Source: Leptolyngbya sp. SIOISBB | Lineage (GTDB): Bacteria > Cyanobacteriota > Cyanobacteriia > Phormidesmidales > Phormidesmidaceae | Assembly: GCA_010671905.1 (NCBI GenBank) | Contig: JAAHII010000001.1 | Location: 3,782,001-3,846,000 of the forward strand | Length of the DNA: 64,000 bases | Reading direction: 5' to 3' | In this document: positions 1 to 64,000 of the stretch, in pieces | Layout: each line of letters opens with the position of its first letter | Numbering within the stretch: position 1 is the first letter of the stretch | Notes under the pieces: generated by a model | The model's database searches: none | What the model was told of the DNA's origin: nothing | What the model saw: only the letters and a program-made list of their open reading frames with translations | Translations under genes and position numbers: made by a program

Positions 1-306
1 TTCGCCATAGATCCAGGGAAACGAGCCGCCTAACCGTTGCACTAAAACCCGTCCATCGGGCTTCATGTCTTTGACGATGCCGCCGATTTCGTCTTTATGG
101 GCGGTGATGGCGATCGCCCCCTTACCCCTGCCGGGGATCCGAGCCACAATATTGTCGGCGTCATCTTGCCAGTGATCAATACCCAGAGACGACAAGCGGT
201 TGAGCAGCTCGGCATTAATTTCTTGCTCTGCCCCACTGGGGGAATGGCACATGACTAAGTCAGCAATCGTGTCATAAAGAGTGTCGTAAATCTCAGGCTT
301 GGACAT
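1..306 (-). CDS. M42 family metallopeptidase (N-terminal part, runs off window)
   Basis: The first 102 codons of a minus-strand gene are present; the start codon is the ATG complement at 304-306 and the rest lies beyond base 1. The translation begins MSKPEIYDTLYDTIADLV, followed by HSPSGAEQEI and the metal-site segment TAHKDEIGG. The latter corresponds to the H-x-D-E-[IVL]-G motif of M42 aminopeptidases/deblocking peptidases, cytosolic dodecameric di-metal enzymes that trim peptides. Family identity rests on these N-terminal motifs only; catalytic residues further on cannot be checked. Confidence 0.75.
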   Translation of the reverse strand, partial: MSKPEIYDTLYDTIADLVMCHSPSGAEQEINAELLNRLSSLGIDHWQDDADNIVARIPGRGKGAIAITAHKDEIGGIVKDMKPDGRVLVQRLGGSFPWIYGE

Positions 307-392
307 CACAAGGGGTGAGGGGAGACAGCTTGTCACCAGCATGCCACCAAATAATCGGCGATCGCCGCTGTCCTACCTGGGGATGGTCTGAC

Positions 393-494
393 AGGCCGCC
401 GTTTGATCAGGTTGCCTTGGTTTGTTGCAATCGTTGTCTGGCAATCATTCCGACCTCCGCATTCCGACTTCCGCATTCCGCATTCTGCGATACC
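393..494 (+). repeat. Dispersed ~100-nt repeat, copy A
   Basis: Begins around GGCCGCCGTTTGATCAGG and ends ATTCTGCGATACC, downstream of the UvrD-like gene's stop. It aligns along its length with copy B (17798-17899, opposite strand); the last 22 bases are identical in A and B. The two share the pattern CAGGTTGCC...TCTGGCA...CATTCC. Confidence 0.6.
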
Positions 495-507
495 TGTGAG
501 CGTTGAC

Positions 508-2868
508 TCAGCGATGGCTCTCGGCTAACTGCGACATCACCACGGGCAAAACGGGGCATGGCGGCAACTCAGTCAAGTTGTCAGGATTGCTCCAGGTAAA
601 GGGAGCGGTATGGGCCGCAGAGATCCACAGCAAGCGTTTGGCCCGGGTCATCGCTACGTAGAGCAGGCGAAACTCTTCAGCGGTTTTCAAGTTTTTGGCC
701 TGCTGCCATGCCGTTAATAAATCAGGGATCGGTGCGGCATTTTGCTCGGCATGGGTCTGGGCTCGGATTTGCGCGCGAGCCACCTCAGGCAGACTAAAGT
801 CGCCTAAAAACGTCTGCTGAGGCGGCACCCATAAGTTGCCTGGAATCGTCCGCTCGTGCAGAAAGGGCAGAAAGACGACATCCCAATCCAACCCCTTGGC
901 CTTGTGCATGGTCAAGATCGTAAGCTGCCCACGTCGGGTGTAGCGATCATCGCGATCTTCGGTATCTACTGCCTCGAAGCGTTCGGAGCCGACAATTTCC
1001 TGCAGCGTTTGAATCATCGCTCGTAGAGTATTGTCTTCGCGGTTTTGCTGCGCGAGTCGGGCGGCGAGCTTGTCGGCGGTGGCGAGTTCGCTTTGGTTGT
1101 AGCCCAGAGTTAACCCAGCAAAGGGAATGAGGTGATAGGGCGGTAATTCAAACCGCGATCGCAGCAGCCCCGTACACAATCGTCGCGCTTGCTCGGCAGC
1201 CTCGGTCAAGGGTGGCGCATCCAACGGCCCCGGATACATAAATTGTTCGGGTTGTTTGGCCAGCAGATTCAGATCTTGCGAGGGCATACGCTGGCGATCC
1301 ACAAAGACTCGCAGCAGTGCCTTCAGGCGATCGGGTGAATGGGGCCGCTCAATGAACTGCAGAATGGTCAGCATTTCTGAGGGCACATGGGTTTGGCGCT
1401 CTTGTTCGCCAACGTCGTAGATTTGCAGGCCGGTGCTGAGTAAATCGACGCCGAGGGTCTCTGGATCATGCAACAGCTGATTGATAAAGCGCCCCTGACG
1501 ATGCTCACGCACCAAGATCGCCTGACTCAACTGGGGATCAGCTTCGTGTAAGGCCAGCGATCGCTGGGCCAGCAGCCGGACTGTTTCCGTCACCGTGGCG
1601 GGACGATAAAACTCGACGCCGCCACTCATCGGAGCTGGGTTGGCATCCGGCTGGGGATCATCGGACGGCACGCGATGGATGGTCTGGAAGCGGAAGGGGG
1701 CGACAGTGCCCGCTAAGCCAGCTTCGTTGACCCAGGCCAGCATAGCGTTAGCCGCCGCCATAATCATGGGACTACTGCGGCCCGCTTGGTCCATCACCAC
1801 GAGACGGTTTTGGCGTTGAGCGCGATCGCAAAACTGGTTAAAAAAGACCGGATCGGCGGGCGTAAACGTCGAGTTGATGGCCTGGTTGGGATCGCCTACC
1901 CGCACTAAATTCAGCGCCCCTGTGGCATCGTCGACATCGCGCGCCAATGTTTCTAAAAGCTGAGTTTGCAATGGTGACGAGTCCTGGGCCTCATCTTCGA
2001 ACACGGCAAACACGCGCTTTTGCCAAAATCGCTGCGCTTCATCGTCGGCTAACACCTGTAATGCTGCCAAGATCATGTCGTCATAGTCAATCAGGTGTCG
2101 TTGTGCCAGCAATTGTTGGTACTGGTCATACAGTCCCGCCGCGACCGCCAACACGTCATAATCTTCGACGTCGTCGGTCAGAGTGCGGGTGACTGAGTCA
2201 GCCAGTTGCGATAGTGCTGGTGGCATCAGGCCGGAGCTTTTGGCCTCATGAATGACTGTGGTCGCGAGGTTGGGCAAAATTTCTGTCCGCAAGGTAGACT
2301 GCCGCCGCAACCGCTCAGTTTCCTCGCCGTCAAACTGTCGTCCTTCAATCAAGCGCTGATATAAGGCCGGATGGTCGGCCATCCACTTTTCTACGCAGGT
2401 GCGGATTAAGCGGTTGTTTTGCGTCGGGGTGAGCAACGTCAGCGTATCGAGGCTGATGCCCGATAGGTCGGGATTGCGGGTGGCAATGGTGAGCGCCAGA
2501 CCATGCAGCGTATACACGACAAAGCTGTTGAGAGGATATTGCAGCGATCGCAAATGGCGCTGCACCTTGGCTTTCAGATTCGCGGCTGCCGACCGGGTGA
2601 ACGTGACGAGCACTAACTGACGTTTGACATTGAGTTCATGGCGCACAATCGCGATCGCGGCACCGGCAGCCATCCCCGTCGATTTACCCGCACCGGGAAC
2701 TGCCGATACGGCTAGCGGGCCACCCTGCCAGTCGGCCAACGCCCGCTGCCCCGCCCGCAGACTCGCTCGAATCTCAGTTAATTGCGCGGTTCTGTCAGAC
2801 GCGATCGCCCCTGCCATCCCGATCATCCTTATGCCAAAAGTACTTTTGTCCCCCTGGGCGATTGGCAC
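508..2868 (-). CDS. UvrD/Rep-type superfamily 1 ATP-dependent DNA helicase
   Basis: A 786-residue SF1 helicase. Visible motifs in order: Walker A AVSAVPGAGKST (about residues 53-64), Walker B/motif II VFEDEAQDSS, motif III VGDPNQAIN, motif V LTMHKAKGLDWDVVFLP and motif VI RLLYVAMTRAKRLLW near the C-terminus. These are the UvrD/PcrA/Rep signatures, so it should translocate on single-stranded DNA in repair or replication restart. The DEAQ box (rather than DEXQ variants with Y) and moderate length suggest a cyanobacterial UvrD-like paralogue rather than canonical PcrA. Several Met codons lie within the first 20 residues, so the exact start is uncertain. It is transcribed away from the neighbouring SGNH gene's 3' end on the same strand. 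Confidence 0.88.
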   Translation of the reverse strand: MPIAQGDKSTFGIRMIGMAGAIASDRTAQLTEIRASLRAGQRALADWQGGPLAVSAVPGAGKSTGMAAGAAIAIVRHELNVKRQLVLVTFTRSAAANLKAKVQRHLRSLQYPLNSFVVYTLHGLALTIATRNPDLSGISLDTLTLLTPTQNNRLIRTCVEKWMADHPALYQRLIEGRQFDGEETERLRRQSTLRTEILPNLATTVIHEAKSSGLMPPALSQLADSVTRTLTDDVEDYDVLAVAAGLYDQYQQLLAQRHLIDYDDMILAALQVLADDEAQRFWQKRVFAVFEDEAQDSSPLQTQLLETLARDVDDATGALNLVRVGDPNQAINSTFTPADPVFFNQFCDRAQRQNRLVVMDQAGRSSPMIMAAANAMLAWVNEAGLAGTVAPFRFQTIHRVPSDDPQPDANPAPMSGGVEFYRPATVTETVRLLAQRSLALHEADPQLSQAILVREHRQGRFINQLLHDPETLGVDLLSTGLQIYDVGEQERQTHVPSEMLTILQFIERPHSPDRLKALLRVFVDRQRMPSQDLNLLAKQPEQFMYPGPLDAPPLTEAAEQARRLCTGLLRSRFELPPYHLIPFAGLTLGYNQSELATADKLAARLAQQNREDNTLRAMIQTLQEIVGSERFEAVDTEDRDDRYTRRGQLTILTMHKAKGLDWDVVFLPFLHERTIPGNLWVPPQQTFLGDFSLPEVARAQIRAQTHAEQNAAPIPDLLTAWQQAKNLKTAEEFRLLYVAMTRAKRLLWISAAHTAPFTWSNPDNLTELPPCPVLPVVMSQLAESHR

Positions 2869-2988
2869 TCTTGCCTAGGGGATTGGCTCAATCTTAAGCG
2901 AAAGCTTCAGCCACGATGGCAACGAAATTCGAGATTGGGTCAAGCATCTGACCCCCCACTCTAAGACTTTCACACTTCGTGCCAGCGA

Positions 2989-4224
2989 CTAAAGAGCGCG
3001 AGCCAAAATCGCCTGCTGCCACAAGGCATATCCTTGAGGATTCAGATGCAGGCCGTCGGTGGTCAAGTCAGGACGCAAATGCCCCCATTCATCGCGGAAG
3101 GAGGGATGGAGATCGCGATACTCGACGGCACTTTGCTGGGTCATGCGGGCTAGTTGGGTATTGAGCGATCGCACCCGGTCGTTCCCAATCTCGGCTCGTC
3201 GGGTCGGCAACACAGAATAGACAATAATCTGCGCTTGAGGATGCTGCCGCTGCAAAATTCTGACCGTGCGCTGCAAGTTACTCACAATCTGCGCTTCGGG
3301 CACACCATTTTTGAGATCATTAGCGCCCGCCATCAGGTGAATCGTGGTGGCGCGAGTGTGCGCAAAGGTACTGACTCGCTGCAAAATGCCAGCCGTGGTA
3401 TCGCCCGAAATGCTCTGATTGAGCCAGAGGCGATCGCGGGGCAGCATCTCCGGCGGTAGCCAGAGCCCAAAGGAATCGCCCACGATAACTTCTAAGCGGT
3501 TGCTGCCCTGCCCTCTCGACATCGCCCGAGCTTCTTGTGAGAGTAACCCTTTCCAGTCTTCGTAGGTGGGTTGTCGACTGACTGTCCGCCACTGATTAGC
3601 GTAAGCGTCGGGGGCCAGGCGTGTATACGATCGACCTGATTGTAGAGCGAGCTGGCGTTGGCGATAGAGCTCTGAGCCATTGCTAGGTCGTACGGTGTTG
3701 CTCGGCAATCGCACGGGCGTGGCAGGGTTAGCAGCGATCGCTGGGGGGGAACTGAATTGCGGTGGCTGAGCGACTGGTGCCGGGAGTGAACGCTGAGCCG
3801 TGGGTAAATTGAGGGGCATTGGGTGGGTTACCGGCAACGGGGCAGCGGCAGTTTGGGCGGGTGGGCTGGCAGGGGCCACGTCAGACAAGACACAGACCGC
3901 TAAGCGATTGGCATCGGCGCGCTCGCAGAGTTCAGTAAACTGGGGATTGCCTCTAGTGACGGCTGGGGCGATCGCAGCGCTGTCACGGGTAACATCCGCG
4001 CCTGCTGCTTCTCGTTCTGAGGGGGCAATGGTTGCTGGTGGAGTAATGGTCGGTACGTCCGTCGTGGTGTCGCAATCACTCACGAGAGATTGCATTAACA
4101 AGAGACAAACTTCAGCAGCCATAATCGACACCTTTGCAGCATGTTTTTTTTGACAAGTCTTAGGGCGGCAATTCAGGACGATTTTTCTAAAGGACTGTAA
4201 AGTTATCGATCCGTATGGAACCAA
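2989..4224 (-). CDS. SGNH/GDSL-type hydrolase
   Basis: The C-terminal half carries SGNH esterase blocks: VIVGDSFGLWLP (block I, nucleophile Ser in GDS), GDTTAGIL (block II, Gly), HLMAGANDLKNG (block III, GxND) and DGLHLNPQGYALW (block V, catalytic Asp and His). These enzymes hydrolyse esters or acyl/acetyl groups on lipids or polysaccharides. The N-terminal ~170 residues are low-complexity, Pro/Ala-rich and look like a linker, so the protein may be exported and tethered. The N-terminal 34 residues of the longest reading frame look unnatural. An internal Met (MAAEVCLLLMQSLV) followed by a short hydrophobic run is a plausible alternative start. Substrate unknown. Confidence 0.75.
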   Translation of the reverse strand: MVPYGSITLQSFRKIVLNCRPKTCQKKHAAKVSIMAAEVCLLLMQSLVSDCDTTTDVPTITPPATIAPSEREAAGADVTRDSAAIAPAVTRGNPQFTELCERADANRLAVCVLSDVAPASPPAQTAAAPLPVTHPMPLNLPTAQRSLPAPVAQPPQFSSPPAIAANPATPVRLPSNTVRPSNGSELYRQRQLALQSGRSYTRLAPDAYANQWRTVSRQPTYEDWKGLLSQEARAMSRGQGSNRLEVIVGDSFGLWLPPEMLPRDRLWLNQSISGDTTAGILQRVSTFAHTRATTIHLMAGANDLKNGVPEAQIVSNLQRTVRILQRQHPQAQIIVYSVLPTRRAEIGNDRVRSLNTQLARMTQQSAVEYRDLHPSFRDEWGHLRPDLTTDGLHLNPQGYALWQQAILARAL

Positions 4225-4339
4225 CTCATCAGAAATTCTGTGCTATTGCGTCTCATTGGTCTAATCCAGCTGTGCTCATCGGTGCTTTACGAGCGTCGTC
4301 TTGACGGCAGAAAGTACTGGACCTCTTGCGATCGCAAAG

Positions 4340-4369
4340 TTGACATCCTTCTTCTTGATGGAGAATAAT
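4340..4369 (+). promoter_or_regulatory. Candidate sigma-70 promoter of rplU-rpmA
   Basis: A consensus TTGACA (4340-4345) is followed after 17 bp by GAATAA (4363-4368), or after 18 bp by AATAAT (4364-4369). This predicts a transcript start near 4375 and a leader of about 80 nt before rplU. No other promoter-like pair as good is seen upstream. Confidence 0.5.
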
Positions 4370-4397
4370 GGAGGTTCGTGTGTAAACCCGCTCGGAT

Positions 4398-4430
4398 CAG
4401 GCTGCTTCAAAACAGCAAGGCTGTTGCCTG
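4398..4430 (+). promoter_or_regulatory. Hairpin in the rplU 5' leader
   Basis: CAGGC (4398-4402) pairs with GCCTG (4426-4430), enclosing a 6-bp helix AACAGC/GCTGTT (4411-4416 with 4420-4425) with loop AAG and an 8-nt bulge on the 5' side. The hairpin ends about 23 nt before the rplU start codon. Leaders that autoregulate r-protein operons look like this, but a role here is inference. Confidence 0.35.
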
Positions 4431-4453
4431 TACGGCGATCGCAAGGAAAATCA

Positions 4454-4861
4454 ATGACTTACGCAATTATTGAAGCCAGTGGCAAGCAGTTTCGGGTCGA
4501 GCCAGGCCGGTTTTATGACTTTGACCGCATGGCGGTAGATGAAGACGGCAACGTTGATATCGATCAGGTGCTGCTCGTCTCCCACGATGGTGAAACGATG
4601 GTGGGTCAGCCTCATGTTGAGGGCGCGTCGGTTTCTGGCACGGTGATGCGTCATCTAAGAGGGCGCAAAATCATCGTTTACAAAATGAAGCCCAAGAAAA
4701 AGACCCGTAAGAAGCGGGGTCATCGTCAAGAGCTGACCCGCTTAATGATTGACACTATCAGCGTCAACGGTAAGGTTTTGGCGGGTGAAACGGCAGCGGC
4801 AGCAGCAGTCGTCGCTGATCAGCCAGCGTCAGTGGCACAAGAAACGACGGAAGAAGAATAA
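4454..4861 (+). CDS. rplU: 50S ribosomal protein L21
   Basis: A 135-residue protein starting [18 protein letters not shown] with the L21 hallmarks [40 protein letters not shown] and the terminal R-x-T segment around [12 protein letters not shown]21 binds 23S rRNA domain VI in the large subunit. The start at 4454 is chosen because it begins the conserved N-terminus and has AAGGAAAA just upstream; the reading frame is open for a further 51 codons upstream but those residues are not L21-like. After the conserved core there is an Ala/Glu-rich tail typical of cyanobacterial L21. It is followed by rpmA after 33 bp, the standard L21-L27 operon. Confidence 0.96.
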
Positions 4862-4894
4862 ATCTCATGTTGATTTAGTTGAAGGTTAAAGCTC

Positions 4895-5158
4895 ATGGCT
4901 CATAAGAAAGGTACCGGTAGTACTCGTAACGGTCGCGATTCCAATTCCAAACGCTTAGGTGTTAAGCGCTACGGTGGTCAAATCGTGACGGCAGGCAGCA
5001 TTCTCATTCGTCAGCGGGGCACCAAGTTCCACCCTGGCAATAATGTGGGTCGTGGTGGTGATGACACACTGTTTGCTTTGGTTGACGGTATTGTGACCTT
5101 TGAGCGCAAAGGTAAGAATCGCAAGAAAGTGAGTGTGTATCCATCAGCAACTGTGTAG
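4895..5158 (+). CDS. rpmA: 50S ribosomal protein L27
   Basis: 87 residues beginning [20 protein letters not shown], the near-invariant L27 N-terminus that reaches toward the peptidyl-transferase centre, followed by [19 protein letters not shown] and [17 protein letters not shown]. There is no N-terminal extension needing cleavage, unlike Firmicute L27. It is second in the rplU-rpmA operon and is followed by a strong intrinsic terminator. Confidence 0.97.
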
Positions 5159-5184
5159 ACGCTGAGACACAGTTTGGGTTTGGC

Positions 5185-5216
5185 AAAAGATGGCTGATAT
5201 CAGCCATCTTTTTTGT
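5185..5216 (+). terminator. Intrinsic terminator after rpmA
   Basis: Bases 5185-5212 form a perfect 28-bp palindrome (GATGGCTGAT with its complement in the core, flanked by A4 and T4). The T run extends to 5214 and is followed by GTTGTT. It lies 27 bp after the rpmA stop. Confidence 0.85.
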
Positions 5217-5319
5217 TGTTTGCTTGTTGTTTTTGCCCTGTCAGGGTTGACTCATGTGAGCTTCACGCCTCCAGTGACTGAAATCTGGCACATTGGGAGG
5301 ATGCGGATTCGGGTAATTG

Positions 5320-7092
5320 ATGCTGGATTTTAGGAATACCAATACAGTTTGGGCGTCGGTACTAGTAGAAACGTTGGCGCGTCTGGGATTGACGACGGCG
5401 GTGATCTCGCCAGGGTCGCGCTCCACGCCCTTAGTAGTGGCTTGTGCTAGCCATCCGCAGATCCAAGCGATCCCGATATTGGATGAGCGATCGGCGAGCT
5501 TTTTTGCTCTGGGTGTGGCTAAAGCGAGTGGCCAGCCGACGGTTTTGGTGTGTACGTCCGGCACTGCAGGCGCGAACTATTTCCCCGCTGTGATTGAGGC
5601 CTATGAAAGCAACGTTCCCTTACTGATTCTGACGGCAGATCGCCCACCAGAATTACGCGACTGTGCTTCTGGCCAAACGATTGATCAGCAAAAACTATTT
5701 GGCGATTACGTGCGAGGTTATCGCGAACTAGCCTTGCCCGAAACGACCATTCCACAACTGCGCTATTTGCGGCAGGTCATGGCTCAGATGTGGCAGCAGA
5801 GTCAGTTTCCTGTGGCGGGGCCGGTGCATATCAATTGTCCCTTTCGGGACCCACTGGCCCCGATCGCTGAGCCCCATAGTGATTTGCAGCAAACCCTGGT
5901 TGCCCAGGTGAACTCGACGTTCTTTAGCCACCTGACAACTCAGACTGCGCCCACCCTGCTGGCGACACCTACGATGGCATTGCCGACAGCGTTAGGGCAG
6001 ACTGAGCGCGGTCTGATTATTGCCGGACCCCATTCCACCGCTAGTGCGGCGGCGGATCGGGTCTATTGTGAGGCGATCTCGACCCTCGCTAAACAGTTAG
6101 GTTGGCCGGTGCTGGCAGACGGTCTCTCGCCTTTAAGAAATCACGCTCAGCTGAATCCTCACTTAATCAGCACTTACGACTTACTCCTGCGACATCAATC
6201 TCACGCGGCTGCCCTGGTGCCAGAGCAGGTGCTACAACTAGGACCTTTACCGACGAGCAAGGTATTGCGCCAATGGTTAGCGACGATCGACCCCCAACGC
6301 TGGATTCTTGACTGTAGTGGCCGCAATCGCGATCCCCTCCATGGTCAAGCGATGCTTTTGCCCATGACGATCGCGGCCTTAATCGCGCAGTTAACCTCAC
6401 GGACGTTATCCACAAATTTGGCAGACTCGGCCTATGGGCGACAGTGGCAGCATCGTGACGCGATCGCCTGTCAACGCCTCGGAGAAAAATTGGCGACCTT
6501 AGAACCGCTCTTTGAGGCCAAGCTAAGTTGGCTACTACCGAATCTCATGTCGCCAAAGACCCCTTTGATGATTGCGAACAGTATGCCGGTACGGGATGTC
6601 GAGTGGTTTTGGCCACTTAACGATCGTGGTATCAGGCCCTACTTTAGTCGAGGGGCGAACGGCATTGACGGTACGCTCTCGACGGCTATGGGAGTCGCTC
6701 ATCATCATGGTCAAGCGGTACTGCTCACCGGGGATTTGGCGCTCTTGCACGACAGCAACGGCTTTTTGAATGCCCGGATGCGCTCGGGCCATTTGACCAT
6801 TTTGCTGATCAATAATCAGGGGGGTGGCATTTTTGAGAGCTTACCAATTGCTCAGTTTGATCCCCCATTTGAGAAATTTTTTGCAACTCCACAGCAAGTT
6901 GACTTCGCTGCCCTCGCGACGGTTCATCAGATTGACTACGAGCAAATTACAACCTGGGAAATGCTTGCTGATCGCCTATCCGAGTTACCGACAACTGGGG
7001 TCCGACTGTTAGAGCTGCAGTGCGATCGCAAACGTGATGCCCAATTGCGGTCAACCCTCCTGGAATCAGCGGGAGATTTCACGCTGGATTGA
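5320..7092 (+). CDS. menD: 2-succinyl-5-enolpyruvyl-6-hydroxy-3-cyclohexene-1-carboxylate synthase (MenD)
   Basis: A 590-residue ThDP enzyme that condenses isochorismate with 2-oxoglutarate in the menaquinone/phylloquinone route; in cyanobacteria the end product is the photosystem I quinone. Seen in sequence: the N-terminal substrate motif AVISPGSRSTPL, the MenD-typical LILTADRPPELRDCASGQTIDQ, and the C-terminal ThDP/Mg motif TGDLALLHDSNGF followed by INNQGGGIFESLP. The ATG at 5320 is preceded in frame by a TTG at 5317. The gene converges on the Xaa-Pro aminopeptidase gene with only 68 bp between stops and no clear T-tailed terminator. Confidence 0.95.
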   Translation: MLDFRNTNTVWASVLVETLARLGLTTAVISPGSRSTPLVVACASHPQIQAIPILDERSASFFALGVAKASGQPTVLVCTSGTAGANYFPAVIEAYESNVPLLILTADRPPELRDCASGQTIDQQKLFGDYVRGYRELALPETTIPQLRYLRQVMAQMWQQSQFPVAGPVHINCPFRDPLAPIAEPHSDLQQTLVAQVNSTFFSHLTTQTAPTLLATPTMALPTALGQTERGLIIAGPHSTASAAADRVYCEAISTLAKQLGWPVLADGLSPLRNHAQLNPHLISTYDLLLRHQSHAAALVPEQVLQLGPLPTSKVLRQWLATIDPQRWILDCSGRNRDPLHGQAMLLPMTIAALIAQLTSRTLSTNLADSAYGRQWQHRDAIACQRLGEKLATLEPLFEAKLSWLLPNLMSPKTPLMIANSMPVRDVEWFWPLNDRGIRPYFSRGANGIDGTLSTAMGVAHHHGQAVLLTGDLALLHDSNGFLNARMRSGHLTILLINNQGGGIFESLPIAQFDPPFEKFFATPQQVDFAALATVHQIDYEQITTWEMLADRLSELPTTGVRLLELQCDRKRDAQLRSTLLESAGDFTLD

Positions 7093-7160
7093 ATCGGTCA
7101 TCGCCATGAGCAAACACTTGCCCCGTTTTTGTCCAGAGCAGACAGGGCTCAGCGTCCCCT

Positions 7161-8468
7161 TCAACCTTCCATATCGGCGACAGATTTCGGGACGCCTGCT
7201 GTCAGAACGTCGTTGCCTGTGTCAGTGACGAGGACATCATCTTCGATACGAATGCCGATACCGCGCCAGCGATCGTCGATCTGGGGTTGACCTTCTGCCG
7301 GTTCGTAGTCGGGCGTGACGTAGATGCCGGGTTCGACCGTGACGACATTCCCCACTTCAAAAGGCTTCCAAGTCTTGTCAGGATTCCGCAGGATGCCCGT
7401 ATCGTGGACGTCCAATCCCAAAAAGTGACCTGTGCCGTGCATGAAAAAGGCTTTGTGCTTTTTCTCCTCAATCAGGGTGTCGATATCGCCAGCGAGGAGC
7501 CCGAGCTCTACCAACCCTGCCGTAATCGTGCGCACCGCCGCATCGTGAAAGGCGTTGAACGGATTACCGGGTTTCACCTCAGAGATCGCTTTGAGCTGCG
7601 CGTCTAACACCAACTCGTAGAGAATGCGCTGCTCGTCACTGAATTTGCCTGCTACTGGAAACGTCCGCGTGATGTCGGCGTTGTAATAGCCGATGCAGCC
7701 TCCAGCATCAATCAATAACAAATCACCTGCCTGCATCTGCCGGTTATTTTCGACGTAATGCAAAATGCAGGCGTTGTCGCCTGAAGCCACGATGGAAGGA
7801 TAGGCTGGAGCGCCGCCCGCTAGCTTGAAGAGGTGCTCCATTTCAGCCTGGATTTCATACTCATAGCGACCCGGCTGGGCAATTTCGCGAGCATAGTTGT
7901 GCGCCTTGACTGAAACAGCGATCGCCTGACGCATTAACTCTATTTCTTCTGCTCCTTTGATCCGACGCTGAGCTTGTAAGAGCAGCTTGGCATCTTCGAT
8001 CGCCACTGGTCCGGTGCCGCGTTTCACATAAGACGCCAGCAGTCGCCGCCAGTGCTGGAGAATGCTGTGATTGAGAGGGGCATCATGGCCGAAGTGATAG
8101 TAAAGGCGATCTCCCCCTTTCAGATACTCCGGCAGCTTTTCATCCAGCTCATTCAGCGGGAACACTTCGTCGGCACCCAGAACTTCCTTAGCGACGTCAA
8201 CTCCCAGTCGTCGCCCGGACCAAATTTCTTTTTCCTTGTCCTTAGGTCGTACAAACAAGACAAACCGATGTTCTTCATGATGGGGAGCCAAAACAGCTAC
8301 GGCTCCCGGCTCATCAAAGCCAGTCAGGTAATAAAAGTCGCTGTCTTGGCGAAAGTTGTATTCGACATCGTTGTGCATGACGGCCAGCGGTGCACTGGCA
8401 AAAATGGCCGTACCGTTGCCAATGCGAGACATTAGACTCTGACGACGCTGCTGATAAACCGACTGCAT
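7161..8468 (-). CDS. pepP: Xaa-Pro aminopeptidase (M24B family)
   Basis: A 435-residue enzyme with an N-terminal creatinase-like domain (DSDFYYLTGFDEPGAVAVL) and a C-terminal pita-bread metallopeptidase domain. The dimetal ligands are all visible: Asp in LLIDAGGCIGYYNADITRTFP (two), His in HGTGHFLGLDVHD, Glu in TVEPGIYV and Glu in GIRIEDDVLVT. It removes N-terminal residues preceding proline, in the cytosol. Length matches the PepP group. Upstream (8572-8591) there is an 8-bp inverted repeat TGACGGTT/AACCGTCA that could be an operator. Confidence 0.93.
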   Translation of the reverse strand: MQSVYQQRRQSLMSRIGNGTAIFASAPLAVMHNDVEYNFRQDSDFYYLTGFDEPGAVAVLAPHHEEHRFVLFVRPKDKEKEIWSGRRLGVDVAKEVLGADEVFPLNELDEKLPEYLKGGDRLYYHFGHDAPLNHSILQHWRRLLASYVKRGTGPVAIEDAKLLLQAQRRIKGAEEIELMRQAIAVSVKAHNYAREIAQPGRYEYEIQAEMEHLFKLAGGAPAYPSIVASGDNACILHYVENNRQMQAGDLLLIDAGGCIGYYNADITRTFPVAGKFSDEQRILYELVLDAQLKAISEVKPGNPFNAFHDAAVRTITAGLVELGLLAGDIDTLIEEKKHKAFFMHGTGHFLGLDVHDTGILRNPDKTWKPFEVGNVVTVEPGIYVTPDYEPAEGQPQIDDRWRGIGIRIEDDVLVTDTGNDVLTAGVPKSVADMEG

Positions 8469-8741
8469 AGTGAACGCCTAAATTGAAAAGGTAGAGAACA
8501 TGGGGAAAGCAACCGCTAGGGACATGGATGAATCTGCCCCTCAAAATAGAAGCAGCAGTATTGACGGTTCAGGAACCGTCACAGCAAACCCCTTTGGTGA
8601 ACTAAGATAACGTCCCCAACACACTTTTGCGGTAATCACAGAACAGTGAGCCTCAGCCGAGGCGACAGAACCGTGCCAAAACACAGCCCAGCAGCACATC
8701 CTGCGGGGATTCAGAGAGGTGCTTGATTGGCTGCACCTGGC

Positions 8742-9515
8742 TTAAAAGGGATAGCTCATCAGCTGAATGACCATGCCGCTGCCCGGCAAGCTGGCGGGGG
8801 TGAGATTGAGCGTATTGCCGCCCTGACGAGTCGGGGTGCCGCTCATGAGAGCTAAAAACGGTTCCAATCCGTCAATGTCGCAGGTTTCTGGGTCTGCGGC
8901 CTGGGTACGGTAGTGGGTGGGAATCACCATGCGCGGATTGAGCGCGCGAACAGCGGCGACGGCCTCTTCGGCGTTATAGGCTTTAGGGCCACCGCCTACG
9001 GGCACCATCAATACATCCGGACGGCCTAGTTGGATCTGTTCTTCGACGGAAACGGGCGCAGCGGCACCACCCATATGAACGAAAGTGAGCCCACCTTGTT
9101 CCCAACGCCAAATCAGGTTCTTGCCAAACCGGCGACCGCCACTACGATCGTGATCTACTTCCACTGATTTCATGCGAATGGGAGGCAGTTCGTACTCTCC
9201 CTGCTCAGACAGGATGGGAGGATTGCCGGGCAGGTCTTCGAGTAAACCACCCTCATCAAACAAGCGGCTGCTAATCAGCACAACATCGGACGCGGTGGCG
9301 GGAGAAGCATAGCCAGCAGTGCAACCGATGGAGCGAAACGGATTGACCAAAATGCGCCGACCGTTGCCCTCAAATACGAAACTCGTGTGGCCCAGCCAGC
9401 GTACAGCGACGCCTGATCCTTGAGCCTGGGCTGACCTCCAGGTCGAAGTCACGCCCAAACCGAGCGCTGTAACAAAACCGACTCCTAATTGCCGTACAAA
9501 GCGTCGTCGTTGCAT
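8742..9515 (-). CDS. Metallo-beta-lactamase-fold protein with Tat-like signal and altered metal motif
   Basis: From the ATG at 9513-9515 the protein starts MQRRRFVRQLGVGFVTALGLG and ends its signal at SAQAQG, a twin-arginine-like export signal, so periplasmic or lumenal. GGGGT just upstream supports this start over the one 24 bases further out. The mature part resembles the UlaG/L-ascorbate lactonase-like branch (VAVRWLGHTSFVFEG, VNPF, VIPTHYRTQ). The position where HxHxDH is expected reads VVLISSRLFDEGG, so two metal-binding His residues are missing. Either it does not bind two zincs or it has a non-hydrolytic role. Not obviously in an operon. Confidence 0.7.
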   Translation of the reverse strand: MQRRRFVRQLGVGFVTALGLGVTSTWRSAQAQGSGVAVRWLGHTSFVFEGNGRRILVNPFRSIGCTAGYASPATASDVVLISSRLFDEGGLLEDLPGNPPILSEQGEYELPPIRMKSVEVDHDRSGGRRFGKNLIWRWEQGGLTFVHMGGAAAPVSVEEQIQLGRPDVLMVPVGGGPKAYNAEEAVAAVRALNPRMVIPTHYRTQAADPETCDIDGLEPFLALMSGTPTRQGGNTLNLTPASLPGSGMVIQLMSYPF

Positions 9516-9539
9516 TTTTACCCCACACTCTCCATCCAC

Positions 9540-9919
9540 AATGAATGTCGATACTACTGCGCTTAAGCGTCATTATCCTATCGTTTCACGGCACCTTCGT
9601 CGCTGCGATCGCGCCAGTTCATCCCGATATGGGTGCTCCCCATTTCGATATCCTGTGGTCACAAGCGTGCAAGCGTGCCATCATGCCAATCATTTGACGA
9701 TGTTGAGCGCTGTTTGTGCCTCAGTTCCGATACGGATAAGACATCGCACATAGTCGAAAGTGGCATGGATGGCTGAAATCCATACTCAACTGTGATGTTC
9801 CTGTCCTTTGTGGTTTTTTAGGTGTCAGTCATCAGTATGGTGTGCAAAAAAGTTGAAGAAATGCCCGAATTTCCAGGGTCACTCCTATGGTGAGAGGGAA
9901 AGTAACGGAGCGATCGCAG
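9540..9919. other. Intergenic region, divergent promoters expected
   Basis: About 380 bp between the divergently transcribed MBL-fold gene and the phosphohexomutase gene. Only non-coding-looking short frames are seen. Promoters for both genes must lie here, but no convincing -35/-10 pair could be picked out. Confidence 0.4.
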
Positions 9920-11455
9920 ATGGTTCTTTCAGTCAGCTCGGTAAATTGGACCGCCCTCCAAAATGGTTCCGATATTCGTGGGGTCGCGCTACCGGGCATT
10001 CCTGATGAACCCGTCAATTTAACGCCAGCGGTAGTGAAGACCCTGGGCCAAGCCTTTGTGACTTGGCTGGCATTACGTCTGCAAAAAGCACCCACTGAGC
10101 TCACAGTCGCAGTCGGTCGCGATAGTCGGTTGTCTGGCCCCACCTTGATAGCAGCGGTGATTGAAGGCATGGCTGCGATGGGCAGCCGGGTCTATGACGT
10201 GGGGATGGCCTCGACTCCGGCGATGTTTATGAGTACGGTGCTACCTGAGTTTGCTTGCGATGGCGCGATTATGCTCACGGCTAGTCATCTGCCGTTTAAC
10301 CGCAATGGTCTGAAGTTTTTTACCCGCCAGGGTGGCTTGGGCAAGCCAGATATTAAGCAAATTCTGGAGTTGGCGGCAGCTGACGATTTTGCCAGTGCTG
10401 ACACCACAGGGGCGATCGCTGAGCGGGATTTGATCTCTGCCTATGCCACTGAGTTGGTGCGCCAGATTCGGCAAGCGGTCAATCATCCCGCACATTTTGA
10501 CACACCGCTGGCAGGGCTCAGAATTGTGGTGGATGCGGGCAACGGCGCAGGCGGATTTTACGCAGACAAAGTGCTGCAGCCATTGGGAGCCGATACTACC
10601 GGGAGCCAGTTCCTAGAGCCAGACGGTAACTTTCCTAATCATGTGCCGAATCCAGAGAATGAGGCGGCGATGACGGCGATTTGTCAGGCGGTGACGGCTC
10701 ATCAGGCTGACTTTGGCATCATCTTTGATACCGATGTCGATCGCGGCGCCGCTGTAGATCATGAAGGGCGTGAACTCAACCGCAATCGGTTGATTGCCTT
10801 GATCTCCGCGATCGTTCTCCAAGAACATCCCGGTTCTACCATCGTTACCGACTCCATTACTTCGGATGGCCTTACCCAGTTCATTGAGCAAGATCTGGGC
10901 GGCGTTCACCATCGCTTTAAGCGGGGCTATAAAAATGTCATCAATGAGGCAAGGCGGTTGAATGAATCGGGCCAGGAGTCTTGGCTGGCAATCGAAACGT
11001 CCGGTCATGGGGCCATGCAGGAAAACTATTTTCTGGATGATGGGGCCTATTTGGTCAGTAAATTGCTGGCAGAACTGGCCAAAGCCCGCCAGGCGGGTCA
11101 GCGGGTGACGGATCTAATCGCCCCTCTGCAGGAACCGATCGAAAGCCAAGAGTTTCGGTTGAAGATTTTGGAGTCGGACTTCAAGACCCACGGAAACCAA
11201 GTGATTCAGCATCTTGAAGACTTTGTGACTCAGCAACCGGGTTGGGCGGTGGTGCCGAAGAATCATGAGGGAATTCGGGTCACCTGCACCGCACCGGAGG
11301 AAGCTGGCTGGTTTTTGCTGCGGTTGTCGCTGCATGATCCCGTATTACCCCTCAACATCGAAGCGAATGTGGCAGGCGGCGTAGCTCAGATGGCGGCACG
11401 GCTACGAGACTTTTTTGCCACTCAGACGGGACTAGATTTATCCGCTCTGTTATAG
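9920..11455 (+). CDS. Phosphomannomutase/phosphoglucomutase family protein
   Basis: A 511-residue alpha-D-phosphohexomutase. Motifs in order: AVGRDSRLSGP (N-terminal phosphohexomutase signature), MLTASHLPFNRNGLKFF (active-site phosphoserine loop, TASH-x-P), DTDVDRGAAVD (Mg-binding DxDxDR) and ETSGHGAM (sugar-binding ExSGH). It should interconvert hexose-1- and hexose-6-phosphates and may supply glucose-6-P from glycogen phosphorylase product; the exact sugar cannot be told from motifs. The start at 9920 has CGGAG nine bases upstream; an in-frame ATG at 9887 is an alternative. Confidence 0.85.
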   Translation: MVLSVSSVNWTALQNGSDIRGVALPGIPDEPVNLTPAVVKTLGQAFVTWLALRLQKAPTELTVAVGRDSRLSGPTLIAAVIEGMAAMGSRVYDVGMASTPAMFMSTVLPEFACDGAIMLTASHLPFNRNGLKFFTRQGGLGKPDIKQILELAAADDFASADTTGAIAERDLISAYATELVRQIRQAVNHPAHFDTPLAGLRIVVDAGNGAGGFYADKVLQPLGADTTGSQFLEPDGNFPNHVPNPENEAAMTAICQAVTAHQADFGIIFDTDVDRGAAVDHEGRELNRNRLIALISAIVLQEHPGSTIVTDSITSDGLTQFIEQDLGGVHHRFKRGYKNVINEARRLNESGQESWLAIETSGHGAMQENYFLDDGAYLVSKLLAELAKARQAGQRVTDLIAPLQEPIESQEFRLKILESDFKTHGNQVIQHLEDFVTQQPGWAVVPKNHEGIRVTCTAPEEAGWFLLRLSLHDPVLPLNIEANVAGGVAQMAARLRDFFATQTGLDLSALL

Positions 11456-11697
11456 CTGACGTCAGTTCAGGTTAAGCAGAAATCTGTTACTTTCCCCTCC
11501 GTAGGAGGGGTTAATGGGGTGGGTGATGTCGTTTTGGACCCACGCCGTCCTTCGGACACCCCTCCGCTGGGGGGATGAGCCCTTGAGGTGTTGAGAAAAA
11601 CCTCATTGTCCTTAATCCCGCACTCAAGTTAATTAAGAAGCGTGAGTTAAGGGATCAGCGATCGCTTCCCCTGATCATCTGGCGGCATCTCCTTGGC

Positions 11698-12336
11698 CTA
11701 TCGCAGCTTGTATTGCTGATAGTTGAGACAAAACTCGCCGTTACTGTCCACAAATTTGCGCTGGGCATCGCGCACTAAGTCAAAAGCCTCATCGCAGGTG
11801 CGCACGAGGAATAGCATCTCGTAGTCTTCGGGATTGATCAGCTGTTTTTCCAGTGGCCAAGCCTGCACCCAGCGTAAAAAGTCTTCCCACATGTCTCCTA
11901 ACAACACAATGGGGATGTTGCAGATGTGCTCCACCTGCATGAGCTGCCAGGTGTAGGCCAGCTCCAATAGGGTGCCGACGCCACCGGGGGCCACGACGAC
12001 AGCATTCGCAAGGTGCATGAAGTGATCAAGACGTTCTGAGAAGCGATCGAAGTCATGCTTGATATCCACATGGGGGTTAGCGGCTTCTTCAAACGGCAGC
12101 TTGATGTTGAGGCCGTACGACTTGCTAGAGTCATCAATGCTGTTGGGGTCTTCTCGACCCTCGCGATGACCGAGATTGGCCGCTTCCATCAGGCCCGGTC
12201 CGCCACCTGTGACCACATCCATGCCTTCTCGACCAAGCAATCGGGCGAGCCGCCTCACCTGTTCATAATTCGAGTCGCCTTGCTTTAAACGAGCAGAGCC
12301 AAAAATGACAACCCGAAATCTATCTACCTCAGACAT
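11698..12336 (-). CDS. LOG family Rossmann-fold protein
   Basis: 212 residues from MSEVDRFRVVIFGSARL. The LOG/TIGR00730 signatures GGGPGLMEAANLGHREG and VVAPGGVGTLLELAYTW (PGGxGTxxE) are intact. Family members hydrolyse nucleoside 5'-monophosphates, releasing the base (cytokinin-activating in plants), but many bacterial members have an unknown physiological substrate. The start at 12336 is preferred because the longer frame adds 22 residues with no family resemblance. Conserved Arg and Glu residues expected for catalysis are present in the motifs. Confidence 0.85.
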   Translation of the reverse strand: MSEVDRFRVVIFGSARLKQGDSNYEQVRRLARLLGREGMDVVTGGGPGLMEAANLGHREGREDPNSIDDSSKSYGLNIKLPFEEAANPHVDIKHDFDRFSERLDHFMHLANAVVVAPGGVGTLLELAYTWQLMQVEHICNIPIVLLGDMWEDFLRWVQAWPLEKQLINPEDYEMLFLVRTCDEAFDLVRDAQRKFVDSNGEFCLNYQQYKLR

Positions 12337-12440
12337 TACACTTTTCCGAAAATTGCGATACGTCACTGCCTGTACCCAACCAGACTGCACCCACAGGCGC
12401 AATCGGGATGAGTCAAATCAGGGCGTGATTGACAGCTTTA

Positions 12441-13205
12441 CTAGCTTAGCCTCTGATAGGCCAAGGCAAGGGCATTTTCATCCCCAACGTTGCCGGGAAA
12501 CAACACGACTGGCATGGCTGAGAATTGGGGATGGTCGGGTTCGGTTCGCACGACCGACACCCCTGGCAAGATCTGTCCCAACAGGCGTGTGGTGCGAAGG
12601 GCAAGCCCCTGACTCAAGGTGTCGTTGGAGGTGATGCCCCCTTTGCTGATCAAAAAGCCCAGGTCACTCGGCAATCCCCGCACGATATCCATCAATAGGG
12701 CGGAGACCTGTTCACCAAAAGCTAGGCGAGTTTGTACGTCGGGAAAGGTGAGTTCCTCGCGGCTGGTATAGATTGCAGGGGTTTGACCGCGTTGATGAAT
12801 TTGGCTCACCTGATCGAGGGTCGCTGCCAGCAAGTGCGCTCGCCCTGCCGCCCGATCATCCAGCATTTGCGTCACGTCCACTTCGACGCCGACAATGTCC
12901 GATTCTTTGAGCAATGTTGCCAGTTGTGCAGTGGTCTTTTTGACATGGGAACCGACTAAAATCGCGCCCGGATGATGATCTTTGACATATTGAGCCATGT
13001 CTTTGGCGGCGATTGGTTGAGGCGGCAACGCGGCCAAAGCAGTCAAAATGCTGGCAGCACTGCGAAACAAAAAGCGTTTGCCCTGGGCCGCAGCAGCTAG
13101 CACCTCTTGAGCAAAGGCATTCAGATCAGCTTGCGTTTCGCCATCTACTGCCACACAAACATTGTTTTGCAGTGCCATGAGTGCTTCGGAGACCCCTGCT
13201 CGCAA
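12441..13205 (-). CDS. DUF1537 four-carbon acid sugar kinase, C-terminal part (frameshifted gene)
   Basis: Carries the C-terminal nucleotide-binding domain of the OtnK/DtnK (DUF1537) family, with LISKGGITSNDTLSQGL and VVLFPGNVGDENALA. The in-frame sequence really begins near 13252 (KNGGAIAAAQVTRFTLDRLR) and joins the N-terminal part across a one-base deletion in a C5 run at 13249-13253. Restoring a sixth C gives a continuous EKTGGAIAAAQV. Members phosphorylate four-carbon acid sugars such as threonate or erythronate. Whether the gene is dead or the base was lost in sequencing cannot be decided here. Confidence 0.8.
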   Translation of the reverse strand: MRAGVSEALMALQNNVCVAVDGETQADLNAFAQEVLAAAAQGKRFLFRSAASILTALAALPPQPIAAKDMAQYVKDHHPGAILVGSHVKKTTAQLATLLKESDIVGVEVDVTQMLDDRAAGRAHLLAATLDQVSQIHQRGQTPAIYTSREELTFPDVQTRLAFGEQVSALLMDIVRGLPSDLGFLISKGGITSNDTLSQGLALRTTRLLGQILPGVSVVRTEPDHPQFSAMPVVLFPGNVGDENALALAYQRLS

Positions 13206-13225
13206 GCGGTCTAGGGTGAAACGTG

Positions 13226-13756
13226 TTACCTGAGCAGCGGCGATCGCTCCCCCGTTTTTTCCGCCACATAATCGGGGAGATAGGCTGTGCTGTAGCCAAA
13301 TACCGAATCCTTCGCGAATTCCGTTTCATCAGCTGGAACGGGTGTGCCATTTTGAACAACGTAGTGAGTACTGTCACGGGTAATGCGTCCCCCTTCAAAA
13401 AAGGCAGGCACCATGAAGTGGGCATCAAAGGGACCTAATTCTGCCGCGATCGCATCAGTTTCAATCGGATAGTGACCGCGCAGAGTTGAGTCAGAGCGGC
13501 TTACCACTAAAAAATCTTCTACCCCCGCTTGGGGAATCGCCACCTTCAGGTTTTGGCAAACTTCACGAGTGACTGCTTCCGCCTGGCTTGGAGAAAGCGC
13601 CCGTGTATTGGTCAGCACGAACATAATGGGCGAAGCGTCTCGCAGCCCTAGTACCAGGGTCTCGACATCCCATTTCAACAGCAACAAGCAGCTGTGGACG
13701 GTTTGTGATCCGGTGGGATCGTCGTCTAGCACAATAATTTTGGGTGTCGTACCCAT
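13226..13756 (-). CDS. DUF1537 four-carbon acid sugar kinase, N-terminal part (frameshifted gene)
   Basis: 176 residues starting MGTTPKIIVLDDDPTGSQTV, the N-terminal substrate-binding domain of the DUF1537 kinase family, with VLTNTRALSPSQAE and VSRSDSTLRGHYPIE as conserved landmarks. The frame ends prematurely at ERSPLLR because of the indel at 13249-13253; the remainder of the enzyme is in the other frame at 12441-13252. Together the two parts would make a protein of about 438 residues, a normal length for the family. Confidence 0.8.
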   Translation of the reverse strand: MGTTPKIIVLDDDPTGSQTVHSCLLLLKWDVETLVLGLRDASPIMFVLTNTRALSPSQAEAVTREVCQNLKVAIPQAGVEDFLVVSRSDSTLRGHYPIETDAIAAELGPFDAHFMVPAFFEGGRITRDSTHYVVQNGTPVPADETEFAKDSVFGYSTAYLPDYVAEKTGERSPLLR

Positions 13757-14047
13757 ACCCCCTCCAGCAGTTTGGTCGATCTAGTTTCCAGAGTGCCACA
13801 CTGCGGCGATCGTTTTGACGATTTGAGGAGTCAGGGTGACGGGGTGGATGGGTGATTGGGGTAAGAGGGTGGATGGGTGTAAATGATAAGAAGTGAGGAT
13901 AGGAACGGCAAACGCCTGCGCGGCCATCCCATGGGCCACGATATGCTGTCCACCGTCACTGAACCCTAGATACCTGTTCCCTGTTCCCTAAAACCTATTC
14001 CCTAAAATCCATTCCCCCCAGCAATTTGGTCACCTTGTCTCACTCCG

Positions 14048-14965
14048 TTAGTTCAAGGCTTCCGATCGCTGCTTGTTCAGATCATCAATCAGTCCGGCGA
14101 GTTTGTGGCGATCGGCTTTGTAGACTTCGCCGCAAAAATGACAGGTCGCTTCGGCCCCGTCGTCTTTTTCGATCATGTCTTGTAGCTCCTCGACCCCGAG
14201 CATTTTGAGCGCACCCAGCATGCGATCGTAGGTGCAGGGACAGTAAAAGCGAATGTCCATGGCGTCAGCATCGTGGAGGATTTCTAAGTTCAAATCGCCG
14301 ACGAGGGACTCAAAAATTTCGGATAGGGTTTGGTTATCTCGCAGCTTAGGCGTGAAATCTGCCAGCAAGCTCATGCGCGATTCCAGTAAGGAAATCAGCG
14401 ACTCATCTCGGGCAGCCTTGGGCATCACCTGCAGCAATAGTCCACCAGCCGCCTCAACCCCTTGCTCATCTACATGTACGCCCAAGGCCAGGGCTGAAGG
14501 AGTTTGTTCTGAGGTCGCCAGATAATAGGTGAGGTCTTCGCCAATTTCACCAGAAATCAGTTCCACAGTGCTGGAATACGGCTGCCCGTATCCAACGTCA
14601 CGCACAACGTAGAGGTACCCTTTACGCCCGATTGCCCCCCCGACGTTCAATTTTCCCGTTTCTGTGGGGGGCAGTTCAATACTGGGATGATCGACATAAC
14701 CGCGGACGCGGCCATCCAGTCCAGCATCAACCATGACCCCACCCATCGGGCCATCCCCTTTCACCCGCAGGTTAATGCGCGACTCGGCCCGCTTCATACT
14801 TGAAACCAGCAATAAACCGGCTGACATCGCTCTACCTAAAGCTGCGGTACCTACGTAGGTGAGCTGATGACGCTGTCGAGTTTCTTCTACCAGGTCTGTG
14901 GTGATCGTGCCGACAATGCGAATGCCACCATCGGCTGCGGTGGCCCGAAGGAGTTGGTCTGCCAT
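14048..14965 (-). CDS. hslO: Hsp33 redox-regulated chaperone
   Basis: 305 residues, full length. Hsp33 is a cytosolic holdase switched on by oxidation. The N-terminal domain starts MADQLLRATAADGGIRI and contains GGVMVDAGLDGRVRGYV and LNVGGAIGRKGYLYVV. The C-terminal zinc-binding switch is intact as FYCPCTYDRM plus ATCHFCGEVY (CxC...CxxC). In a phototroph this protein protects against oxidative unfolding. It is monocistronic as far as can be seen. Confidence 0.95.
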   Translation of the reverse strand: MADQLLRATAADGGIRIVGTITTDLVEETRQRHQLTYVGTAALGRAMSAGLLLVSSMKRAESRINLRVKGDGPMGGVMVDAGLDGRVRGYVDHPSIELPPTETGKLNVGGAIGRKGYLYVVRDVGYGQPYSSTVELISGEIGEDLTYYLATSEQTPSALALGVHVDEQGVEAAGGLLLQVMPKAARDESLISLLESRMSLLADFTPKLRDNQTLSEIFESLVGDLNLEILHDADAMDIRFYCPCTYDRMLGALKMLGVEELQDMIEKDDGAEATCHFCGEVYKADRHKLAGLIDDLNKQRSEALN

Positions 14966-15324
14966 GCAAACGTCCTGAAATGATCTCGTTTATTTTTTCG
15001 TTAGTGCCATTGTAAGGATTTTTGGATCGGCGTGAATGGGTGGATGAAGACATGGAATGGGCGGATTTGAGGGGATGTATTTTGGGCTGGATAAAACTTG
15101 GTAGCGCCGCAGCGGCAACGCTAGTGTCGGGATGACAGCTGTATTCGTTGGGATGTGGGCGAGCTGGGCTTGGGCGAGCCGGGAACATCCTAAAATCGCG
15201 TTAGGGATGTCAGGCCTTACTGCATAGAGGCTGCAGAGTCGCTCTTTAAACCGCAAATGTTGGGGAGACATGACGGTACGAGGGGCGCTATGCTTGCTAA
15301 CTTGACTAAGGAGTCGGGGAATCA
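14966..15324. other. Intergenic region between hslO and the DUF815 ATPase gene
   Basis: About 360 bp separating two divergent genes. No coding sequence, RNA structure or repeat was recognised; promoters for both genes should lie here. Confidence 0.3.
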
Positions 15325-15327
15325 GTG

Positions 15328-16629
15328 ATGAGTGGATTAGCGGCAGCCGCGATCGCTTCTGTACAGCGATTTCAGCAGCAGTCGGTGGGGCTGTTGTTGT
15401 ATCAGTCGGTTTTGGAAACACCGATTAGTCGGGCGTGGCTCAACCTGCTGGATGCCCTCTGTCGTGAGGACTCAGCGGAATGTTTGACGGCCTATGGCTT
15501 GTGGTTTCGTGCGTTAGCGACGCAACAACAGACTTGGCAAGAACATCTGATTCAACAAATTCTCCGATCGGAAAATCCCTTTTCCCAGTTGGCTCAACGG
15601 TTGCCCGTCCAAGAATTGCCACCAGCTTTGTTAGAAGCGGCTCAGAGTGATCTGCGACGTCTCCAAGGGCTTTACTCGTGTCAGAGCAGTCAGCTCAGCC
15701 AATGGGTGCAAACGGTTTGCCAAGTGCCCGAAACGCCTGTGGTATGGCATCTAGAGACGGCAGCTTGGTCAGTGATGTCGTTGGTGTCTTTTCCGACGCT
15801 GCCTGACTGGCAAGCCGGATTGGTGGAGTTAGCGACCTATTACCGGCAGCAGGGGATTGGGGTAGTCGGTCAGTATCAAGTGTTTCGCTGGCAAGCTGAT
15901 GATCTCGTTGGGGTATCTCATCCCGATCCGGTGCAGTTAGCGGACTTGGCAGCCTATGACGAGCCTCGCCAGCGTCTGATCCAAAACACGGAGTTTTTGC
16001 TGCAGGGGTATGCCGCGCTGCATGTCTTGCTGTACGGCAGTCGCGGTTCGGGTAAGTCATCTCTGGTCAAAGCCTTAGTGCAGGAATATGGCGATCGCGG
16101 GTTGCGCCTCATTCAAGTCGATAAGGCCGGGATGACAGAACTCCCCGCCATCGTTGAACGGGTACGGGACTTGCCGCAAAAGTTCATTATCTTTGTCGAC
16201 GATTTGTCTTTTGAAGAGGATGATGACGCTTTTAAGGCGCTCAAAGTGGTGCTAGAAGGCAACGTCACCGCTCGGGCGCAGAATGTGGTGGTGTATGCCA
16301 CTTCCAATCGACGCCATCTGGTGCGGGAATATTTTGCCGATCGCCCGCGCCCGAGTGACCAGGACGAGATTCAAGCTTGGGACACTCTGCAAGAGAAGCT
16401 GTCGTTTAGTGATCGTTTCGGTTTAACTCTTACCTTTGAAGCGCCGGATCAAAAGACCTATCTCGCGATCGTGCAGCATCTTGCCACCCAAGCCCAGCTC
16501 GCGATCGAGGATGAAACCTTGCAACAGCGAGCGCTGCAATGGGCAACTCGTCATAATGGTCGCTCTGGGCGCACAGCTCGCCAATTTATCGACTTTTTGC
16601 AGGCGGAGCTAGCCACTCAAACTGAATGA
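15328..16629 (+). CDS. DUF815-family ATP-binding protein
   Basis: 433 residues. The C-terminal half is a P-loop ATPase of the DUF815/AAA-like group: Walker A LLYGSRGSGKSSLVKAL (Lys about residue 243), Walker B FIIFVDDLSFEEDDD and the sensor segment VVVYATSNRRHLVREYF. The N-terminal ~200 residues are family-specific helices. Function is unknown; such proteins are presumed remodelling ATPases. A GTG at 15325 immediately precedes the chosen ATG; AAGGAG at 15308-15313 is the likely ribosome site. Confidence 0.85.
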   Translation: MSGLAAAAIASVQRFQQQSVGLLLYQSVLETPISRAWLNLLDALCREDSAECLTAYGLWFRALATQQQTWQEHLIQQILRSENPFSQLAQRLPVQELPPALLEAAQSDLRRLQGLYSCQSSQLSQWVQTVCQVPETPVVWHLETAAWSVMSLVSFPTLPDWQAGLVELATYYRQQGIGVVGQYQVFRWQADDLVGVSHPDPVQLADLAAYDEPRQRLIQNTEFLLQGYAALHVLLYGSRGSGKSSLVKALVQEYGDRGLRLIQVDKAGMTELPAIVERVRDLPQKFIIFVDDLSFEEDDDAFKALKVVLEGNVTARAQNVVVYATSNRRHLVREYFADRPRPSDQDEIQAWDTLQEKLSFSDRFGLTLTFEAPDQKTYLAIVQHLATQAQLAIEDETLQQRALQWATRHNGRSGRTARQFIDFLQAELATQTE

Positions 16630-16976
16630 CTCGGTGTGAGTCAATCATAAGAATAGATTGACAACAGGTGTCTAACCAGTAGGTTTATAACAGAAGCGCG
16701 CTGCAGAATTAAGTTTTTTTGCATCCATGGCTTCTACTATCATTTGCTGTCGCGAAATTCTGTCGCTAAAGGGTGTGGTAAAGAGTGGTCTCATCAGGCT
16801 GTTTGGGGCATTCTTGAAACAGGCATCAACCCCGGTCCTTTGGGAGGGGATAACTTTGCGTCAAGCAGGTAAGCAGATGACCAAATGTGATGGTACTGTT
16901 ACAGAATCTGATTGGCGCAGCCATGCAGGACTGTGGTACTACTGTTAACTCAGCACGGCAAGGAACAATCGTCGGG
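16630..16976. other. Intergenic/leader region before the FHA gene
   Basis: About 350 bp. The FHA reading frame stays open for 30 codons upstream of the chosen start, but the residues are not domain-like. No RNA or repeat recognised. Confidence 0.3.
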
Positions 16977-17429
16977 ATGGCTCCAGAATCTCAGCTCAGC
17001 AACATCTTTATCGTTGAAGATAGTAAAGGCCGTCGTGAAATTATTTTAGACGGTTCAGTTTATTCAATTGGCCGAGATCCCAAGTGCGATATTCGTTTGT
17101 CATCACAGTTTGTCTCGCGCCATCACGCCACTTTGGTACAACTGCCCAAAGATGACAATACTTTTTACTATCGTATCGTTGATGGCAATTTGAAGGGCAA
17201 GCCCAGCGCCAATGGCATGCTCATCAATGGTCGTAAAGTACCTGCTCATGATCTCAAAAACGAAGACGAAATTGTTTTTGGGCCTCAGGCAAGAGCTATC
17301 TTTTATCAACTCAGGCGTGATTCAACGAATCCTTTGCCGCCTGATGAGTTTGATATCACGCTCATCAGCCCCAATATGGTGGATGAGCTAGAAGATGACG
17401 AAGACGGTGAAGACACCGCTGTCAAATAA
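16977..17429 (+). CDS. FHA domain-containing protein
   Basis: 150 residues from MAPESQLSNIFIVEDSKG. One forkhead-associated domain covers most of it: YSIGRDPKCDIRL (GR of the phosphothreonine pocket), SSQFVSRHHATL (the S-x-x-H signature) and ANGMLINGRKV (N-G turn). FHA domains bind phosphothreonine peptides, so this is probably an adaptor under Ser/Thr kinase control. The C-terminus is acidic and disordered (DELEDDEDGED). Alternative in-frame starts at 16887 and 16923 would add residues without domain similarity. Confidence 0.85.
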   Translation: MAPESQLSNIFIVEDSKGRREIILDGSVYSIGRDPKCDIRLSSQFVSRHHATLVQLPKDDNTFYYRIVDGNLKGKPSANGMLINGRKVPAHDLKNEDEIVFGPQARAIFYQLRRDSTNPLPPDEFDITLISPNMVDELEDDEDGEDTAVK

Positions 17430-18039
17430 GCATTTGCATAAATCATCCGTGTGGCTGTGGGTGGCGTCACCGACATCAATGTTTCTGGTATCAGCGATCG
17501 CTAGATGTCGCTCAGCGATCTGGGCCTTCAGGTTCTAGACATTGTGGCTGGCTGGGCTGGGCGTTTGACCAACATGTTTGACTCAGGGACTTCAGGTCGC
17601 TGGAGACTCGCACTGATTTCTGAATACCGCTGTTGGCGATGGGCAATGGGCGGGTGCTGAAACTGCCTCAAGAGCACATCCAGGTTGCAACGTGGCGGCA
17701 ACTTTTGGCAGTGGGACTGGGATGCGGCGGTCAACGTGAAAGGCTCCCCCTCAATTCGGTTTTGCTGACGAGCTAGTTGCATCAGGATGGAACTGGCGGT
17801 ATCGCAGAATGCGGAATGCTGAGATCGGAATGCGGAATTGAAATGCCTGCCAGAAGGCGGTTTCAAAAATCCAGGCAACCTGAGCAAACTGCGGCTTGCT
17901 ATAGGTTTGCCGCAGGTCGCGATGGACAGTGAATCACAATGACCAGGCCCAACTGCTTCGGAAACTTCTCTTTAGATTGATCGGAAATTGCCTGCAGGCG
18001 GTCACACTGTATAAAAGCCATTTGCGCAGTAAGAGTTCC
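17430..18039. other. Intergenic region before the zinc protease gene
   Basis: About 610 bp with no convincing gene. It holds dispersed repeat copy B (17798-17899). A 119-codon minus-strand frame here overlaps the repeat and is not protein-like. Confidence 0.4.
17798..17899 (-). repeat. Dispersed ~100-nt repeat, copy B
   Basis: Read on the minus strand it starts GCAAGCCGCAGTTTGCTCAG, passes GAAACCGCCTTCTGGCAGGC and ends ATTCTGCGATACC. It matches copies A and C, and accounts for part of the non-coding gap before the zinc protease. Confidence 0.6.
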
Positions 18040-20910
18040 ATGAATCGTCGTCAAACTAGCCCGGTTAGGTTTTTGCTCCTCTGTGTGTTGGGAGTCGGTT
18101 TAACCATTTTGCTTGCCCTGGGAGGGACCTGGTTAACCCGTGTGGCCTATGCGCAAGCGGACGATGTATCGGCCGAAATCGGTACAACAGAAGAGATCAG
18201 TAGCCTGCGCGATTTTGCCGAAGTAACCCAAGATCTTGAGAAACAAGAGGGCTTGCTAACGATTTATAGCAATATCGAGAAGGGGGAAGCCTATTTGGCG
18301 CTCTCGCCGCGGCAGTTTAACCGTAATTTTTTGCTATCGGCCACGTTAGAGTCTGGTGTCGGCGAAGCGGGGTTGTTTCGCGGCTGGCCGATCAATGATT
18401 TGGTGGTGCAGTTTCGGGAAATGCCGGGCGATCGCGTTCAAGTAGCAGTGCCCAACACCTATTTACGGAATTCGGCTGCTGCCGGTTGGGAACAGCGCCT
18501 GCAAGATAGCTCCTTCAGCGACTCGATTATTTTCGCGGTAGATATTGTCAGCATCGATCCTGCTTCTCAAATCAAATTGATTGACCTCTCGAACTTGCTG
18601 ATGGATCGGGATGTAGCCAATTTGACGGAAGGGTTGGGCTGGGTGTTGAGTGGCTATAGCCGCAATCCTGAGTTGTCGCGACTAGAGTCGCTGCAGATGT
18701 TTCCAGAAAACATGGAAGTGGGCACAGTGCTTGGTTTTTCGGGAGGTGGGGCCACCGATCCCCTCGCGGGCTTGTTTAGCTTTTCCCTAAGTGGCATTCC
18801 CGATAGTCGGGGGTTTTCGCTGCAGGTGCGTTACAGCTTGTCAGCGGTGCCGGTGAATAACAGCTACCAACCACGACAGGCCGATGAGCGAGTCGGTTAC
18901 TTTACCACCGCCTTTCGGGCGCCGCTGCAAGCTCGCCGGACTGATCCCTTTGTGCGTTATATCAATCGTTGGCACTTAGAAAAGCAAAACCCACAAGCGG
19001 AGTTGTCACCGCCTAAGGAGCCCATCGTTTTCTGGATTGAAAACACCACGCCGCCGGAATACCGTGACGCGATTCGGCAAGGCATTTTGGCTTGGAATGA
19101 AGCCTTTGAGGCAGCGGGCTTTCAAGGGGCGATCGAAGCGCGGCAGATGCCCGACAACGCACCTTGGGATCCCTCTGACGTCCGGTACAACGTTGTGCGC
19201 TGGTCCGACTCGTTGAACAACTGGGCGATTGGCTATGGCCCCTCTCGGGTAAATCCGCTAACGGGCCAAATTTTAGATGCTGATGTCATCCTGGATGCCA
19301 ATGTGATTCGCTACTTGCGGCGGCAATATCAAACCCGGGGGCTGGATGCGCCCAATAGTGCTGAGTTTTACTTGCAGCTGTGTGGGCAGCGATCGCAAAC
19401 CTGGTATCTGCAGTGGATGGCCATGCAGCAGGCGGGTGAAGCGGGGCTGGAAATGACTCGCAACCTAGAGGGTTGGCCCACCGAAGGCAGTAATCACCGG
19501 CTGACGGATGATCATTGCGCTGGATATCTGGGGACTCAGCACACTGCCTTTGGCGCGTTAGCACTGTCGACATTGTCGGGAGCGGACTTTTCGAGCGCTC
19601 AACTCGAAGCTTTCATTCGGCAATATTTGGTGTCGCTAACAGCGCACGAAATTGGTCATACGCTCGGACTGCGGCACAACTTTGCGGGCAGCCTGCTGCT
19701 GTCGCCCGAAGAGCTCAACGACCCCACCGTCAGCACAGCTCAAGGGCTGGTGAGTTCGGTGATGGATTACTTTCCCCCCAATGTGGCTCCCCCTGGGACT
19801 GAGCAGGGCGAATATTTCCCCAGTCGGCTAGGACCGTACGATCTTTGGGCAGTCGAATATGGTTATCGCGAAGCCCCCCCGTCGCCTCTCGATCGCGCTG
19901 AGCAGCAAATGTTAAGTCGCATCCTGCGCCGCAGTACCGAACCTGCCTTGGCGTATGCCACTGATGAAGACATTGTCGATTTCATCGATCCAGAGTCGCG
20001 GGCTTGGGATCTGAGCAGCGACCCGATGCAATATGCGATCTGGCAACTCGACAACGCTCAGGCCGTTTGGGATCGTCTCAATCGCCTCTCGGTGCATCCT
20101 GGTGAAGGCTATGGCAGTTTGCGCCAGCGGGTTGATCTGGTGTTTAACTACTTTTTCAGTAATACGCTGACGTTGACCGATTATGTCGGAGGCCAGCGGT
20201 TTCGCCGCTTGAATCCTTGGGAAAATCCTGATCTCACCCCTTTTGAGCCCATTCCTGCAGAGAAGCAGCGAGCGGCTTTAGCGACCCTCAACCAACGGGT
20301 GTTTGCGCCGGATGCGTTTGAGTTTTCTTCGCAGTTGATTAATCAGCTCGCTCCCGATCGCTGGCGGCATTGGGGCGTGCGACTGACGCGGTATCCGCTG
20401 GACTATCCCATCTATGAGCGCGTGTTGGAGGTGCAAAGTATTGCCCTCAGCGAACTCTTTTTAGCCGATCGCCTAGCGCGGGTGCGAGACATGGAGTTTA
20501 GGACGAATGCGGCGGATGTCCTCACCCTCAGCGAACTCTATGAATCGCTGTATCAAAGTATCTGGTCAGAAGTGACGACTGGCGAGGATGCGACCCCAGA
20601 TATTTCGAGCCTGCGGCGGGGGTTACAGCGTCATCATCTCAATACCCTGTCAAACTTAGTGCTGCGGCGCACCTTTTGGGATGCGCTCTCTGCCCAGAGC
20701 TTCAATGAGTTTGTCGCCACTCTGTCAACCCTGGGTGCTCCCGAAGATGCGCGGGTGCTGGCCCGCTTTCAACTCCGGCAGATGCAGGACGATATTGGGG
20801 ATACGCTGTCGCGCTATGACGGGCGCCTGACGGTGTCGACCCAAGCCCACTTGGAAGCCGTGAGCGATCGCATCGCCCGAGTGCTTGAAGCCCCGCTCTT
20901 AGGGCTGTAG
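18040..20910 (+). CDS. Secreted zinc-dependent metalloprotease (HEXXHXXGXXH)
   Basis: 956 residues from MNRRQTSPVRFLLLCVLGVG, with a signal peptide/membrane segment ending near AYAQADD, so exported. The metzincin-type zinc motif HEIGHTLGLRHNF begins at about residue 536 and is followed by a Met-turn-like VSSVMDYFPP. The N-terminal portion (LEKQEGLLTIYSNIEKGEAYL, FLLSATLESGVGEAGLF) matches the DUF5117/DUF4953 zinc-protease group, large periplasmic or surface enzymes of unknown substrate. The reading frame is open for 37 codons upstream, but the Met at 18040 begins the signal sequence. A very strong hairpin follows the stop. Confidence 0.85.
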   Translation: MNRRQTSPVRFLLLCVLGVGLTILLALGGTWLTRVAYAQADDVSAEIGTTEEISSLRDFAEVTQDLEKQEGLLTIYSNIEKGEAYLALSPRQFNRNFLLSATLESGVGEAGLFRGWPINDLVVQFREMPGDRVQVAVPNTYLRNSAAAGWEQRLQDSSFSDSIIFAVDIVSIDPASQIKLIDLSNLLMDRDVANLTEGLGWVLSGYSRNPELSRLESLQMFPENMEVGTVLGFSGGGATDPLAGLFSFSLSGIPDSRGFSLQVRYSLSAVPVNNSYQPRQADERVGYFTTAFRAPLQARRTDPFVRYINRWHLEKQNPQAELSPPKEPIVFWIENTTPPEYRDAIRQGILAWNEAFEAAGFQGAIEARQMPDNAPWDPSDVRYNVVRWSDSLNNWAIGYGPSRVNPLTGQILDADVILDANVIRYLRRQYQTRGLDAPNSAEFYLQLCGQRSQTWYLQWMAMQQAGEAGLEMTRNLEGWPTEGSNHRLTDDHCAGYLGTQHTAFGALALSTLSGADFSSAQLEAFIRQYLVSLTAHEIGHTLGLRHNFAGSLLLSPEELNDPTVSTAQGLVSSVMDYFPPNVAPPGTEQGEYFPSRLGPYDLWAVEYGYREAPPSPLDRAEQQMLSRILRRSTEPALAYATDEDIVDFIDPESRAWDLSSDPMQYAIWQLDNAQAVWDRLNRLSVHPGEGYGSLRQRVDLVFNYFFSNTLTLTDYVGGQRFRRLNPWENPDLTPFEPIPAEKQRAALATLNQRVFAPDAFEFSSQLINQLAPDRWRHWGVRLTRYPLDYPIYERVLEVQSIALSELFLADRLARVRDMEFRTNAADVLTLSELYESLYQSIWSEVTTGEDATPDISSLRRGLQRHHLNTLSNLVLRRTFWDALSAQSFNEFVATLSTLGAPEDARVLARFQLRQMQDDIGDTLSRYDGRLTVSTQAHLEAVSDRIARVLEAPLLGL

Positions 20911-20917
20911 CGCTCAT

Positions 20918-20967
20918 CAAGAAAGCGCCTCAAACGAATTCGATGATTCGTTTGAGGCGCTTTCTTG
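20918..20967. terminator. Bidirectional hairpin terminator, 22-bp perfect stem
   Basis: Bases 20918-20939 pair perfectly with 20946-20967, leaving a 6-nt loop (TCGATG). It lies between the 3' ends of the zinc protease (+) and the Nif11 gene (-). The tail on the plus strand is GAGTC, without a T run. Confidence 0.65.
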
Positions 20968-21004
20968 AGTCAATCGACGAACGGTTAATGGCTAATCTTA
21001 GTGA

Positions 21005-21292
21005 CTAATTTTTACTGACTTCTCCGGTAAAGGGTTGCACACCCGTGACGGGATAGTCATCGTGAGCGGGCGCAAAGAGCTCTAAGACTGCTTTGGCTAA
21101 CTCACCAAAGAACCCCGATTGTTCTTGAATGGCAGGAACCGCTTTTTTCATGTCGTCCTCCGAAAATTCAAAACCGTGTTGCTTAGCTAGATCAACGATC
21201 GCTGTTTTTGCATCGGCCCCTTTCACCTGCTCAGATAGTGTCGAGCTATCGGCAGCTTGCTTGAGGAAGTCGAGGGCATTTTCCTTAGACAT
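21005..21292 (-). CDS. Nif11-domain small protein
   Basis: 95 residues from MSKENALDFLKQAADSSTL. The first ~65 residues fit the Nif11 family (N-terminal FLKQ...L..Q, then DAKTAIVDLAKQHGFEFSEDDM). Nif11 domains occur alone in cyanobacteria and as leaders of ribosomal peptide precursors. Here there is no GG/GA cleavage motif and no Cys/Ser/Thr-rich core; the tail is APAHDDYPVTGVQPFTGEV, so a natural-product precursor is unlikely. It follows the transketolase-like gene on the same strand by 187 bp and could be cotranscribed. Confidence 0.75.
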   Translation of the reverse strand: MSKENALDFLKQAADSSTLSEQVKGADAKTAIVDLAKQHGFEFSEDDMKKAVPAIQEQSGFFGELAKAVLELFAPAHDDYPVTGVQPFTGEVSKN

Positions 21293-21478
21293 AAGATAAC
21301 TTTTGAACGGTGAATATACTTTCAGTCTGCTAGGGTTCATAACGAACAAACGAGAAATGCAATAGACCCTTGCAAAACTTGAAACGCTGCAACATGACAA
21401 AACGGAAGCAGTGAGTCACACTACTTCCGTTTGTTCATTAAACGTTGCAAATCGGCAGACCCGATGACGCCAGCGAGC

Positions 21479-23380
21479 TTAGCCGATCAGCTCTTTGACT
21501 TTGGCCATAATGCCGGTGGGGTCAATGCCCTGATGGGGGAACTGTTCCCAGAGACCTCCGCAGCCTTCTTCATGGGTGCCTAGATAAGCGAACTTCGGCG
21601 TATAGCCTCGCTCTAGTAGCCAAGAACCAAAGCGACTGCCCAGCCCGGTGCGACGGTTAAAGGACTCGGTGACCAACACAAAGGGCGCTTTGCCGACTTT
21701 GGCCATCATGTCTTCGTCAATCACGTTCAGCGTGGCCTTGTTGATCAGACCCACTTCAATCCCTTCTTGCTTCAGGCGCTCAACGGCATCCAATGCCCGA
21801 TAGATCGAATCGCCGAAGGTCACAATGTAACCGGCAGACCCTTCGCGAATGACCTCGTCTTTGCCTGGGGTGAAGGTGTAGTCACCGCCAAACAGCTCGT
21901 TGCCATCGGTATCTAGCACATAGGGCACCTTCGAGCGAGTCGAGAAGATAAACCGCAGACCAGGATCGTTGAAGACAGCCTTAACCGCAGCCTTCATCTG
22001 GTTGGCATCAGCGGGGAAATACAGGCGCGTTTCGTAGCCGTCATCTAACCCGTTGTCGGCAAACATATTGTTGATGCCGAAGTGGCAGGTGTTATCCGCC
22101 ATATCGTCGATACCCGCATGGGAGAAGTGACACAGCAGGTTGGAATAGTTCAACCGGGCCATGGTGATCTCAGAAATACACATTTCTAAGAAGGCGCTAA
22201 AGGTCGCAAAGATACCCTGCTTGCCTTTTTCCATGCCGAAGCCAGCTGCAGCAGACAGGTTGCCGCGCTCTTGAATGCCGCCGCTGACGAAAACTTCGGG
22301 ATGCGCTTTACGGATTTGCGCTAGACCGCAAGAGCCTTCGAGGTCACTATCCACGACAAGGACACTATCTTTCCGGGTCTTCTCATCCATCCCGCCGAGA
22401 ATTTCGACAACGGCATCGCCAAAGACATTGCGATTGGCGCCGACCTTATCAGACGACCCCAGAAACTCGTAGGTATTCTTCGGCTTCTCAATCCCCTTGA
22501 GGAACGCAACCGCATCAGTATGACCTTTCGCTTCCAGATACTTCAGCGCTGCGTCTACTGGAATCACATCGTGGCCGTGGGTGCTCCCTTCAATGCCCTC
22601 AATGCCGACGGCCATCGCCCGCTTATTCACGATCGCGATCGGGCCGGGGGTATTGATCGCCTGGCAAATGTTGGCGTATAGCCCGTCGATGTCTTCGCCG
22701 TCGCCCTCTAACACGGTGAGGCCATGACCTTCGAGGGTGCGCTTCACGCTAAACCCGCCCATATATTTAGATGGATGACCGGCAATGGTGACATCGTTGT
22801 CATCAATCAGCAGCTTCACATTGATGTGGTTAGCCACCGCCAGACGCGCCGCTTCGGCATCATCGCCCTCTTGCTGAGCCCCGTCTGAGCCTAAACAAAA
22901 GACTGTTTTTCCAGGATTCGCTAGCGCGACACCATTTACATAGGGCCACATGTGACCTAACCGACCAGAGCTGAACTTAACCCCCGGAGTCAGACCTAAT
23001 TCGGGGTGACCCGGCAGCTTATCGTTAGCAGCGCGGTAGCGCATCAGCTGCTCAGCCGGGAGGTCGCCATTCAAGGTGGCCATCAAATATTGGGTCGCTA
23101 CTCGGTGACCCGCTTCGTCAAAAAACGTGGGGACAAACCCGTCCTCATTGCCCCGAAATAGCGCATCCAAAATCATCACTTCCGGGACGGTGTCGTAGGG
23201 ACCGCCGGTGTGACCACCGACACCCCGAGCTGCACCCGTGGCAGTGAAGAAGACGATCGCATCGCGGCACAACTCAATATTGAACTTGAGGGCGGCGCGC
23301 TGCTCGTCGGTCAGGGTAGTGACGGCAGGGTCGAGCGTGATTCGCTTGTAAGCGCTAAGGTCAATGGGGAATGTCGTCAT
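21479..23380 (-). CDS. Divergent transketolase-like enzyme
   Basis: 633 residues with the full transketolase layout: an N-terminal ThDP-binding domain (GHMWPYVNGVALANPG, CLGSDGAQQEGDDAEAARLA, LLIDDNDVTIAGHPS), a central Pyr domain (ERGNLSAAAGFGMEKGK, FATFSAFLEM) and a C-terminal domain (VTFGDSIYRALDAVERL). The N-terminus (ATGAARGVGGHTGGPYDTVP) differs from the usual cyanobacterial Tkt start, which has a KSGHPG motif. This is therefore probably a paralogue rather than the Calvin-cycle enzyme. Expected chemistry is two-carbon ketol transfer between sugar phosphates; donor and acceptor are unknown. Phosphoketolase is encoded 8 kb away. Confidence 0.85.
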   Translation of the reverse strand: MTTFPIDLSAYKRITLDPAVTTLTDEQRAALKFNIELCRDAIVFFTATGAARGVGGHTGGPYDTVPEVMILDALFRGNEDGFVPTFFDEAGHRVATQYLMATLNGDLPAEQLMRYRAANDKLPGHPELGLTPGVKFSSGRLGHMWPYVNGVALANPGKTVFCLGSDGAQQEGDDAEAARLAVANHINVKLLIDDNDVTIAGHPSKYMGGFSVKRTLEGHGLTVLEGDGEDIDGLYANICQAINTPGPIAIVNKRAMAVGIEGIEGSTHGHDVIPVDAALKYLEAKGHTDAVAFLKGIEKPKNTYEFLGSSDKVGANRNVFGDAVVEILGGMDEKTRKDSVLVVDSDLEGSCGLAQIRKAHPEVFVSGGIQERGNLSAAAGFGMEKGKQGIFATFSAFLEMCISEITMARLNYSNLLCHFSHAGIDDMADNTCHFGINNMFADNGLDDGYETRLYFPADANQMKAAVKAVFNDPGLRFIFSTRSKVPYVLDTDGNELFGGDYTFTPGKDEVIREGSAGYIVTFGDSIYRALDAVERLKQEGIEVGLINKATLNVIDEDMMAKVGKAPFVLVTESFNRRTGLGSRFGSWLLERGYTPKFAYLGTHEEGCGGLWEQFPHQGIDPTGIMAKVKELIG

Positions 23381-23563
23381 AATGGCGAACCTGTGTGAAC
23401 AACTGTGGGTATGTGGGTGAAGCGCGTGAGGCGATCCCTATCCTTTCATATTTATGGAAAATGTTTAAGCAAACATTAATCATCTTGGTATCAATCTAGA
23501 GCGATCGCGACTCGCCGTCCATCAAGAGGCGGTTAAAATTTTGAGCTAGATGTTGACTGCGAC

Positions 23564-23848
23564 TCAAGTAGGCCAGCGACGAAGTGGCTCCCCCTGCGCG
23601 AGCAGTTCGGAAACGGTGACAAAGCGATAGCCCTCAGCCAAATACTTGTCCAAAATCATCTGCACCAGCGTGACCGTGTTGCTGCGATCGGCCCCTTCAG
23701 ACTCGCCATCGCCATCATGCATCAGTACGATCGCCCCGTTGCCAAACTTGGGTGCGAGAATCTCCATCATCACGTCCGGTTCTTCGGGTTTCCAGTCGTT
23801 CATCTGCACCGTCCACAAAATGTTGGCCTGATCCCGCTGTTTGAGCAC
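23564..23848 (-). CDS. Polysaccharide deacetylase, C-terminal part (frameshifted gene)
   Basis: 94 residues with the last NodB motifs: WTVQMNDWKPEEP (motif 4, catalytic-site Asp-Trp) and GAIVLMHDGDG (motif 5, catalytic His), then VSELLAQGEPLRRWP. It joins the N-terminal part if one C is removed from each of two C4 runs (plus-strand G runs 23857-23860 and 23880-23883), giving FRSPYGHSWFTLPHVLKQRD. Confidence 0.8.
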   Translation of the reverse strand: MLKQRDQANILWTVQMNDWKPEEPDVMMEILAPKFGNGAIVLMHDGDGESEGADRSNTVTLVQMILDKYLAEGYRFVTVSELLAQGEPLRRWPT

Positions 23849-24372
23849 GTGGGGCAGGGGTGAACCAGCTGTGGCCGTAGGGGTGAACGAAAGGGGATTG
23901 CCTCGGTATAGCCCAGATCTCGCAGGAGATCATCCGTCGCTTCCAACTCTTGGCGAATGGTGGCGGGCGATTTGGCCTTCAGGCTGGGATGGCTCCAGGT
24001 GTGGTTGCCCAACTCGTGTCCCTGGGCCATCAGAGTCTGCACAATGTCGGGATGCTGCTCAACGTGCCGTCCCATGACAAAAAAGGTGCTCGGGGCCCCG
24101 GCATCGGCGAGTATCTGCCCAATTTGCGCGGTATAGCGGGGATCAGGACCATCGTCAAAGGTCAACGCCACGACTTTTTCGTCCGTCTGCACTTGGTAAA
24201 AAGCGTCGCCAAAGACCCAGGGAGCCAGATAGCGGTTGGGCCACAACACGCGATCGAACAGGAAAATCGTCAGCGCGATCGCCCCCACAATCATCAAAAA
24301 TCTCAATCCTCGTCGGCGGAAGCGCGATCGCGGTTTCGAGATGGGCTGTGGACGGTTGATTGTGGGCTGCAT
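23800..24372 (-). CDS. Polysaccharide deacetylase, N-terminal part (frameshifted gene)
   Basis: Short cytoplasmic Arg-rich start, one membrane segment (about residues 24-43, GLRFLMIVGAIALTIFLFD), then the NodB/CE4 domain: VVALTFDDGPDP (motif 1) and GHELGNHTWSHPSL (motif 2, metal His pair). The frame is lost inside motif 3 (FRSP) by two extra bases 23 bp apart. CE4 enzymes remove N-acetyl or O-acetyl groups from peptidoglycan, chitin-like or exopolysaccharide chains at the cell surface. The repaired protein would be about 270 residues. It is divergent from the P-loop ATPase gene. Confidence 0.8.
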   Translation of the reverse strand: MQPTINRPQPISKPRSRFRRRGLRFLMIVGAIALTIFLFDRVLWPNRYLAPWVFGDAFYQVQTDEKVVALTFDDGPDPRYTAQIGQILADAGAPSTFFVMGRHVEQHPDIVQTLMAQGHELGNHTWSHPSLKAKSPATIRQELEATDDLLRDLGYTEAIPFRSPLRPQLVHPCPTCSNSGIRPTFCGRCR

Positions 24373-24494
24373 CGACTCACTGCAAATTAGCTAATCGTTT
24401 TATTGAATCATTAAAGGTGAGGTCTGTGAGCCGCATCCAATCGCAGCACTCATTCAAAGCTTGGCTACTATAAGCGGTAGACCTCATCTCAGTT

Positions 24495-25076
24495 ATGGCT
24501 ATGAGCGAAGCCGTCTTAACCAGCATTTATAACGCTATCGATCCGTTTCGCCCGCTAGAACCCAACGACCCTGCATATGTGGACTGCGAGGCCGAACGCG
24601 GGGATGCCAACATTTTGCTGGATTTAGGGCCTGCCATCACGCGATCGCAACGCTACACCTGCCAGTTGTATGCTGGGCATCGCGGGGCTGGAAAATCGAC
24701 TGAGCTGCTGCGGTTAAAGGCTGATTTAGAGTCAAAAGGCTGCCATGTCGTTTATTTTGCCGCCGTGGGTGAAGATGGCGACATTGATCCCCAAGATGTG
24801 CAATACACCGACATTCTCTTGGCCTGTACGCGGCACCTCTTGGAAGACTTAACGCAGGCGGATCCCGCGCCGTTGATTAGCTGGTTTAAAGAACGGGGCA
24901 AAGAGCTGTATGCGATCGGGCAAACCAAGATTGTGATGGAATCTTTGGACGTGAGTTTGTTGGCGAGCCAGTTTGCGGAGATGACTGCGAGCATTCGAGC
25001 TGTCCCTAGCCAACGGCAAAAGATTCGCGATTTGGTGAACCCTCACACCATCACATTTAGTGAAAGCGCTGAATGA
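24495..25076 (+). CDS. P-loop ATPase of the NTPase-TPR-YqhA cassette, N-terminal part (frameshifted)
   Basis: 193 residues with Walker A AGHRGAGKSTELLRL at about residue 60. The frame ends early after NPHTITFSESAE because of one extra T in the TTT at 25056-25058; removing it gives TITLVKALNDFIADG, continuing into 25060-25824. The first residues (AIDPFRPLEPNDPAYVDCEA) resemble AAA-type regulatory NTPases. It starts the three-gene cassette, with a TPR protein and a YqhA-type membrane protein following. Function unknown. Confidence 0.75.
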   Translation: MAMSEAVLTSIYNAIDPFRPLEPNDPAYVDCEAERGDANILLDLGPAITRSQRYTCQLYAGHRGAGKSTELLRLKADLESKGCHVVYFAAVGEDGDIDPQDVQYTDILLACTRHLLEDLTQADPAPLISWFKERGKELYAIGQTKIVMESLDVSLLASQFAEMTASIRAVPSQRQKIRDLVNPHTITFSESAE

Positions 25077-25824
25077 CTTTATTGCGGATGGCAAAAGTAA
25101 GCTGCCTGCGGGCAAAGATCAGCTGGTGGTGATCGCCGATAATCTGGACCGCATTGTGCCGATTCACGATAACTATGGCCGCAGCAACCATGACGAAATC
25201 TTTCTAGATCGCAGTGAGCAACTGCAGGGCTTGGATTGCCATATGGTCTATACGGTTCCGATTTCGATGGTGTATTCCAATCGGGCCAATGACCTGAAGG
25301 AAGTTTATGGTAATCCCGAGTTACTGCCGATGGTGATGATTCAAACGCCTGATGGGGCGCTGCATGAACCAGGGTTTGAAAAGATGAAGGAAATTCTGCG
25401 GCGGCGCATTCGTCCCTTTATGCCCAAGGTCAGCCTAGGGCGCAACATTTTTGAGGGAGAGGCGGTCGTTCAACAGCTCTGTATTGCCAGTGGCGGTCAC
25501 GTGCGAGAGTTGCTGCTCTTGATGAAAGAAGCCATGAACCGGTCTAATGTCTTACCCATCCCAACCCGGGCTGTGCGACGCGCCATTGCCGAAACGCGCG
25601 ATACCTATCGTCGCACGGTGGAAAAAAATCAGTGGGCGGTGCTAGCCAAGGTGGCGCAAAGTCGCAGCATTGATAATGATGAAGACCATCGTGACTTGCT
25701 GTTTCGGCGCTGCCTGATGGAATATCGCTACTTCGACGAGACTGACACGCTGCAGTGTTGGTATGACGCTCATCCCCTCATCAAGGGGCTGCCCGAGTTT
25801 CAAGCGGCGCAGGCCGAACTTTAG
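25060..25824 (+). CDS. P-loop ATPase of the NTPase-TPR-YqhA cassette, C-terminal part (frameshifted)
   Basis: 254 residues that complete the ATPase: a Walker B-like strand LVVIADNLDRIVP, then VYTVPISMVYSN, a helical lid, and GGHVRELLLLMKEAMNRS resembling the sensor-2/winged-helix region of signalling AAA/STAND NTPases. The repaired enzyme would have about 442 residues. Its stop is 2 bp before the start of the TPR gene, so the two are almost certainly cotranscribed. Confidence 0.75.
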   Translation: MKALNDFIADGKSKLPAGKDQLVVIADNLDRIVPIHDNYGRSNHDEIFLDRSEQLQGLDCHMVYTVPISMVYSNRANDLKEVYGNPELLPMVMIQTPDGALHEPGFEKMKEILRRRIRPFMPKVSLGRNIFEGEAVVQQLCIASGGHVRELLLLMKEAMNRSNVLPIPTRAVRRAIAETRDTYRRTVEKNQWAVLAKVAQSRSIDNDEDHRDLLFRRCLMEYRYFDETDTLQCWYDAHPLIKGLPEFQAAQAEL

Positions 25825-25826
25825 CC

Positions 25827-27389
25827 ATGAATACTGACTTACTCGCATGGGACGAGGCCCTAACGATAGACTCCGAAGAGGAGTACCAAGCCCTATTGAA
25901 TGGTCTCAAAAGGTCGCACGGATTTGGACTGTATTTTGTACAGTGCTCGCCCTTTAGTAGTGGCAAGCTCATTAAGCGGGTACACAACGATCTGACTGAT
26001 CAAACCGTCAATGTCCTGAAATTCGAGCAGCCCATTGCCGATGGCAACGTTTTCAGGCGAGTCAATGTTTTCTTGCAAGCCCAGCCATCAGAGGTGCTGT
26101 TTGTTCAAGGACTCGAAACCTCGTTAGTTGATGCCGAAGAAACGAAAAAGCGGCTGGACTGGACCGAAGAAAAAGTCGAAAAGCTCAACTGGCGAGAGGT
26201 GCCACCCGTCTTGAATAACTTGAACCAGCAGCGAGAGCGCTTTCGCGATACCTTTTCAAACACCTGCTTAGTGTTTTTGCTGCCGCAATATGCCATCGAT
26301 TACATGGTGCATCGGTCACCCGACTTTTTTGACTGGCGTTCGGGGCTGTTTCAGTACGCTTCTGAGCCGAGTACCTTAGCGCTTGAGTCGGCTCGCATTT
26401 TGGCTGAGGGTGATTATGACGCCTATTGCACGTGGTCTCTGGAAGAACGCAACCAACGTCTACTCGAAATTCAAGCGCTGACAGAAGAAGTCAGTGAGAA
26501 TTTAGACAATTTATATTTTGAGCAAGGGTTGATCTTTGCAGCTGGCGAAGAGTACGAAAGTTCAGTGCGCTCTTTTGAGAAAACGATCATTATTAATCCT
26601 TACAGCCATGAAGCGCTCTACAACAAAGGCTTAGTGCTATCTAACTTAGGTCGCTATGAGGAGGAGATCGCGGCCTATGACGCGGCGCTAGCCATCAAAC
26701 CCGATGACGCAGCGCTCTACAACAAAGGCTTTGCGCTATCTAACTTAGGACGCTATGAGGAGGCGATCACGGCCTATGACGCCGCCCTGGCCATCAAACC
26801 CGACGACGCAGCGCTCTACAACAAAGGCTTTGCGCTATCTAACTTAGGACGCTATGAGGAGGCGATCGCGGCTTATGACGCCGCCCTGGCCATCAAACCC
26901 GACGACGCGGCGCTCTACAACAAAGGCTTTGCGCTGGATGAGTTAGGTCGCTATGAGGAGGCGATCGCGGCCTATGACGCGGCGTTGGCCATCAAACCCG
27001 ACGACACAGTGCTCAACAACAAAGGCATTGCGCTGCGAAAATTAGGCCGCTATGAGGAAGCGATCGCGGCCTATGACGCGGCGCTGGCCATCAAACCCGA
27101 CAAACACGAAGCGCTTGAAAACAAAGGTCTCGCACTTAATAACTTAAGCCGTTACCAAGAGGCACTTATCGCTTATGACGCTGCCATCACTATCAAACCC
27201 AATAGCTCCAATACGTTCTATAACAAGGCTTGCTGTTACGGCTTACAAGGCCAGCTTGAGCCTGCCTTAGAGAACTTGACACGGGCTATTGAACTGAGCC
27301 CTGATGAAAATCGCGAGTTGGCGAGGATGGACACTGACTTTGCGCCAATTCGCGATGGTCCTCGGTTTCAAGCGCTGCTAGAAGAATAA
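25827..27389 (+). CDS. TPR protein with N-terminal degenerate P-loop NTPase domain
   Basis: 520 residues. Residues 1-200 look like a second NTPase fold with a decayed P-loop (FVQCSPFSSGKLIKRV, without the Ser/Thr after Lys), a Walker B-like strand (VLFVQGLETSL) and the late signature RSPDFFDWRSGLF seen in signalling NTPases. Residues 235-500 are about eight tetratricopeptide repeats, five of them nearly identical 33-residue units (LGRYEEAIAAYDAALAIKP). Probable role: a scaffold or sensor partner of the ATPase just upstream (2-bp gap). The cellular process is unknown. Confidence 0.8.
   Translation: MNTDLLAWDEALTIDSEEEYQALLNGLKRSHGFGLYFVQCSPFSSGKLIKRVHNDLTDQTVNVLKFEQPIADGNVFRRVNVFLQAQPSEVLFVQGLETSLVDAEETKKRLDWTEEKVEKLNWREVPPVLNNLNQQRERFRDTFSNTCLVFLLPQYAIDYMVHRSPDFFDWRSGLFQYASEPSTLALESARILAEGDYDAYCTWSLEERNQRLLEIQALTEEVSENLDNLYFEQGLIFAAGEEYESSVRSFEKTIIINPYSHEALYNKGLVLSNLGRYEEEIAAYDAALAIKPDDAALYNKGFALSNLGRYEEAITAYDAALAIKPDDAALYNKGFALSNLGRYEEAIAAYDAALAIKPDDAALYNKGFALDELGRYEEAIAAYDAALAIKPDDTVLNNKGIALRKLGRYEEAIAAYDAALAIKPDKHEALENKGLALNNLSRYQEALIAYDAAITIKPNSSNTFYNKACCYGLQGQLEPALENLTRAIELSPDENRELARMDTDFAPIRDGPRFQALLEE
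26613..27110 (+). repeat. Tandem 99-bp repeats encoding TPR units
   Basis: Five consecutive units start at 26613, 26712, 26811, 26910 and 27009. The spacing is exactly 99 bp and the DNA is nearly identical, including third codon positions. Units at the edges are more divergent. Such identity indicates recent duplication or gene conversion within the array. Confidence 0.85.
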
Positions 27390-27527
27390 GCTCAGGTGAG
27401 GCGTTGGGTAGCATCAGCATCAACTTGGGCAGAGCGATCAAGGCTACAAACCCTTGCCAGCCAGTACAGTCCCCATCATTCGTCAAGATTGATGATAATG
27501 TGGTCAATCCCTCAGACGGAGTGCCCC

Positions 27528-28052
27528 ATGAAGCAACTGGAACGGATTTTTGAAACCATCATTTGGAATTTTCGTTTCTTTGTCGTGGTGCCCGTCATTT
27601 TTGGGTTGCTGAGCGCCGTTCAGTTTTTCATTATTGGCACTTTGGATATTTGGGCGGGCTTTCGCCTCCGGTTCGATATTAATGATCCAGAAGGAGAAAC
27701 GACCACCCGCATTATCTCTTATGTCATTGGCGGCATTGATTACTACCTGATTGGCATTGTGCTGCTGATTTTTAGCTTTGGCGTGTATGAACTGTTCATC
27801 TCAAAAATTGAAGTCCGGTTTCAATATCCTGAACTCAATATTTTGCAGAGTGAGTCTCTCGAAGAACTCAAACGAAAACTCGTCCAGGTGATCGTCGTGG
27901 CTCTGATTGTGAGCTTATTCAAGCAGGCCTTGAACCTGCAGGTGACGCAGCCGCTGGACTTGATTTACATCGCGTTGTCAATATTGCTGATTTCGGTCAG
28001 TAGTTATTTTTTACAACTGCAGCAAACCACAGTTAAAAAGCTTGATCCTTAG
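27528..28052 (+). CDS. YqhA family (UPF0114) membrane protein
   Basis: 174 residues from MKQLERIFETIIWNFRFF, with three or four hydrophobic spans: VVPVIFGLLSAVQFFIIG, IDYYLIGIVLLIFSFGVYEL (the UPF0114 signature region), VIVVALIVSLFKQAL and LIYIALSILLISVSSYFLQ. Inner-membrane protein of unknown function. The reading frame is open upstream to 27396, but only the Met at 27528 begins a family-like N-terminus. It lies 138 bp after the TPR gene on the same strand and may be the membrane arm of that cassette. Confidence 0.8.
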   Translation: MKQLERIFETIIWNFRFFVVVPVIFGLLSAVQFFIIGTLDIWAGFRLRFDINDPEGETTTRIISYVIGGIDYYLIGIVLLIFSFGVYELFISKIEVRFQYPELNILQSESLEELKRKLVQVIVVALIVSLFKQALNLQVTQPLDLIYIALSILLISVSSYFLQLQQTTVKKLDP

Positions 28053-28378
28053 CGTAACTTCAGGACATCCCTAATCTCATAGTGAAATAGCAGCGTGTCT
28101 GTTCTACGCGCTAGCACCTGGCTGATCTAGTATAGCGTGGCGGCAATCATGACATCCTTGCAGTTTCTAGCCCCCTTGCTCCCCTCTCCCCTGCTCCTTG
28201 TAATGGTTGGTATGCGAACTGACGCCGTCGAGTACGAGGGCGTGTTTGAGGTCACTGTAAGAACTGTCTGCCCCGCGATCGCACCCTACTCACGCTCGCT
28301 ATCGTAGAAGAGACAGTCGAGATCAATGATTAGATCCATCACTTACCCCGTGATGTCGTTGCAATACAGGCCAGTATT
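28053..28378. other. Intergenic region
   Basis: About 325 bp between the YqhA and TonB-like genes. On the minus strand 28200-28265 a short open stretch reads SDLKHALVLDGVSSH, possibly the relic of a gene, but too short to name. No RNA or terminator recognised. Confidence 0.3.
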
Positions 28379-29218
28379 GTGGAACAGCTTGGTGAGCAAA
28401 ATCAAATCAAGACTCGCAAGCGATCGCGATCGGGCCTGTTTATCGGGCTGATTGCCTTCTCTGTGCTGGCTCATGGTGTGTTGCTAGGTCTGCCCTGGCC
28501 GGAGGTCGAGTTCAACCCAGAGGTCGCAGATCCCGTGCTGGAAGACACCTCTGAGTCAGCGATCGAGGTGGCGATTTTGCCCGCTGGCACCGTGCAGCGA
28601 TCGGATGAGGGGGAGCCAACCTCAACGGAACCCGCGTCTGAGTCAGCGGAGTCGGTCGTGGCGCGATCGCCGCAACCAGCTTCTCCCCAGTCAGCGCCGC
28701 CCCCACCTCCCGACCCTGACCAGATACCACCGACGCCGCTGCCGACTCCCGAGCCGCCCACTGATCCAACTGATGAATTGCCCCCGGAATCTGGCTCCTC
28801 TGGACTCTCGGATCCTGATCCCGTGACCCCTCCAACTTTGGAAGAGCGGCTACAAGATGTGGCTGCCTATCAACACGACGGTACGAAGAATCTGGGTTCA
28901 GGTGTGATCACGGAAGTAGCGAATTGGGCCGTTGCCGGACAAACTTATCCTGCCAAAGCTGACACGCTAGAACTGCCCTACGAATTGGGAGACACTTGCT
29001 TGGATAATGCACCTCTACGCGGCACCTTGATGGTGGTGGTGGATGAGGTCGGCAACTTCATGCGGGGGCCAGAGGTGATTAGTTCCACCGGGTACGACGT
29101 GTTAGATGACTATGCTGAGGATTTCGTTCGTACCGGCAAATACCGCCTGCCAGATGACGGCGGACCAAAGGCATATTCCGTTGATATTGAAGTGTTGTAT
29201 CCTGATACGTGCCCTTAG
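28379..29218 (+). CDS. TonB-like energy transducer/proline-rich membrane protein
   Basis: 279 residues with the layout of TonB-type proteins: a short basic cytoplasmic start, one membrane helix (FIGLIAFSVLAHGVLLGLPW, about residues 21-40), a long Pro/Glu/Ser-rich stretch (PPPPPDPDQIPPTPLPTPEP) able to span the periplasm, and a compact C-terminal domain (LRGTLMVVVDEVGNFMRGPEV...VDIEVLYPDTC) like a TonB C-domain. The two Cys residues in the C-terminal domain could form a disulfide. No exbB/exbD or receptor gene is adjacent, so assignment is by architecture. The start codon is GTG. Confidence 0.65.
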   Translation: MEQLGEQNQIKTRKRSRSGLFIGLIAFSVLAHGVLLGLPWPEVEFNPEVADPVLEDTSESAIEVAILPAGTVQRSDEGEPTSTEPASESAESVVARSPQPASPQSAPPPPPDPDQIPPTPLPTPEPPTDPTDELPPESGSSGLSDPDPVTPPTLEERLQDVAAYQHDGTKNLGSGVITEVANWAVAGQTYPAKADTLELPYELGDTCLDNAPLRGTLMVVVDEVGNFMRGPEVISSTGYDVLDDYAEDFVRTGKYRLPDDGGPKAYSVDIEVLYPDTCP

Positions 29219-29595
29219 ACTTAACGCTGTTATGACTGCTGGGATGAGGCATTCCCTAGTGCAGTTGTAGTTTGGCGTCAGCGACTGGTTCTGAGCGATC
29301 ACCCTGATTTAACTTGGGCACCTTAGTCTGCGATTGACTTAACCGAGAATCCGTTAAAGACGCTAAATCGCTGCTATACCTCCATCGGTTTTGAGAGCCT
29401 CATGAATGAAAGGGTCTCAGGGGGCGAGCTTCCTCTCATTATTACTAGATCTGGTATCTGATCATCTGGTATCTGATCAATTGACGAATCGACTGTGAGC
29501 AACCACCGAGCGTCATCATGTGCGGCTCAGGTTTGCCGTCTGATCAATTTTTGAGATCGCGCTTAACTCATCGTCCCCCTAACCGCTCTTTGATA
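29219..29595. other. Intergenic region with a 15-bp tandem duplication
   Basis: About 375 bp before the D-lactate dehydrogenase start. Bases 29449-29463 and 29464-29478 are an exact head-to-tail copy of ATCTGGTATCTGATC, each containing TGATC half-sites. It lies about 120 bp before the start codon and could be a regulator-binding pair or slippage product. No gene is seen. Confidence 0.4.
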
Positions 29596-30594
29596 ATGAA
29601 AATTGCCTTTTTCAGCACTAAGCCTTACGACCAAGCTTCTTTCCAGGCCGCGAATGCAGCTCATGGCCACGAGTTCGTCTTTTTTGAGCCGCGGTTGACC
29701 CGCAAAACTGTGGCCCTGGCGGAAAACTTTCCAGTCGTCTGTGTGTTCATTAATGATGAGCTGAATGCCGAGACGTTGCGAGCGATCGCCCATACCGGTA
29801 CCAAGGTCATTGCCCTGCGCTGTGCTGGGTTTAACAACGTCGATCTCAAAACCGCTGACGAACTCGGGTTCACTGTTGTTCGCGTTCCGGCCTACTCGCC
29901 CTATGCGGTGGCAGAACATGCCGTGGGCTTGATTCTCACGCTCAATCGCAAGTTGTATCGTGCCTACAACCGAGTCCGCGACGATAATTTTGAGCTGAAT
30001 GGCCTGCTCGGGTTCGATATTCACGGCAAAACTGTGGGTGTGGTTGGTACCGGCAAAATCGGCGTGTGCTTTGCCAAGATTATTCAAGGGTTTGGGGCCA
30101 AGCTGCTGGCCTATGACGTTTACGAAAATCCTGACTGTCTTGAACTGGGGGCTGCCTATGTGCCCTTAGATGCACTCCTCGCGCAGTCGGATATCATTTC
30201 ACTCCACTGTCCATTGCTGCCCGCGACTTACCACTTGATTGACGCGAACTCACTGCACAGCGTGAAGCCCGGTGCCATGTTGGTCAATACCAGCCGAGGC
30301 GGCTTGGTGGATACTCGCGCGGTGATTGATGCTCTAAAAAGTGGGCAACTCGGTTACTTCGGCGCTGATGTTTATGAAGAAGAGGAAGCGCTATTTTTCC
30401 AAGACCATTCCGATCGCATCATTCAAGATGAGACGTTCCAACTGTTACAGTCCTTCCCCAATGTCGTGATTACGGCACACCAAGCTTTCTTTACCCGAGA
30501 GGCGCTAACCAATATTGCCGAAACCACACTCTCCAACATTGCTGATATCGCTGCCGGGCGCTCTTGTCCTAATACTCTCAAGTCTCAGGATTAA
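29596..30594 (+). CDS. D-lactate dehydrogenase-type 2-hydroxyacid dehydrogenase
   Basis: 332 residues from [20 protein letters not shown], the typical start of bacterial fermentative D-LDH (LdhA/Ddh). NAD-binding Rossmann motif [16 protein letters not shown]; catalytic Arg in [11 protein letters not shown], Glu in GADVYEEEE and His in TAHQAFFT are present. The reaction is pyruvate + NADH to D-lactate. The frame is open 26 codons upstream, but ATG 29596 begins the family N-terminus. It heads a one-direction group of glycolytic and fermentative genes, although 1.1 kb separates it from the phosphoketolase. Confidence 0.9.
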
Positions 30595-30810
30595 AGATAA
30601 GTCTGAGCACTTGAAGGTTTGACGTGACTAGGGCGTAGTTGTAGAGGGCGATCGGCATGCGCTTGGTGGAGTGAGGAGGAAACCGATTTCATCGCTTGGC
30701 CAACTCTAGTCGGTGATAACGATTGCTTGATGTCCTGGGTGCATTGGGGCGATCGGGCACACTCCAACATCTGTATCGAGTCAATACGATTTGCAGGATG
30801 AGTCACTATC

Positions 30811-30890
30811 GCAAGCCGCAGTTTGATTAGCTCGCCCTGGATTGTTGAAACCGCTTTCTGGCAGGCATTTCCATGCCACATTCTTACGGC
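30811..30890 (+). repeat. Dispersed ~100-nt repeat, copy C (partial)
   Basis: Starts GCAAGCCGCAGTTTGATTAG and continues GAAACCGCTTTCTGGCAGGC, differing from copy B by one base over the latter 20. The terminal part shared by A and B is degraded or absent. Confidence 0.55.
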
Positions 30891-31301
30891 AATCTCAATT
30901 TGGTGAGTGCAACTTTCGGTGTCACCTTGATCCCTAACGACTCATGCTGATGAAGCAACAGTTCGCGTTTGAACCCGTCATGATCATCCAAACACTGCCG
31001 GATAAAAATTCCCTAGTGACTTTTGCGCCGACAGCTTTGTCTAGGTTGAACTGGGCATGATTAAAGGTTTTCTTTATAAAATATTTGGTCAGTATGATTG
31101 GCAATTGTTAGTCTGTCTAGACGGTTGAATAGAAGTTGTGTGTCGCGCACTTAAGCTGTGTCATTTAAAATCGATCGATGGATAGAAATTGGCTGACCAA
31201 TTGAGACAATCCTGATTAAATTTCTTAGGAAATCCTGATTGCTACAATCAGTACTGCGTCTTTTGAAAACGAATTAAAAACTATGCAATGTGTAGCTTCG
31301 G

Positions 31302-31480
31302 TCACGGTCAGCGCCTTGGTATAAGACGCCGTGAGGGCGCTAAAACAATGACGGTATTTTGCTTAAGCGGCTCTCTAAGGACTCCTGTCCACATTAGCGA
31401 CTTAAGAAGTCGTCAGGCCACATGAGGTAATTGTTGGTGGCCATATCCCACTAGGCAGCCTTGGATATGCCTCTTTTTTA
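31302..31480 (+). ncRNA. Structured leader or small RNA with terminator/antiterminator layout
   Basis: Two overlapping 6-bp helices are possible at the 5' side: TCACGG (31302-31307) with CCGTGA (31329-31334), and AGCGCC (31310-31315) with GGCGCT (31336-31341). Each has one strand inside the other, so they form a pseudoknot or compete. At the 3' side GGCCA (31416-31420) can pair with TGGCC (31438-31442). The overlapping GGCCATATCC (31439-31448) can instead pair with GGATATGCC (31463-31471), followed by six Ts. This mutually exclusive pairing is the layout of a transcription attenuator or riboswitch. No known class was recognised; a free-standing small RNA is equally possible. Confidence 0.35.
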
Positions 31481-31633
31481 ACAAAAGATTAATCTTTGCA
31501 GTTGTCAAAAATTGATGTAACTATTACGTCTAAATAAGTCTTTAGAACTTTGTTGCCCTACAGGTTCCAAGCAGTCCCGGTTGAAGTGTGACGCTCATAA
31601 CCAAAACTTAAATCCATCGGTCTACTGTCTTAA

Positions 31634-31662
31634 TTGACGAAAAGCGATGCGGTAGCACATAA
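31634..31662 (+). promoter_or_regulatory. Candidate promoter of the phosphoketolase gene
   Basis: TTGACG (31634-31639) and ACATAA (31657-31662) are separated by 17 bp, predicting a start near 31669 and a leader of about 35 nt. If used, transcription would begin downstream of the attenuator-like RNA. Confidence 0.35.
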
Positions 31663-31703
31663 CGGTCTCCTTTAAATTGCAGAACACATTTGGAGTTAGC
31701 AAA

Positions 31704-34121
31704 ATGGTCATGGCCTCTCCCCCTCAAACGAAGCCCCTTTCTGACGAAGAATTACGGAAGCTTGATGCCTACTGGCGCGCCTGCCACTATTTAGCGGTAG
31801 GGATGATTTACCTGCGTGACAATCCCCTCTTGAAAGAGCCTCTTAAGCCGGAGCATGTCAAGCACCGGTTGCTGGGGCATTGGGGCGCATCGCCAGCGCT
31901 GAGCTTCACGTACCTGCACTGCAACCGCCTCATCAAGCAGTACGACCTCGATATGATCTTTATGGCTGGGCCTGGTCACGGTGCGCCGGGTGTCTTAGGG
32001 CCGGTGTATCTAGAGGGGACTTACTCCGAGATTTATCCCGACAAGAGCATGGATGAACTCGGTATGCAGAAGTTCTTCAAACAGTTCTCCTTTCCTGGCC
32101 ATATCGGTAGCCACGTGACGCCAGAGACGCCGGGCTCGATTCACGAGGGTGGAGAGTTGGGGTACAGCCTGTCTCATGCCTATGGCAGCATTCTCGATAA
32201 TCCGGATCTGATCACCTGTTGTGTGGTCGGCGATGGGGAAGCGGAAACCGGGCCGCTCGCTACTGCTTGGCACTCGAATAAGTTCATCAATCCCATTCGG
32301 GACGGTGCGGTACTGCCCGTGCTGAATTTGAACGGTTATAAAATCGCTAACCCCACGATTTTGGCTCGCATTTCTCAAGAAGAGCTAGAGGCGCTGTTCC
32401 GGGGCTATGGCTATACGCCTTATTTTGTCGAGGGCAGTGATCCCGCTGAGATGCATCAAAAAATGGCAGCCACCATGGAGATGTGTGTCAACGAAATTCG
32501 CGGTATCCAGCAAGAGTGTCGCAACAGCGGTAATCCGGTGCGGCCTCGCTGGCCCATGATTATTTTGCGCACTCCTAAGGGCTGGACCGGGCCTCAGGAA
32601 GTTGATGGTCATAAGGTCGAAGGCTTCTGGCGGGCGCACCAGGTCCCCATGGGCGGCATGCACAGCAACCCTGAGCATCTGCAGCGTCTAGAAGCGTGGA
32701 TGAAGAGCTATCGGCCGGAAGAATTCTTTGATGAGAACGGTACCCTGATCCCGGAACTACGAGAGCTCGCGCCTGTGGGTAATCGCCGCATGAGTGCCAA
32801 TCCTCAGGCGAATGGTGGCTTGCTGCGGCGCGAGCTGATGATGCCTGACTTTCGGCAGTATGCCATTGAGATTCCAGAGCACGGCACGGTGGAATTTGAG
32901 AATACCAAGGTGCTCGGCTTTTTGATGCGCGACATCATGCGCGATAACCCTCACAACTTCCGGCTGATGGGGCCTGATGAGACGGCCTCGAATCGTCTCC
33001 AAGCGGTGTACGAAGTCACGAAGAAAGCTTGGATGGCTGACTTCTACGAAGAGGACTTGGACGGGAGTGAATTGTCGCCCGATGGCCGGGTGATGGAGAT
33101 TTTGTCGGAGCATACGCTGCAAGGCTGGTTGGAAGGCTATCTACTCACCGGTCGTCACGGCCTGTTCCACACTTACGAGGCGTTTGCCCATGTCGTGGAT
33201 TCCATGTTTAATCAGCATGCGAAGTGGTTGGATATCTGCAAAAATCACGTGCCTTGGCGGCGTTCCGTCTCTTCCCTGAATATTCTGCTGTCATCGTTGG
33301 TGTGGCGCCAGGATCACAACGGCTTTAGCCACCAAGATCCAGGCTATGTCGATTTGGTGACGAATAAGAGTCCGGATGTGGTGCGGCTCTATTTCCCCCC
33401 GGATGCTAACTGTTTGCTGTCAGTTGCCGATCACTGTTTCCGCAGTGTGGACTATATCAATGTCATCGTGTCGGATAAGCAGAAGCACCTGCAATTCCTG
33501 CCGATGGATGAAGCGGTGCAGCATTGTACGAAGGGCGTTGGTATTTGGGATTGGGCGAGCAATGACGACTGTGGCACCGAGCCTGATATTCCTGATGTGG
33601 TGATGGCTTCCTGTGGCGACATTCCCACGATGGAATCGTTGGCTGCCACGGCAATTTTGCGAGAAGAGTTCCCGTATCTCAAGATGCGTTTTGTCAACGT
33701 CGTGGATCTGTTCAAGCTGGTGTCCGAAGGGGAGCACCCCCATGGCATGAATGATTGGGATTTCAACTCGCTCTTTACGACGGATAAGCCAGTGATCTTT
33801 AACTTCCATGGCTATCCCTGGCTGATTCATAAGCTGGTCTATCGGCGTGCCAATCAAGAGCGCATTCATGTGCGGGGCTATAAGGAGGAAGGTAATATCA
33901 ACACTCCCTTAGAGCTGGCGATTCGGAACCAGATTGATCGCTTCAACCTGGTGATTGACGTGATTGATCGGGTGCCTAAGCTGGGCTCCGCTGCGGCCCA
34001 CGTCAAAGAGCGGATGAAGAACAAGATCATTGAGTGTTTGAACTATGCCTTTGAGGAGGGTAAGGACATTGATGAGGTGGTGAACTGGACTTGGCCTTAC
34101 CAGGACGGCGATGTCTGCTAG
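31704..34121 (+). CDS. xfp: Phosphoketolase
   Basis: 805 residues, full length for xylulose-5-phosphate/fructose-6-phosphate phosphoketolase. It is a ThDP enzyme that splits the ketose phosphate with Pi to acetyl-phosphate plus glyceraldehyde-3-P or erythrose-4-P. Seen: [37 protein letters not shown], the ThDP motif [30 protein letters not shown] and C-terminal [17 protein letters not shown] 31704 has GGAG at 31692-31695, spacing 8; the longer TTG-initiated frame lacks this. No acetate kinase gene is adjacent, so the fate of acetyl-P must be handled elsewhere. Confidence 0.96.
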
Positions 34122-34152
34122 TCAGTTTGATTTGATCATGACCGGCCCATGG

Positions 34153-35538
<1,386 letters not shown>

Positions 35539-35549
35539 ACCCCATGCCG

Positions 35550-35583
35550 CCTGCCCCATTCTGCTATTGGAGGGGGCAGGTTT
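35550..35583 (+). terminator. Weak terminator/attenuator between eno and pgi
   Basis: CCTGCCCC (35550-35557) pairs with GGGGCAGG (35573-35580), 15-nt loop, followed by TTTA. The long loop and short tail make partial readthrough into pgi likely. Confidence 0.45.
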
Positions 35584-35628
35584 ACCCGACACCGACATCG
35601 CAGAGAGAATTGCTACTGAGGTTTGTCC

Positions 35629-37212
35629 ATGAATGCCATTGAACTTTGGCAGCGTTACGAAGCTTGGCTTTATTACCACGAAGGTCTAGACCTGTACGTC
35701 GATATCAGTCGTATGGGTTTTGATCAGGCTTTTGTCGATCGCTTGCAACCGAAATTTGAACAGGCTTTCATGGATATGGCCGCGTTGGAGGGGGGAGCGA
35801 TCGCCAATCCTGACGAAGGCCGCATGGTGGGTCACTACTGGCTGCGCGATCCCGACTTGGCACCGGGTGATTTGGGCCAAGCAGTGACGACGGTCCTTAA
35901 CGACATTGAAGCGTTTGTGCAGCAAGTTCATGCGGGCACTATCAAGCCTGCGGAAGCAGACAAATTCACCAACATTCTCTCGGTGGGTATCGGCGGGTCG
36001 GCGCTGGGGCCAGAGTTTGTCTCTGAGGCTCTTGCCCCCATCAACCCCATGATGGATATCTACTTCATGGACAACACCGATCCCGCCGGTCTCGATCTGG
36101 TGTTGGATCGACTCGGTCATGATCTCAAAAGTACCCTCGTGCTGATTACCAGCAAGTCTGGGGGCACCCCCGAAACCCGCAACGGCATGCTGGAAGTCAA
36201 GCACCGCTTTGAAGAATTGGGACTCGACTTTCCCTCTCACGCGGTGGCGATCACGATGATCGGCAGCAAAATGGACGAGCTAGAGCGCATGGAAGGCTGG
36301 CTCGCGGAATTTCCGATGTTTGACTGGGTGGGTGGCCGCACGTCGGAAATGTCGGCGGTCGGGCTGCTATCGGCCTCTTTGCTGGGCATTGATATCCGCT
36401 CCATGCTGCAAGGAGCGAAAGAAATGGATGCGGCGACGCGCATCCCCGAACTCAAAAATAATCCGGCCGCATTGCTCGCCTTGGCTTGGTATTACACCGG
36501 CAACGGCAAGGGCGAAAAAGACATGGTGGTGCTGCCCTACAAAGACAGCCTGCTGCTGTTTTCGCGGTACTTGCAGCAGTTAGTCATGGAATCCCTGGGC
36601 AAGGAAAAAGACCTCGACGGTCATGTCGTTCACCAAGGGATCGCGGTCTACGGCAACAAAGGCTCCACAGACCAACATGCTTACGTTCAGCAATTGCGCG
36701 AAGGGGTGCCGAATTTTTTTGCCACCTTTATTGAAGTACTGAAGGATCGCAGCGGTCCATCCATTGCAGTGGAACCCGAGGCGACGTCCGGCGACTTTCT
36801 CAATGGGTTTTTGCAGGGCACCCGCGCAGCGCTCTATGACAACCAACGCGAGTCCATCACCCTGACGATCAACGAAGTGACGCCAACGATGGTTGGTGCG
36901 CTGATTGCGCTGTACGAACGGGCGGTCGGCTTGTATGCCTCGTTGGTGAATATCAATGCTTACCACCAACCCGGTGTCGAAGCGGGGAAAAAGGCGGCGG
37001 CATCCATTATTGATTTGCAACGTCAAGTCCTGAGTGTAGTGAAAGCGGTTGATCAACCGCTGCCCTTGGTGACCGTGGCGGAAAAAGCGGGGGCGGCGGA
37101 CCAAGTTGAAGCCGTTTACAAAATTCTCCGACATCTTGCGGCAAACGATCGCGGCATTGTGCTCCAAGGCGATCGCCGTCAGCCTTCTCAACTGACTGTT
37201 CTTAGTCAATAG
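35629..37212 (+). CDS. pgi: Glucose-6-phosphate isomerase
   Basis: 527 residues from [20 protein letters not shown], the characteristic N-terminus of cyanobacterial Pgi. The enzyme converts glucose-6-P to fructose-6-P. Sugar-phosphate-binding motifs [13 protein letters not shown] and [14 protein letters not shown], and [12 protein letters not shown] and [17 protein letters not shown], are present. It sits between eno and glgP, linking glycogen breakdown to lower glycolysis. A TTG two codons upstream is in frame; ATG 35629 is preferred. Confidence 0.95.
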
Positions 37213-37328
37213 AACTGGCTCCAATCGTTCAAGTCTTAAATTTTGAACGCTGATTTCACGTCTCACTTAAAACCTGAGGCTTAATGCATATAACGACGTT
37301 GTTTGAATATTGCCGAGGAAATCACTCT

Positions 37329-39857
37329 ATGGTTGCTGCTGACCCCTTAGCCAATTGTCCGATTACGATCGAAGACGATCGCACCGGTCTTAGTGTAGAA
37401 ACCCTACGCCGAGCGCTTGCCGATCACCTGTATTTCATCCAGGGAAAGCTGCCAGAATATGCTTCTCTTAATGATTTTTACCTGTCGCTAGCCTTTGTCG
37501 TGCGCGATCGCTTGATGCCCCGCTGGTTGTATTCCAAAAAGAATTACCTCAAACCGGAAACGCGGATCGTTTCTTACCTCTCAGCGGAATTTTTGCTGGG
37601 TCCCCACCTCGAGAACAACCTGATCAACCTCGGTATTCAGGATGCGGTCCAACAAGCCGTAGAGTCGTCCAACCTCGACTACGATGCCCTCGTCCGTCAA
37701 GAAGAAGAACCGGGCTTAGGCAACGGCGGCTTGGGACGATTGGCTGCCTGCTACATGGACTCTCTCTCCAGTTTAGAAATTCCCGCTTTGGGCTACGGCA
37801 TTCGCTACGAGTACGGCATTTTTGACCAAGACATTCGTGATGGCTGGCAGGTCGAAAAGACGGATAAGTGGCTCCAGTATGGCAACCCTTGGGAGATTCC
37901 TCGTCCCAGCTTTGCGGTGACGGTCAAGTTTGGCGGTCACACCGAGCCCTATGTCGATAACGATGGGCAATATCGCGTGCGGTGGGTGCCCGACCAAGTG
38001 GTCAAGGGCATCCCCTACGACACGCCCATTTCGGGCTATCAGGTCAATACCGTCAATACTCTGCGTCTCTGGAAATCGGAAGCGCCGGAGTCTTTTGACT
38101 TCCAGATCTTTAACGTGGGCGATTATTACGGTGCCGTCGACCAAAAGATCGTCTCTGAAAATATCAGCAAGGTGCTGTATCCCAACGACGAGCAAGTTCA
38201 GGGTAAAGAGTTGCGGTTAATGCAGCAGTTCTTCTTTGTGTCCTGTGCGTTGCAAGACATGATTCGCATTCATCTCACCAGTGGGCGTCGTCTCGACACC
38301 TTCCATGAGAAGTTTGCTGTGCAGCTCAATGACACCCACCCAGCCATTGGGGTAGCGGAACTCATGCGCTTGCTGATCGATGAACACTACATGCAGTGGG
38401 ATGTCGCGTGGGAAGTCACTCGTCAGACGTTTGCCTTCACCAATCACACATTGCTGCCCGAAGCCCTGGAGAAGTGGTCAGTCGATCTCTTTGGTCGCAT
38501 TTTGCCCCGCCATCTAGAACTGATCTACGAAATTAACCGCCGCTTTCTGGATCAGGTGCGCTTGCGGTTCATGGGGGATGAATCGCGCATTAGCCAGCTG
38601 TCTCTCATCGATGAGAGTGGTCATCGCTCTGTGCGCATGGCGAACTTAGCCTGCGTCGGCAGCTACTCCATCAATGGGGTCGCGGCACTGCATACAGAAT
38701 TGGTGAAAACCACCATTCTTAAAGACTTCTACGATCTGTCCCCAGAGAAGTTCAATAACAAGACCAACGGCGTCACCCCGCGCCGCTGGATGGTGCAAAG
38801 CAACCCGCGTTTGGTCAAGCTGATTACCAGCAAGATTGGCAATGGCTGGATTAAGCATCTGGATGAGCTGCGCGGTTTAGAAGGGTCTGCCGATGATGCG
38901 GGTTTCCGTCATGAATGGCGTCAGATTAAGCTCGCCATTAAGCGCGATCTCGCCACGCATATTCGGACTCGCACCGGCATTGTCGTGAATCCTGAATCCA
39001 TGTTCGATGTGCAAGTGAAGCGCATTCACGAATATAAGCGTCAGCACCTCAATGTGTTGCATATCATTACGCTCTATAACCGGTTAAAGGCAAATCCGAA
39101 CGCTGACGTGACGCCACGGACCTTTATTTTTGGCGGTAAGGCCGCGCCAGGATATGCCATGGCGAAACTGATGATTAAGTTCATCACCTCAGTCGGTGAT
39201 GTGGTGAATAACGATCCGGATGTGCGCGATCGCCTCAAAGTGGTCTTTTTGCCTGATTACAATGTGACCTTTGGGCAGCGCGTGTATCCTGCCGCAGAGC
39301 TTTCGGAGCAAATTTCGACTGCGGGTAAAGAAGCTTCGGGTACCGGCAACATGAAGTTCTCAATGAACGGTGCGCTCACTATCGGTACGTTAGACGGTGC
39401 CAACGTCGAGATTCGTGATGAGGTAGGACATGAAAACTTCTTCCTCTTTGGCCTCAAGACGGAGGAAGTGGCGGAACTGAAAGCTCAGGGCTATAACCCT
39501 TGGGATTACTACGACAGCAACGAAATCTTGAAAGGGGTGATCGATCTCGTGGCGTCAGGTCATTTCTCCCATGGCGATACCGAACTCTTCCGGCCGTTGT
39601 TGGATAATCTGCTCCATCATGATCCGTTCTTGCTGCTGGCCGACTATCAGTCCTACATCGACTGTCAGGATCGCGTGGGTGAAGCCTACCGCGACCAGGA
39701 TAACTGGACTCGCATGTCGATCGTGAATACTGCCCGGACGGGTAAGTTTTCGAGCGATCGCTCGATCCGAGAATATTGCGAAGATATCTGGCAGGTAAAG
39801 CCCCTACCAGTCGTGGTTCCGGAGTACGAACAGTCTAATGCGGCGCTAAAGGTGTAA
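37329..39857 (+). CDS. glgP: Glycogen/starch/alpha-glucan phosphorylase
   Basis: 842 residues from MVAADPLANCPITIEDDRTG. Phosphorylase cleaves alpha-1,4-glucan with Pi to glucose-1-P and is PLP-dependent. Landmarks: LSAEFLLGPHLENNL, EEEPGLGNGGLGRLAACYMDS, LNDTHPAIGVAELMRLL, NGVTPRRWM, and the PLP-lysine region EASGTGNMKFSMNGALTIGT. AGGAAA about ten bases before ATG 37329 makes this start better than the one at 37284. It is the last gene of the plus-strand carbon cluster and is followed by an intrinsic terminator. Confidence 0.96.
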   Translation: MVAADPLANCPITIEDDRTGLSVETLRRALADHLYFIQGKLPEYASLNDFYLSLAFVVRDRLMPRWLYSKKNYLKPETRIVSYLSAEFLLGPHLENNLINLGIQDAVQQAVESSNLDYDALVRQEEEPGLGNGGLGRLAACYMDSLSSLEIPALGYGIRYEYGIFDQDIRDGWQVEKTDKWLQYGNPWEIPRPSFAVTVKFGGHTEPYVDNDGQYRVRWVPDQVVKGIPYDTPISGYQVNTVNTLRLWKSEAPESFDFQIFNVGDYYGAVDQKIVSENISKVLYPNDEQVQGKELRLMQQFFFVSCALQDMIRIHLTSGRRLDTFHEKFAVQLNDTHPAIGVAELMRLLIDEHYMQWDVAWEVTRQTFAFTNHTLLPEALEKWSVDLFGRILPRHLELIYEINRRFLDQVRLRFMGDESRISQLSLIDESGHRSVRMANLACVGSYSINGVAALHTELVKTTILKDFYDLSPEKFNNKTNGVTPRRWMVQSNPRLVKLITSKIGNGWIKHLDELRGLEGSADDAGFRHEWRQIKLAIKRDLATHIRTRTGIVVNPESMFDVQVKRIHEYKRQHLNVLHIITLYNRLKANPNADVTPRTFIFGGKAAPGYAMAKLMIKFITSVGDVVNNDPDVRDRLKVVFLPDYNVTFGQRVYPAAELSEQISTAGKEASGTGNMKFSMNGALTIGTLDGANVEIRDEVGHENFFLFGLKTEEVAELKAQGYNPWDYYDSNEILKGVIDLVASGHFSHGDTELFRPLLDNLLHHDPFLLLADYQSYIDCQDRVGEAYRDQDNWTRMSIVNTARTGKFSSDRSIREYCEDIWQVKPLPVVVPEYEQSNAALKV

Positions 39858-39883
39858 GCGATCGCCGCAGTGCTTGAGATGGC

Positions 39884-39911
39884 GGGCTAGAGTTTTGCTC
39901 TAGCCCTTTTT
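39884..39911 (+). terminator. Intrinsic terminator after glgP
   Basis: GGGCTAGAG (39884-39892) and CTCTAGCCC (39898-39906) form a perfect 9-bp stem with a TTTTG loop, followed by five Ts. Confidence 0.85.
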
Positions 39912-40152
39912 CATGGGCTAAATTAGCGTCTAGCTATAGCGAGCCGCAGTCAGGTTTGGACACTTCCAATCGCCAGATCGCTTGCCGAAAGCTCCTTCCC
40001 TGCACCTTGAACCCTACCTTTCTACTCTCTGCTATTTAGTCCTGACGATGGATGAGTCCCCTGTCTGTCAACAATGCCTCTACATGGCCAAATTCGAAGG
40101 CCATCAGTAGATGGGAGCACATGGGGCAAACATCAACACTCAGATGGACAGA

Positions 40153-40192
40153 ACAAGAATGCCGGAGGCAAAACTGTCTCCGGCATTCTTGT
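40153..40192. terminator. Hairpin downstream of dxs (15-bp perfect stem)
   Basis: Bases 40153-40167 pair perfectly with 40178-40192, 10-nt loop. It lies 24 bp beyond the dxs stop codon (dxs is on the minus strand) in the 358-bp gap between the converging glgP and dxs genes. There is little T tail on either strand. Confidence 0.55.
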
Positions 40193-40215
40193 CACTCAGG
40201 TGTCGAGTGCTAGTT

Positions 40216-42138
40216 CTAGGTTTGCTGCAGGGTGGTAGCAGCTAGCGCCTCGGATAGTGGGAACTTTTCGAGGATGGTATTGGCTATTTGTGATGGCGTG
40301 AGCCCTAGCGTCACTGTGGATTGATCGCGGGTGGCATGGTCAACCAGGACATCTGGAATTCCGAGCCGCACGACTTTTGCCGACACTTGAGCATCTAACA
40401 GGGCCTCAGCGACACCACTCCCAAAGCCGCCAATGATGCAGCCTTCTTCCATGGTGACGACGTGGCCAATTTGCTGGGCGAGCGGCAAGATCAACTCATC
40501 ATCAATGGGCTTCGCAAAGCGAGCGTTGACCACAGTTGCCTGCACCCCATGCTCACTGAGGATTTCCGCAGTTTGCATGGCGGGATACACCATCGAGCCA
40601 TAGCCCAAAATCAGCACATCATCGCCGTGGCGTAGGACTTCTGCTTTACCAATGGGTAGTGGTTCCCAGCCCTCTTCCATCAGCGGCGCACCGACACCAT
40701 TGCCACGGGGATACCGCACCGCGATCGGCCCCTTGGTGTAATCGATGCCGGTCACCATCATGCGCTGTAGCTCAGCTTCATCTTTGGGAGCCATCAGCAC
40801 CATGTTGGGAATCGATCGCAGATAAGCAATGTCATACATGCCCTGGTGAGTCGGGCCATCAGCACCGACGATGCCCGCGCGGTCAAGACAGAAGAAAACC
40901 GGCAGCTTTTGAATGCAGACATCGTGGATGATCTGGTCAAAAGCTCGCTGTAGGAAAGTCGAGTAGATGGCTGCTACAGGACGCATCCCTTGGGTAGCGA
41001 GGCCAGCGGCCAGAGTTACGGCATGTTGCTCGGCAATGCCCACGTCGATGTACTGTTGCGGTAATTTTTTGGCCAGAATATCGAGCCCTGTGCCGGTGGC
41101 CATGGCAGCGGTGATGCCGACGACTTTAGGGTTGTCTTCAGCCAGCTTAGTGAGGGTATTGCCAAAGACTTTGGCATATTTTGGCGGCTTGGGCTTGTTA
41201 GAGGGTTTCGCCTTACCAGTTGCTAGATCGAAAGGATTTTGGGCATGATAGCCCACTTGATCTTCTTCGGCGATCGCGTAGCCTTTCCCTTTGACCGTGG
41301 CGACATGTACCAGCACCGGCCCTTCAATCTTGTGAGCTTCGTTGAAAGTATTGATCAACTCGGCCAGATTATGACCATCTACCGGCCCCATATAGGTGAA
41401 GCCCAGTTCTTCAAACACGGCTCCCACTTTGGGCACGGCCAATCGCTTCATGCCTTCTTTCACGCGACTGAGTTCCGGCGTGAGGGAATCACCCACAAAT
41501 GGCAGATGCTTGAACTGTTCTTCTAAATTGTCGGTGAGGAACTGCATCGGCGGGCTGAGGCGCATCTTGTTGAGATAACGAGGAATCGCCCCCACGTTGG
41601 GAGAAATCGACATTTCGTTATCATTGAGCACCACTAAGAGGCGGGTATTTGGTAAGTGACCCGCATGGTTAATGGCTTCTAAGGCCATGCCACCAGTCAA
41701 CGCACCATCACCAATGATGGCCGCCACTTTATAATCATCGCCTTGCAGGTCTCTCGCTAATGCCATCCCTAACGCTGCGGAGATACTCGTTGATGCGTGT
41801 CCTGCCCCAAAATGATCGAAAGGACTTTCCGAGAGTTTTAGGTAACCAGCGACGCCATCTTTTTGACGCAAGGTATGAAAATTGTGATAACGACCCGTAA
41901 TGAGTTTGTGGGGATAGGCTTGGTGGCCTACGTCCCAAGTCACTTTGTCATGATCGAGATCGAGAGTCTGGTACAGTGCCAAGGTCAATTCGACGACTCC
42001 CAAACCGGGGCCTAAATGGCCGCCACTGGTGGAAACGGTTTCCAGGTGCTTTTCTCGAATTTGTCGGGCAATTTGTTCAAGTTGATGAATCGACAAACCG
42101 TGAAGCTGGTTCGGGTGAGTTACGTCACTCAAATGCAT
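40216..42138 (-). CDS. dxs: 1-deoxy-D-xylulose-5-phosphate synthase
   Basis: 640 residues. DXS condenses pyruvate and glyceraldehyde-3-P, the first step of the MEP isoprenoid pathway that feeds carotenoids and chlorophyll phytol. Motifs: [34 protein letters not shown], ThDP site [29 protein letters not shown], and [15 protein letters not shown] in the Pyr domain with the conserved Asp. It starts [16 protein letters not shown]. Monocistronic by spacing. Confidence 0.97.
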
Positions 42139-42355
42139 AGTGAGATACCCTCAGGTTTAAGTAGGTAACGTGTCAGCTATCTTCTACTGTAGAAGATTAG
42201 AGCCGTCGCTCCCATTCCAAAACAGTCGGAATGTGGTGGAATAAGGAGGAGGCTCTGAATCCAAAAGACCTCGGAACATTGTAAATTAGCCTTAATTTTT
42301 ACTGACAGGGCTTATTAAACTGTTAATCAACCGGCAAAACCGTTAATCTTCTGTC

Positions 42356-42892
42356 ATGATTCATTTTTCTCGGACTGTGCAATTTTTCCAGTGGCCCGTG
42401 ATACCGTTTCTCGCCGGAGCTTTGCTGTCAGCAGGGACTGTGCCTTTCATGGCGACAGCTGCACAAGCGCAAGCAACGGATGAGAACTATGCTGCCTGTG
42501 CTGATGAACTGTTAGGGGCCGGGGTCGATGCCGATGCTGCCGCGATCGCCTGCGCCATGGCCTACCGCCCAACTGAGGTGTCTGGCTGTGTGTCGGGGGT
42601 ACTTGATGCCGCTGATGTGACCCCTACGGCGGCTCTCTCAGCCTGCAGCCGCGATCGTCGCCCTGATGAAGTCGCCAGTTGTGTGACCACGATCCACGAT
42701 GATTTGGGGGTCTCTAGCTCGCAATCAGTGCTCGACCATTGTCACCGCACGATTTTGCCAGAGCGCTATGCAGCCTGCGTCACCGGCATTGCCGCTGAAG
42801 TCGGCTATGCCACGGAAGACTCACTTGCCACCTGTATCGCGGCGGGGTATCGACCCGAAAATGTGGCTCCCACCTATATTCCGATGAATTAA
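42356..42892 (+). CDS. Secreted protein with four ~31-residue cysteine repeats
   Basis: 178 residues; I do not recognise a named family. An N-terminal signal peptide (hydrophobic run to about residue 37, AATAAQAQA cleavage region) is followed by four repeats of 31-32 residues. Each has a Cys at about position 3-4 and another about 19 residues later, and ends in a YRP-x-E-V-like motif: YRPTEV, RRPDEV, ILPERY, YRPENV. Paired cysteines suggest disulfide-stabilised helical hairpins in the periplasm or outside. Cysteine-rich repeats of this kind occur in cyanobacterial exported proteins of unknown role. Confidence 0.65.
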   Translation: MIHFSRTVQFFQWPVIPFLAGALLSAGTVPFMATAAQAQATDENYAACADELLGAGVDADAAAIACAMAYRPTEVSGCVSGVLDAADVTPTAALSACSRDRRPDEVASCVTTIHDDLGVSSSQSVLDHCHRTILPERYAACVTGIAAEVGYATEDSLATCIAAGYRPENVAPTYIPMN

Positions 42893-42936
42893 GGCTGCGA
42901 TCGCTACGGCGACCAAGGCTGAGAATTATCTATATA

Positions 42937-42985
42937 GGGGATGCTGTTATCGAAACCCAAGATTTCAGCATCTCCTTTACTTTTT
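42937..42985 (+). terminator. Probable terminator after the cysteine-repeat gene
   Basis: GGGGATGCTG (42937-42946) pairs with CAGCATCTCC (42966-42975), one G-U pair, 19-nt loop, then TTTACTTTTT. Confidence 0.5.
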
Positions 42986-43065
42986 AAGAGCGATCGCACA
43001 GCGCTGTAATCAAACATTTGGTTCGGCAATTGCTAACTAAGAAGTGACGCGGGGCGATCGCACTG

Positions 43066-44133
43066 TCAATCTAGCGGTTTGCAGGCGACGACAGCGTCAT
43101 CAGATAAAATAGCTCCTGCCGCTATTGGATCAAAGCCTGCTGGAAATAGCGTCCCTTCGTTGTAGATTGCCCCATCAAAATCTGCCCCATCAAGAATAGA
43201 ACCTCTTAAATTAGTGTTTCTAATATCAGCACCTCTGAGATTAGTATGAGCTAAATTAGTTCTAACAAAGCGAGCATTAATAAGACATGCTTGAGCAAGA
43301 CTTGCGTAAGTTAAATTAGAGCGGCCTAAGTTAGCATTTTCAAGAATTGCATAATCAAGAATTGTCCTTGAAAAGTCTCCTAAAATATGCGAGTCGCTGA
43401 TATCAATGCCCTCTAAATTCTGATCTGTCAAGTCTAATGCAGTGCCATCAACTCCGATTGCCGAAGCGTAGGGTGCTAAAAAATAGACGCCATCTTCTGG
43501 AAAGTGAAAGCCTTCTGGGAATTTTGTGTGAGCATCGTATATAACGTTCTCAAAAGAAGCTGAATTCAAGTCAGCACCGGTTAAATCTGCACCCAAAAGG
43601 GTTACGCGACCAAACTTTGCATGTTCGAAATTCACATTAGATAAATTTGAGTTCGAAAAGTTAACTTCTATTAAATTGCTGTAATTAAAGTTCGAGCTAT
43701 CTAGATTGGAATTCCTAAAGAGTCCTCCAAGAATTTCTGAATTCTGGAAGTTTACTCCAATTAGACTGGCATTGTCTATGAATACTCTTCTTAAGCCAAT
43801 CCCCTCTAGATTTGCCGAATCAAGAATCGAATCTGAAAGATCAGAATCCAATATATAAGCATCTCGAAGATATGCACTCGTCAAATTACTTTCTATAAAT
43901 ACGGAATACTCTATTCGCGCTTCTTTCATGAAAGCATTTAACAAATCAGCTCTAGAAAGATCGGTCTCGGCGATCAAACAGGGAGCACAGGTTCGTGTCC
44001 GAAGAAAGTGCTCAATCTCTTCAGAGGTTGTCGGTCTTAAGTAGTCAATTGATGACGCTAGACTGAGATTACCTAATGCAATTGGTAATAGCAGAAAAGG
44101 AATCGAGACTTGAAAGACATGTAATGTTTTCAT
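43066..44133 (-). CDS. Exported pentapeptide-repeat protein
   Basis: 355 residues from MKTLHVFQVSIPFLLLPIA, which begins a signal peptide ending near LSLASS. Two blocks of pentapeptide repeats (A[D/N]LxX type, for example NSNLDSSNFNYSNLIEVNF and LAHTNLRGADIRNTNLRGS) form right-handed beta-helices, separated by a non-repeat linker. Role unknown; likely periplasmic. The gene is visibly richer in A/T than its neighbours. The frame is open further upstream to 44238 and beyond, but those codons encode the C-terminus of a transposase remnant, so 44133 is the sensible start. Confidence 0.75.
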   Translation of the reverse strand: MKTLHVFQVSIPFLLLPIALGNLSLASSIDYLRPTTSEEIEHFLRTRTCAPCLIAETDLSRADLLNAFMKEARIEYSVFIESNLTSAYLRDAYILDSDLSDSILDSANLEGIGLRRVFIDNASLIGVNFQNSEILGGLFRNSNLDSSNFNYSNLIEVNFSNSNLSNVNFEHAKFGRVTLLGADLTGADLNSASFENVIYDAHTKFPEGFHFPEDGVYFLAPYASAIGVDGTALDLTDQNLEGIDISDSHILGDFSRTILDYAILENANLGRSNLTYASLAQACLINARFVRTNLAHTNLRGADIRNTNLRGSILDGADFDGAIYNEGTLFPAGFDPIAAGAILSDDAVVACKPLD

Positions 44134-45164
44134 GCTATAGCAATCCATGGATAGATCTGTGTAGGCAGTGAAGGCATGGTCGACGACCTGTCTAAACGAC
44201 TCGCCCGATTGACTCTGTTGCCGCATCTGGTTCTTCAAAACAAGCCACTGATATTCAATGGGATGTAAATCGAATGAGTAAGTAGCTGGGCTAATTCAGA
44301 TGTAGGATAGGTAAAACCTCCGGCATGGCTTTGCTAAAGCGATAGCGTAACCCATGCAGGCGTCGGGTTTCGTTCTTCAACAACAACCTACTTTCTTGTA
44401 TTTAATTGGGTCTTCCTACTTAAGGGGGCAAATACAATAAGTAACCCTCCGCTTGTTGGATGAAGGCTTCAACGCGTTCGCCTTTGTGAAACGAGACATT
44501 GTCACAAAGGCCGACACTGCCCTACGGCAGTGTCGGCAACAGTTGTTCTCTAACTACGTTGCAAAGACGAGGCGATTACAGTAGCCCTCATCGGTCGATC
44601 GTGCCACGAGTCGATGTTGATGCCAAGCGGCCATCAAGCTCACTCGTTCGATCCGATGGTCATGGCGCTGGCGGGTCCGCGTTCCCCTTTCAGCCAACAG
44701 TCATAGCCATAGTTTTCAGTGTTGTAGAGCCCGCCTCGTTGAGATGCACCCGTGGGCAGGTCTCGAATTGCGCTAACTCAGTGTCGTAGCTTTGGCGTTT
44801 GGCCAGGTCCCTTTATCGGTAAAGATCGCTCTTTTTTTCGCGTGAAGCCAATCCGTGGGAGCGCCCGCCCAATCGTATCTTCACTAATTCCCTGTGGCCA
44901 CAGCTGAGCCATTTCAGCCTGCGTCTTGTCCCCATGCGTCTCGGCAAATGCGCAAAACGCTTCCCAGTCGGTAATTTTATGACTGTGGCTCCGTTGGTAG
45001 CCTTGCTTAACAGCGACCTCCCCGCTCGCACGATACCGTTTATGCCACTCGGTTAGGGTGGTTATGCCAATGCCCAGAAATCGACTGACAGAGGCTTTGG
45101 AGTGACCCGATTCCAGCGCGGCGATCGCTTTCTGGCGCCGGTCGAGACTATCGGGGGCAGGCAT
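44134..45164 (-). pseudogene. Degenerate IS630-family transposase, interrupted by a MITE-like insert
   Basis: The N-terminal helix-turn-helix part is intact from MPAPDSLDRRQKAIAALESG (45164), with LGIGITTLTEWHKRYRASGE. The frame shifts around 44809-44811 (GGG run). The DDE domain follows in another frame as YDTELAQFETCPRVHLNEAG, where the first catalytic Asp reads Asn, with at least two in-frame stops. Then comes VSFHKGERVEAFIQQAEG, LLYLPP, a 140-bp insert, and finally YSFDLHPIEYQWLVLKNQM carrying the last acidic residue. The tail runs without a stop into the pentapeptide gene. Clearly inactive. Confidence 0.75.
44281..44420. mobile_element. 140-bp MITE-like element with TA target duplication
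   Basis: Flanked by TA on both sides (44279-44280 and 44421-44422). Its ends are inverted (AGTAG...CTACT; TAAGTAG...CTACTTA with the duplicated TA). Deleting it with one TA restores the uninterrupted transposase codons LPPYSFD. The interior contains GGGTTTCGTTCTTCAAC followed by AACCTAC, resembling a repeat common in cyanobacterial genomes. TA duplication is the habit of IS630/Tc1 transposases. Confidence 0.7.
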
Positions 45165-45856
45165 CGGCAGGGCTCTAAACTTTCGATCCCTTGAACCGAT
45201 CAGACCTTTGTACGGATGGCTATAAATGTGAATGGTTGCTGAGGACAGTAGGAACTGCAACATGTGGGGTGGGTATTATGAGCCAATTCAGCGTGTCCTC
45301 ACTCAATTTCCCGCTGCCATATGCGTCAGATCACAACGAGGACTCGATGTTAGTCACCGCTTTTGGGTGGGCAATCTTGGAACATAAATGCATTGAGACG
45401 ATTTGGAACTTGTATTACAGCTGCAAGCCATCGTGTTTAGTCAAGCGGTCAGACTCTTTCCTTCCGTTTCTTTTAGCAAACAGACAGCACACAACCAAAG
45501 CCCTGCCATTACGATGGCAGGGCTTTTTCGTTGACATTGGTGAATAACACTCAAAGTTAAGGTGATTGCAGGCTACGAGCTAATAAATGTGCTCCTGCTA
45601 GGCGACTGCGAGTCAGCTGAAGACCAAGCAGATCACTTGCAGCCATGAGGACTGGTTTCGAACATGAAAAAACTGTCTTCAGCACCTTTGCTAACAGCCA
45701 TCAATCACAACTCCATCATCAGAACTGCCGAGGCCAAGGCCACGACCGTCCGGCTTTCTGTAGGAAAAACATGCTGATGCAGGGCAACGATACTTGCTCA
45801 GTCCCAGCCCCCTGCCCCAACCCAAATACCAGTAGTCAAGCAGTTGTCTGAATGGT
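45165..45856. other. Intergenic region with an orphan terminator
   Basis: About 690 bp between the transposase remnant and rsmG. The only clear element is the terminator at 45497-45528. A 118-codon frame over 45191-45547 is not protein-like and runs through the terminator. Confidence 0.4.
45497..45528 (+). terminator. Orphan intrinsic terminator on the plus strand
   Basis: AAAGCCCTGCCAT (45497-45509) pairs with ATGGCAGGGCTTT (45514-45526), 13 bp perfect with a TACG loop and five Ts. There is no plus-strand gene upstream for more than 2.5 kb, so it may end an unannotated small RNA or antisense transcript. Confidence 0.7.
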
Positions 45857-46612
45857 TCAAGCTGTGAGGGGTGTTTTAGCGGGAATGCCAGCCGCGCGAG
45901 GAAAATCCTCCGATGTGATGCGTTGCTTCTGGAGATAAAGACAGTGGCGCATACCTTGAGTAATCGGTGTTTGCCATGACCGAACGTCGACTAACTGACC
46001 CCCTAATCGGGCTGCCACGCGGTCGAGTTGCTGAGAGTCCTCATCGCTCCACTGGCCCCGATACAGAATCGCGATGCCCCCAAGTTTCAATAGTGGCAGA
46101 GCATACTCAGCGCACGTGGCTGCTGAGCCCACAGCCCGCAGCATCGCCACGTCATATTGTTCGCGATGGCTAGGTTGATGAGCGAGGAATTCCGCCCGAT
46201 CTGCGATCGCTTTAACCTGATTTAGAGAGATGGTTTGGGCCAATTCTTGTAAAAACCGCACCTTTTTTTGGGTGGCATCGAGTAAGGTGATGTGCCAGTC
46301 GGGTAGAGCGATCGCGGCGGGGAACCCCGGGATGCCGGCCCCCGTACCAATATCAATCGCTCGTAAGGACAGCTGCGAGGGTAACCAATCGGGTGGCGAT
46401 TCTAAAGATAACCAAGGTGCCAGGCCACTCAAGGCATCCCAGAGATGCTTTTCCCAGAATTCCGTGGGTTCTGTAATCCGGGTCAGATTCATTTGTTGGT
46501 TGCCCATCAAGATTGCCTGAAACAGCTGCTGAAAAAGCGTTTGCTGCTCTGGCGTCGGTTGCCATTGCAGCGTCGCTTGCCAGGATTTTGTAAAGTCGGG
46601 CAGGGAAGACAT
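45857..46612 (-). CDS. rsmG: 16S rRNA (guanine(527)-N(7))-methyltransferase RsmG
   Basis: 251 residues from MSSLPDFTKSWQATLQWQPT. RsmG/GidB methylates G527 of 16S rRNA using SAM. Signatures: MNLTRITEPTEFWEKHLWDAL, AIDIGTGAGIPGFPAAI (SAM loop) and LLDATQKKVRFLQELA. The reading frame extends 38 codons upstream, but only Met 46612 starts the family N-terminus. It is followed on the same strand (upstream in map) by the ABC ATPase gene with 145 bp between them. Confidence 0.93.
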   Translation of the reverse strand: MSSLPDFTKSWQATLQWQPTPEQQTLFQQLFQAILMGNQQMNLTRITEPTEFWEKHLWDALSGLAPWLSLESPPDWLPSQLSLRAIDIGTGAGIPGFPAAIALPDWHITLLDATQKKVRFLQELAQTISLNQVKAIADRAEFLAHQPSHREQYDVAMLRAVGSAATCAEYALPLLKLGGIAILYRGQWSDEDSQQLDRVAARLGGQLVDVRSWQTPITQGMRHCLYLQKQRITSEDFPRAAGIPAKTPLTA

Positions 46613-46756
46613 AAGGTACAGCAATTGAAAGGCTAAGCAAAGTAGTATTGCAGCCCTGTGACGTCGGACGCAAACGCTCCTGCAGAGGCCTGCGGTTTCA
46701 GAAATGAGCGCCCCCGCCACTGGCAAAAGCCTGATGTCGCTCAGGACTGTATTGGC

Positions 46757-47413
46757 TTAGACCGTCATCTGCACGGCTGCAGTCAAGGAATATGGCGTCA
46801 AGACGCCATGGTCAAGTGTCCACGCGCGATCGGCGAGTTCTGTTAACTCTCCAGCATCATGGGTAACAATCAAGAGACTCCAGTCTTTCTTGAGTTTTTT
46901 GAGCAGACTGATCAGTTGACGTCGCATTGACCAATCTAGCCCTGCCGTTGGTTCATCCAGCAGCAGTAAGTAAGGCTGTCGAATCAATTGCACGGCTAAT
47001 GCTAAACGGCGCTGTTGACCGCCGCTCAGGGCATGCGGTGCAGCCGTCAAAGACAGATGTCCGAGCCCGACCGACTCTAAGGTTTGAACAATACGGCTTT
47101 TTGACAGTTCAGGATGTCCTAGGCGTAACTCTTCTAAAACGTTGTGACCACAAAAGTGCCGCTCCGGAAATTGAAACACGAGCCCAGCCAGCTGCTGCAG
47201 AGCTTCTGGGGTTAAGACCTGATCGCGCCAACGCACTTCTCCGGCAGTAGGATAAGCCAAGCCCGCTAAAATTTCCAACAAAGTCGTTTTGCCTGAGCCA
47301 CTCGGCCCAATAACCAGGCCTAACTGTTGGGGACCCAGCTGCAAGTTAAGCGTTTGCAAAATGGGCCGAGGGGTGGAAGCAGGGTGATATGACAAATCAC
47401 AAAGGTTGAGCAT
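46757..47413 (-). CDS. ABC transporter ATP-binding protein, ECF/CbiO-like
   Basis: 218 residues, a single ABC ATPase domain: Walker A VIGPSGSGKTTLLEIL, Q-loop VFQFPERHF (the FPE form typical of energy-coupling-factor EcfA/CbiO ATPases), signature LSGGQQRRLALA, Walker B LLLLDEPTAGLD and H-loop VTHD. It would power micronutrient or metal uptake, but no permease is encoded next to it, so partners must be elsewhere. All catalytic motifs are intact. Confidence 0.88.
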   Translation of the reverse strand: MLNLCDLSYHPASTPRPILQTLNLQLGPQQLGLVIGPSGSGKTTLLEILAGLAYPTAGEVRWRDQVLTPEALQQLAGLVFQFPERHFCGHNVLEELRLGHPELSKSRIVQTLESVGLGHLSLTAAPHALSGGQQRRLALAVQLIRQPYLLLLDEPTAGLDWSMRRQLISLLKKLKKDWSLLIVTHDAGELTELADRAWTLDHGVLTPYSLTAAVQMTV

Positions 47414-47823
47414 GCCATCTCATCGGCGGGGTGATCTGTTCTTAAGGTACCCGCATTTGATGCGATTCATGGAGCGATCGCGGACATTTTTTGTCGTTGG
47501 CAGTGATGGCATGAGCCTGGATTGAGGGGCACGAGAAATGTTGAGCGAGGAACTCTGCTCATCTGACGTCGTCAATCGGAACACTGTATCTACCAATACA
47601 ATAGTATTTCGGGTGACGGGTTCCATGTTTGCGGATAGGGCGACTACACTCGGAAAATATAGAGAGGCATCCGTCTTTATCCTCTCAGCATTGGCTCAAT
47701 AGTGGCCCAAGTGAAGCCCGCATTGGTACCTACTTGGCAGGTACACTGTCCACCCAATCAGATCTTTAAGTTAGCCTCTGGCGCGCATTGTTCACTGTCC
47801 ACCTTTCTAGCTCCACAAGACCT
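47414..47823. other. Intergenic region between the ABC ATPase and TPR genes
   Basis: About 410 bp separating divergent genes. No gene, repeat or clear RNA structure was recognised. Confidence 0.3.
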
Positions 47824-48777
47824 ATGACATATCTAGCATCGAGTTTTAGGAAACTTTTTAGAGGGGCAAAAGCCCCACAGCGGTTACTAGGAATTTTCTT
47901 CGGAGTAGCGTTGGCACTGCTGCCTTGGATGCAGCCAGGGTGGGCTGGCGATCCGTTTCGGACGCAATCACCGTCCTCCTCTATTAGCAGCACTAGTGAG
48001 CAGATTTTTTACGCGATGTTCCGGGAGGGGGATTATGTGGCCGCCCGCGAAGCTTTAGAGAGCGCTGATGCTGGTGCTAACAGTGATCCACTGTTTCATG
48101 CTCTGGGTGCAGCATTTGCCTATCTTGATGAAGATTGGGATGCTCTCGCGGATGGGGCAATGATGACCGAACAAACAGCGCGGCAACTGTCGAATTCCGA
48201 TCCACTCCGCAGCAACCTATATGAAGCGGTAGGCACCTTTTTAGAAGGGGCATATATTCTGCAAACTGAAGGGGTAGCGCAGGGCACTCCCAAAGCATTG
48301 GGGATGCTGCAAACCGTGTTTGACCGTATGGATGCCGCCGAGGCCATTGATCCGACCGACCCTGAATTGAGTCTGCTCAAAGGTTATATGGATCTGTTAC
48401 TCGCCGTGAATTTGCCTTTTGCCAATCCGGAACGCGCGATCGAGCGTTTACAGACCTATGGCTATCCTGCTTATGCGACCTATCGAGGCATTGCCCTCGG
48501 CTATCGTGACCTTGATCGAGATCCTGAAGCACTCGAAGCGATCGACACAGCGCTAGAAGCCGCTCCTGAGAACCCCGACTTGTTCTATCTCAAAGCGCAG
48601 ATTTTGCGGCGGCTAGGACGCATTCCAGAAAGCATTGAATACTTTGACCTAGCTTTGGCTTATGCAGATCAATTGCCCGACCAAACCTTGCGACAGCTCG
48701 CTTTTGAACGCTGCCATGTGACCGGCGCAGACAGAACGACTTGTCGTCAACAGGTAGAGTTGGATTACGGGATTTAA
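47824..48777 (+). CDS. Exported TPR protein, Sll0314/Alr1548-like
   Basis: 317 residues from MTYLASSFRKLFRGAKAPQR. A signal peptide/hydrophobic segment (LLGIFFGVALALLPWMQPGWA) is followed by GDPFRTQ, a feature I recall from the cyanobacterial Sll0314/Alr1548 family, then several TPR-like helical pairs (LFHALGAAFAYLDEDWDALA, PEALEAIDTALEAAPENPDL, RIPESIEYFDLALAYA). Two Cys near the C-terminus could form a disulfide. Probable periplasmic or thylakoid-lumen scaffold; function unknown. Starting at 47788 instead would add 12 unlikely residues. Confidence 0.65.
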   Translation: MTYLASSFRKLFRGAKAPQRLLGIFFGVALALLPWMQPGWAGDPFRTQSPSSSISSTSEQIFYAMFREGDYVAAREALESADAGANSDPLFHALGAAFAYLDEDWDALADGAMMTEQTARQLSNSDPLRSNLYEAVGTFLEGAYILQTEGVAQGTPKALGMLQTVFDRMDAAEAIDPTDPELSLLKGYMDLLLAVNLPFANPERAIERLQTYGYPAYATYRGIALGYRDLDRDPEALEAIDTALEAAPENPDLFYLKAQILRRLGRIPESIEYFDLALAYADQLPDQTLRQLAFERCHVTGADRTTCRQQVELDYGI

Positions 48778-49164
48778 TGCGTAGCAGCGCTTGACTAGCG
48801 GGCGTTGTCGCGGCTCTGATGCCCTCAATACCAGCAGTTCAACGGATGTTCTAGTGTTCTGGAACATCCGTTTTGCCATAGGAGGACAGGTCGCGTCCAA
48901 AAAATTGCCTCACTTATGCTGATGGCTGCTGATCATACAGCGATCTCGGTGGAAGGGCGGCGGGGTCGTTGCCTCTGAATGCTAGGGTTCGAATCCACCC
49001 CGCCTACGGCACCCCTCCCGATGGGGAAACCCCGCACATTATTAAACTCCCTATCCCAAGGCCAGCATTGGTTAGTCCGTCGAGGAGACACTATCGATGC
49101 GAGCGATCGCGGAAACCGTCACCCCGATGCTGAAGTTGATACTGTCAACGACAGGACTAACTCG
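48778..49164. other. Intergenic region after the TPR gene
   Basis: About 390 bp. Contains the terminator at 48841-48875 and a tRNA-like fragment at 48959-49004 (7-bp acceptor-like pairing and a T-loop-like GGTTCGAATCC, but no anticodon arm). No gene seen. Confidence 0.35.
48841..48875 (+). terminator. Intrinsic terminator after the TPR gene
   Basis: AACGGATGTTC (48841-48851) pairs with GAACATCCGTT (48862-48872), 11 bp perfect, 10-nt loop, continuing in T residues (TTTT from 48871). Confidence 0.75.
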
Positions 49165-49659
49165 ATGGCACTTTTTGAGTTGATATATCGCTACTTTTGG
49201 TTGCTTGCGATCGCGGTTGGCTGCATTAACCCCGTCATCATGTGGGTTCGACTACAGCCTCAGATCCAGGCCCATCCTGAGCGGCGGCCTGGGTACATCA
49301 CGTTGCTAAAGGGCTACTGGTTTATCAGTACCTTTCCCTGGCTCGTGATGGGCATTGGGATTGTGGTTGGCGGTGTGCCTAACGTTCTTTACTATCTGTA
49401 TCCCCGGATTGGCAATACATATGTCTTAGCCTGGTGGGCGGCTTTCTGGCTAATCAATGCCTGGCTCACAGTTTGGCTGCTGTGGCGAGGCGGTGCCGAA
49501 ATGCTTGTCTCTCATCCCGGTTTTTTACGGGGTAATCCCACCAGTGCCCGCCGCCTGAAATTTTATTGCCTGATCATGCTAGCTGGGTCGGTTGCCGCCA
49601 CAGTGTTGATGTTTTCGCTCACTCCGACTGATTTGCCGAGCCTCCAGAGATTTTCCTAA
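49165..49659 (+). CDS. Four-helix integral membrane protein, unknown function
   Basis: 164 residues from MALFELIYRYFWLLAIAVGC. I do not recognise the family. Four hydrophobic spans: YFWLLAIAVGCINPVIMWV, WFISTFPWLVMGIGIVVGGV, YVLAWWAAFWLINAWLTVWL and LIMLAGSVAATVLMFSL. Short charged loops lie between them, one with PERRPGY. The longer upstream frame is not membrane-like, and ATG 49165 begins the first helix. It converges with the DUF3352 gene, 71 bp between stops. Confidence 0.65.
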   Translation: MALFELIYRYFWLLAIAVGCINPVIMWVRLQPQIQAHPERRPGYITLLKGYWFISTFPWLVMGIGIVVGGVPNVLYYLYPRIGNTYVLAWWAAFWLINAWLTVWLLWRGGAEMLVSHPGFLRGNPTSARRLKFYCLIMLAGSVAATVLMFSLTPTDLPSLQRFS

Positions 49660-49681
49660 ACGCAATCTCTGATACCTGTGC

Positions 49682-49716
49682 CGATGGCGGCGATCCCATC
49701 AAGATTACCGCCATCG
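49682..49716. terminator. Hairpin between converging genes
   Basis: CGATGGCGG (49682-49690) pairs with CCGCCATCG (49708-49716), 9 bp, 17-nt loop, no T tail on the plus strand. Probably a weak shared terminator. Confidence 0.4.
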
Positions 49717-49730
49717 CCTTGACCTCACGA

Positions 49731-51668
49731 TTACTCGGCAGGTGCGAGCAGCAGCATGCCATCGACCTGGGCGTACTCGTCTTGGAAGGAGACCGTACCG
49801 CTCAGTGCTTGGATAGACGCCATCAGCTTGAGAAATTCCAGCGACTCAACGTCGTTCGGATCAGGCGGAAATATACCCGTCAGCAGCGCTCGAATCGGAG
49901 CGGCATTGGCGAACAGATATCCCTGATTGTCCGTAGGAAAGTCGCGGGTTGATTCCACAAACCTGAGGGCATTGGGCAACGCCTGGGCCGGTTCGAGCTG
50001 GGCCAGCGTTGAGAGAGCATCAATGCTGGTGGTGATCAACAGGGTGTCTTCATCGACCCAAGTCCGTCCGAAAAAGCTCTGGGTTTCCTCGGTATCCCAC
50101 ATGTAATCTTCCCAACTGGTGGCTGCTTGACCATTGATCGTGGTGGGTTCGACGGCGATCAAGAACTCTTCCATCAAGCCATCGAGGGTGGTAAACGTAT
50201 TCTCAGCCGTGGCGCGATCGCTGGTTTGCAAAGCGATGCCCCACCCGACTCTAAACTCTGGGAAAAACTGTGCCAGAGGGGTATCGCTAGTGGGATAGAG
50301 GAACACGGTAAAACCGCGATCCATCCAGCCAAAGACATCTTCGTCGAGGTCTAAGCCCGTCATGGCGGTAAAAAATCCTCGAGCTTGGTCTAACCAGGCA
50401 CTGGTTTCTTCACTCGCTTCCAGGGTGGTGGTTACCTCTTCCCAGAACCCGGCAATATCGCGCCCGTTGAGCATGCCATAGCTGTCTTTTGGAATATGGG
50501 ACAGTACCTCTGGCGGAGCGGGCTCGATGGTTGCTGCGATCGCTGACATGAGAGGATCGTTGTAATAACCGCGCCCTTGGACACGAATCCCGCGCGAGTC
50601 AGGGTAAATAATGGCTTCCACATGACCTGCTAGTTGCATGGCAGTCAGGTCAGCAACCTCTTGAGATGTCAGGAAGTCGCTCGGATTGGGGAAGTCGAGC
50701 GGCAAGTCCGGTAAAGCAAAATCGACGAAGGCATAGTTGACCAACTCTGATATATCGCCATACAAGATCCCCAGCGCCGCATCAGCGTGAGGATGATCCA
50801 ACGTCTGCAAAAAGTCCTCATTCTGGGCCAGGGCGGTAGCGGGGTTGGTCGGTCGCAGATCCATCCAGGTCTGAATGGCCGTCGGACTGGCCGCCGCGAC
50901 GATAAAGTCGGGAAAGACGGCGATCGCCAGTCCCGCATCATCGGCCCACGTGGCGGGCGACCAAGTAGGGTCGTCGTCTTGCTTGGGCAGGGCTTTAAGC
51001 CACTCTTGAGGGGCCGCCCCGTCCTCTTCCTGAGGGGAAGCTTCGGGGGGCAACGGGGGCTGGTCAGGCTGGGGCCGCGCGGGTATTTTTGTCGGTCCGT
51101 CGTTAGGCACGGCTGCGGGGGGCCAGCTGTCGGGCTCCGGTTCTGGCAACACTGGTTCCCAGTAAACAATGTCGACACCCTGATAATTCAGAACCTCAGG
51201 CTCTCCCTCTTGGAAGACGCCTATCGAGCCGACAAAATCACCATTGAAGCGATCGGAAAAGGCTGCTGAATTCTCGATGGGAGCGATGAGAATTTCGTGA
51301 TCCTCTATAGTCCCAATTAATTCAACAGTACCAGTCGAAACGTCAATGGGTAGCAGGGCGATCGCGACGTCATCTCCCACCCATGGGGCAATATCGGCTT
51401 CATAATCCAAGTCCAGCGGTAAAAAGGGCAGTCCCCCCGGATTGGGCGCTCCCATGCCCTGTGCCTGAAACTGTTGGAACAACGCATACTGGTTCAGCTG
51501 ATCCCACGTTTCCGACCGCATGTCGAGCATGATGGTGTAAGCGGTGTTGGGCGGCAGCAATTCTGCTGGGTGAGGACTCGCGACACTGGGTGCGGCTGCG
51601 ATCACAGGCAGCATGACGGTTATTGACGAAGCGATCGGTAGCCAAGTTGTTTCCAAAAAGCCTTTCAT
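49731..51668 (-). CDS. Exported DUF3352 domain protein
   Basis: 645 residues from MKGFLETTWLPIASSITVML, a signal peptide ending near PSVASPHP. The long mature region fits DUF3352: LLPPNTAYTIMLDMRSETWDQL near the start, DIAPWVGDDVAIALLP, and repeated beta-rich units with FLQTLDHPHADAALGILYGD. A Pro/Glu-rich linker lies near residues 180-235. Function unknown; common in cyanobacteria. Start at 51668 is chosen over 51761 because the extra 31 residues have no signal character. It is divergent from the HtpX-like gene. Confidence 0.75.
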   Translation of the reverse strand: MKGFLETTWLPIASSITVMLPVIAAAPSVASPHPAELLPPNTAYTIMLDMRSETWDQLNQYALFQQFQAQGMGAPNPGGLPFLPLDLDYEADIAPWVGDDVAIALLPIDVSTGTVELIGTIEDHEILIAPIENSAAFSDRFNGDFVGSIGVFQEGEPEVLNYQGVDIVYWEPVLPEPEPDSWPPAAVPNDGPTKIPARPQPDQPPLPPEASPQEEDGAAPQEWLKALPKQDDDPTWSPATWADDAGLAIAVFPDFIVAAASPTAIQTWMDLRPTNPATALAQNEDFLQTLDHPHADAALGILYGDISELVNYAFVDFALPDLPLDFPNPSDFLTSQEVADLTAMQLAGHVEAIIYPDSRGIRVQGRGYYNDPLMSAIAATIEPAPPEVLSHIPKDSYGMLNGRDIAGFWEEVTTTLEASEETSAWLDQARGFFTAMTGLDLDEDVFGWMDRGFTVFLYPTSDTPLAQFFPEFRVGWGIALQTSDRATAENTFTTLDGLMEEFLIAVEPTTINGQAATSWEDYMWDTEETQSFFGRTWVDEDTLLITTSIDALSTLAQLEPAQALPNALRFVESTRDFPTDNQGYLFANAAPIRALLTGIFPPDPNDVESLEFLKLMASIQALSGTVSFQDEYAQVDGMLLLAPAE

Positions 51669-51966
51669 CCCAGTCCTCTCCCAAAACGCATTGCCAGCAA
51701 CAGTGTTCCCTGTAGACGGTGCTTCGCACTGTCTACCCAGGGGCAGGGCCAAATGGTCCATGATCGGTAGTTATCACTACCCTTACCCCATCAGTAACTC
51801 AGCCTACACATCAAGATCCCTCGATTCCGGGCCACCGGGGGACAAAATCCGCACCCGTTGATTCGTAGTTTCGTCCCCCAGCCAGTTGCTGAGAATCCCT
51901 ACGATGAGGAGTGTTAGGCCAGTTGGCCTTAACAACTTAGCCTCGATTTGGGAGGGAATAGGAAAG

Positions 51967-52833
51967 ATGAATCAGGTTAAAACAGTTGCTTTATTGGGGC
52001 TGCTCAGTGGATTGCTGATCACCCTCAGCTACAGCGTTTTGGGTGGAGCCACTGGCGCGATCGCGGGCATTGCGCTGGCGGCGATGACAAACCTAGGCGC
52101 ATGGTACTTTTCTGACCGCATTGCCCTGGCAGCCTATCGCGCCCAGCCGGTCTCTGTACAACAAGCACCTGCACTGCACCAAATGGTGACGCGGCTGGCC
52201 CAGCGGGCGGGCATTCCTACCCCAGAGATTTATGTGATTCCGGGGGCGGCGGCTAACGCCTTTGCCACGGGACGCGATCCTAACCACGCTGCGATCGCGG
52301 TGACTGAGGGCATCGTCAATCTGCTCCCCGCTGAAGAGTTAGAGAGCGTTATCGCTCATGAACTGAGTCATATCCTGCATCGAGACACGCTGACCCAAGC
52401 GGTCGCTGCCACCATCGCTGGAGCCATCTCCTTTTTGGCCCAGATGCTCAGTTATGCGATGTGGTTTGGCGGTGTTTCTCGTGATAATGATGGGGCGAAT
52501 CCCTTCGCTCTGTTGGGTACGGTTATTTTGGCCCCCATTGCAGCGACCGTTCTACAGTTAGGCATCTCCCGCACGCGTGAGTTTTCCGCTGATGCCGGGG
52601 CGGCAAAACTGACTGGCAATCCTCAAGCGTTGGCCCGTGCCCTCAAGCGGTTAGAAGCCCGTGCTCGACGCCAGCCGATGGCGGGCAATCCAGCTTTTGA
52701 ACCACTGATGATTGTCAATGCGGTACCCAAGCGCCCCATGGCGAGTTTGTTTTCGACTCACCCTTCGACTGAAGAGCGGGTCGAGCGGCTACTGGGGATG
52801 GCGATCGCTCCGGCCAATGCCTACAGTCTGTAG
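51967..52833 (+). CDS. htpX: M48 family zinc metalloprotease, HtpX-like
   Basis: 288 residues from MNQVKTVALLGLLSGLLITL. Two N-terminal membrane spans, then IPTPEIYVIPGAAANAFATG, the zinc motif VIAHELSHILHRDT (HEXXH), two further membrane spans (AATIAGAISFLAQMLSYAM and LLGTVILAPIAATVLQLGI) and REFSADAGAAKL carrying the third zinc ligand. The enzyme degrades damaged inner-membrane proteins with FtsH. GGGAGG/GGAAAG precede the ATG. The frame is open upstream to 51886, but those residues are not family-like. Confidence 0.92.
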   Translation: MNQVKTVALLGLLSGLLITLSYSVLGGATGAIAGIALAAMTNLGAWYFSDRIALAAYRAQPVSVQQAPALHQMVTRLAQRAGIPTPEIYVIPGAAANAFATGRDPNHAAIAVTEGIVNLLPAEELESVIAHELSHILHRDTLTQAVAATIAGAISFLAQMLSYAMWFGGVSRDNDGANPFALLGTVILAPIAATVLQLGISRTREFSADAGAAKLTGNPQALARALKRLEARARRQPMAGNPAFEPLMIVNAVPKRPMASLFSTHPSTEERVERLLGMAIAPANAYSL

Positions 52834-52860
52834 CCGTTGCCAAGCAAATGATGTGATTTT

Positions 52861-52889
52861 GGGGTACGTTTTTCGTGCCCCTTGATTTT
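52861..52889 (+). terminator. Intrinsic terminator after the HtpX-like gene
   Basis: GGGGTACG (52861-52868) pairs with CGTGCCCC (52874-52881), one G-U pair, T5 loop, then TTGATTTT. Confidence 0.6.
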
Positions 52890-52953
52890 GTTTGCAGTGA
52901 CCTGTGAACAGTCTCCGTTTGTGGGGGACACCAGCGAGAGCGAGTAACGAGAT

Positions 52954-54108
52954 ATGGCAAAGCAACGAATTGGCGTCATTGGCGGCGGACAACTGGCCTG
53001 GATGATGGGGCTAGAGGCTCCGAAGTTAGGCGTTGACGTCATCGTCCAAACGCCGCAGGCAACGGATCCGGCTGTGCCGACGGCGACGGGTTATGTTTTA
53101 GCTCCTGTGGCTGATGCCGCCGGTACCCAAGCTTTGAGCGATCGCTGCGATGTCCTCACCTTTGAAAACGAGTTTGTCGATCTCCCAGCGTTACGCGCTT
53201 TGGAGCAGCAGGGCAGCCTCTTTCGCCCCTCACTCTCAGCGTTAGCACCTCTACTGGACAAATATACTCAGCGCCAGTTCTTAGCCGCCCACGACCTGCC
53301 CAATCCGCCCTTTGTGACCCTAGATGAGACGAATGCTGATGAAGTCGTTGCGGCGATCACCGCTCCCATCGGCTTTCCATTGGTCATGAAAACGCGCCGT
53401 CTGGGCTACGACGGGCAGGGCACCTTCATGATTGCCTCCGGGGAAGAACTGCTCAAGACTTGGCAGCAAATTGAGCGGCAGCCAGTGCTGCTAGAAGCCT
53501 TCATTCCCTTTGAAAAAGAACTGGCAGTGATGGTGGCGCGATCGCCCCAGGGTGAAATTGCTGTGTATCCGGTGGTGGAAACCCAGCAGGTCGATCAGGT
53601 TTGTCGGCGGGTGATCGCGCCAGCGGCGGTGAGTGAGGCTGTACAACAACAGGTTGAGGCGATCGCTCGCACTCTAATTGAGAAATTGGATTTTGTCGGT
53701 GTACTGGGTATTGAATTCTTTTTGGCACCGGGAGACACCGTCCTGGTAAACGAAGTTGCTCCTCGCACCCATAACTCGGGTCATTACACAATCGATGCGT
53801 GCCAAACCTCCCAATTTGCCCAACAGCTATTGGCTGTCACTGGTCGGCCCTTAGGGCAGACGACAATGACCTGTGATCGGGCTCTGATGGTTAACCTGCT
53901 AGGTTTTGAGACGTCCACTAGCGACTATGCCGAACAGCGAGTCCAACTGTCGAAAAGACCGCACACCCAGGTTTATTGGTACGGCAAACAAGGGTCGCGT
54001 CCTGGTCGCAAGCTGGGGCACGTAACCGTTTGTCTGTCGGTTGATGAGGACTGGTGGGAGATCGCTCAAGCTATCGAGACCATCTGGTATCCGGTTGGCG
54101 AGTCGTAA
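52954..54108 (+). CDS. purK: N5-carboxyaminoimidazole ribonucleotide synthase (PurK)
   Basis: 384 residues starting MAKQRIGVIGGGQLAWMMGL. An ATP-grasp enzyme that carboxylates AIR in purine synthesis. Seen: the N-terminal Rossmann-like GGGQLA, VMKTRRLGYDGQGTFMI (ATP-grasp), LLEAFIPFEKELAVMVAR, VLGIEFFLAPGD and the metal/phosphate loop VNEVAPRTHNSGHYTIDACQTSQF. The 6S RNA-like gene begins about 65 bp after its stop. Confidence 0.95.
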   Translation: MAKQRIGVIGGGQLAWMMGLEAPKLGVDVIVQTPQATDPAVPTATGYVLAPVADAAGTQALSDRCDVLTFENEFVDLPALRALEQQGSLFRPSLSALAPLLDKYTQRQFLAAHDLPNPPFVTLDETNADEVVAAITAPIGFPLVMKTRRLGYDGQGTFMIASGEELLKTWQQIERQPVLLEAFIPFEKELAVMVARSPQGEIAVYPVVETQQVDQVCRRVIAPAAVSEAVQQQVEAIARTLIEKLDFVGVLGIEFFLAPGDTVLVNEVAPRTHNSGHYTIDACQTSQFAQQLLAVTGRPLGQTTMTCDRALMVNLLGFETSTSDYAEQRVQLSKRPHTQVYWYGKQGSRPGRKLGHVTVCLSVDEDWWEIAQAIETIWYPVGES

Positions 54109-54137
54109 TCTCCAGACAGAGAATTCATATAACCCCC

Positions 54138-54168
54138 TTGCGATCGTTGGGGCACTGTTAGTTATGAT
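54138..54168 (+). promoter_or_regulatory. Candidate promoter of the 6S RNA gene
   Basis: TATGAT at 54163-54168 is a good -10, giving a start near 54175. A weak TTGCGA (54138-54143) lies 19 bp further up. The -10 lies immediately 5' of the folded RNA. Confidence 0.4.
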
Positions 54169-54171
54169 GTC

Positions 54172-54402
54172 CAAAGATTCACTACGGCGTTGGTGACTGC
54201 CAATACTGTTTGTCGATCTATGCTTTGTCTCTAAGGGAATCGAGTTGTGCCGATGGCAGTAGACCGAGCTTGTACTCGGAAACTTCAAATCGGTGCCAGC
54301 ATTCCCACCTGGTTCTTCCAGGTCGGAAACTGAGGTAAGACGGCGCTGCGGTGAACAATTTTTAGAAATCCCTTTCTGCCCAGCAGAGAGGGATTTTGTT
54401 TT
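54172..54402 (+). ncRNA. ssaA: 6S RNA (SsaA/SsrS-type regulator of RNA polymerase)
   Basis: The segment folds like 6S RNA. A closing stem pairs 54178-54192 with 54341-54355 (14 of 15 pairs, including wobbles). An open central region and an upper stem follow (GGGAAT, 54235-54240, with ATTCCC, 54301-54306; GCCGAT with ATCGGT nearer the tip). The terminal hairpin is CCGAG/CTCGG, and a small hairpin ACCTGG/CCAGGT (54307-54322) sits on the 3' side of the bubble. A T-tailed terminator ends at 54402. In Synechococcus the 6Sa RNA gene is reported near purK, as here. 6S RNA binds sigma-70 holoenzyme in slow growth. Confidence 0.72.
54366..54402 (+). terminator. Intrinsic terminator of the 6S RNA gene
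   Basis: AAATCCCTTTCTG (54366-54378) pairs with CAGAGAGGGATTT (54384-54396), 13 bp with one G-U pair and a CCCAG loop, followed by TGTTTT. Confidence 0.8.
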
Positions 54403-54636
54403 AGAGACCGATAAGGACAAATTTAAAGAAGGTTAACGTCGGGCCTGCCCCCTCTATCAAGGACGTGCAAACTTCGCTACGCTAACAGAGCAAACAGTAC
54501 TCAGAAGGCTGATGCTCTCTCTGCTTACGTGCCTCTACTTTGTAGCAAAAATAACTTTTTCCGGGTCGTGACTCGGCAATTCTCAGGGTGAGCTGGGTCA
54601 GCTTTATCGCATGCCAAACCGTGACAGTCATTATGT

Positions 54637-55965
54637 GTGGTTGGCAGAGCTAATCCCTACTCTTCATCCCCATTCACTCACGATCACCCTACTTTGCCCT
54701 TGACTTCTACAACTCTGCCTTTCCCCGCCACTATCCATCAATTAGAAAACGGCCTCACGGTGGTGCATCAGCATATGCCTGCGACTCCAGTCGTGGTGGC
54801 CGATGTCTGGGTCAATGCCGGAGCCGCTCGCGAACCGCTGGAGTGGATGGGCATGGCGCATTTTTTAGAGCATATGGTTTTCAAGGGCACTAAGCAGTTG
54901 CTGCCCGGCATGTTTGACCACACGATTGAAACCCAGGGCGGCTTTAGCAACGCCGCTACCAGTCATGACTATGCGCACTTTTATATGGCCGTGTCAGCCG
55001 ATGCCTTGCCCACTACGCTGCCCCATTTGGCCGACCTCGTGCTCCATGCCGCGATCCCTGCTGATGAGTTCGTGCGCGAGCGACAGGTGGTGCTGGAAGA
55101 AATTCGCCAAGCCCATGACGATCCCGATTGGATTGGTTTTCAGGCCCTGTCGGAACAGGTGTTTCCTGATCATGCCTATGGCCGCCCCGTATTAGGCACG
55201 GAAACGATTTTGGAACAGCGATCGCCGGAAGAGATGCGCTGCTTCCATCAGACGCACTATCAGCCAGACAATATGACCGTGGTCGTCGCTGGGGGGACGC
55301 CCCTAGAACCCACTTTAGACATGGTGCGCCATGCCTTCCGTGCTTTTGCGCCGCCCTCAGATCAGGCGACCAGGGCTCCCCAAGGGCGAATTCAGCCCTG
55401 GTGGGGGGTGCGTCGGCAAGTGTTGCAGGTGCCGCGTCTAGAGCACGCGCGGTTGACGATGGCTTGGATGGGGCCAGGGATTGATGACCTCGATGCGGCC
55501 TGTGGCATGGATATTTTGTCAGCCCTGCTAGCGGAGGGGCGCAGTGCACGACTGGTGCGCGAACTGCGAGAAGAACGGCAGTGGGTGCTCGATATTGGCA
55601 GCAGTTTTTCGCTGCAGCGGGACTGCAGTCTGTTTACCTTACAAGCGTGGCTCGATCCAGAGGCGGTGGATGCGGTAGAGGCGTTGATTTGCGATCGCCT
55701 TTCCACCCTCGCGGTGCAAGAGATTTCCCCAGCGGAATTGGCGCGCGCTCAACGCTTATTGATCAACGATTTTGCGTTCTCAACCGAGACTCCAGGACAG
55801 CTGGCTGGCCTGTATGGGTACTACAGCATTGTGGCATCAGCGGCGGATAGCTACACTTATCCTGCGCGGATTCAAGCCCACACGCCGACTTCCATCGCCA
55901 ACTTGGTCAAAACCTATCTCTCGACCAACGCCTATGCTTCTACCGTATTGTTGCCAACCTCTTAA
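54637..55965 (+). CDS. M16 family zinc peptidase, catalytic subunit type
   Basis: 442 residues (GTG start; a TTG at 54700 would start LPLTSTTLPFPATIHQLENG and is an alternative). The inverted zinc motif GMAHFLEHMVFKGT (HXXEH) with the downstream Glu in VVLEEIRQAHDD is intact, so it is a proteolytically competent insulinase/processing-peptidase-like protein. The companion gene 106 bp downstream encodes a member without the zinc motif. Two-gene M16B pairs form heterodimers in several bacteria. Likely cytosolic or periplasmic peptide degradation; no signal peptide is obvious. Confidence 0.9.
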   Translation: MVGRANPYSSSPFTHDHPTLPLTSTTLPFPATIHQLENGLTVVHQHMPATPVVVADVWVNAGAAREPLEWMGMAHFLEHMVFKGTKQLLPGMFDHTIETQGGFSNAATSHDYAHFYMAVSADALPTTLPHLADLVLHAAIPADEFVRERQVVLEEIRQAHDDPDWIGFQALSEQVFPDHAYGRPVLGTETILEQRSPEEMRCFHQTHYQPDNMTVVVAGGTPLEPTLDMVRHAFRAFAPPSDQATRAPQGRIQPWWGVRRQVLQVPRLEHARLTMAWMGPGIDDLDAACGMDILSALLAEGRSARLVRELREERQWVLDIGSSFSLQRDCSLFTLQAWLDPEAVDAVEALICDRLSTLAVQEISPAELARAQRLLINDFAFSTETPGQLAGLYGYYSIVASAADSYTYPARIQAHTPTSIANLVKTYLSTNAYASTVLLPTS

Positions 55966-56071
55966 TTAAGAGATGCGACTAACTTGGTGGCTAGCCACCC
56001 TGGTGCTTCCTGCGCTGACTACACCGGCTCGGCGTGCGCCCCAGCTTCATTCCTGATTTGATCATTGCTCG

Positions 56072-57343
56072 ATGGTATCTGCTCCTATGCCTTTATCCCC
56101 TCCTGCCAATCGGCCCGCTCTCCACCGCACCGTTTTGAGCAATGGCCTCACGCTCCTAGTGATTGAAAATCCGGTGGCCGATATTGTGTCGGCCCGCCTC
56201 TTGATCAAAGCCGGGACGGCACGAGAAGAGCGCTCACAGGCTGGTCTGTTCAGTTTGCTATCTTCGCTGCTGACCAAAGGCACCCGTCATCTCTCATCGA
56301 TGGCCATTGCTGAACAGGTGGAGTCCATCGGGGCGAGTGTGGGCACTGATGCTGCCGCTGATTATAGTTTGGTGAGCTTAAAGACCGTCACTGCCGACTT
56401 TGCCACGATTTTGGCTTTAGCGGCGGAAATGGTCCGCTATCCTAGCTTTCCGGCTGCTGAATTGGAGTTGGAACAACGCCTGACCCTGCAGGGGATTCGC
56501 TCGATGAAAGAACAGCCCTTTACCCTTGCTTTCAATGCGCTGCGGGCGGCAATGTATGGCGATCATCCCTATGGTCTGCCGGGCATCGGCACGGAAGAGA
56601 GCGTTGCCAATCTGACTCGGGATGATCTCTTGCAGGCTCATCAGACGTTCTATCGTCCTGATAATTGCGTCATGGTGGTGTCCGGCCGGATTCAGCCTGA
56701 GCAAGCGATCGCCCTCGTCGAGCAGGCCTTAGGTGATTGGCTCGCGCCTGACAGGCCCATTCCTCCCCACCTTTATCCGACTGTGCCGACCACTGCAACC
56801 CACGCAGCGATCGCCCAGCCGACCAACCAGTCAATTCTCGTGGTTGGGTACCCGACACCCTCAGTCATAGACCCGGCCTATGCCGCGTTAAAGCTCCTCA
56901 GCACCTATCTTGGCAATGGTCTCTCTAGCCGCTTGTTTGTTGAATTACGGGAAAAACGCGGCTTAGCTTACGATGTTTCCGCCTTTTACCCGACTCGGCT
57001 GAGTGCCTCACAATTTGTGACCCACATGGGGACTGCTCCGGAAAATCAAGCGATCGCCCTCCAAGGACTCCGCTACGAAACGGAACGCCTTGGGCAGGAA
57101 ATGTTGCCTAAAGATGAGCTAGAAGCGGCTAAAAACAAACTGCTAGGACAATATGCCCTAGGTAAGCAGACGAATGCTCAGTTAGGCCAACTCCTAGGCT
57201 GGTATGAAGTCTTGGGGTTGGGCGTCGAGTTTGATCAGGTTTTTCAGGACACCATTCGAGCGGTCACCGCTGAACAAGCTCAAGCAGTTGCTGAACGCTA
57301 TCTCCGTGATCCCTTTACAGTTCTCCTCGGCCCAGACGTTTAA
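56072..57343 (+). CDS. M16 family peptidase, non-catalytic partner
   Basis: 423 residues. It aligns in layout with the upstream M16 protein (LSNGLTLLVIENPVADIVSA, SIGASVGTDAAADYS, FYRPDNCVMVVSG). Where HXXEH is expected, however, it reads AGLFSLLSSLLTKGT, so it cannot bind catalytic zinc. The C-terminal substrate-binding element FVELREKRGLAYDVSAFYP (Arg...Tyr pair) is intact, as in the R/Y-type subunits of bacterial M16 heterodimers. Probably cotranscribed with the catalytic gene. Confidence 0.88.
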   Translation: MVSAPMPLSPPANRPALHRTVLSNGLTLLVIENPVADIVSARLLIKAGTAREERSQAGLFSLLSSLLTKGTRHLSSMAIAEQVESIGASVGTDAAADYSLVSLKTVTADFATILALAAEMVRYPSFPAAELELEQRLTLQGIRSMKEQPFTLAFNALRAAMYGDHPYGLPGIGTEESVANLTRDDLLQAHQTFYRPDNCVMVVSGRIQPEQAIALVEQALGDWLAPDRPIPPHLYPTVPTTATHAAIAQPTNQSILVVGYPTPSVIDPAYAALKLLSTYLGNGLSSRLFVELREKRGLAYDVSAFYPTRLSASQFVTHMGTAPENQAIALQGLRYETERLGQEMLPKDELEAAKNKLLGQYALGKQTNAQLGQLLGWYEVLGLGVEFDQVFQDTIRAVTAEQAQAVAERYLRDPFTVLLGPDV

Positions 57344-57567
57344 GTGAGACCAGGATTCTCGATCAGGGATGTGGAGAGTAACCGGGCAACACGAATTGGC
57401 CATCCTGTTCTATAGGTACGATGCGCCGAATGAGGTAAAGGATGCTAGTGCCACCATGCAGCGATGCACCATGGACGGGTTGCTCTGAACCATTTCTAAT
57501 TAAGATGAGTTCGCTGATGAGGGTGCGGTCACCTTAACCAACTCCCTTCGCTGACTGCCGCGAGTCT

Positions 57568-58122
57568 CTACCTCAGCTTTTGCTTGATAAACGCCAAAAT
57601 CTTGGCCGTTTGTGCCTTGAGCTGAGCGACTTCGCCTTCTAGCTTGGCGACCTTGGCTTTTAGGGCTTCTACTTCAGCACCACCACCGCCACCACCTGCT
57701 GCTGCTGGCGCAGCCGTAGCGGCGACCGCAGCCTTGGGTCTAGGCTTACGAGCTTTGGTCATCGCCTTTTTGATGGCTTCGATCAGCTCTTTTTGCTCAA
57801 ATGGCTTTTGAATAAATTCAAAAAACTCAAATGGTTCAGTAATCTTTTCCGTGACCTCTTCTCTGCGGCCCGACATGAGGACCAAGGGAATATGCTGCAA
57901 TTCTGGTTGCGCTTGGATTTCTTGGAATACTTCCCAACCGCTCTTCCGAGGGAGCAAGAAGTCCAACATGATGAGATTCGGACGCTGTTCGCGAATCGCA
58001 TCCAGGCCTTCGACGCCATCTTTGGCTTCTATGACTTCAAAATTGCCCTGGGGCAACATATCTCGGACGCGCATGCGAATCACGCGACTGTCATCAATCA
58101 CCAAAATTTTGTGCGTTGCCAC
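57568..58122 (-). CDS. Response regulator with C-terminal coiled coil
   Basis: 184 residues. Receiver domain 1-120: acidic pair Asp10-Asp11, phosphoacceptor Asp54 (LIMLDFLLP), switch Ser84 (LMSGRR) and Lys106 (IQKPFE). It is followed by an Ala/Pro-rich linker, a Gly run (residues about 143-148) and a heptad coiled coil (VEALKAKVAKLEGEVAQLKA). There is no DNA-binding domain, so it acts by protein contact, perhaps oligomerising through the coil. No histidine kinase is adjacent. Confidence 0.88.
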   Translation of the reverse strand: MATHKILVIDDSRVIRMRVRDMLPQGNFEVIEAKDGVEGLDAIREQRPNLIMLDFLLPRKSGWEVFQEIQAQPELQHIPLVLMSGRREEVTEKITEPFEFFEFIQKPFEQKELIEAIKKAMTKARKPRPKAAVAATAAPAAAGGGGGGAEVEALKAKVAKLEGEVAQLKAQTAKILAFIKQKLR

Positions 58123-58711
58123 GGCTGACTCCTATGCGGTAAAGATGCAACTGGCTAGCAAATAACTCCAACACTAGCGCTTGCTCATACAGCTGCTTGC
58201 CAATATTGCCACTCAATAGCTTAACAATTGCTATCTCCTGATCCACAAGATCATTGACGGCGGAATGCTTAGGCTGCGTACAGCAAATAGTAACGGAGTT
58301 TTTGATATCCAGCGTGAGAGAACGTGAAATTTTGTAGATGCCCTGCTTAGAGAAAGCTCCGATCACTGTCACCCATTAAGTCGCTACGCTGTACCCTGCT
58401 AGAGTGAGTCAGCAATACATTGAATTGACAGCTAAGTGATTGAGTTTGCTAAATCTTGAACATCCGTTCCTTAGAGTGCCCAATGTCGGCTGGCACTATC
58501 TTTTAAGATGTAATGAGAAATCTCAGATTCAGCTGTTGGTAGCAGATTGAATATCCTGCGTCCAATCATGAGTGCTGTTGGGTGGGCTGGCCAGCCCACC
58601 CAACAGCACGAGATCGCCGTCCTGTGCTGAACGATATCTGGGTAACCCCTATATTAGGGATGAGGTTGCCTAGTGCGCCTGATGTTTCCATTTTGTCCCT
58701 GGCCTTAACCT
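58123..58711. other. Intergenic region with a 38-bp perfect palindrome
   Basis: About 590 bp between the divergent response regulator and lipA genes. A 92-codon minus-strand frame at 58094-58372 overlaps the response-regulator start and does not look like a protein. The only striking element is the palindrome at 58572-58609. Confidence 0.4.
58572..58609. repeat. Perfect 38-bp palindrome
   Basis: Bases 58572-58590 are the exact reverse complement of 58591-58609 (centre GGCTGGCCAGCC), with no loop. It lies about 100 bp upstream of lipA. It could extrude as a cruciform or act as a bidirectional hairpin; there is no T tail. Confidence 0.8.
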
Positions 58712-59599
58712 ATGACGGCTTCTACCCGTGAGCTCATTAATTTACCGCCTTGGTTACGTCCCTCGATTGGACGGGCGAGTGACCTTTCGACAGTGCAGCG
58801 CATTATCAAACAGCGGGGTATTCATACCATTTGCGAAGAAGGGCGCTGTCCTAATCGGGGAGAATGCTACAGCAATCAGACGGCGACGTTTTTACTGATG
58901 GGGCCAACCTGCACTCGATCCTGTGCTTTTTGCCAGGTTGATAAGGGGCATGCCCCGATGCCTCTAGATCCCGACGAGCCCGCAAAAGTCGCTGAGTCGG
59001 TGGCGCTATTGGGGCTGAAGTATGTCGTCCTGACTGCAGTGGCGCGCGACGATTTGCCCGATAAGGGAGCTGGCTGGTTTGTGAAAACCATGACGGCGAT
59101 TCGCGATCGCACGCCCGGCACTCAGGTGGAAGTGCTCACCCCAGACTTTTGGGGCGGTGAGCAGGCTGCAGAACAGCAGCGGCAGCGGGTAGCAACGGTG
59201 ACCCGCGCTCAGCCAGCTTGTTATAACCACAACGTGGAAACTGTGTATCGCTTGCAAAATCCGGTACGGCGGGGCGGACGGTACGATCGCTCCTTAGCTG
59301 TGCTGCAGTCTGTCAAAGCCGTGAATCCAGCGATCCCGACGAAATCGGGCCTGATGCTGGGCCATGGGGAAACTGAGGCGGAAATTATTGAGACGCTGAA
59401 AGACTTGCGAGCGGTGAATTGCGATCGCGTTACCCTCGGCCAATACATGCGCCCGTCACTAGCGCATCTGCCAGTGCAAAAATATTGGACTCCAGCAGAA
59501 TTTGACCGCTTGGGGGACGTTGCGCGATCGCTGGGTTTTACTCATGTGCGGTCTGGTCCCTTGGTTCGCAGTTCTTATCATGCCGGTGAGGAACCCTAG
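58712..59599 (+). CDS. lipA: Lipoyl synthase
   Basis: 295 residues, radical SAM. LipA inserts two sulfurs into octanoyl-lipoyl domains. Both cluster motifs are present: the auxiliary cluster [12 protein letters not shown] (CX4CX5C) and the radical [11 protein letters not shown] (CX3CX2C). The C-terminal conserved Ser lies in [10 protein letters not shown]. Starts [20 protein letters not shown]. Followed after 65 bp by pdxJ on the same strand. Confidence 0.96.
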
Positions 59600-59664
59600 C
59601 TCGATTGGGTCACGGCACATTTCTCATTACAATCACTACAGAGCATTGAAGTTGGAGATCACTC

Positions 59665-60387
59665 GTGCCCACCCTAGGCGTCAATATCGATCACATTGCG
59701 ACCATTCGTCAGGCGCGTCGTACCGTTGAGCCCGATCCCGTGGCGGCAGCGGTCCTTGCAGAGCTCGCGGGGGCTGATGGCATCACCGTTCACCTACGGG
59801 AAGATCGCCGTCATATCCAGGAGCGCGATGTGCGATTACTGCGACAGACGGTGCGCACCCATCTGAATCTAGAAATGGCCGCGACCGATGAAATGGTGGA
59901 GATTGCCCTAGATATCAAGCCTGATTACGTCACGCTAGTGCCCGAGAAGCGCGAAGAGGTGACCACCGAGGGAGGGTTAGACGTTGCCGGTCAGTGCGAT
60001 CGCATTACCCAAGTAGTCTCTACGCTGCAAGGGGGTGGCATTCCCGTTAGTCTATTTATTGATGCGGAGTCAGAACAAATTGCCGCTTCTCAGCAAACCA
60101 CCGCTAAGTTTGTCGAGCTCCACACGGGCCGTTATGCCGAAGCTCAGGGCGAAGCAGAGCGGGCTGAGGAACTGGGCTATCTCAAGGTGGGTACCCAAGA
60201 GGCGATCGCGGCAGGTTTACGGGTCAACGCAGGACATGGTCTCACTTATCAAAATACTTATCCTGTTGCTGGTATTGAGGGGATGGAAGAGTTGAATATT
60301 GGTCATACCATCATCAGTCGGGCCGCACTGGTTGGCATGGAACGCGCTGTGCGCGAGATGAAGCAAGTGCTGCGAGGTGACTATTAG
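59665..60387 (+). CDS. pdxJ: Pyridoxine 5'-phosphate synthase
   Basis: 240 residues with a GTG start. PdxJ closes the pyridine ring from 1-deoxyxylulose-5-P and 3-amino-2-oxopropyl phosphate. Motifs: [48 protein letters not shown] and [11 protein letters not shown] with the phosphate-binding end [10 protein letters not shown]. The IS982 element inserted 27 bp beyond its stop, so any native 3' terminator has been displaced. Its substrate DXP is made by Dxs, encoded at 40 kb. Confidence 0.96.
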
Positions 60388-60448
60388 AGATCACGGTGAA
60401 GAGGAGGTGGTGTTACAAACGCGATGTGCGACTTACAAACTGCCTGAT

Positions 60449-60826
60449 TCAGGCTCTAATCAAAGCTCTGAAATGTAAACAGGGCAGGCCATTGAGATGA
60501 TTAAAGTAGGCCATTACTGTGTGCGCTAGTACTTTGCGAGCTAATCGACTCGTCAAATGCCACAAGTCACGGCTGTCAATGCGTTCAATATCAAACCCGT
60601 GACAGAGATGGCCAATCACCGTTTCGACTAACTGCCGCTGGCGACTCACCGTGCGATTGAAGGCCGAGTTGTCCTGCTTCATGTTGTGCTTCAGTGGGGT
60701 TAACAGGGTTAACTCCTGGGCCGCTAGGTCAGTCGTGAGTGCTCTGCGAATATAGCCTTTGTCCCCAAGCAACAGTCCCTTTGCGCCACCGACCAATTCC
60801 CCCAACCACATCGCGCTCATCCACAT
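60449..60826 (-). CDS. IS982 family transposase, C-terminal part (frameshifted)
   Basis: Carries the end of the DDE domain: LGELVGGAKGLLLGDKGYI (the second catalytic Asp in LGDKGY), LLTPLKHNMKQDN and RQRQLVETVIGHL with the final Glu (VETVIGHLCH). The first residues of the open frame are not genuine; the real join with the N-terminal part is at the 60799-60803 C run. Confidence 0.7.
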   Translation of the reverse strand: MWMSAMWLGELVGGAKGLLLGDKGYIRRALTTDLAAQELTLLTPLKHNMKQDNSAFNRTVSRQRQLVETVIGHLCHGFDIERIDSRDLWHLTSRLARKVLAHTVMAYFNHLNGLPCLHFRALIRA

Positions 60827-61340
60827 CCGCCGCTGTGACCGCCAACCCCAGGACCAGCCCTTGAGCGTTAATCAGCAGATGGCCCCGGAAGCCATAAAAC
60901 GTGCCGAGTTTCGTCGCGGAACTCCCGTAGCTTGCTAATCCGGCAAACGTTTTTGCCTGGGGCGCGCGTTTGAAGCCACAGACCGGCATGGGAAAGCCAT
61001 CGACACGATATAAATCGCTCTGCCATGCCTCCATATCCTGCAAGAGTTGCTGATGCAGTAACTGCTTGTATTGCCAGAGATTGGCGGCTTGCCGAATGAA
61101 TGTGGTGCGGTCTTTTAAGCCCGGAAACCAGGCGTGCCAATGGGTGTGGAAATAGCGCCAGAGGTCGCTATCGCGATGATGTCCCAAGCATTCGCCCACA
61201 ATTTCGAGCGTTAAGACCTCACTATCGCTGAGGCGAGGGGCAAAGCCACGACAACGGGGAGGATAGAGGGTCAGTAACCCTTTGAGGCGAGCTTCAATCG
61301 TTAAGAAGACGGCAATGATAAACTCTTCGATATCAAACAT
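60729..61340 (-). CDS. IS982 family transposase, N-terminal part (frameshifted)
   Basis: From MFDIEEFIIAVFLTIEARLK, with SEVLTLEIVGECLGHHRDSD, RTTFIRQAANLW and the first catalytic Asp in LYRVDGFPMPVCGFKRA, typical of IS982 transposases. The frame breaks at a C5 run (60799-60803): removing one base joins DVVGELVGGAKG to the C-terminal part. It may be an inactive copy or a sequencing slip. Confidence 0.75.
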   Translation of the reverse strand: MFDIEEFIIAVFLTIEARLKGLLTLYPPRCRGFAPRLSDSEVLTLEIVGECLGHHRDSDLWRYFHTHWHAWFPGLKDRTTFIRQAANLWQYKQLLHQQLLQDMEAWQSDLYRVDGFPMPVCGFKRAPQAKTFAGLASYGSSATKLGTFYGFRGHLLINAQGLVLGLAVTAADVDERDVVGGIGRWRKGTVAWGQRLYSQSTHD

Positions 61341-61710
61341 GATTTCAGCTCCTAGAAAGTCCTAGAACTGTTGATAGCTCTAGCTTCTAGAGTTGGAACC
61401 TTGTCTCAATTATTAGTTGCACATCGCGTTACAAGGTCAGGGACTGAGGGTAGAGGAACGGTGATCGGGCCGTTTGCTTGCATTGCTGAGGCTGGAGAAA
61501 TGACTGAATCCCTTTCAGAAACAGTTTTGTCGTCTCAAGGCTGAGGGCCAGTGGCTAATGCCGGGATTCCCAGGTTGGCGATCACTCTGAGTGCTAAGCT
61601 ACATCCCCTGCTTCTATACTGCTTTACATCATTTTACGCACTGAGACTACGCTCCTATCAGCCTTCTATGGGAGAATTTTGATTCAAGGTGGTTTTTAAC
61701 TCTAAGTGTC

Positions 61711-62040
61711 ATGCAAACCTACTACTACCTCCTAGCCAGCCAAAAGTTTCTGCTCGAAGATGAACCGCTGGACGAGGTCCTACGCGAGCGCCGCCGCCAC
61801 TATCAAGAGCAAGAGAAAGCGATCGACTTTTGGCTAGTCAAACAGCCCGCATTTCTTGAAAGCGATGGTTTTGGCGATGTGAAAAGTCGCTGTCCCCAAC
61901 CCGCAGCAGCCGTTATCTCCACTGACAAAACGTTAGTTACTTGGCTCAAGTTACGGCTGGAATACGTGTTGACTGGAGAGTTTAAAGCGCCGACGTCGAC
62001 GCTGCCAGATCCCCTAGCGTCTTTAGAAGCTGTTGCCTAA
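61711..62040 (+). CDS. ycf54: Ycf54/MgPME-cyclase complex family protein
   Basis: 109 residues beginning MQTYYYLLASQKFLLEDEPL and containing RERRRHYQEQEKAIDFWLVK and TWLKLRLEYVLTGEF. These match Ycf54 (DUF2488), the accessory subunit required for the aerobic Mg-protoporphyrin IX monomethyl ester cyclase that builds ring E of chlorophyll. The family is confined to oxygenic phototrophs, making this the best single taxonomic marker in the window. Confidence 0.93.
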   Translation: MQTYYYLLASQKFLLEDEPLDEVLRERRRHYQEQEKAIDFWLVKQPAFLESDGFGDVKSRCPQPAAAVISTDKTLVTWLKLRLEYVLTGEFKAPTSTLPDPLASLEAVA

Positions 62041-62224
62041 GGTCGATGGATGGTGGCAGGGTGTGATCTTGTGCCACTGTTGCTTTCGAGAACCCCGATG
62101 AGCACGCTGCTAAATGCTCACCTGAACTTTGACAAACGTCTAATTCATTGATGGTTTCTCGGTCTTTTGAGCTACTAGCATCTGCCTGGTAAACGCATGC
62201 CGGCGAGACCTTTTATCAGAGAGC

Positions 62225-62866
62225 GTGATCGTGTCAGAGACTCCCAAAAAACTTCTGTTTGCCGCGAGTGGGACCGGGGGACATTTATTTCCGGCGATCG
62301 CGACTGCGGAGCACTTGCTGGAATACACCATTGAGTGGCTGGGCGTACCTGATCGTTTAGAGACCGAGCTAGTGCCTGAGCAATATCCTCTACATACTGT
62401 GCGACTCGGCGGATTTCAAGGGCGGCTCGGCTTAGGGTCGCTGCGGTTACTCAGTCAGGTGGTCAAAGCAACGTTGCAAGTGCGTCAGTTACTTAAGCAA
62501 GAACAGTTTGATGGCGTCTTTACGACCGGCGGCTATATTGCCGCTCCGGCGATTCTGGCGGCGCGATCGCTGGGCTTACCAGCCGTGCTCCATGAGTCCA
62601 ACGCGCTGCCGGGCAAGGTGACTCGCTGGCTCAGTCCTTGGTGTTCTTTGGTGGCGTTGGGGTTTGAGGCCGCCACTAGCCATTTGCCAAAAGCGAACAG
62701 TGTTGTCGTCGGGACTCCCGTGCGATCGCAGTTCCTTAAAGGACAGGCGTTATCTGCTGATCTGGCGTTGCCCTCAGAGGATCCCGTTGTCCTCGTGGTT
62801 GGGGGGGAGTCAAGGGGCCGTCGCGGTGAACCAATTAGTGCGCTCTGCTGCCCCTGCTTGGTTTGA
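62225..62866 (+). CDS. murG: MurG undecaprenyl-PP-MurNAc-pentapeptide GlcNAc transferase, N-terminal part (frameshifted)
   Basis: GTG start (a second GTG follows two codons later). The N-terminal GT28 domain is present: [20 protein letters not shown] (the GTGGH diphosphate-binding loop), [37 protein letters not shown] and [11 protein letters not shown]. The real reading frame fails at a G7 run (62801-62807): with six Gs, [15 protein letters not shown] continues to 63323. MurG makes lipid II on the inner face of the membrane. As an essential gene it is unlikely to be truly broken. Confidence 0.88.
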
Positions 62867-63323
62867 GGCCGGAGCTTGGGTCATCCATCAAACGGGTGCC
62901 AACGATGCTGCTGCCGATAATTTGCAGCATGATCACTATATCCATCGACCCTTTTTTGACTCCATGGCGGCTCTGTTCCAGCGGGCTGATGTCGTCATTA
63001 GCCGAGCCGGAGCGGGCACCCTGACCGAGTTGGCGTTTACCCACACCCCTTCGCTCTTAATTCCTTATCCTTTTGCTGCAGAAGATCATCAGGCTTATAA
63101 CGCGGCGGCGTTTGCAGCCGCAAACGCCGCCCTCGTCTGTCGCCAAACTGATTTAACGCCAGCATCGTTGCAAGAAATGGTGTTAAAGCTGATTCATAAT
63201 CCCGAACGGCGGCAGCAGATGGCCGAGGCTGCTGCCAGTTTGGCGATTCCTGACAGCGCCGAGCAGCTAGCCAGCTTGATTCGTCAAAGCCTGATGCAGT
63301 CTGAGCAGAGTATAAAGAATTAA
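62808..63323 (+). CDS. murG: MurG, C-terminal part (frameshifted)
   Basis: Continues from GGSQGA with [18 protein letters not shown], the UDP-GlcNAc-binding region [39 protein letters not shown], and the usual C-terminal helix. Joined with the N-terminal part by removal of one G, the protein would be about 365 residues, a normal MurG length. Confidence 0.85.
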
Positions 63324-63612
63324 ATCCCAGTTGCTGTCTTGAGGCCGTGTCAAGTCACCTTTCAAAAGTGTTAGTTGACCGCCTCCGAAAGGCCTGAATG
63401 GTCTGGGGTTGAAACCTTCAGAGAAAGCTATCCAAACTCTTCAGCATTTCAACGATGGCTCCCACTAGGAGATTGACAGGATGGTGTAAACTAAATGAGG
63501 TTTCGGTGGCTGAGTATTCGCTAGTTTTGGGATTTCGTTCTCTGGCTTTTGGTTCGATACCTTATCCCCGTATTCCGTCTTTCTGTTTTCTATTTTGCTT
63601 GTGAGGTAAGCC

Positions 63613-63927
63613 ATGACCGTTTATGTAGGGAACCTTTCCTACAACGCCACCGAAGAAGATCTCAATGAAGTTTTCAAAGAGTACGGTAGCGTCAAGAGGA
63701 TTCAAGTGCCCACTGATCGGGAAACTGGTCGTATGCGGGGATTTGCATTTGTAGAAATGTCTGATGATGCCGAAGAAGATAAGGCTATCGAAGACCTCGA
63801 TGGTGCTGAATGGATGGGCCGCACCCTGAAGGTGAACAAGGCTCGCCCTCGGACTGAACGTAAACCCTCCGGCGGCGGTGGCCGGGGTAGTTGGGGCGGT
63901 GGTGGTGGCGGTGGTCGCGATTATTAG
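63613..63927 (+). CDS. RRM-type RNA-binding protein with glycine-rich tail
   Basis: 104 residues with one RRM: RNP2 VYVGNLSY near the N-terminus and RNP1 RGFAFVEM near residue 45. It is followed by a short Arg/Gly-rich tail (KPSGGGGRGSWGGGGGGGRD). This is the cyanobacterial Rbp type, several of which are cold-induced or bind mRNA near thylakoids. A 289-bp upstream region without a gene probably includes a long leader. The downstream end of the window begins 73 bp after its stop. Confidence 0.92.
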   Translation: MTVYVGNLSYNATEEDLNEVFKEYGSVKRIQVPTDRETGRMRGFAFVEMSDDAEEDKAIEDLDGAEWMGRTLKVNKARPRTERKPSGGGGRGSWGGGGGGGRDY

Positions 63928-64000
63928 ACTCGCGGCGGTCTGCTAACACTCATCGAATTCCCAAATCTAGAGAGGACAAAGGGGACTTTGCCCCCTATGT

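Follow-up and report, generated by a model that had tools for sequence, protein, structure and literature searches.

A TA-flanked miniature element in a dead IS630 transposase gene of Leptolyngbya carries a GTAG-REP pair shared with an unrelated MITE family

The 140-bp insert at positions 44281–44420 of the window (the whole 64,000-nucleotide stretch of Leptolyngbya sp. SIOISBB DNA that was analysed) is an ordinary IS630-type MITE whose interior is a REP pair that an unrelated family of MITEs has in much the same form. It is probably an old insertion. The features of the locus are:

44281–44420, no strand assigned: MITE, 140 bp without its flanking TAs, defined by sequence, genome copies and alignment
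44279–44280, no strand assigned: left TA target duplication, from the sequence
44421–44422, no strand assigned: right TA target duplication, from the sequence
44279–44301, plus strand: end B (TAAGTAGCTGGGCTAATTC..), resembling the right end TAAGTAGCTAGGCGCAATTAAAT of a resident IS630 group
44392–44422, minus strand: end A (TAAGTAGGAAGACCCAATTAAATACAAG..), resembling the left end TAAGTAAGCGGTTGGAATTAAATATAAG of the same resident IS630 group
44302–44391, plus strand: interior GTAG-REP pair, 90 bp, with GTAGG at 44302 and CCTAC at 44387–44391
44362–44391, minus strand: second REP of the pair, decayed here, from comparison with related REPs
44138–45222, minus strand: decayed IS630-family element hosting the MITE, with TAs at 44136–44137 and 45223–45224
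44778–45263, minus strand: longest transposase ORF still left in the dead IS, with the HTH_Tnp_IS630 region, annotated start outside the IS

The insert ends in AGTAG..CTACT with a TA on either side, exactly where the initial annotation of this DNA had placed these boundaries (TAs at 44279–44280 and 44421–44422). Joined over one TA, the flanks read ...GYLLYLPPYSFDLHPIEYQWLVLKNQ in a single minus-strand frame that the insert breaks, and the joined transposase continues as LLYLPP/YSFDLHPIEYQW through the insertion point, confirming the earlier claim that removal of the insert and one TA rejoins the codons. What had been called an excision site is the pre-insertion (empty) site: the rejoined codons represent the state before insertion, and no excision event was seen. 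The view of the insert as a MITE-like element nested in a dead IS630 agrees with its copies, its TAs and the domains of its host, in which the joined 43-residue stretch matches DDE_3 (E 3.6e-7), the N-terminal ORF matches HTH_Tnp_IS630 (E 2.1e-6), and TA-flanked inverted ends of 24 nt, 75% complementary, lie at 44136–44159 and 45201–45224. These features make the host remnant a member of the IS630 family, and it extends farther (44138–45222) than the end at 45164 first assigned to it. Searches found no Rfam match at 43900–45400, up to E 1, and no sigma-70-like promoter at 44050–45300, where shuffled sequences average 1.3.

Paralogues of the dead IS630 preserve the target without the insert. 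The search of the same genome listed 12 places, including the element itself and one 28-bp stretch of itself; five paralogues span the junction (L071, L072 with L077, L076, L078 and L080), none of them contains the MITE, and the alignments of L072 and L076 run ungapped through the junction. L071, L076, L078 and L080 have in common an extra stretch of about 22 bp, a ACCCTTCGGGAAGGCTTCGCCTAC-like palindrome, that neither the window copy nor L072 possesses; in L078 and L080 a single TA close by holds additional, dissimilar inserts of roughly 100 bp. Downstream of the dead element on the minus strand is a gene (43066–44133) that by eye is pentapeptide-repeat-like. It probably starts with the ATG at 44133, adjoining the end of the dead IS630, a longer ORF start (44238) lying within the IS; with a start at 44133, its upstream signals would come from IS remnant DNA.

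The initial annotation had held that the element is probably repeated, and had named an absence of other copies, or flanks shared beyond the element ends, as signs to the contrary. Searching the 8.34-Mb genome (two contigs) with the element and its TAs (a 144-bp query) gives nine places, the window included, the four best others being 73–86% identical over nearly the full length; the insert is therefore no chance match. Seven of the nine are complete or nearly so, and all seven have TA on both sides. Exact TAAGTAG..CTACTTA ends are found in L001 (the window), L003, L004, L005 and L008; L006 has one base changed at one end, the right end of L002 is split by another element, and L007 and L009 are partial or belong to another subfamily. 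The terminal inverted repeats are imperfect beyond 7–8 bp. Short, non-coding, dispersed in several copies and bounded by terminal inverted repeats, the element has the properties of a MITE. Flanks within 300 bp of the copies are unrelated, except for a 111-bp, 97% inverted repeat common to L002 and L005; this repeat, in opposite orientation in the two right flanks and starting (TA)GGGGCTTGCG beside L002, is separate from the MITE. The element that splits L002 is a second MITE-like element of 93 bp (L002:1641–1733; contig C1, about position 1417250), TAAGTAGGTGGACAG..GTCCATGTACTTA, with imperfect inverted ends of about 20 bp, inserted at a TA within the right end of the L002 MITE. The seven copies are 80–92% identical pairwise, which suggests that the family is probably no longer moving in this genome, and nine copies in two genomes of the same genus (one in G002, eight in G003) are 93–100% identical, which suggests more recent movement there. 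Matches occur in 20 of 59 genomes, this one included, many of them to the interior only.

TA-flanked copies and empty sites, both of which had been proposed as checks, were found, the latter paralogous (above) and orthologous. The search for the empty sites of the six other copies covered 59 genomes, the best five candidates per genome being scored for the long joined query. At the locus of L004, the related genome G012 has a single-TA empty site and no MITE, with 402 bp at 86% on the right side and 59 identities over 82 bases on the left, a match that none of 500 shuffles equalled. The MITE is likewise absent from the L003 and L008 loci in G001 and G005, where the spacers have diverged too far for the site to be located. 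TA duplication together with empty sites that have one TA assigns the MITE to the IS630/Tc1-mariner type.

The genome has 25 places with a DDE_3 domain, and comparison of the MITE ends with the inverted repeats of resident IS630 elements, again as proposed, shows that they resemble the L019 group best of four groups with TAAGTAG ends. This group consists of L019, L032/L033 (99.7%) and a truncated copy at C1:6325390 (81%); the IS is 1126 bp long with TAAGTAG ends, TAAGTAAGCGGTTGGAATTAAATATAAG and TAAGTAGCTAGGCGCAATTAAATCTAAA. With relatives down to about 41% protein identity, the group has matches in 30 of 143 genomes at E 1e-20, and TAAGTA is present at both ends in 19 of 30 loci as read by a script that favours TAAGT. 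Beyond TAAGTAG, MITE and L019-type ends agree at 28–32 of 46 positions in all six ISs tested, and none of 20000 shuffles was as good; with 10–19 of 23 positions matching per end, the ends are similar and not identical, and pairing left with left or left with right yields the same sums (30 versus 30, 28 versus 28 and the like). Two other TAAGTAG IS630 groups match the MITE at 16–19 of the 46 positions and a third (L107) at 22–23. L013-type and L104-type elements were rejected as partners, since their ends hardly surpass shuffled sequence in matching the MITE (1042 to 6757 of 20000 shuffles as good). The L107 group, which 168 and 33 of 20000 shuffles equalled and which scores 26 with ends swapped, would be an intermediate candidate on the similarity of its ends. 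The MITE thus has ends in common, by similarity and not identity, with a presumably autonomous type of element, L019. No single-frame copy of the L019-type partner was found in this genome: L019 has frame shifts at A-runs, which leave the N- and C-terminal transposase parts in different frames, and the two other copies have stops or truncation. The two parts are likewise in different frames in L095 of G012; that the frameshift in L019 and L095 is programmed is our guess.

From these comparisons we consider it likely that the MITE was moved in trans by an L019-type IS630 transposase, and that its frame had acquired a REP pair before being copied. In this mechanism, a frame of IS630 type would have gained the GTAG-REP pair by RAYT (Y1, HUH) transposition or by recombination; IS630-type transposases would since have copied frame and pair; and the transposase of the resident L019-type IS630, acting on the MITE ends in trans, would have inserted the element at a TA within a member of a different IS630 group. 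A type I origin, in which the whole element is an internal deletion of an autonomous IS630 that already held hairpins near its end, would also explain why the ends match the L019 group, and such derivatives exist, since C1:609392–609528 consists of positions 1–59 and 1051–1122 of an L019-type IS. It is nevertheless improbable, because the MITE interior has no similarity to L019 beyond the terminal ~30 bp (three MITE copies given, one read fully), and a similar hairpin pair occurs in an unrelated frame. The confinement of similarity to the ends and the pair in the unrelated frame both indicate that the interior was not derived from the L019 IS, and the element accordingly lacks the IS-derived interior of a type I MITE.

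The interior consists of two units facing each other, each made up of GTAG and a hairpin, and its tag, stem-loops and GTAGG..CCTAC boundaries characterize a REPIN-like GTAG REP dimer, covariation having been assessed on the first stem. In the window copy, the first hairpin of the interior exceeds that of the 66-bp form in same-genus genomes by about 24 bp. Most copies in this genome have about 24 bp more in that hairpin than the 122-bp element in G003, L008 being of the short form, and L005–L007 have a further palindromic stretch in the second hairpin. Among 31 locus-derived sequences (those of equal loop length among 43 distinct first halves; an earlier set had n=14), one pair of the first hairpin is A-U in 18 and U-A in 8, the covariation score exceeds 500 of 500 shuffles, and 80% of cells are paired, as high as in none of 500 shuffles, counts of covariation being inflated by the relatedness of the sequences. 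Two of the five measures, double-change pairs and extra pair types, are not above shuffles in this set (152 and 118 of 500 as high), and the outermost pair is unpaired in 20 of the 31 sequences. The first-hairpin stem thus covaries in part.

A link to RAYT transposases is provided by G010, a genome of the same family and a related genus, in which a 180-residue Y1_Tnp ORF (L279) lies between inverted REP copies that are 90% identical to the second REP; because the same REP flanks it, the gene is called RAYT-like. No REP-flanked RAYT-like gene was found among the three of nine Y1_Tnp places that were read in the Leptolyngbya genome. In G003, a Y1_Tnp gene (L277, contig C187) is surrounded by several hairpins that have a GTAG tag but are of another type (GTAGCGTGGGTC..GACCCACG).

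Much the same REP pair is found in a second, unrelated MITE frame. The 66-bp interior (G003 form) was searched in 29 genomes, with matches in 18, and 40 further stretches chosen from those matches were fetched and their flanks read by eye. Exact TAAGTAG ends enclose four of them; 13, all from G010 and G038, lie between two arms resembling CTGATTGACTGACA..TGTCAGTCAACCAG; and the other 23 show a single arm, decayed arms or no recognised arm. Exact duplications of 8–10 bp, including CCCTCAAAC, GAGGCGAC, GGTGTTTGC and GTGTCCGTAG, border the second frame (CTGATTGACTGACA) in 8 of 21 listed end pairs, some of these pairs being chance pairings of neighbouring elements' ends. Five of the eight duplicated pairs hold the REP-pair core, and the interiors of L243, L247 and L265 are unrelated to it. 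Comparison of the two frames gives 94% identity for the core in the best case, and the arms are 36% and 42% identical (shuffled means 42% and 47%); homology starts and stops at GTAGG/CCTAC. The initial annotation, sound on the nested insertion, had missed both this interior, which has its origin outside the IS and recurs in an unrelated MITE family, and the further MITE held by another copy. Like palindromes are abundant in these genomes, and separate origins of the hairpin pair in both frames, in genomes favouring such palindromes, might be supposed. Such convergence is the least credible of the alternatives, given sharp boundaries at GTAGG/CCTAC and 94% identity over 66 bp that include the linker and the loops, against 67% for the best of 300 shuffles. 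On sequence comparison, then, two MITE frames share the REP pair, a result that establishes sharing but falls short of establishing repeated swapping.

A recent swap of interiors between the frames was hinted at by identities, the G010 frame-2 core being 94, 95 and 88% like three frame-1 cores and 76% like two G038 frame-2 cores, and by a 21-row core tree, in which the frame-2 cores form one group in 0% of 200 bootstrap trees and no branch is well supported. The swap was not adopted: a 16-row tree leaving out F1_G003a, F1_G038b, F1_phage and two unframed cores groups the frame-2 cores in the best tree (support 65/83), and the cores are too short for a choice between the two results. No autonomous partner of the second frame was found. 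A 1420-bp stretch between frame-2 ends in G010 (L245, contig C755) holds an IS110-family gene; as a source of the frame it was discarded, since the junctions (CAACCT/CTAC) show that the IS110 element, with CT on both sides, was inserted inside a frame-2 MITE. Its position within the REP interior fits the role of REPs as known IS targets, as given in the available part of PMC1525189.

Copies framed by TAAGTAG also occur on two Kovacikia plasmids, on one Nostoc plasmid and in Microcystis phages, of which Ma-LMM01 (L282) and MaMV-DC (L283) have the MITE at the same site with nearly identical flanks. In MaMV-DC the second hairpin contains an additional 26-bp palindrome; part of it (GCTCACAGCCA) recurs some 100 bp upstream, a possible sign of template switching. 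On a Calothrix plasmid a REP pair is enclosed by inverted repeats of TACTGCTCGGTTAAG, a single instance of what may be a third frame, and a composite query matched a second-REP-like unit on Moraxella bovis and Desulforapulum plasmids.

By analogy with a suggestion made for the REP dimers in palindromes of Anabaena variabilis in the part of PMC3733652 available, the REP pair itself would be the mobile unit and arms such as TAAGTAG a palindromic insertion target; the pair is indeed RAYT-linked and stands without a recognised frame in L219, L220, L222 and L225. We regard this as very unlikely for the element as a whole, because the TA duplications and empty sites coincide with the outer arms instead of the REP boundary, the arms resemble the ends of IS630 elements, and the empty sites indicate that frame and interior arrived together at 44280; it may hold for the first entry of the pair into the frame. 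Movement of the complete element by an IS630 transposase, the reading preferred here, leaves room for a broader one, which we advance tentatively and with rather less than even confidence: GTAG-REP pairs may be exchangeable cargo of cyanobacterial MITEs, carried in frames of at least two, perhaps three, unrelated transposases (TAAGTAG with TA; CTGATTGACTGACA with 8–10 bp; possibly TACTGCTCGGTTAAG), one hairpin unit spreading by several systems (RAYT and others), plasmids and cyanophages. MITEs, REPs and small palindromes are usually catalogued separately, and here one unit belongs to two classes, transposon by its ends and REP by its interior. If this is general, captured REPs would account for some of the interiors, usually of unknown origin, of 'type II' MITEs, and the spread of REPs would not depend on RAYT alone.

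Literature searches with four interior sequence strings, and for Ma-LMM01 together with MITE, returned no match. Nezha, reportedly described by Zhou in 2008, is said to be a cyanobacterial MITE flanked by TA, and a 2008 work by Elhai is said to have very small mobile repeats of cyanobacteria as its subject. By description only, Nezha and other cyanobacterial MITEs are like the present element in being short and non-coding with inverted ends. The available text of PMC2170065 concerns ISY100 of Synechocystis, a different IS, likened here by mechanism, that shares IS630/Tc1-mariner insertion into TA; its mini-elements, which retain 30 bp at either end, are as mobile as the complete IS, and by analogy the short ends of the MITE could suffice. 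A 187-nt MITE of Microcystis PCC 7806 likewise has a stem-loop and occurs on chromosomes, plasmids and viral scaffolds, and is unlike the window MITE in that its authors tie it to ISL3, with ends GGCTCTTCG and 8-nt duplications (PMC11448079, as far as available). Among the literature matches listed, REP pairs inside MITE frames were not recognised other than in PMC3733652, the available part of which describes the GTAG-15/16 REPs of cyanobacteria, with the same GTAG tag, short palindrome, dimers and RAYT genes, and places the GTAG-15 dimers of A. variabilis within long palindromes, TATAGGA..TCCTATA. The likeness is one of description; here, in contrast, the frame is a transposon, with TA duplication, empty sites and IS630-like ends, and a second frame shares the pair. 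Because REP dimers in palindromic frames are already reported there, the window element is a variant and not a new category.
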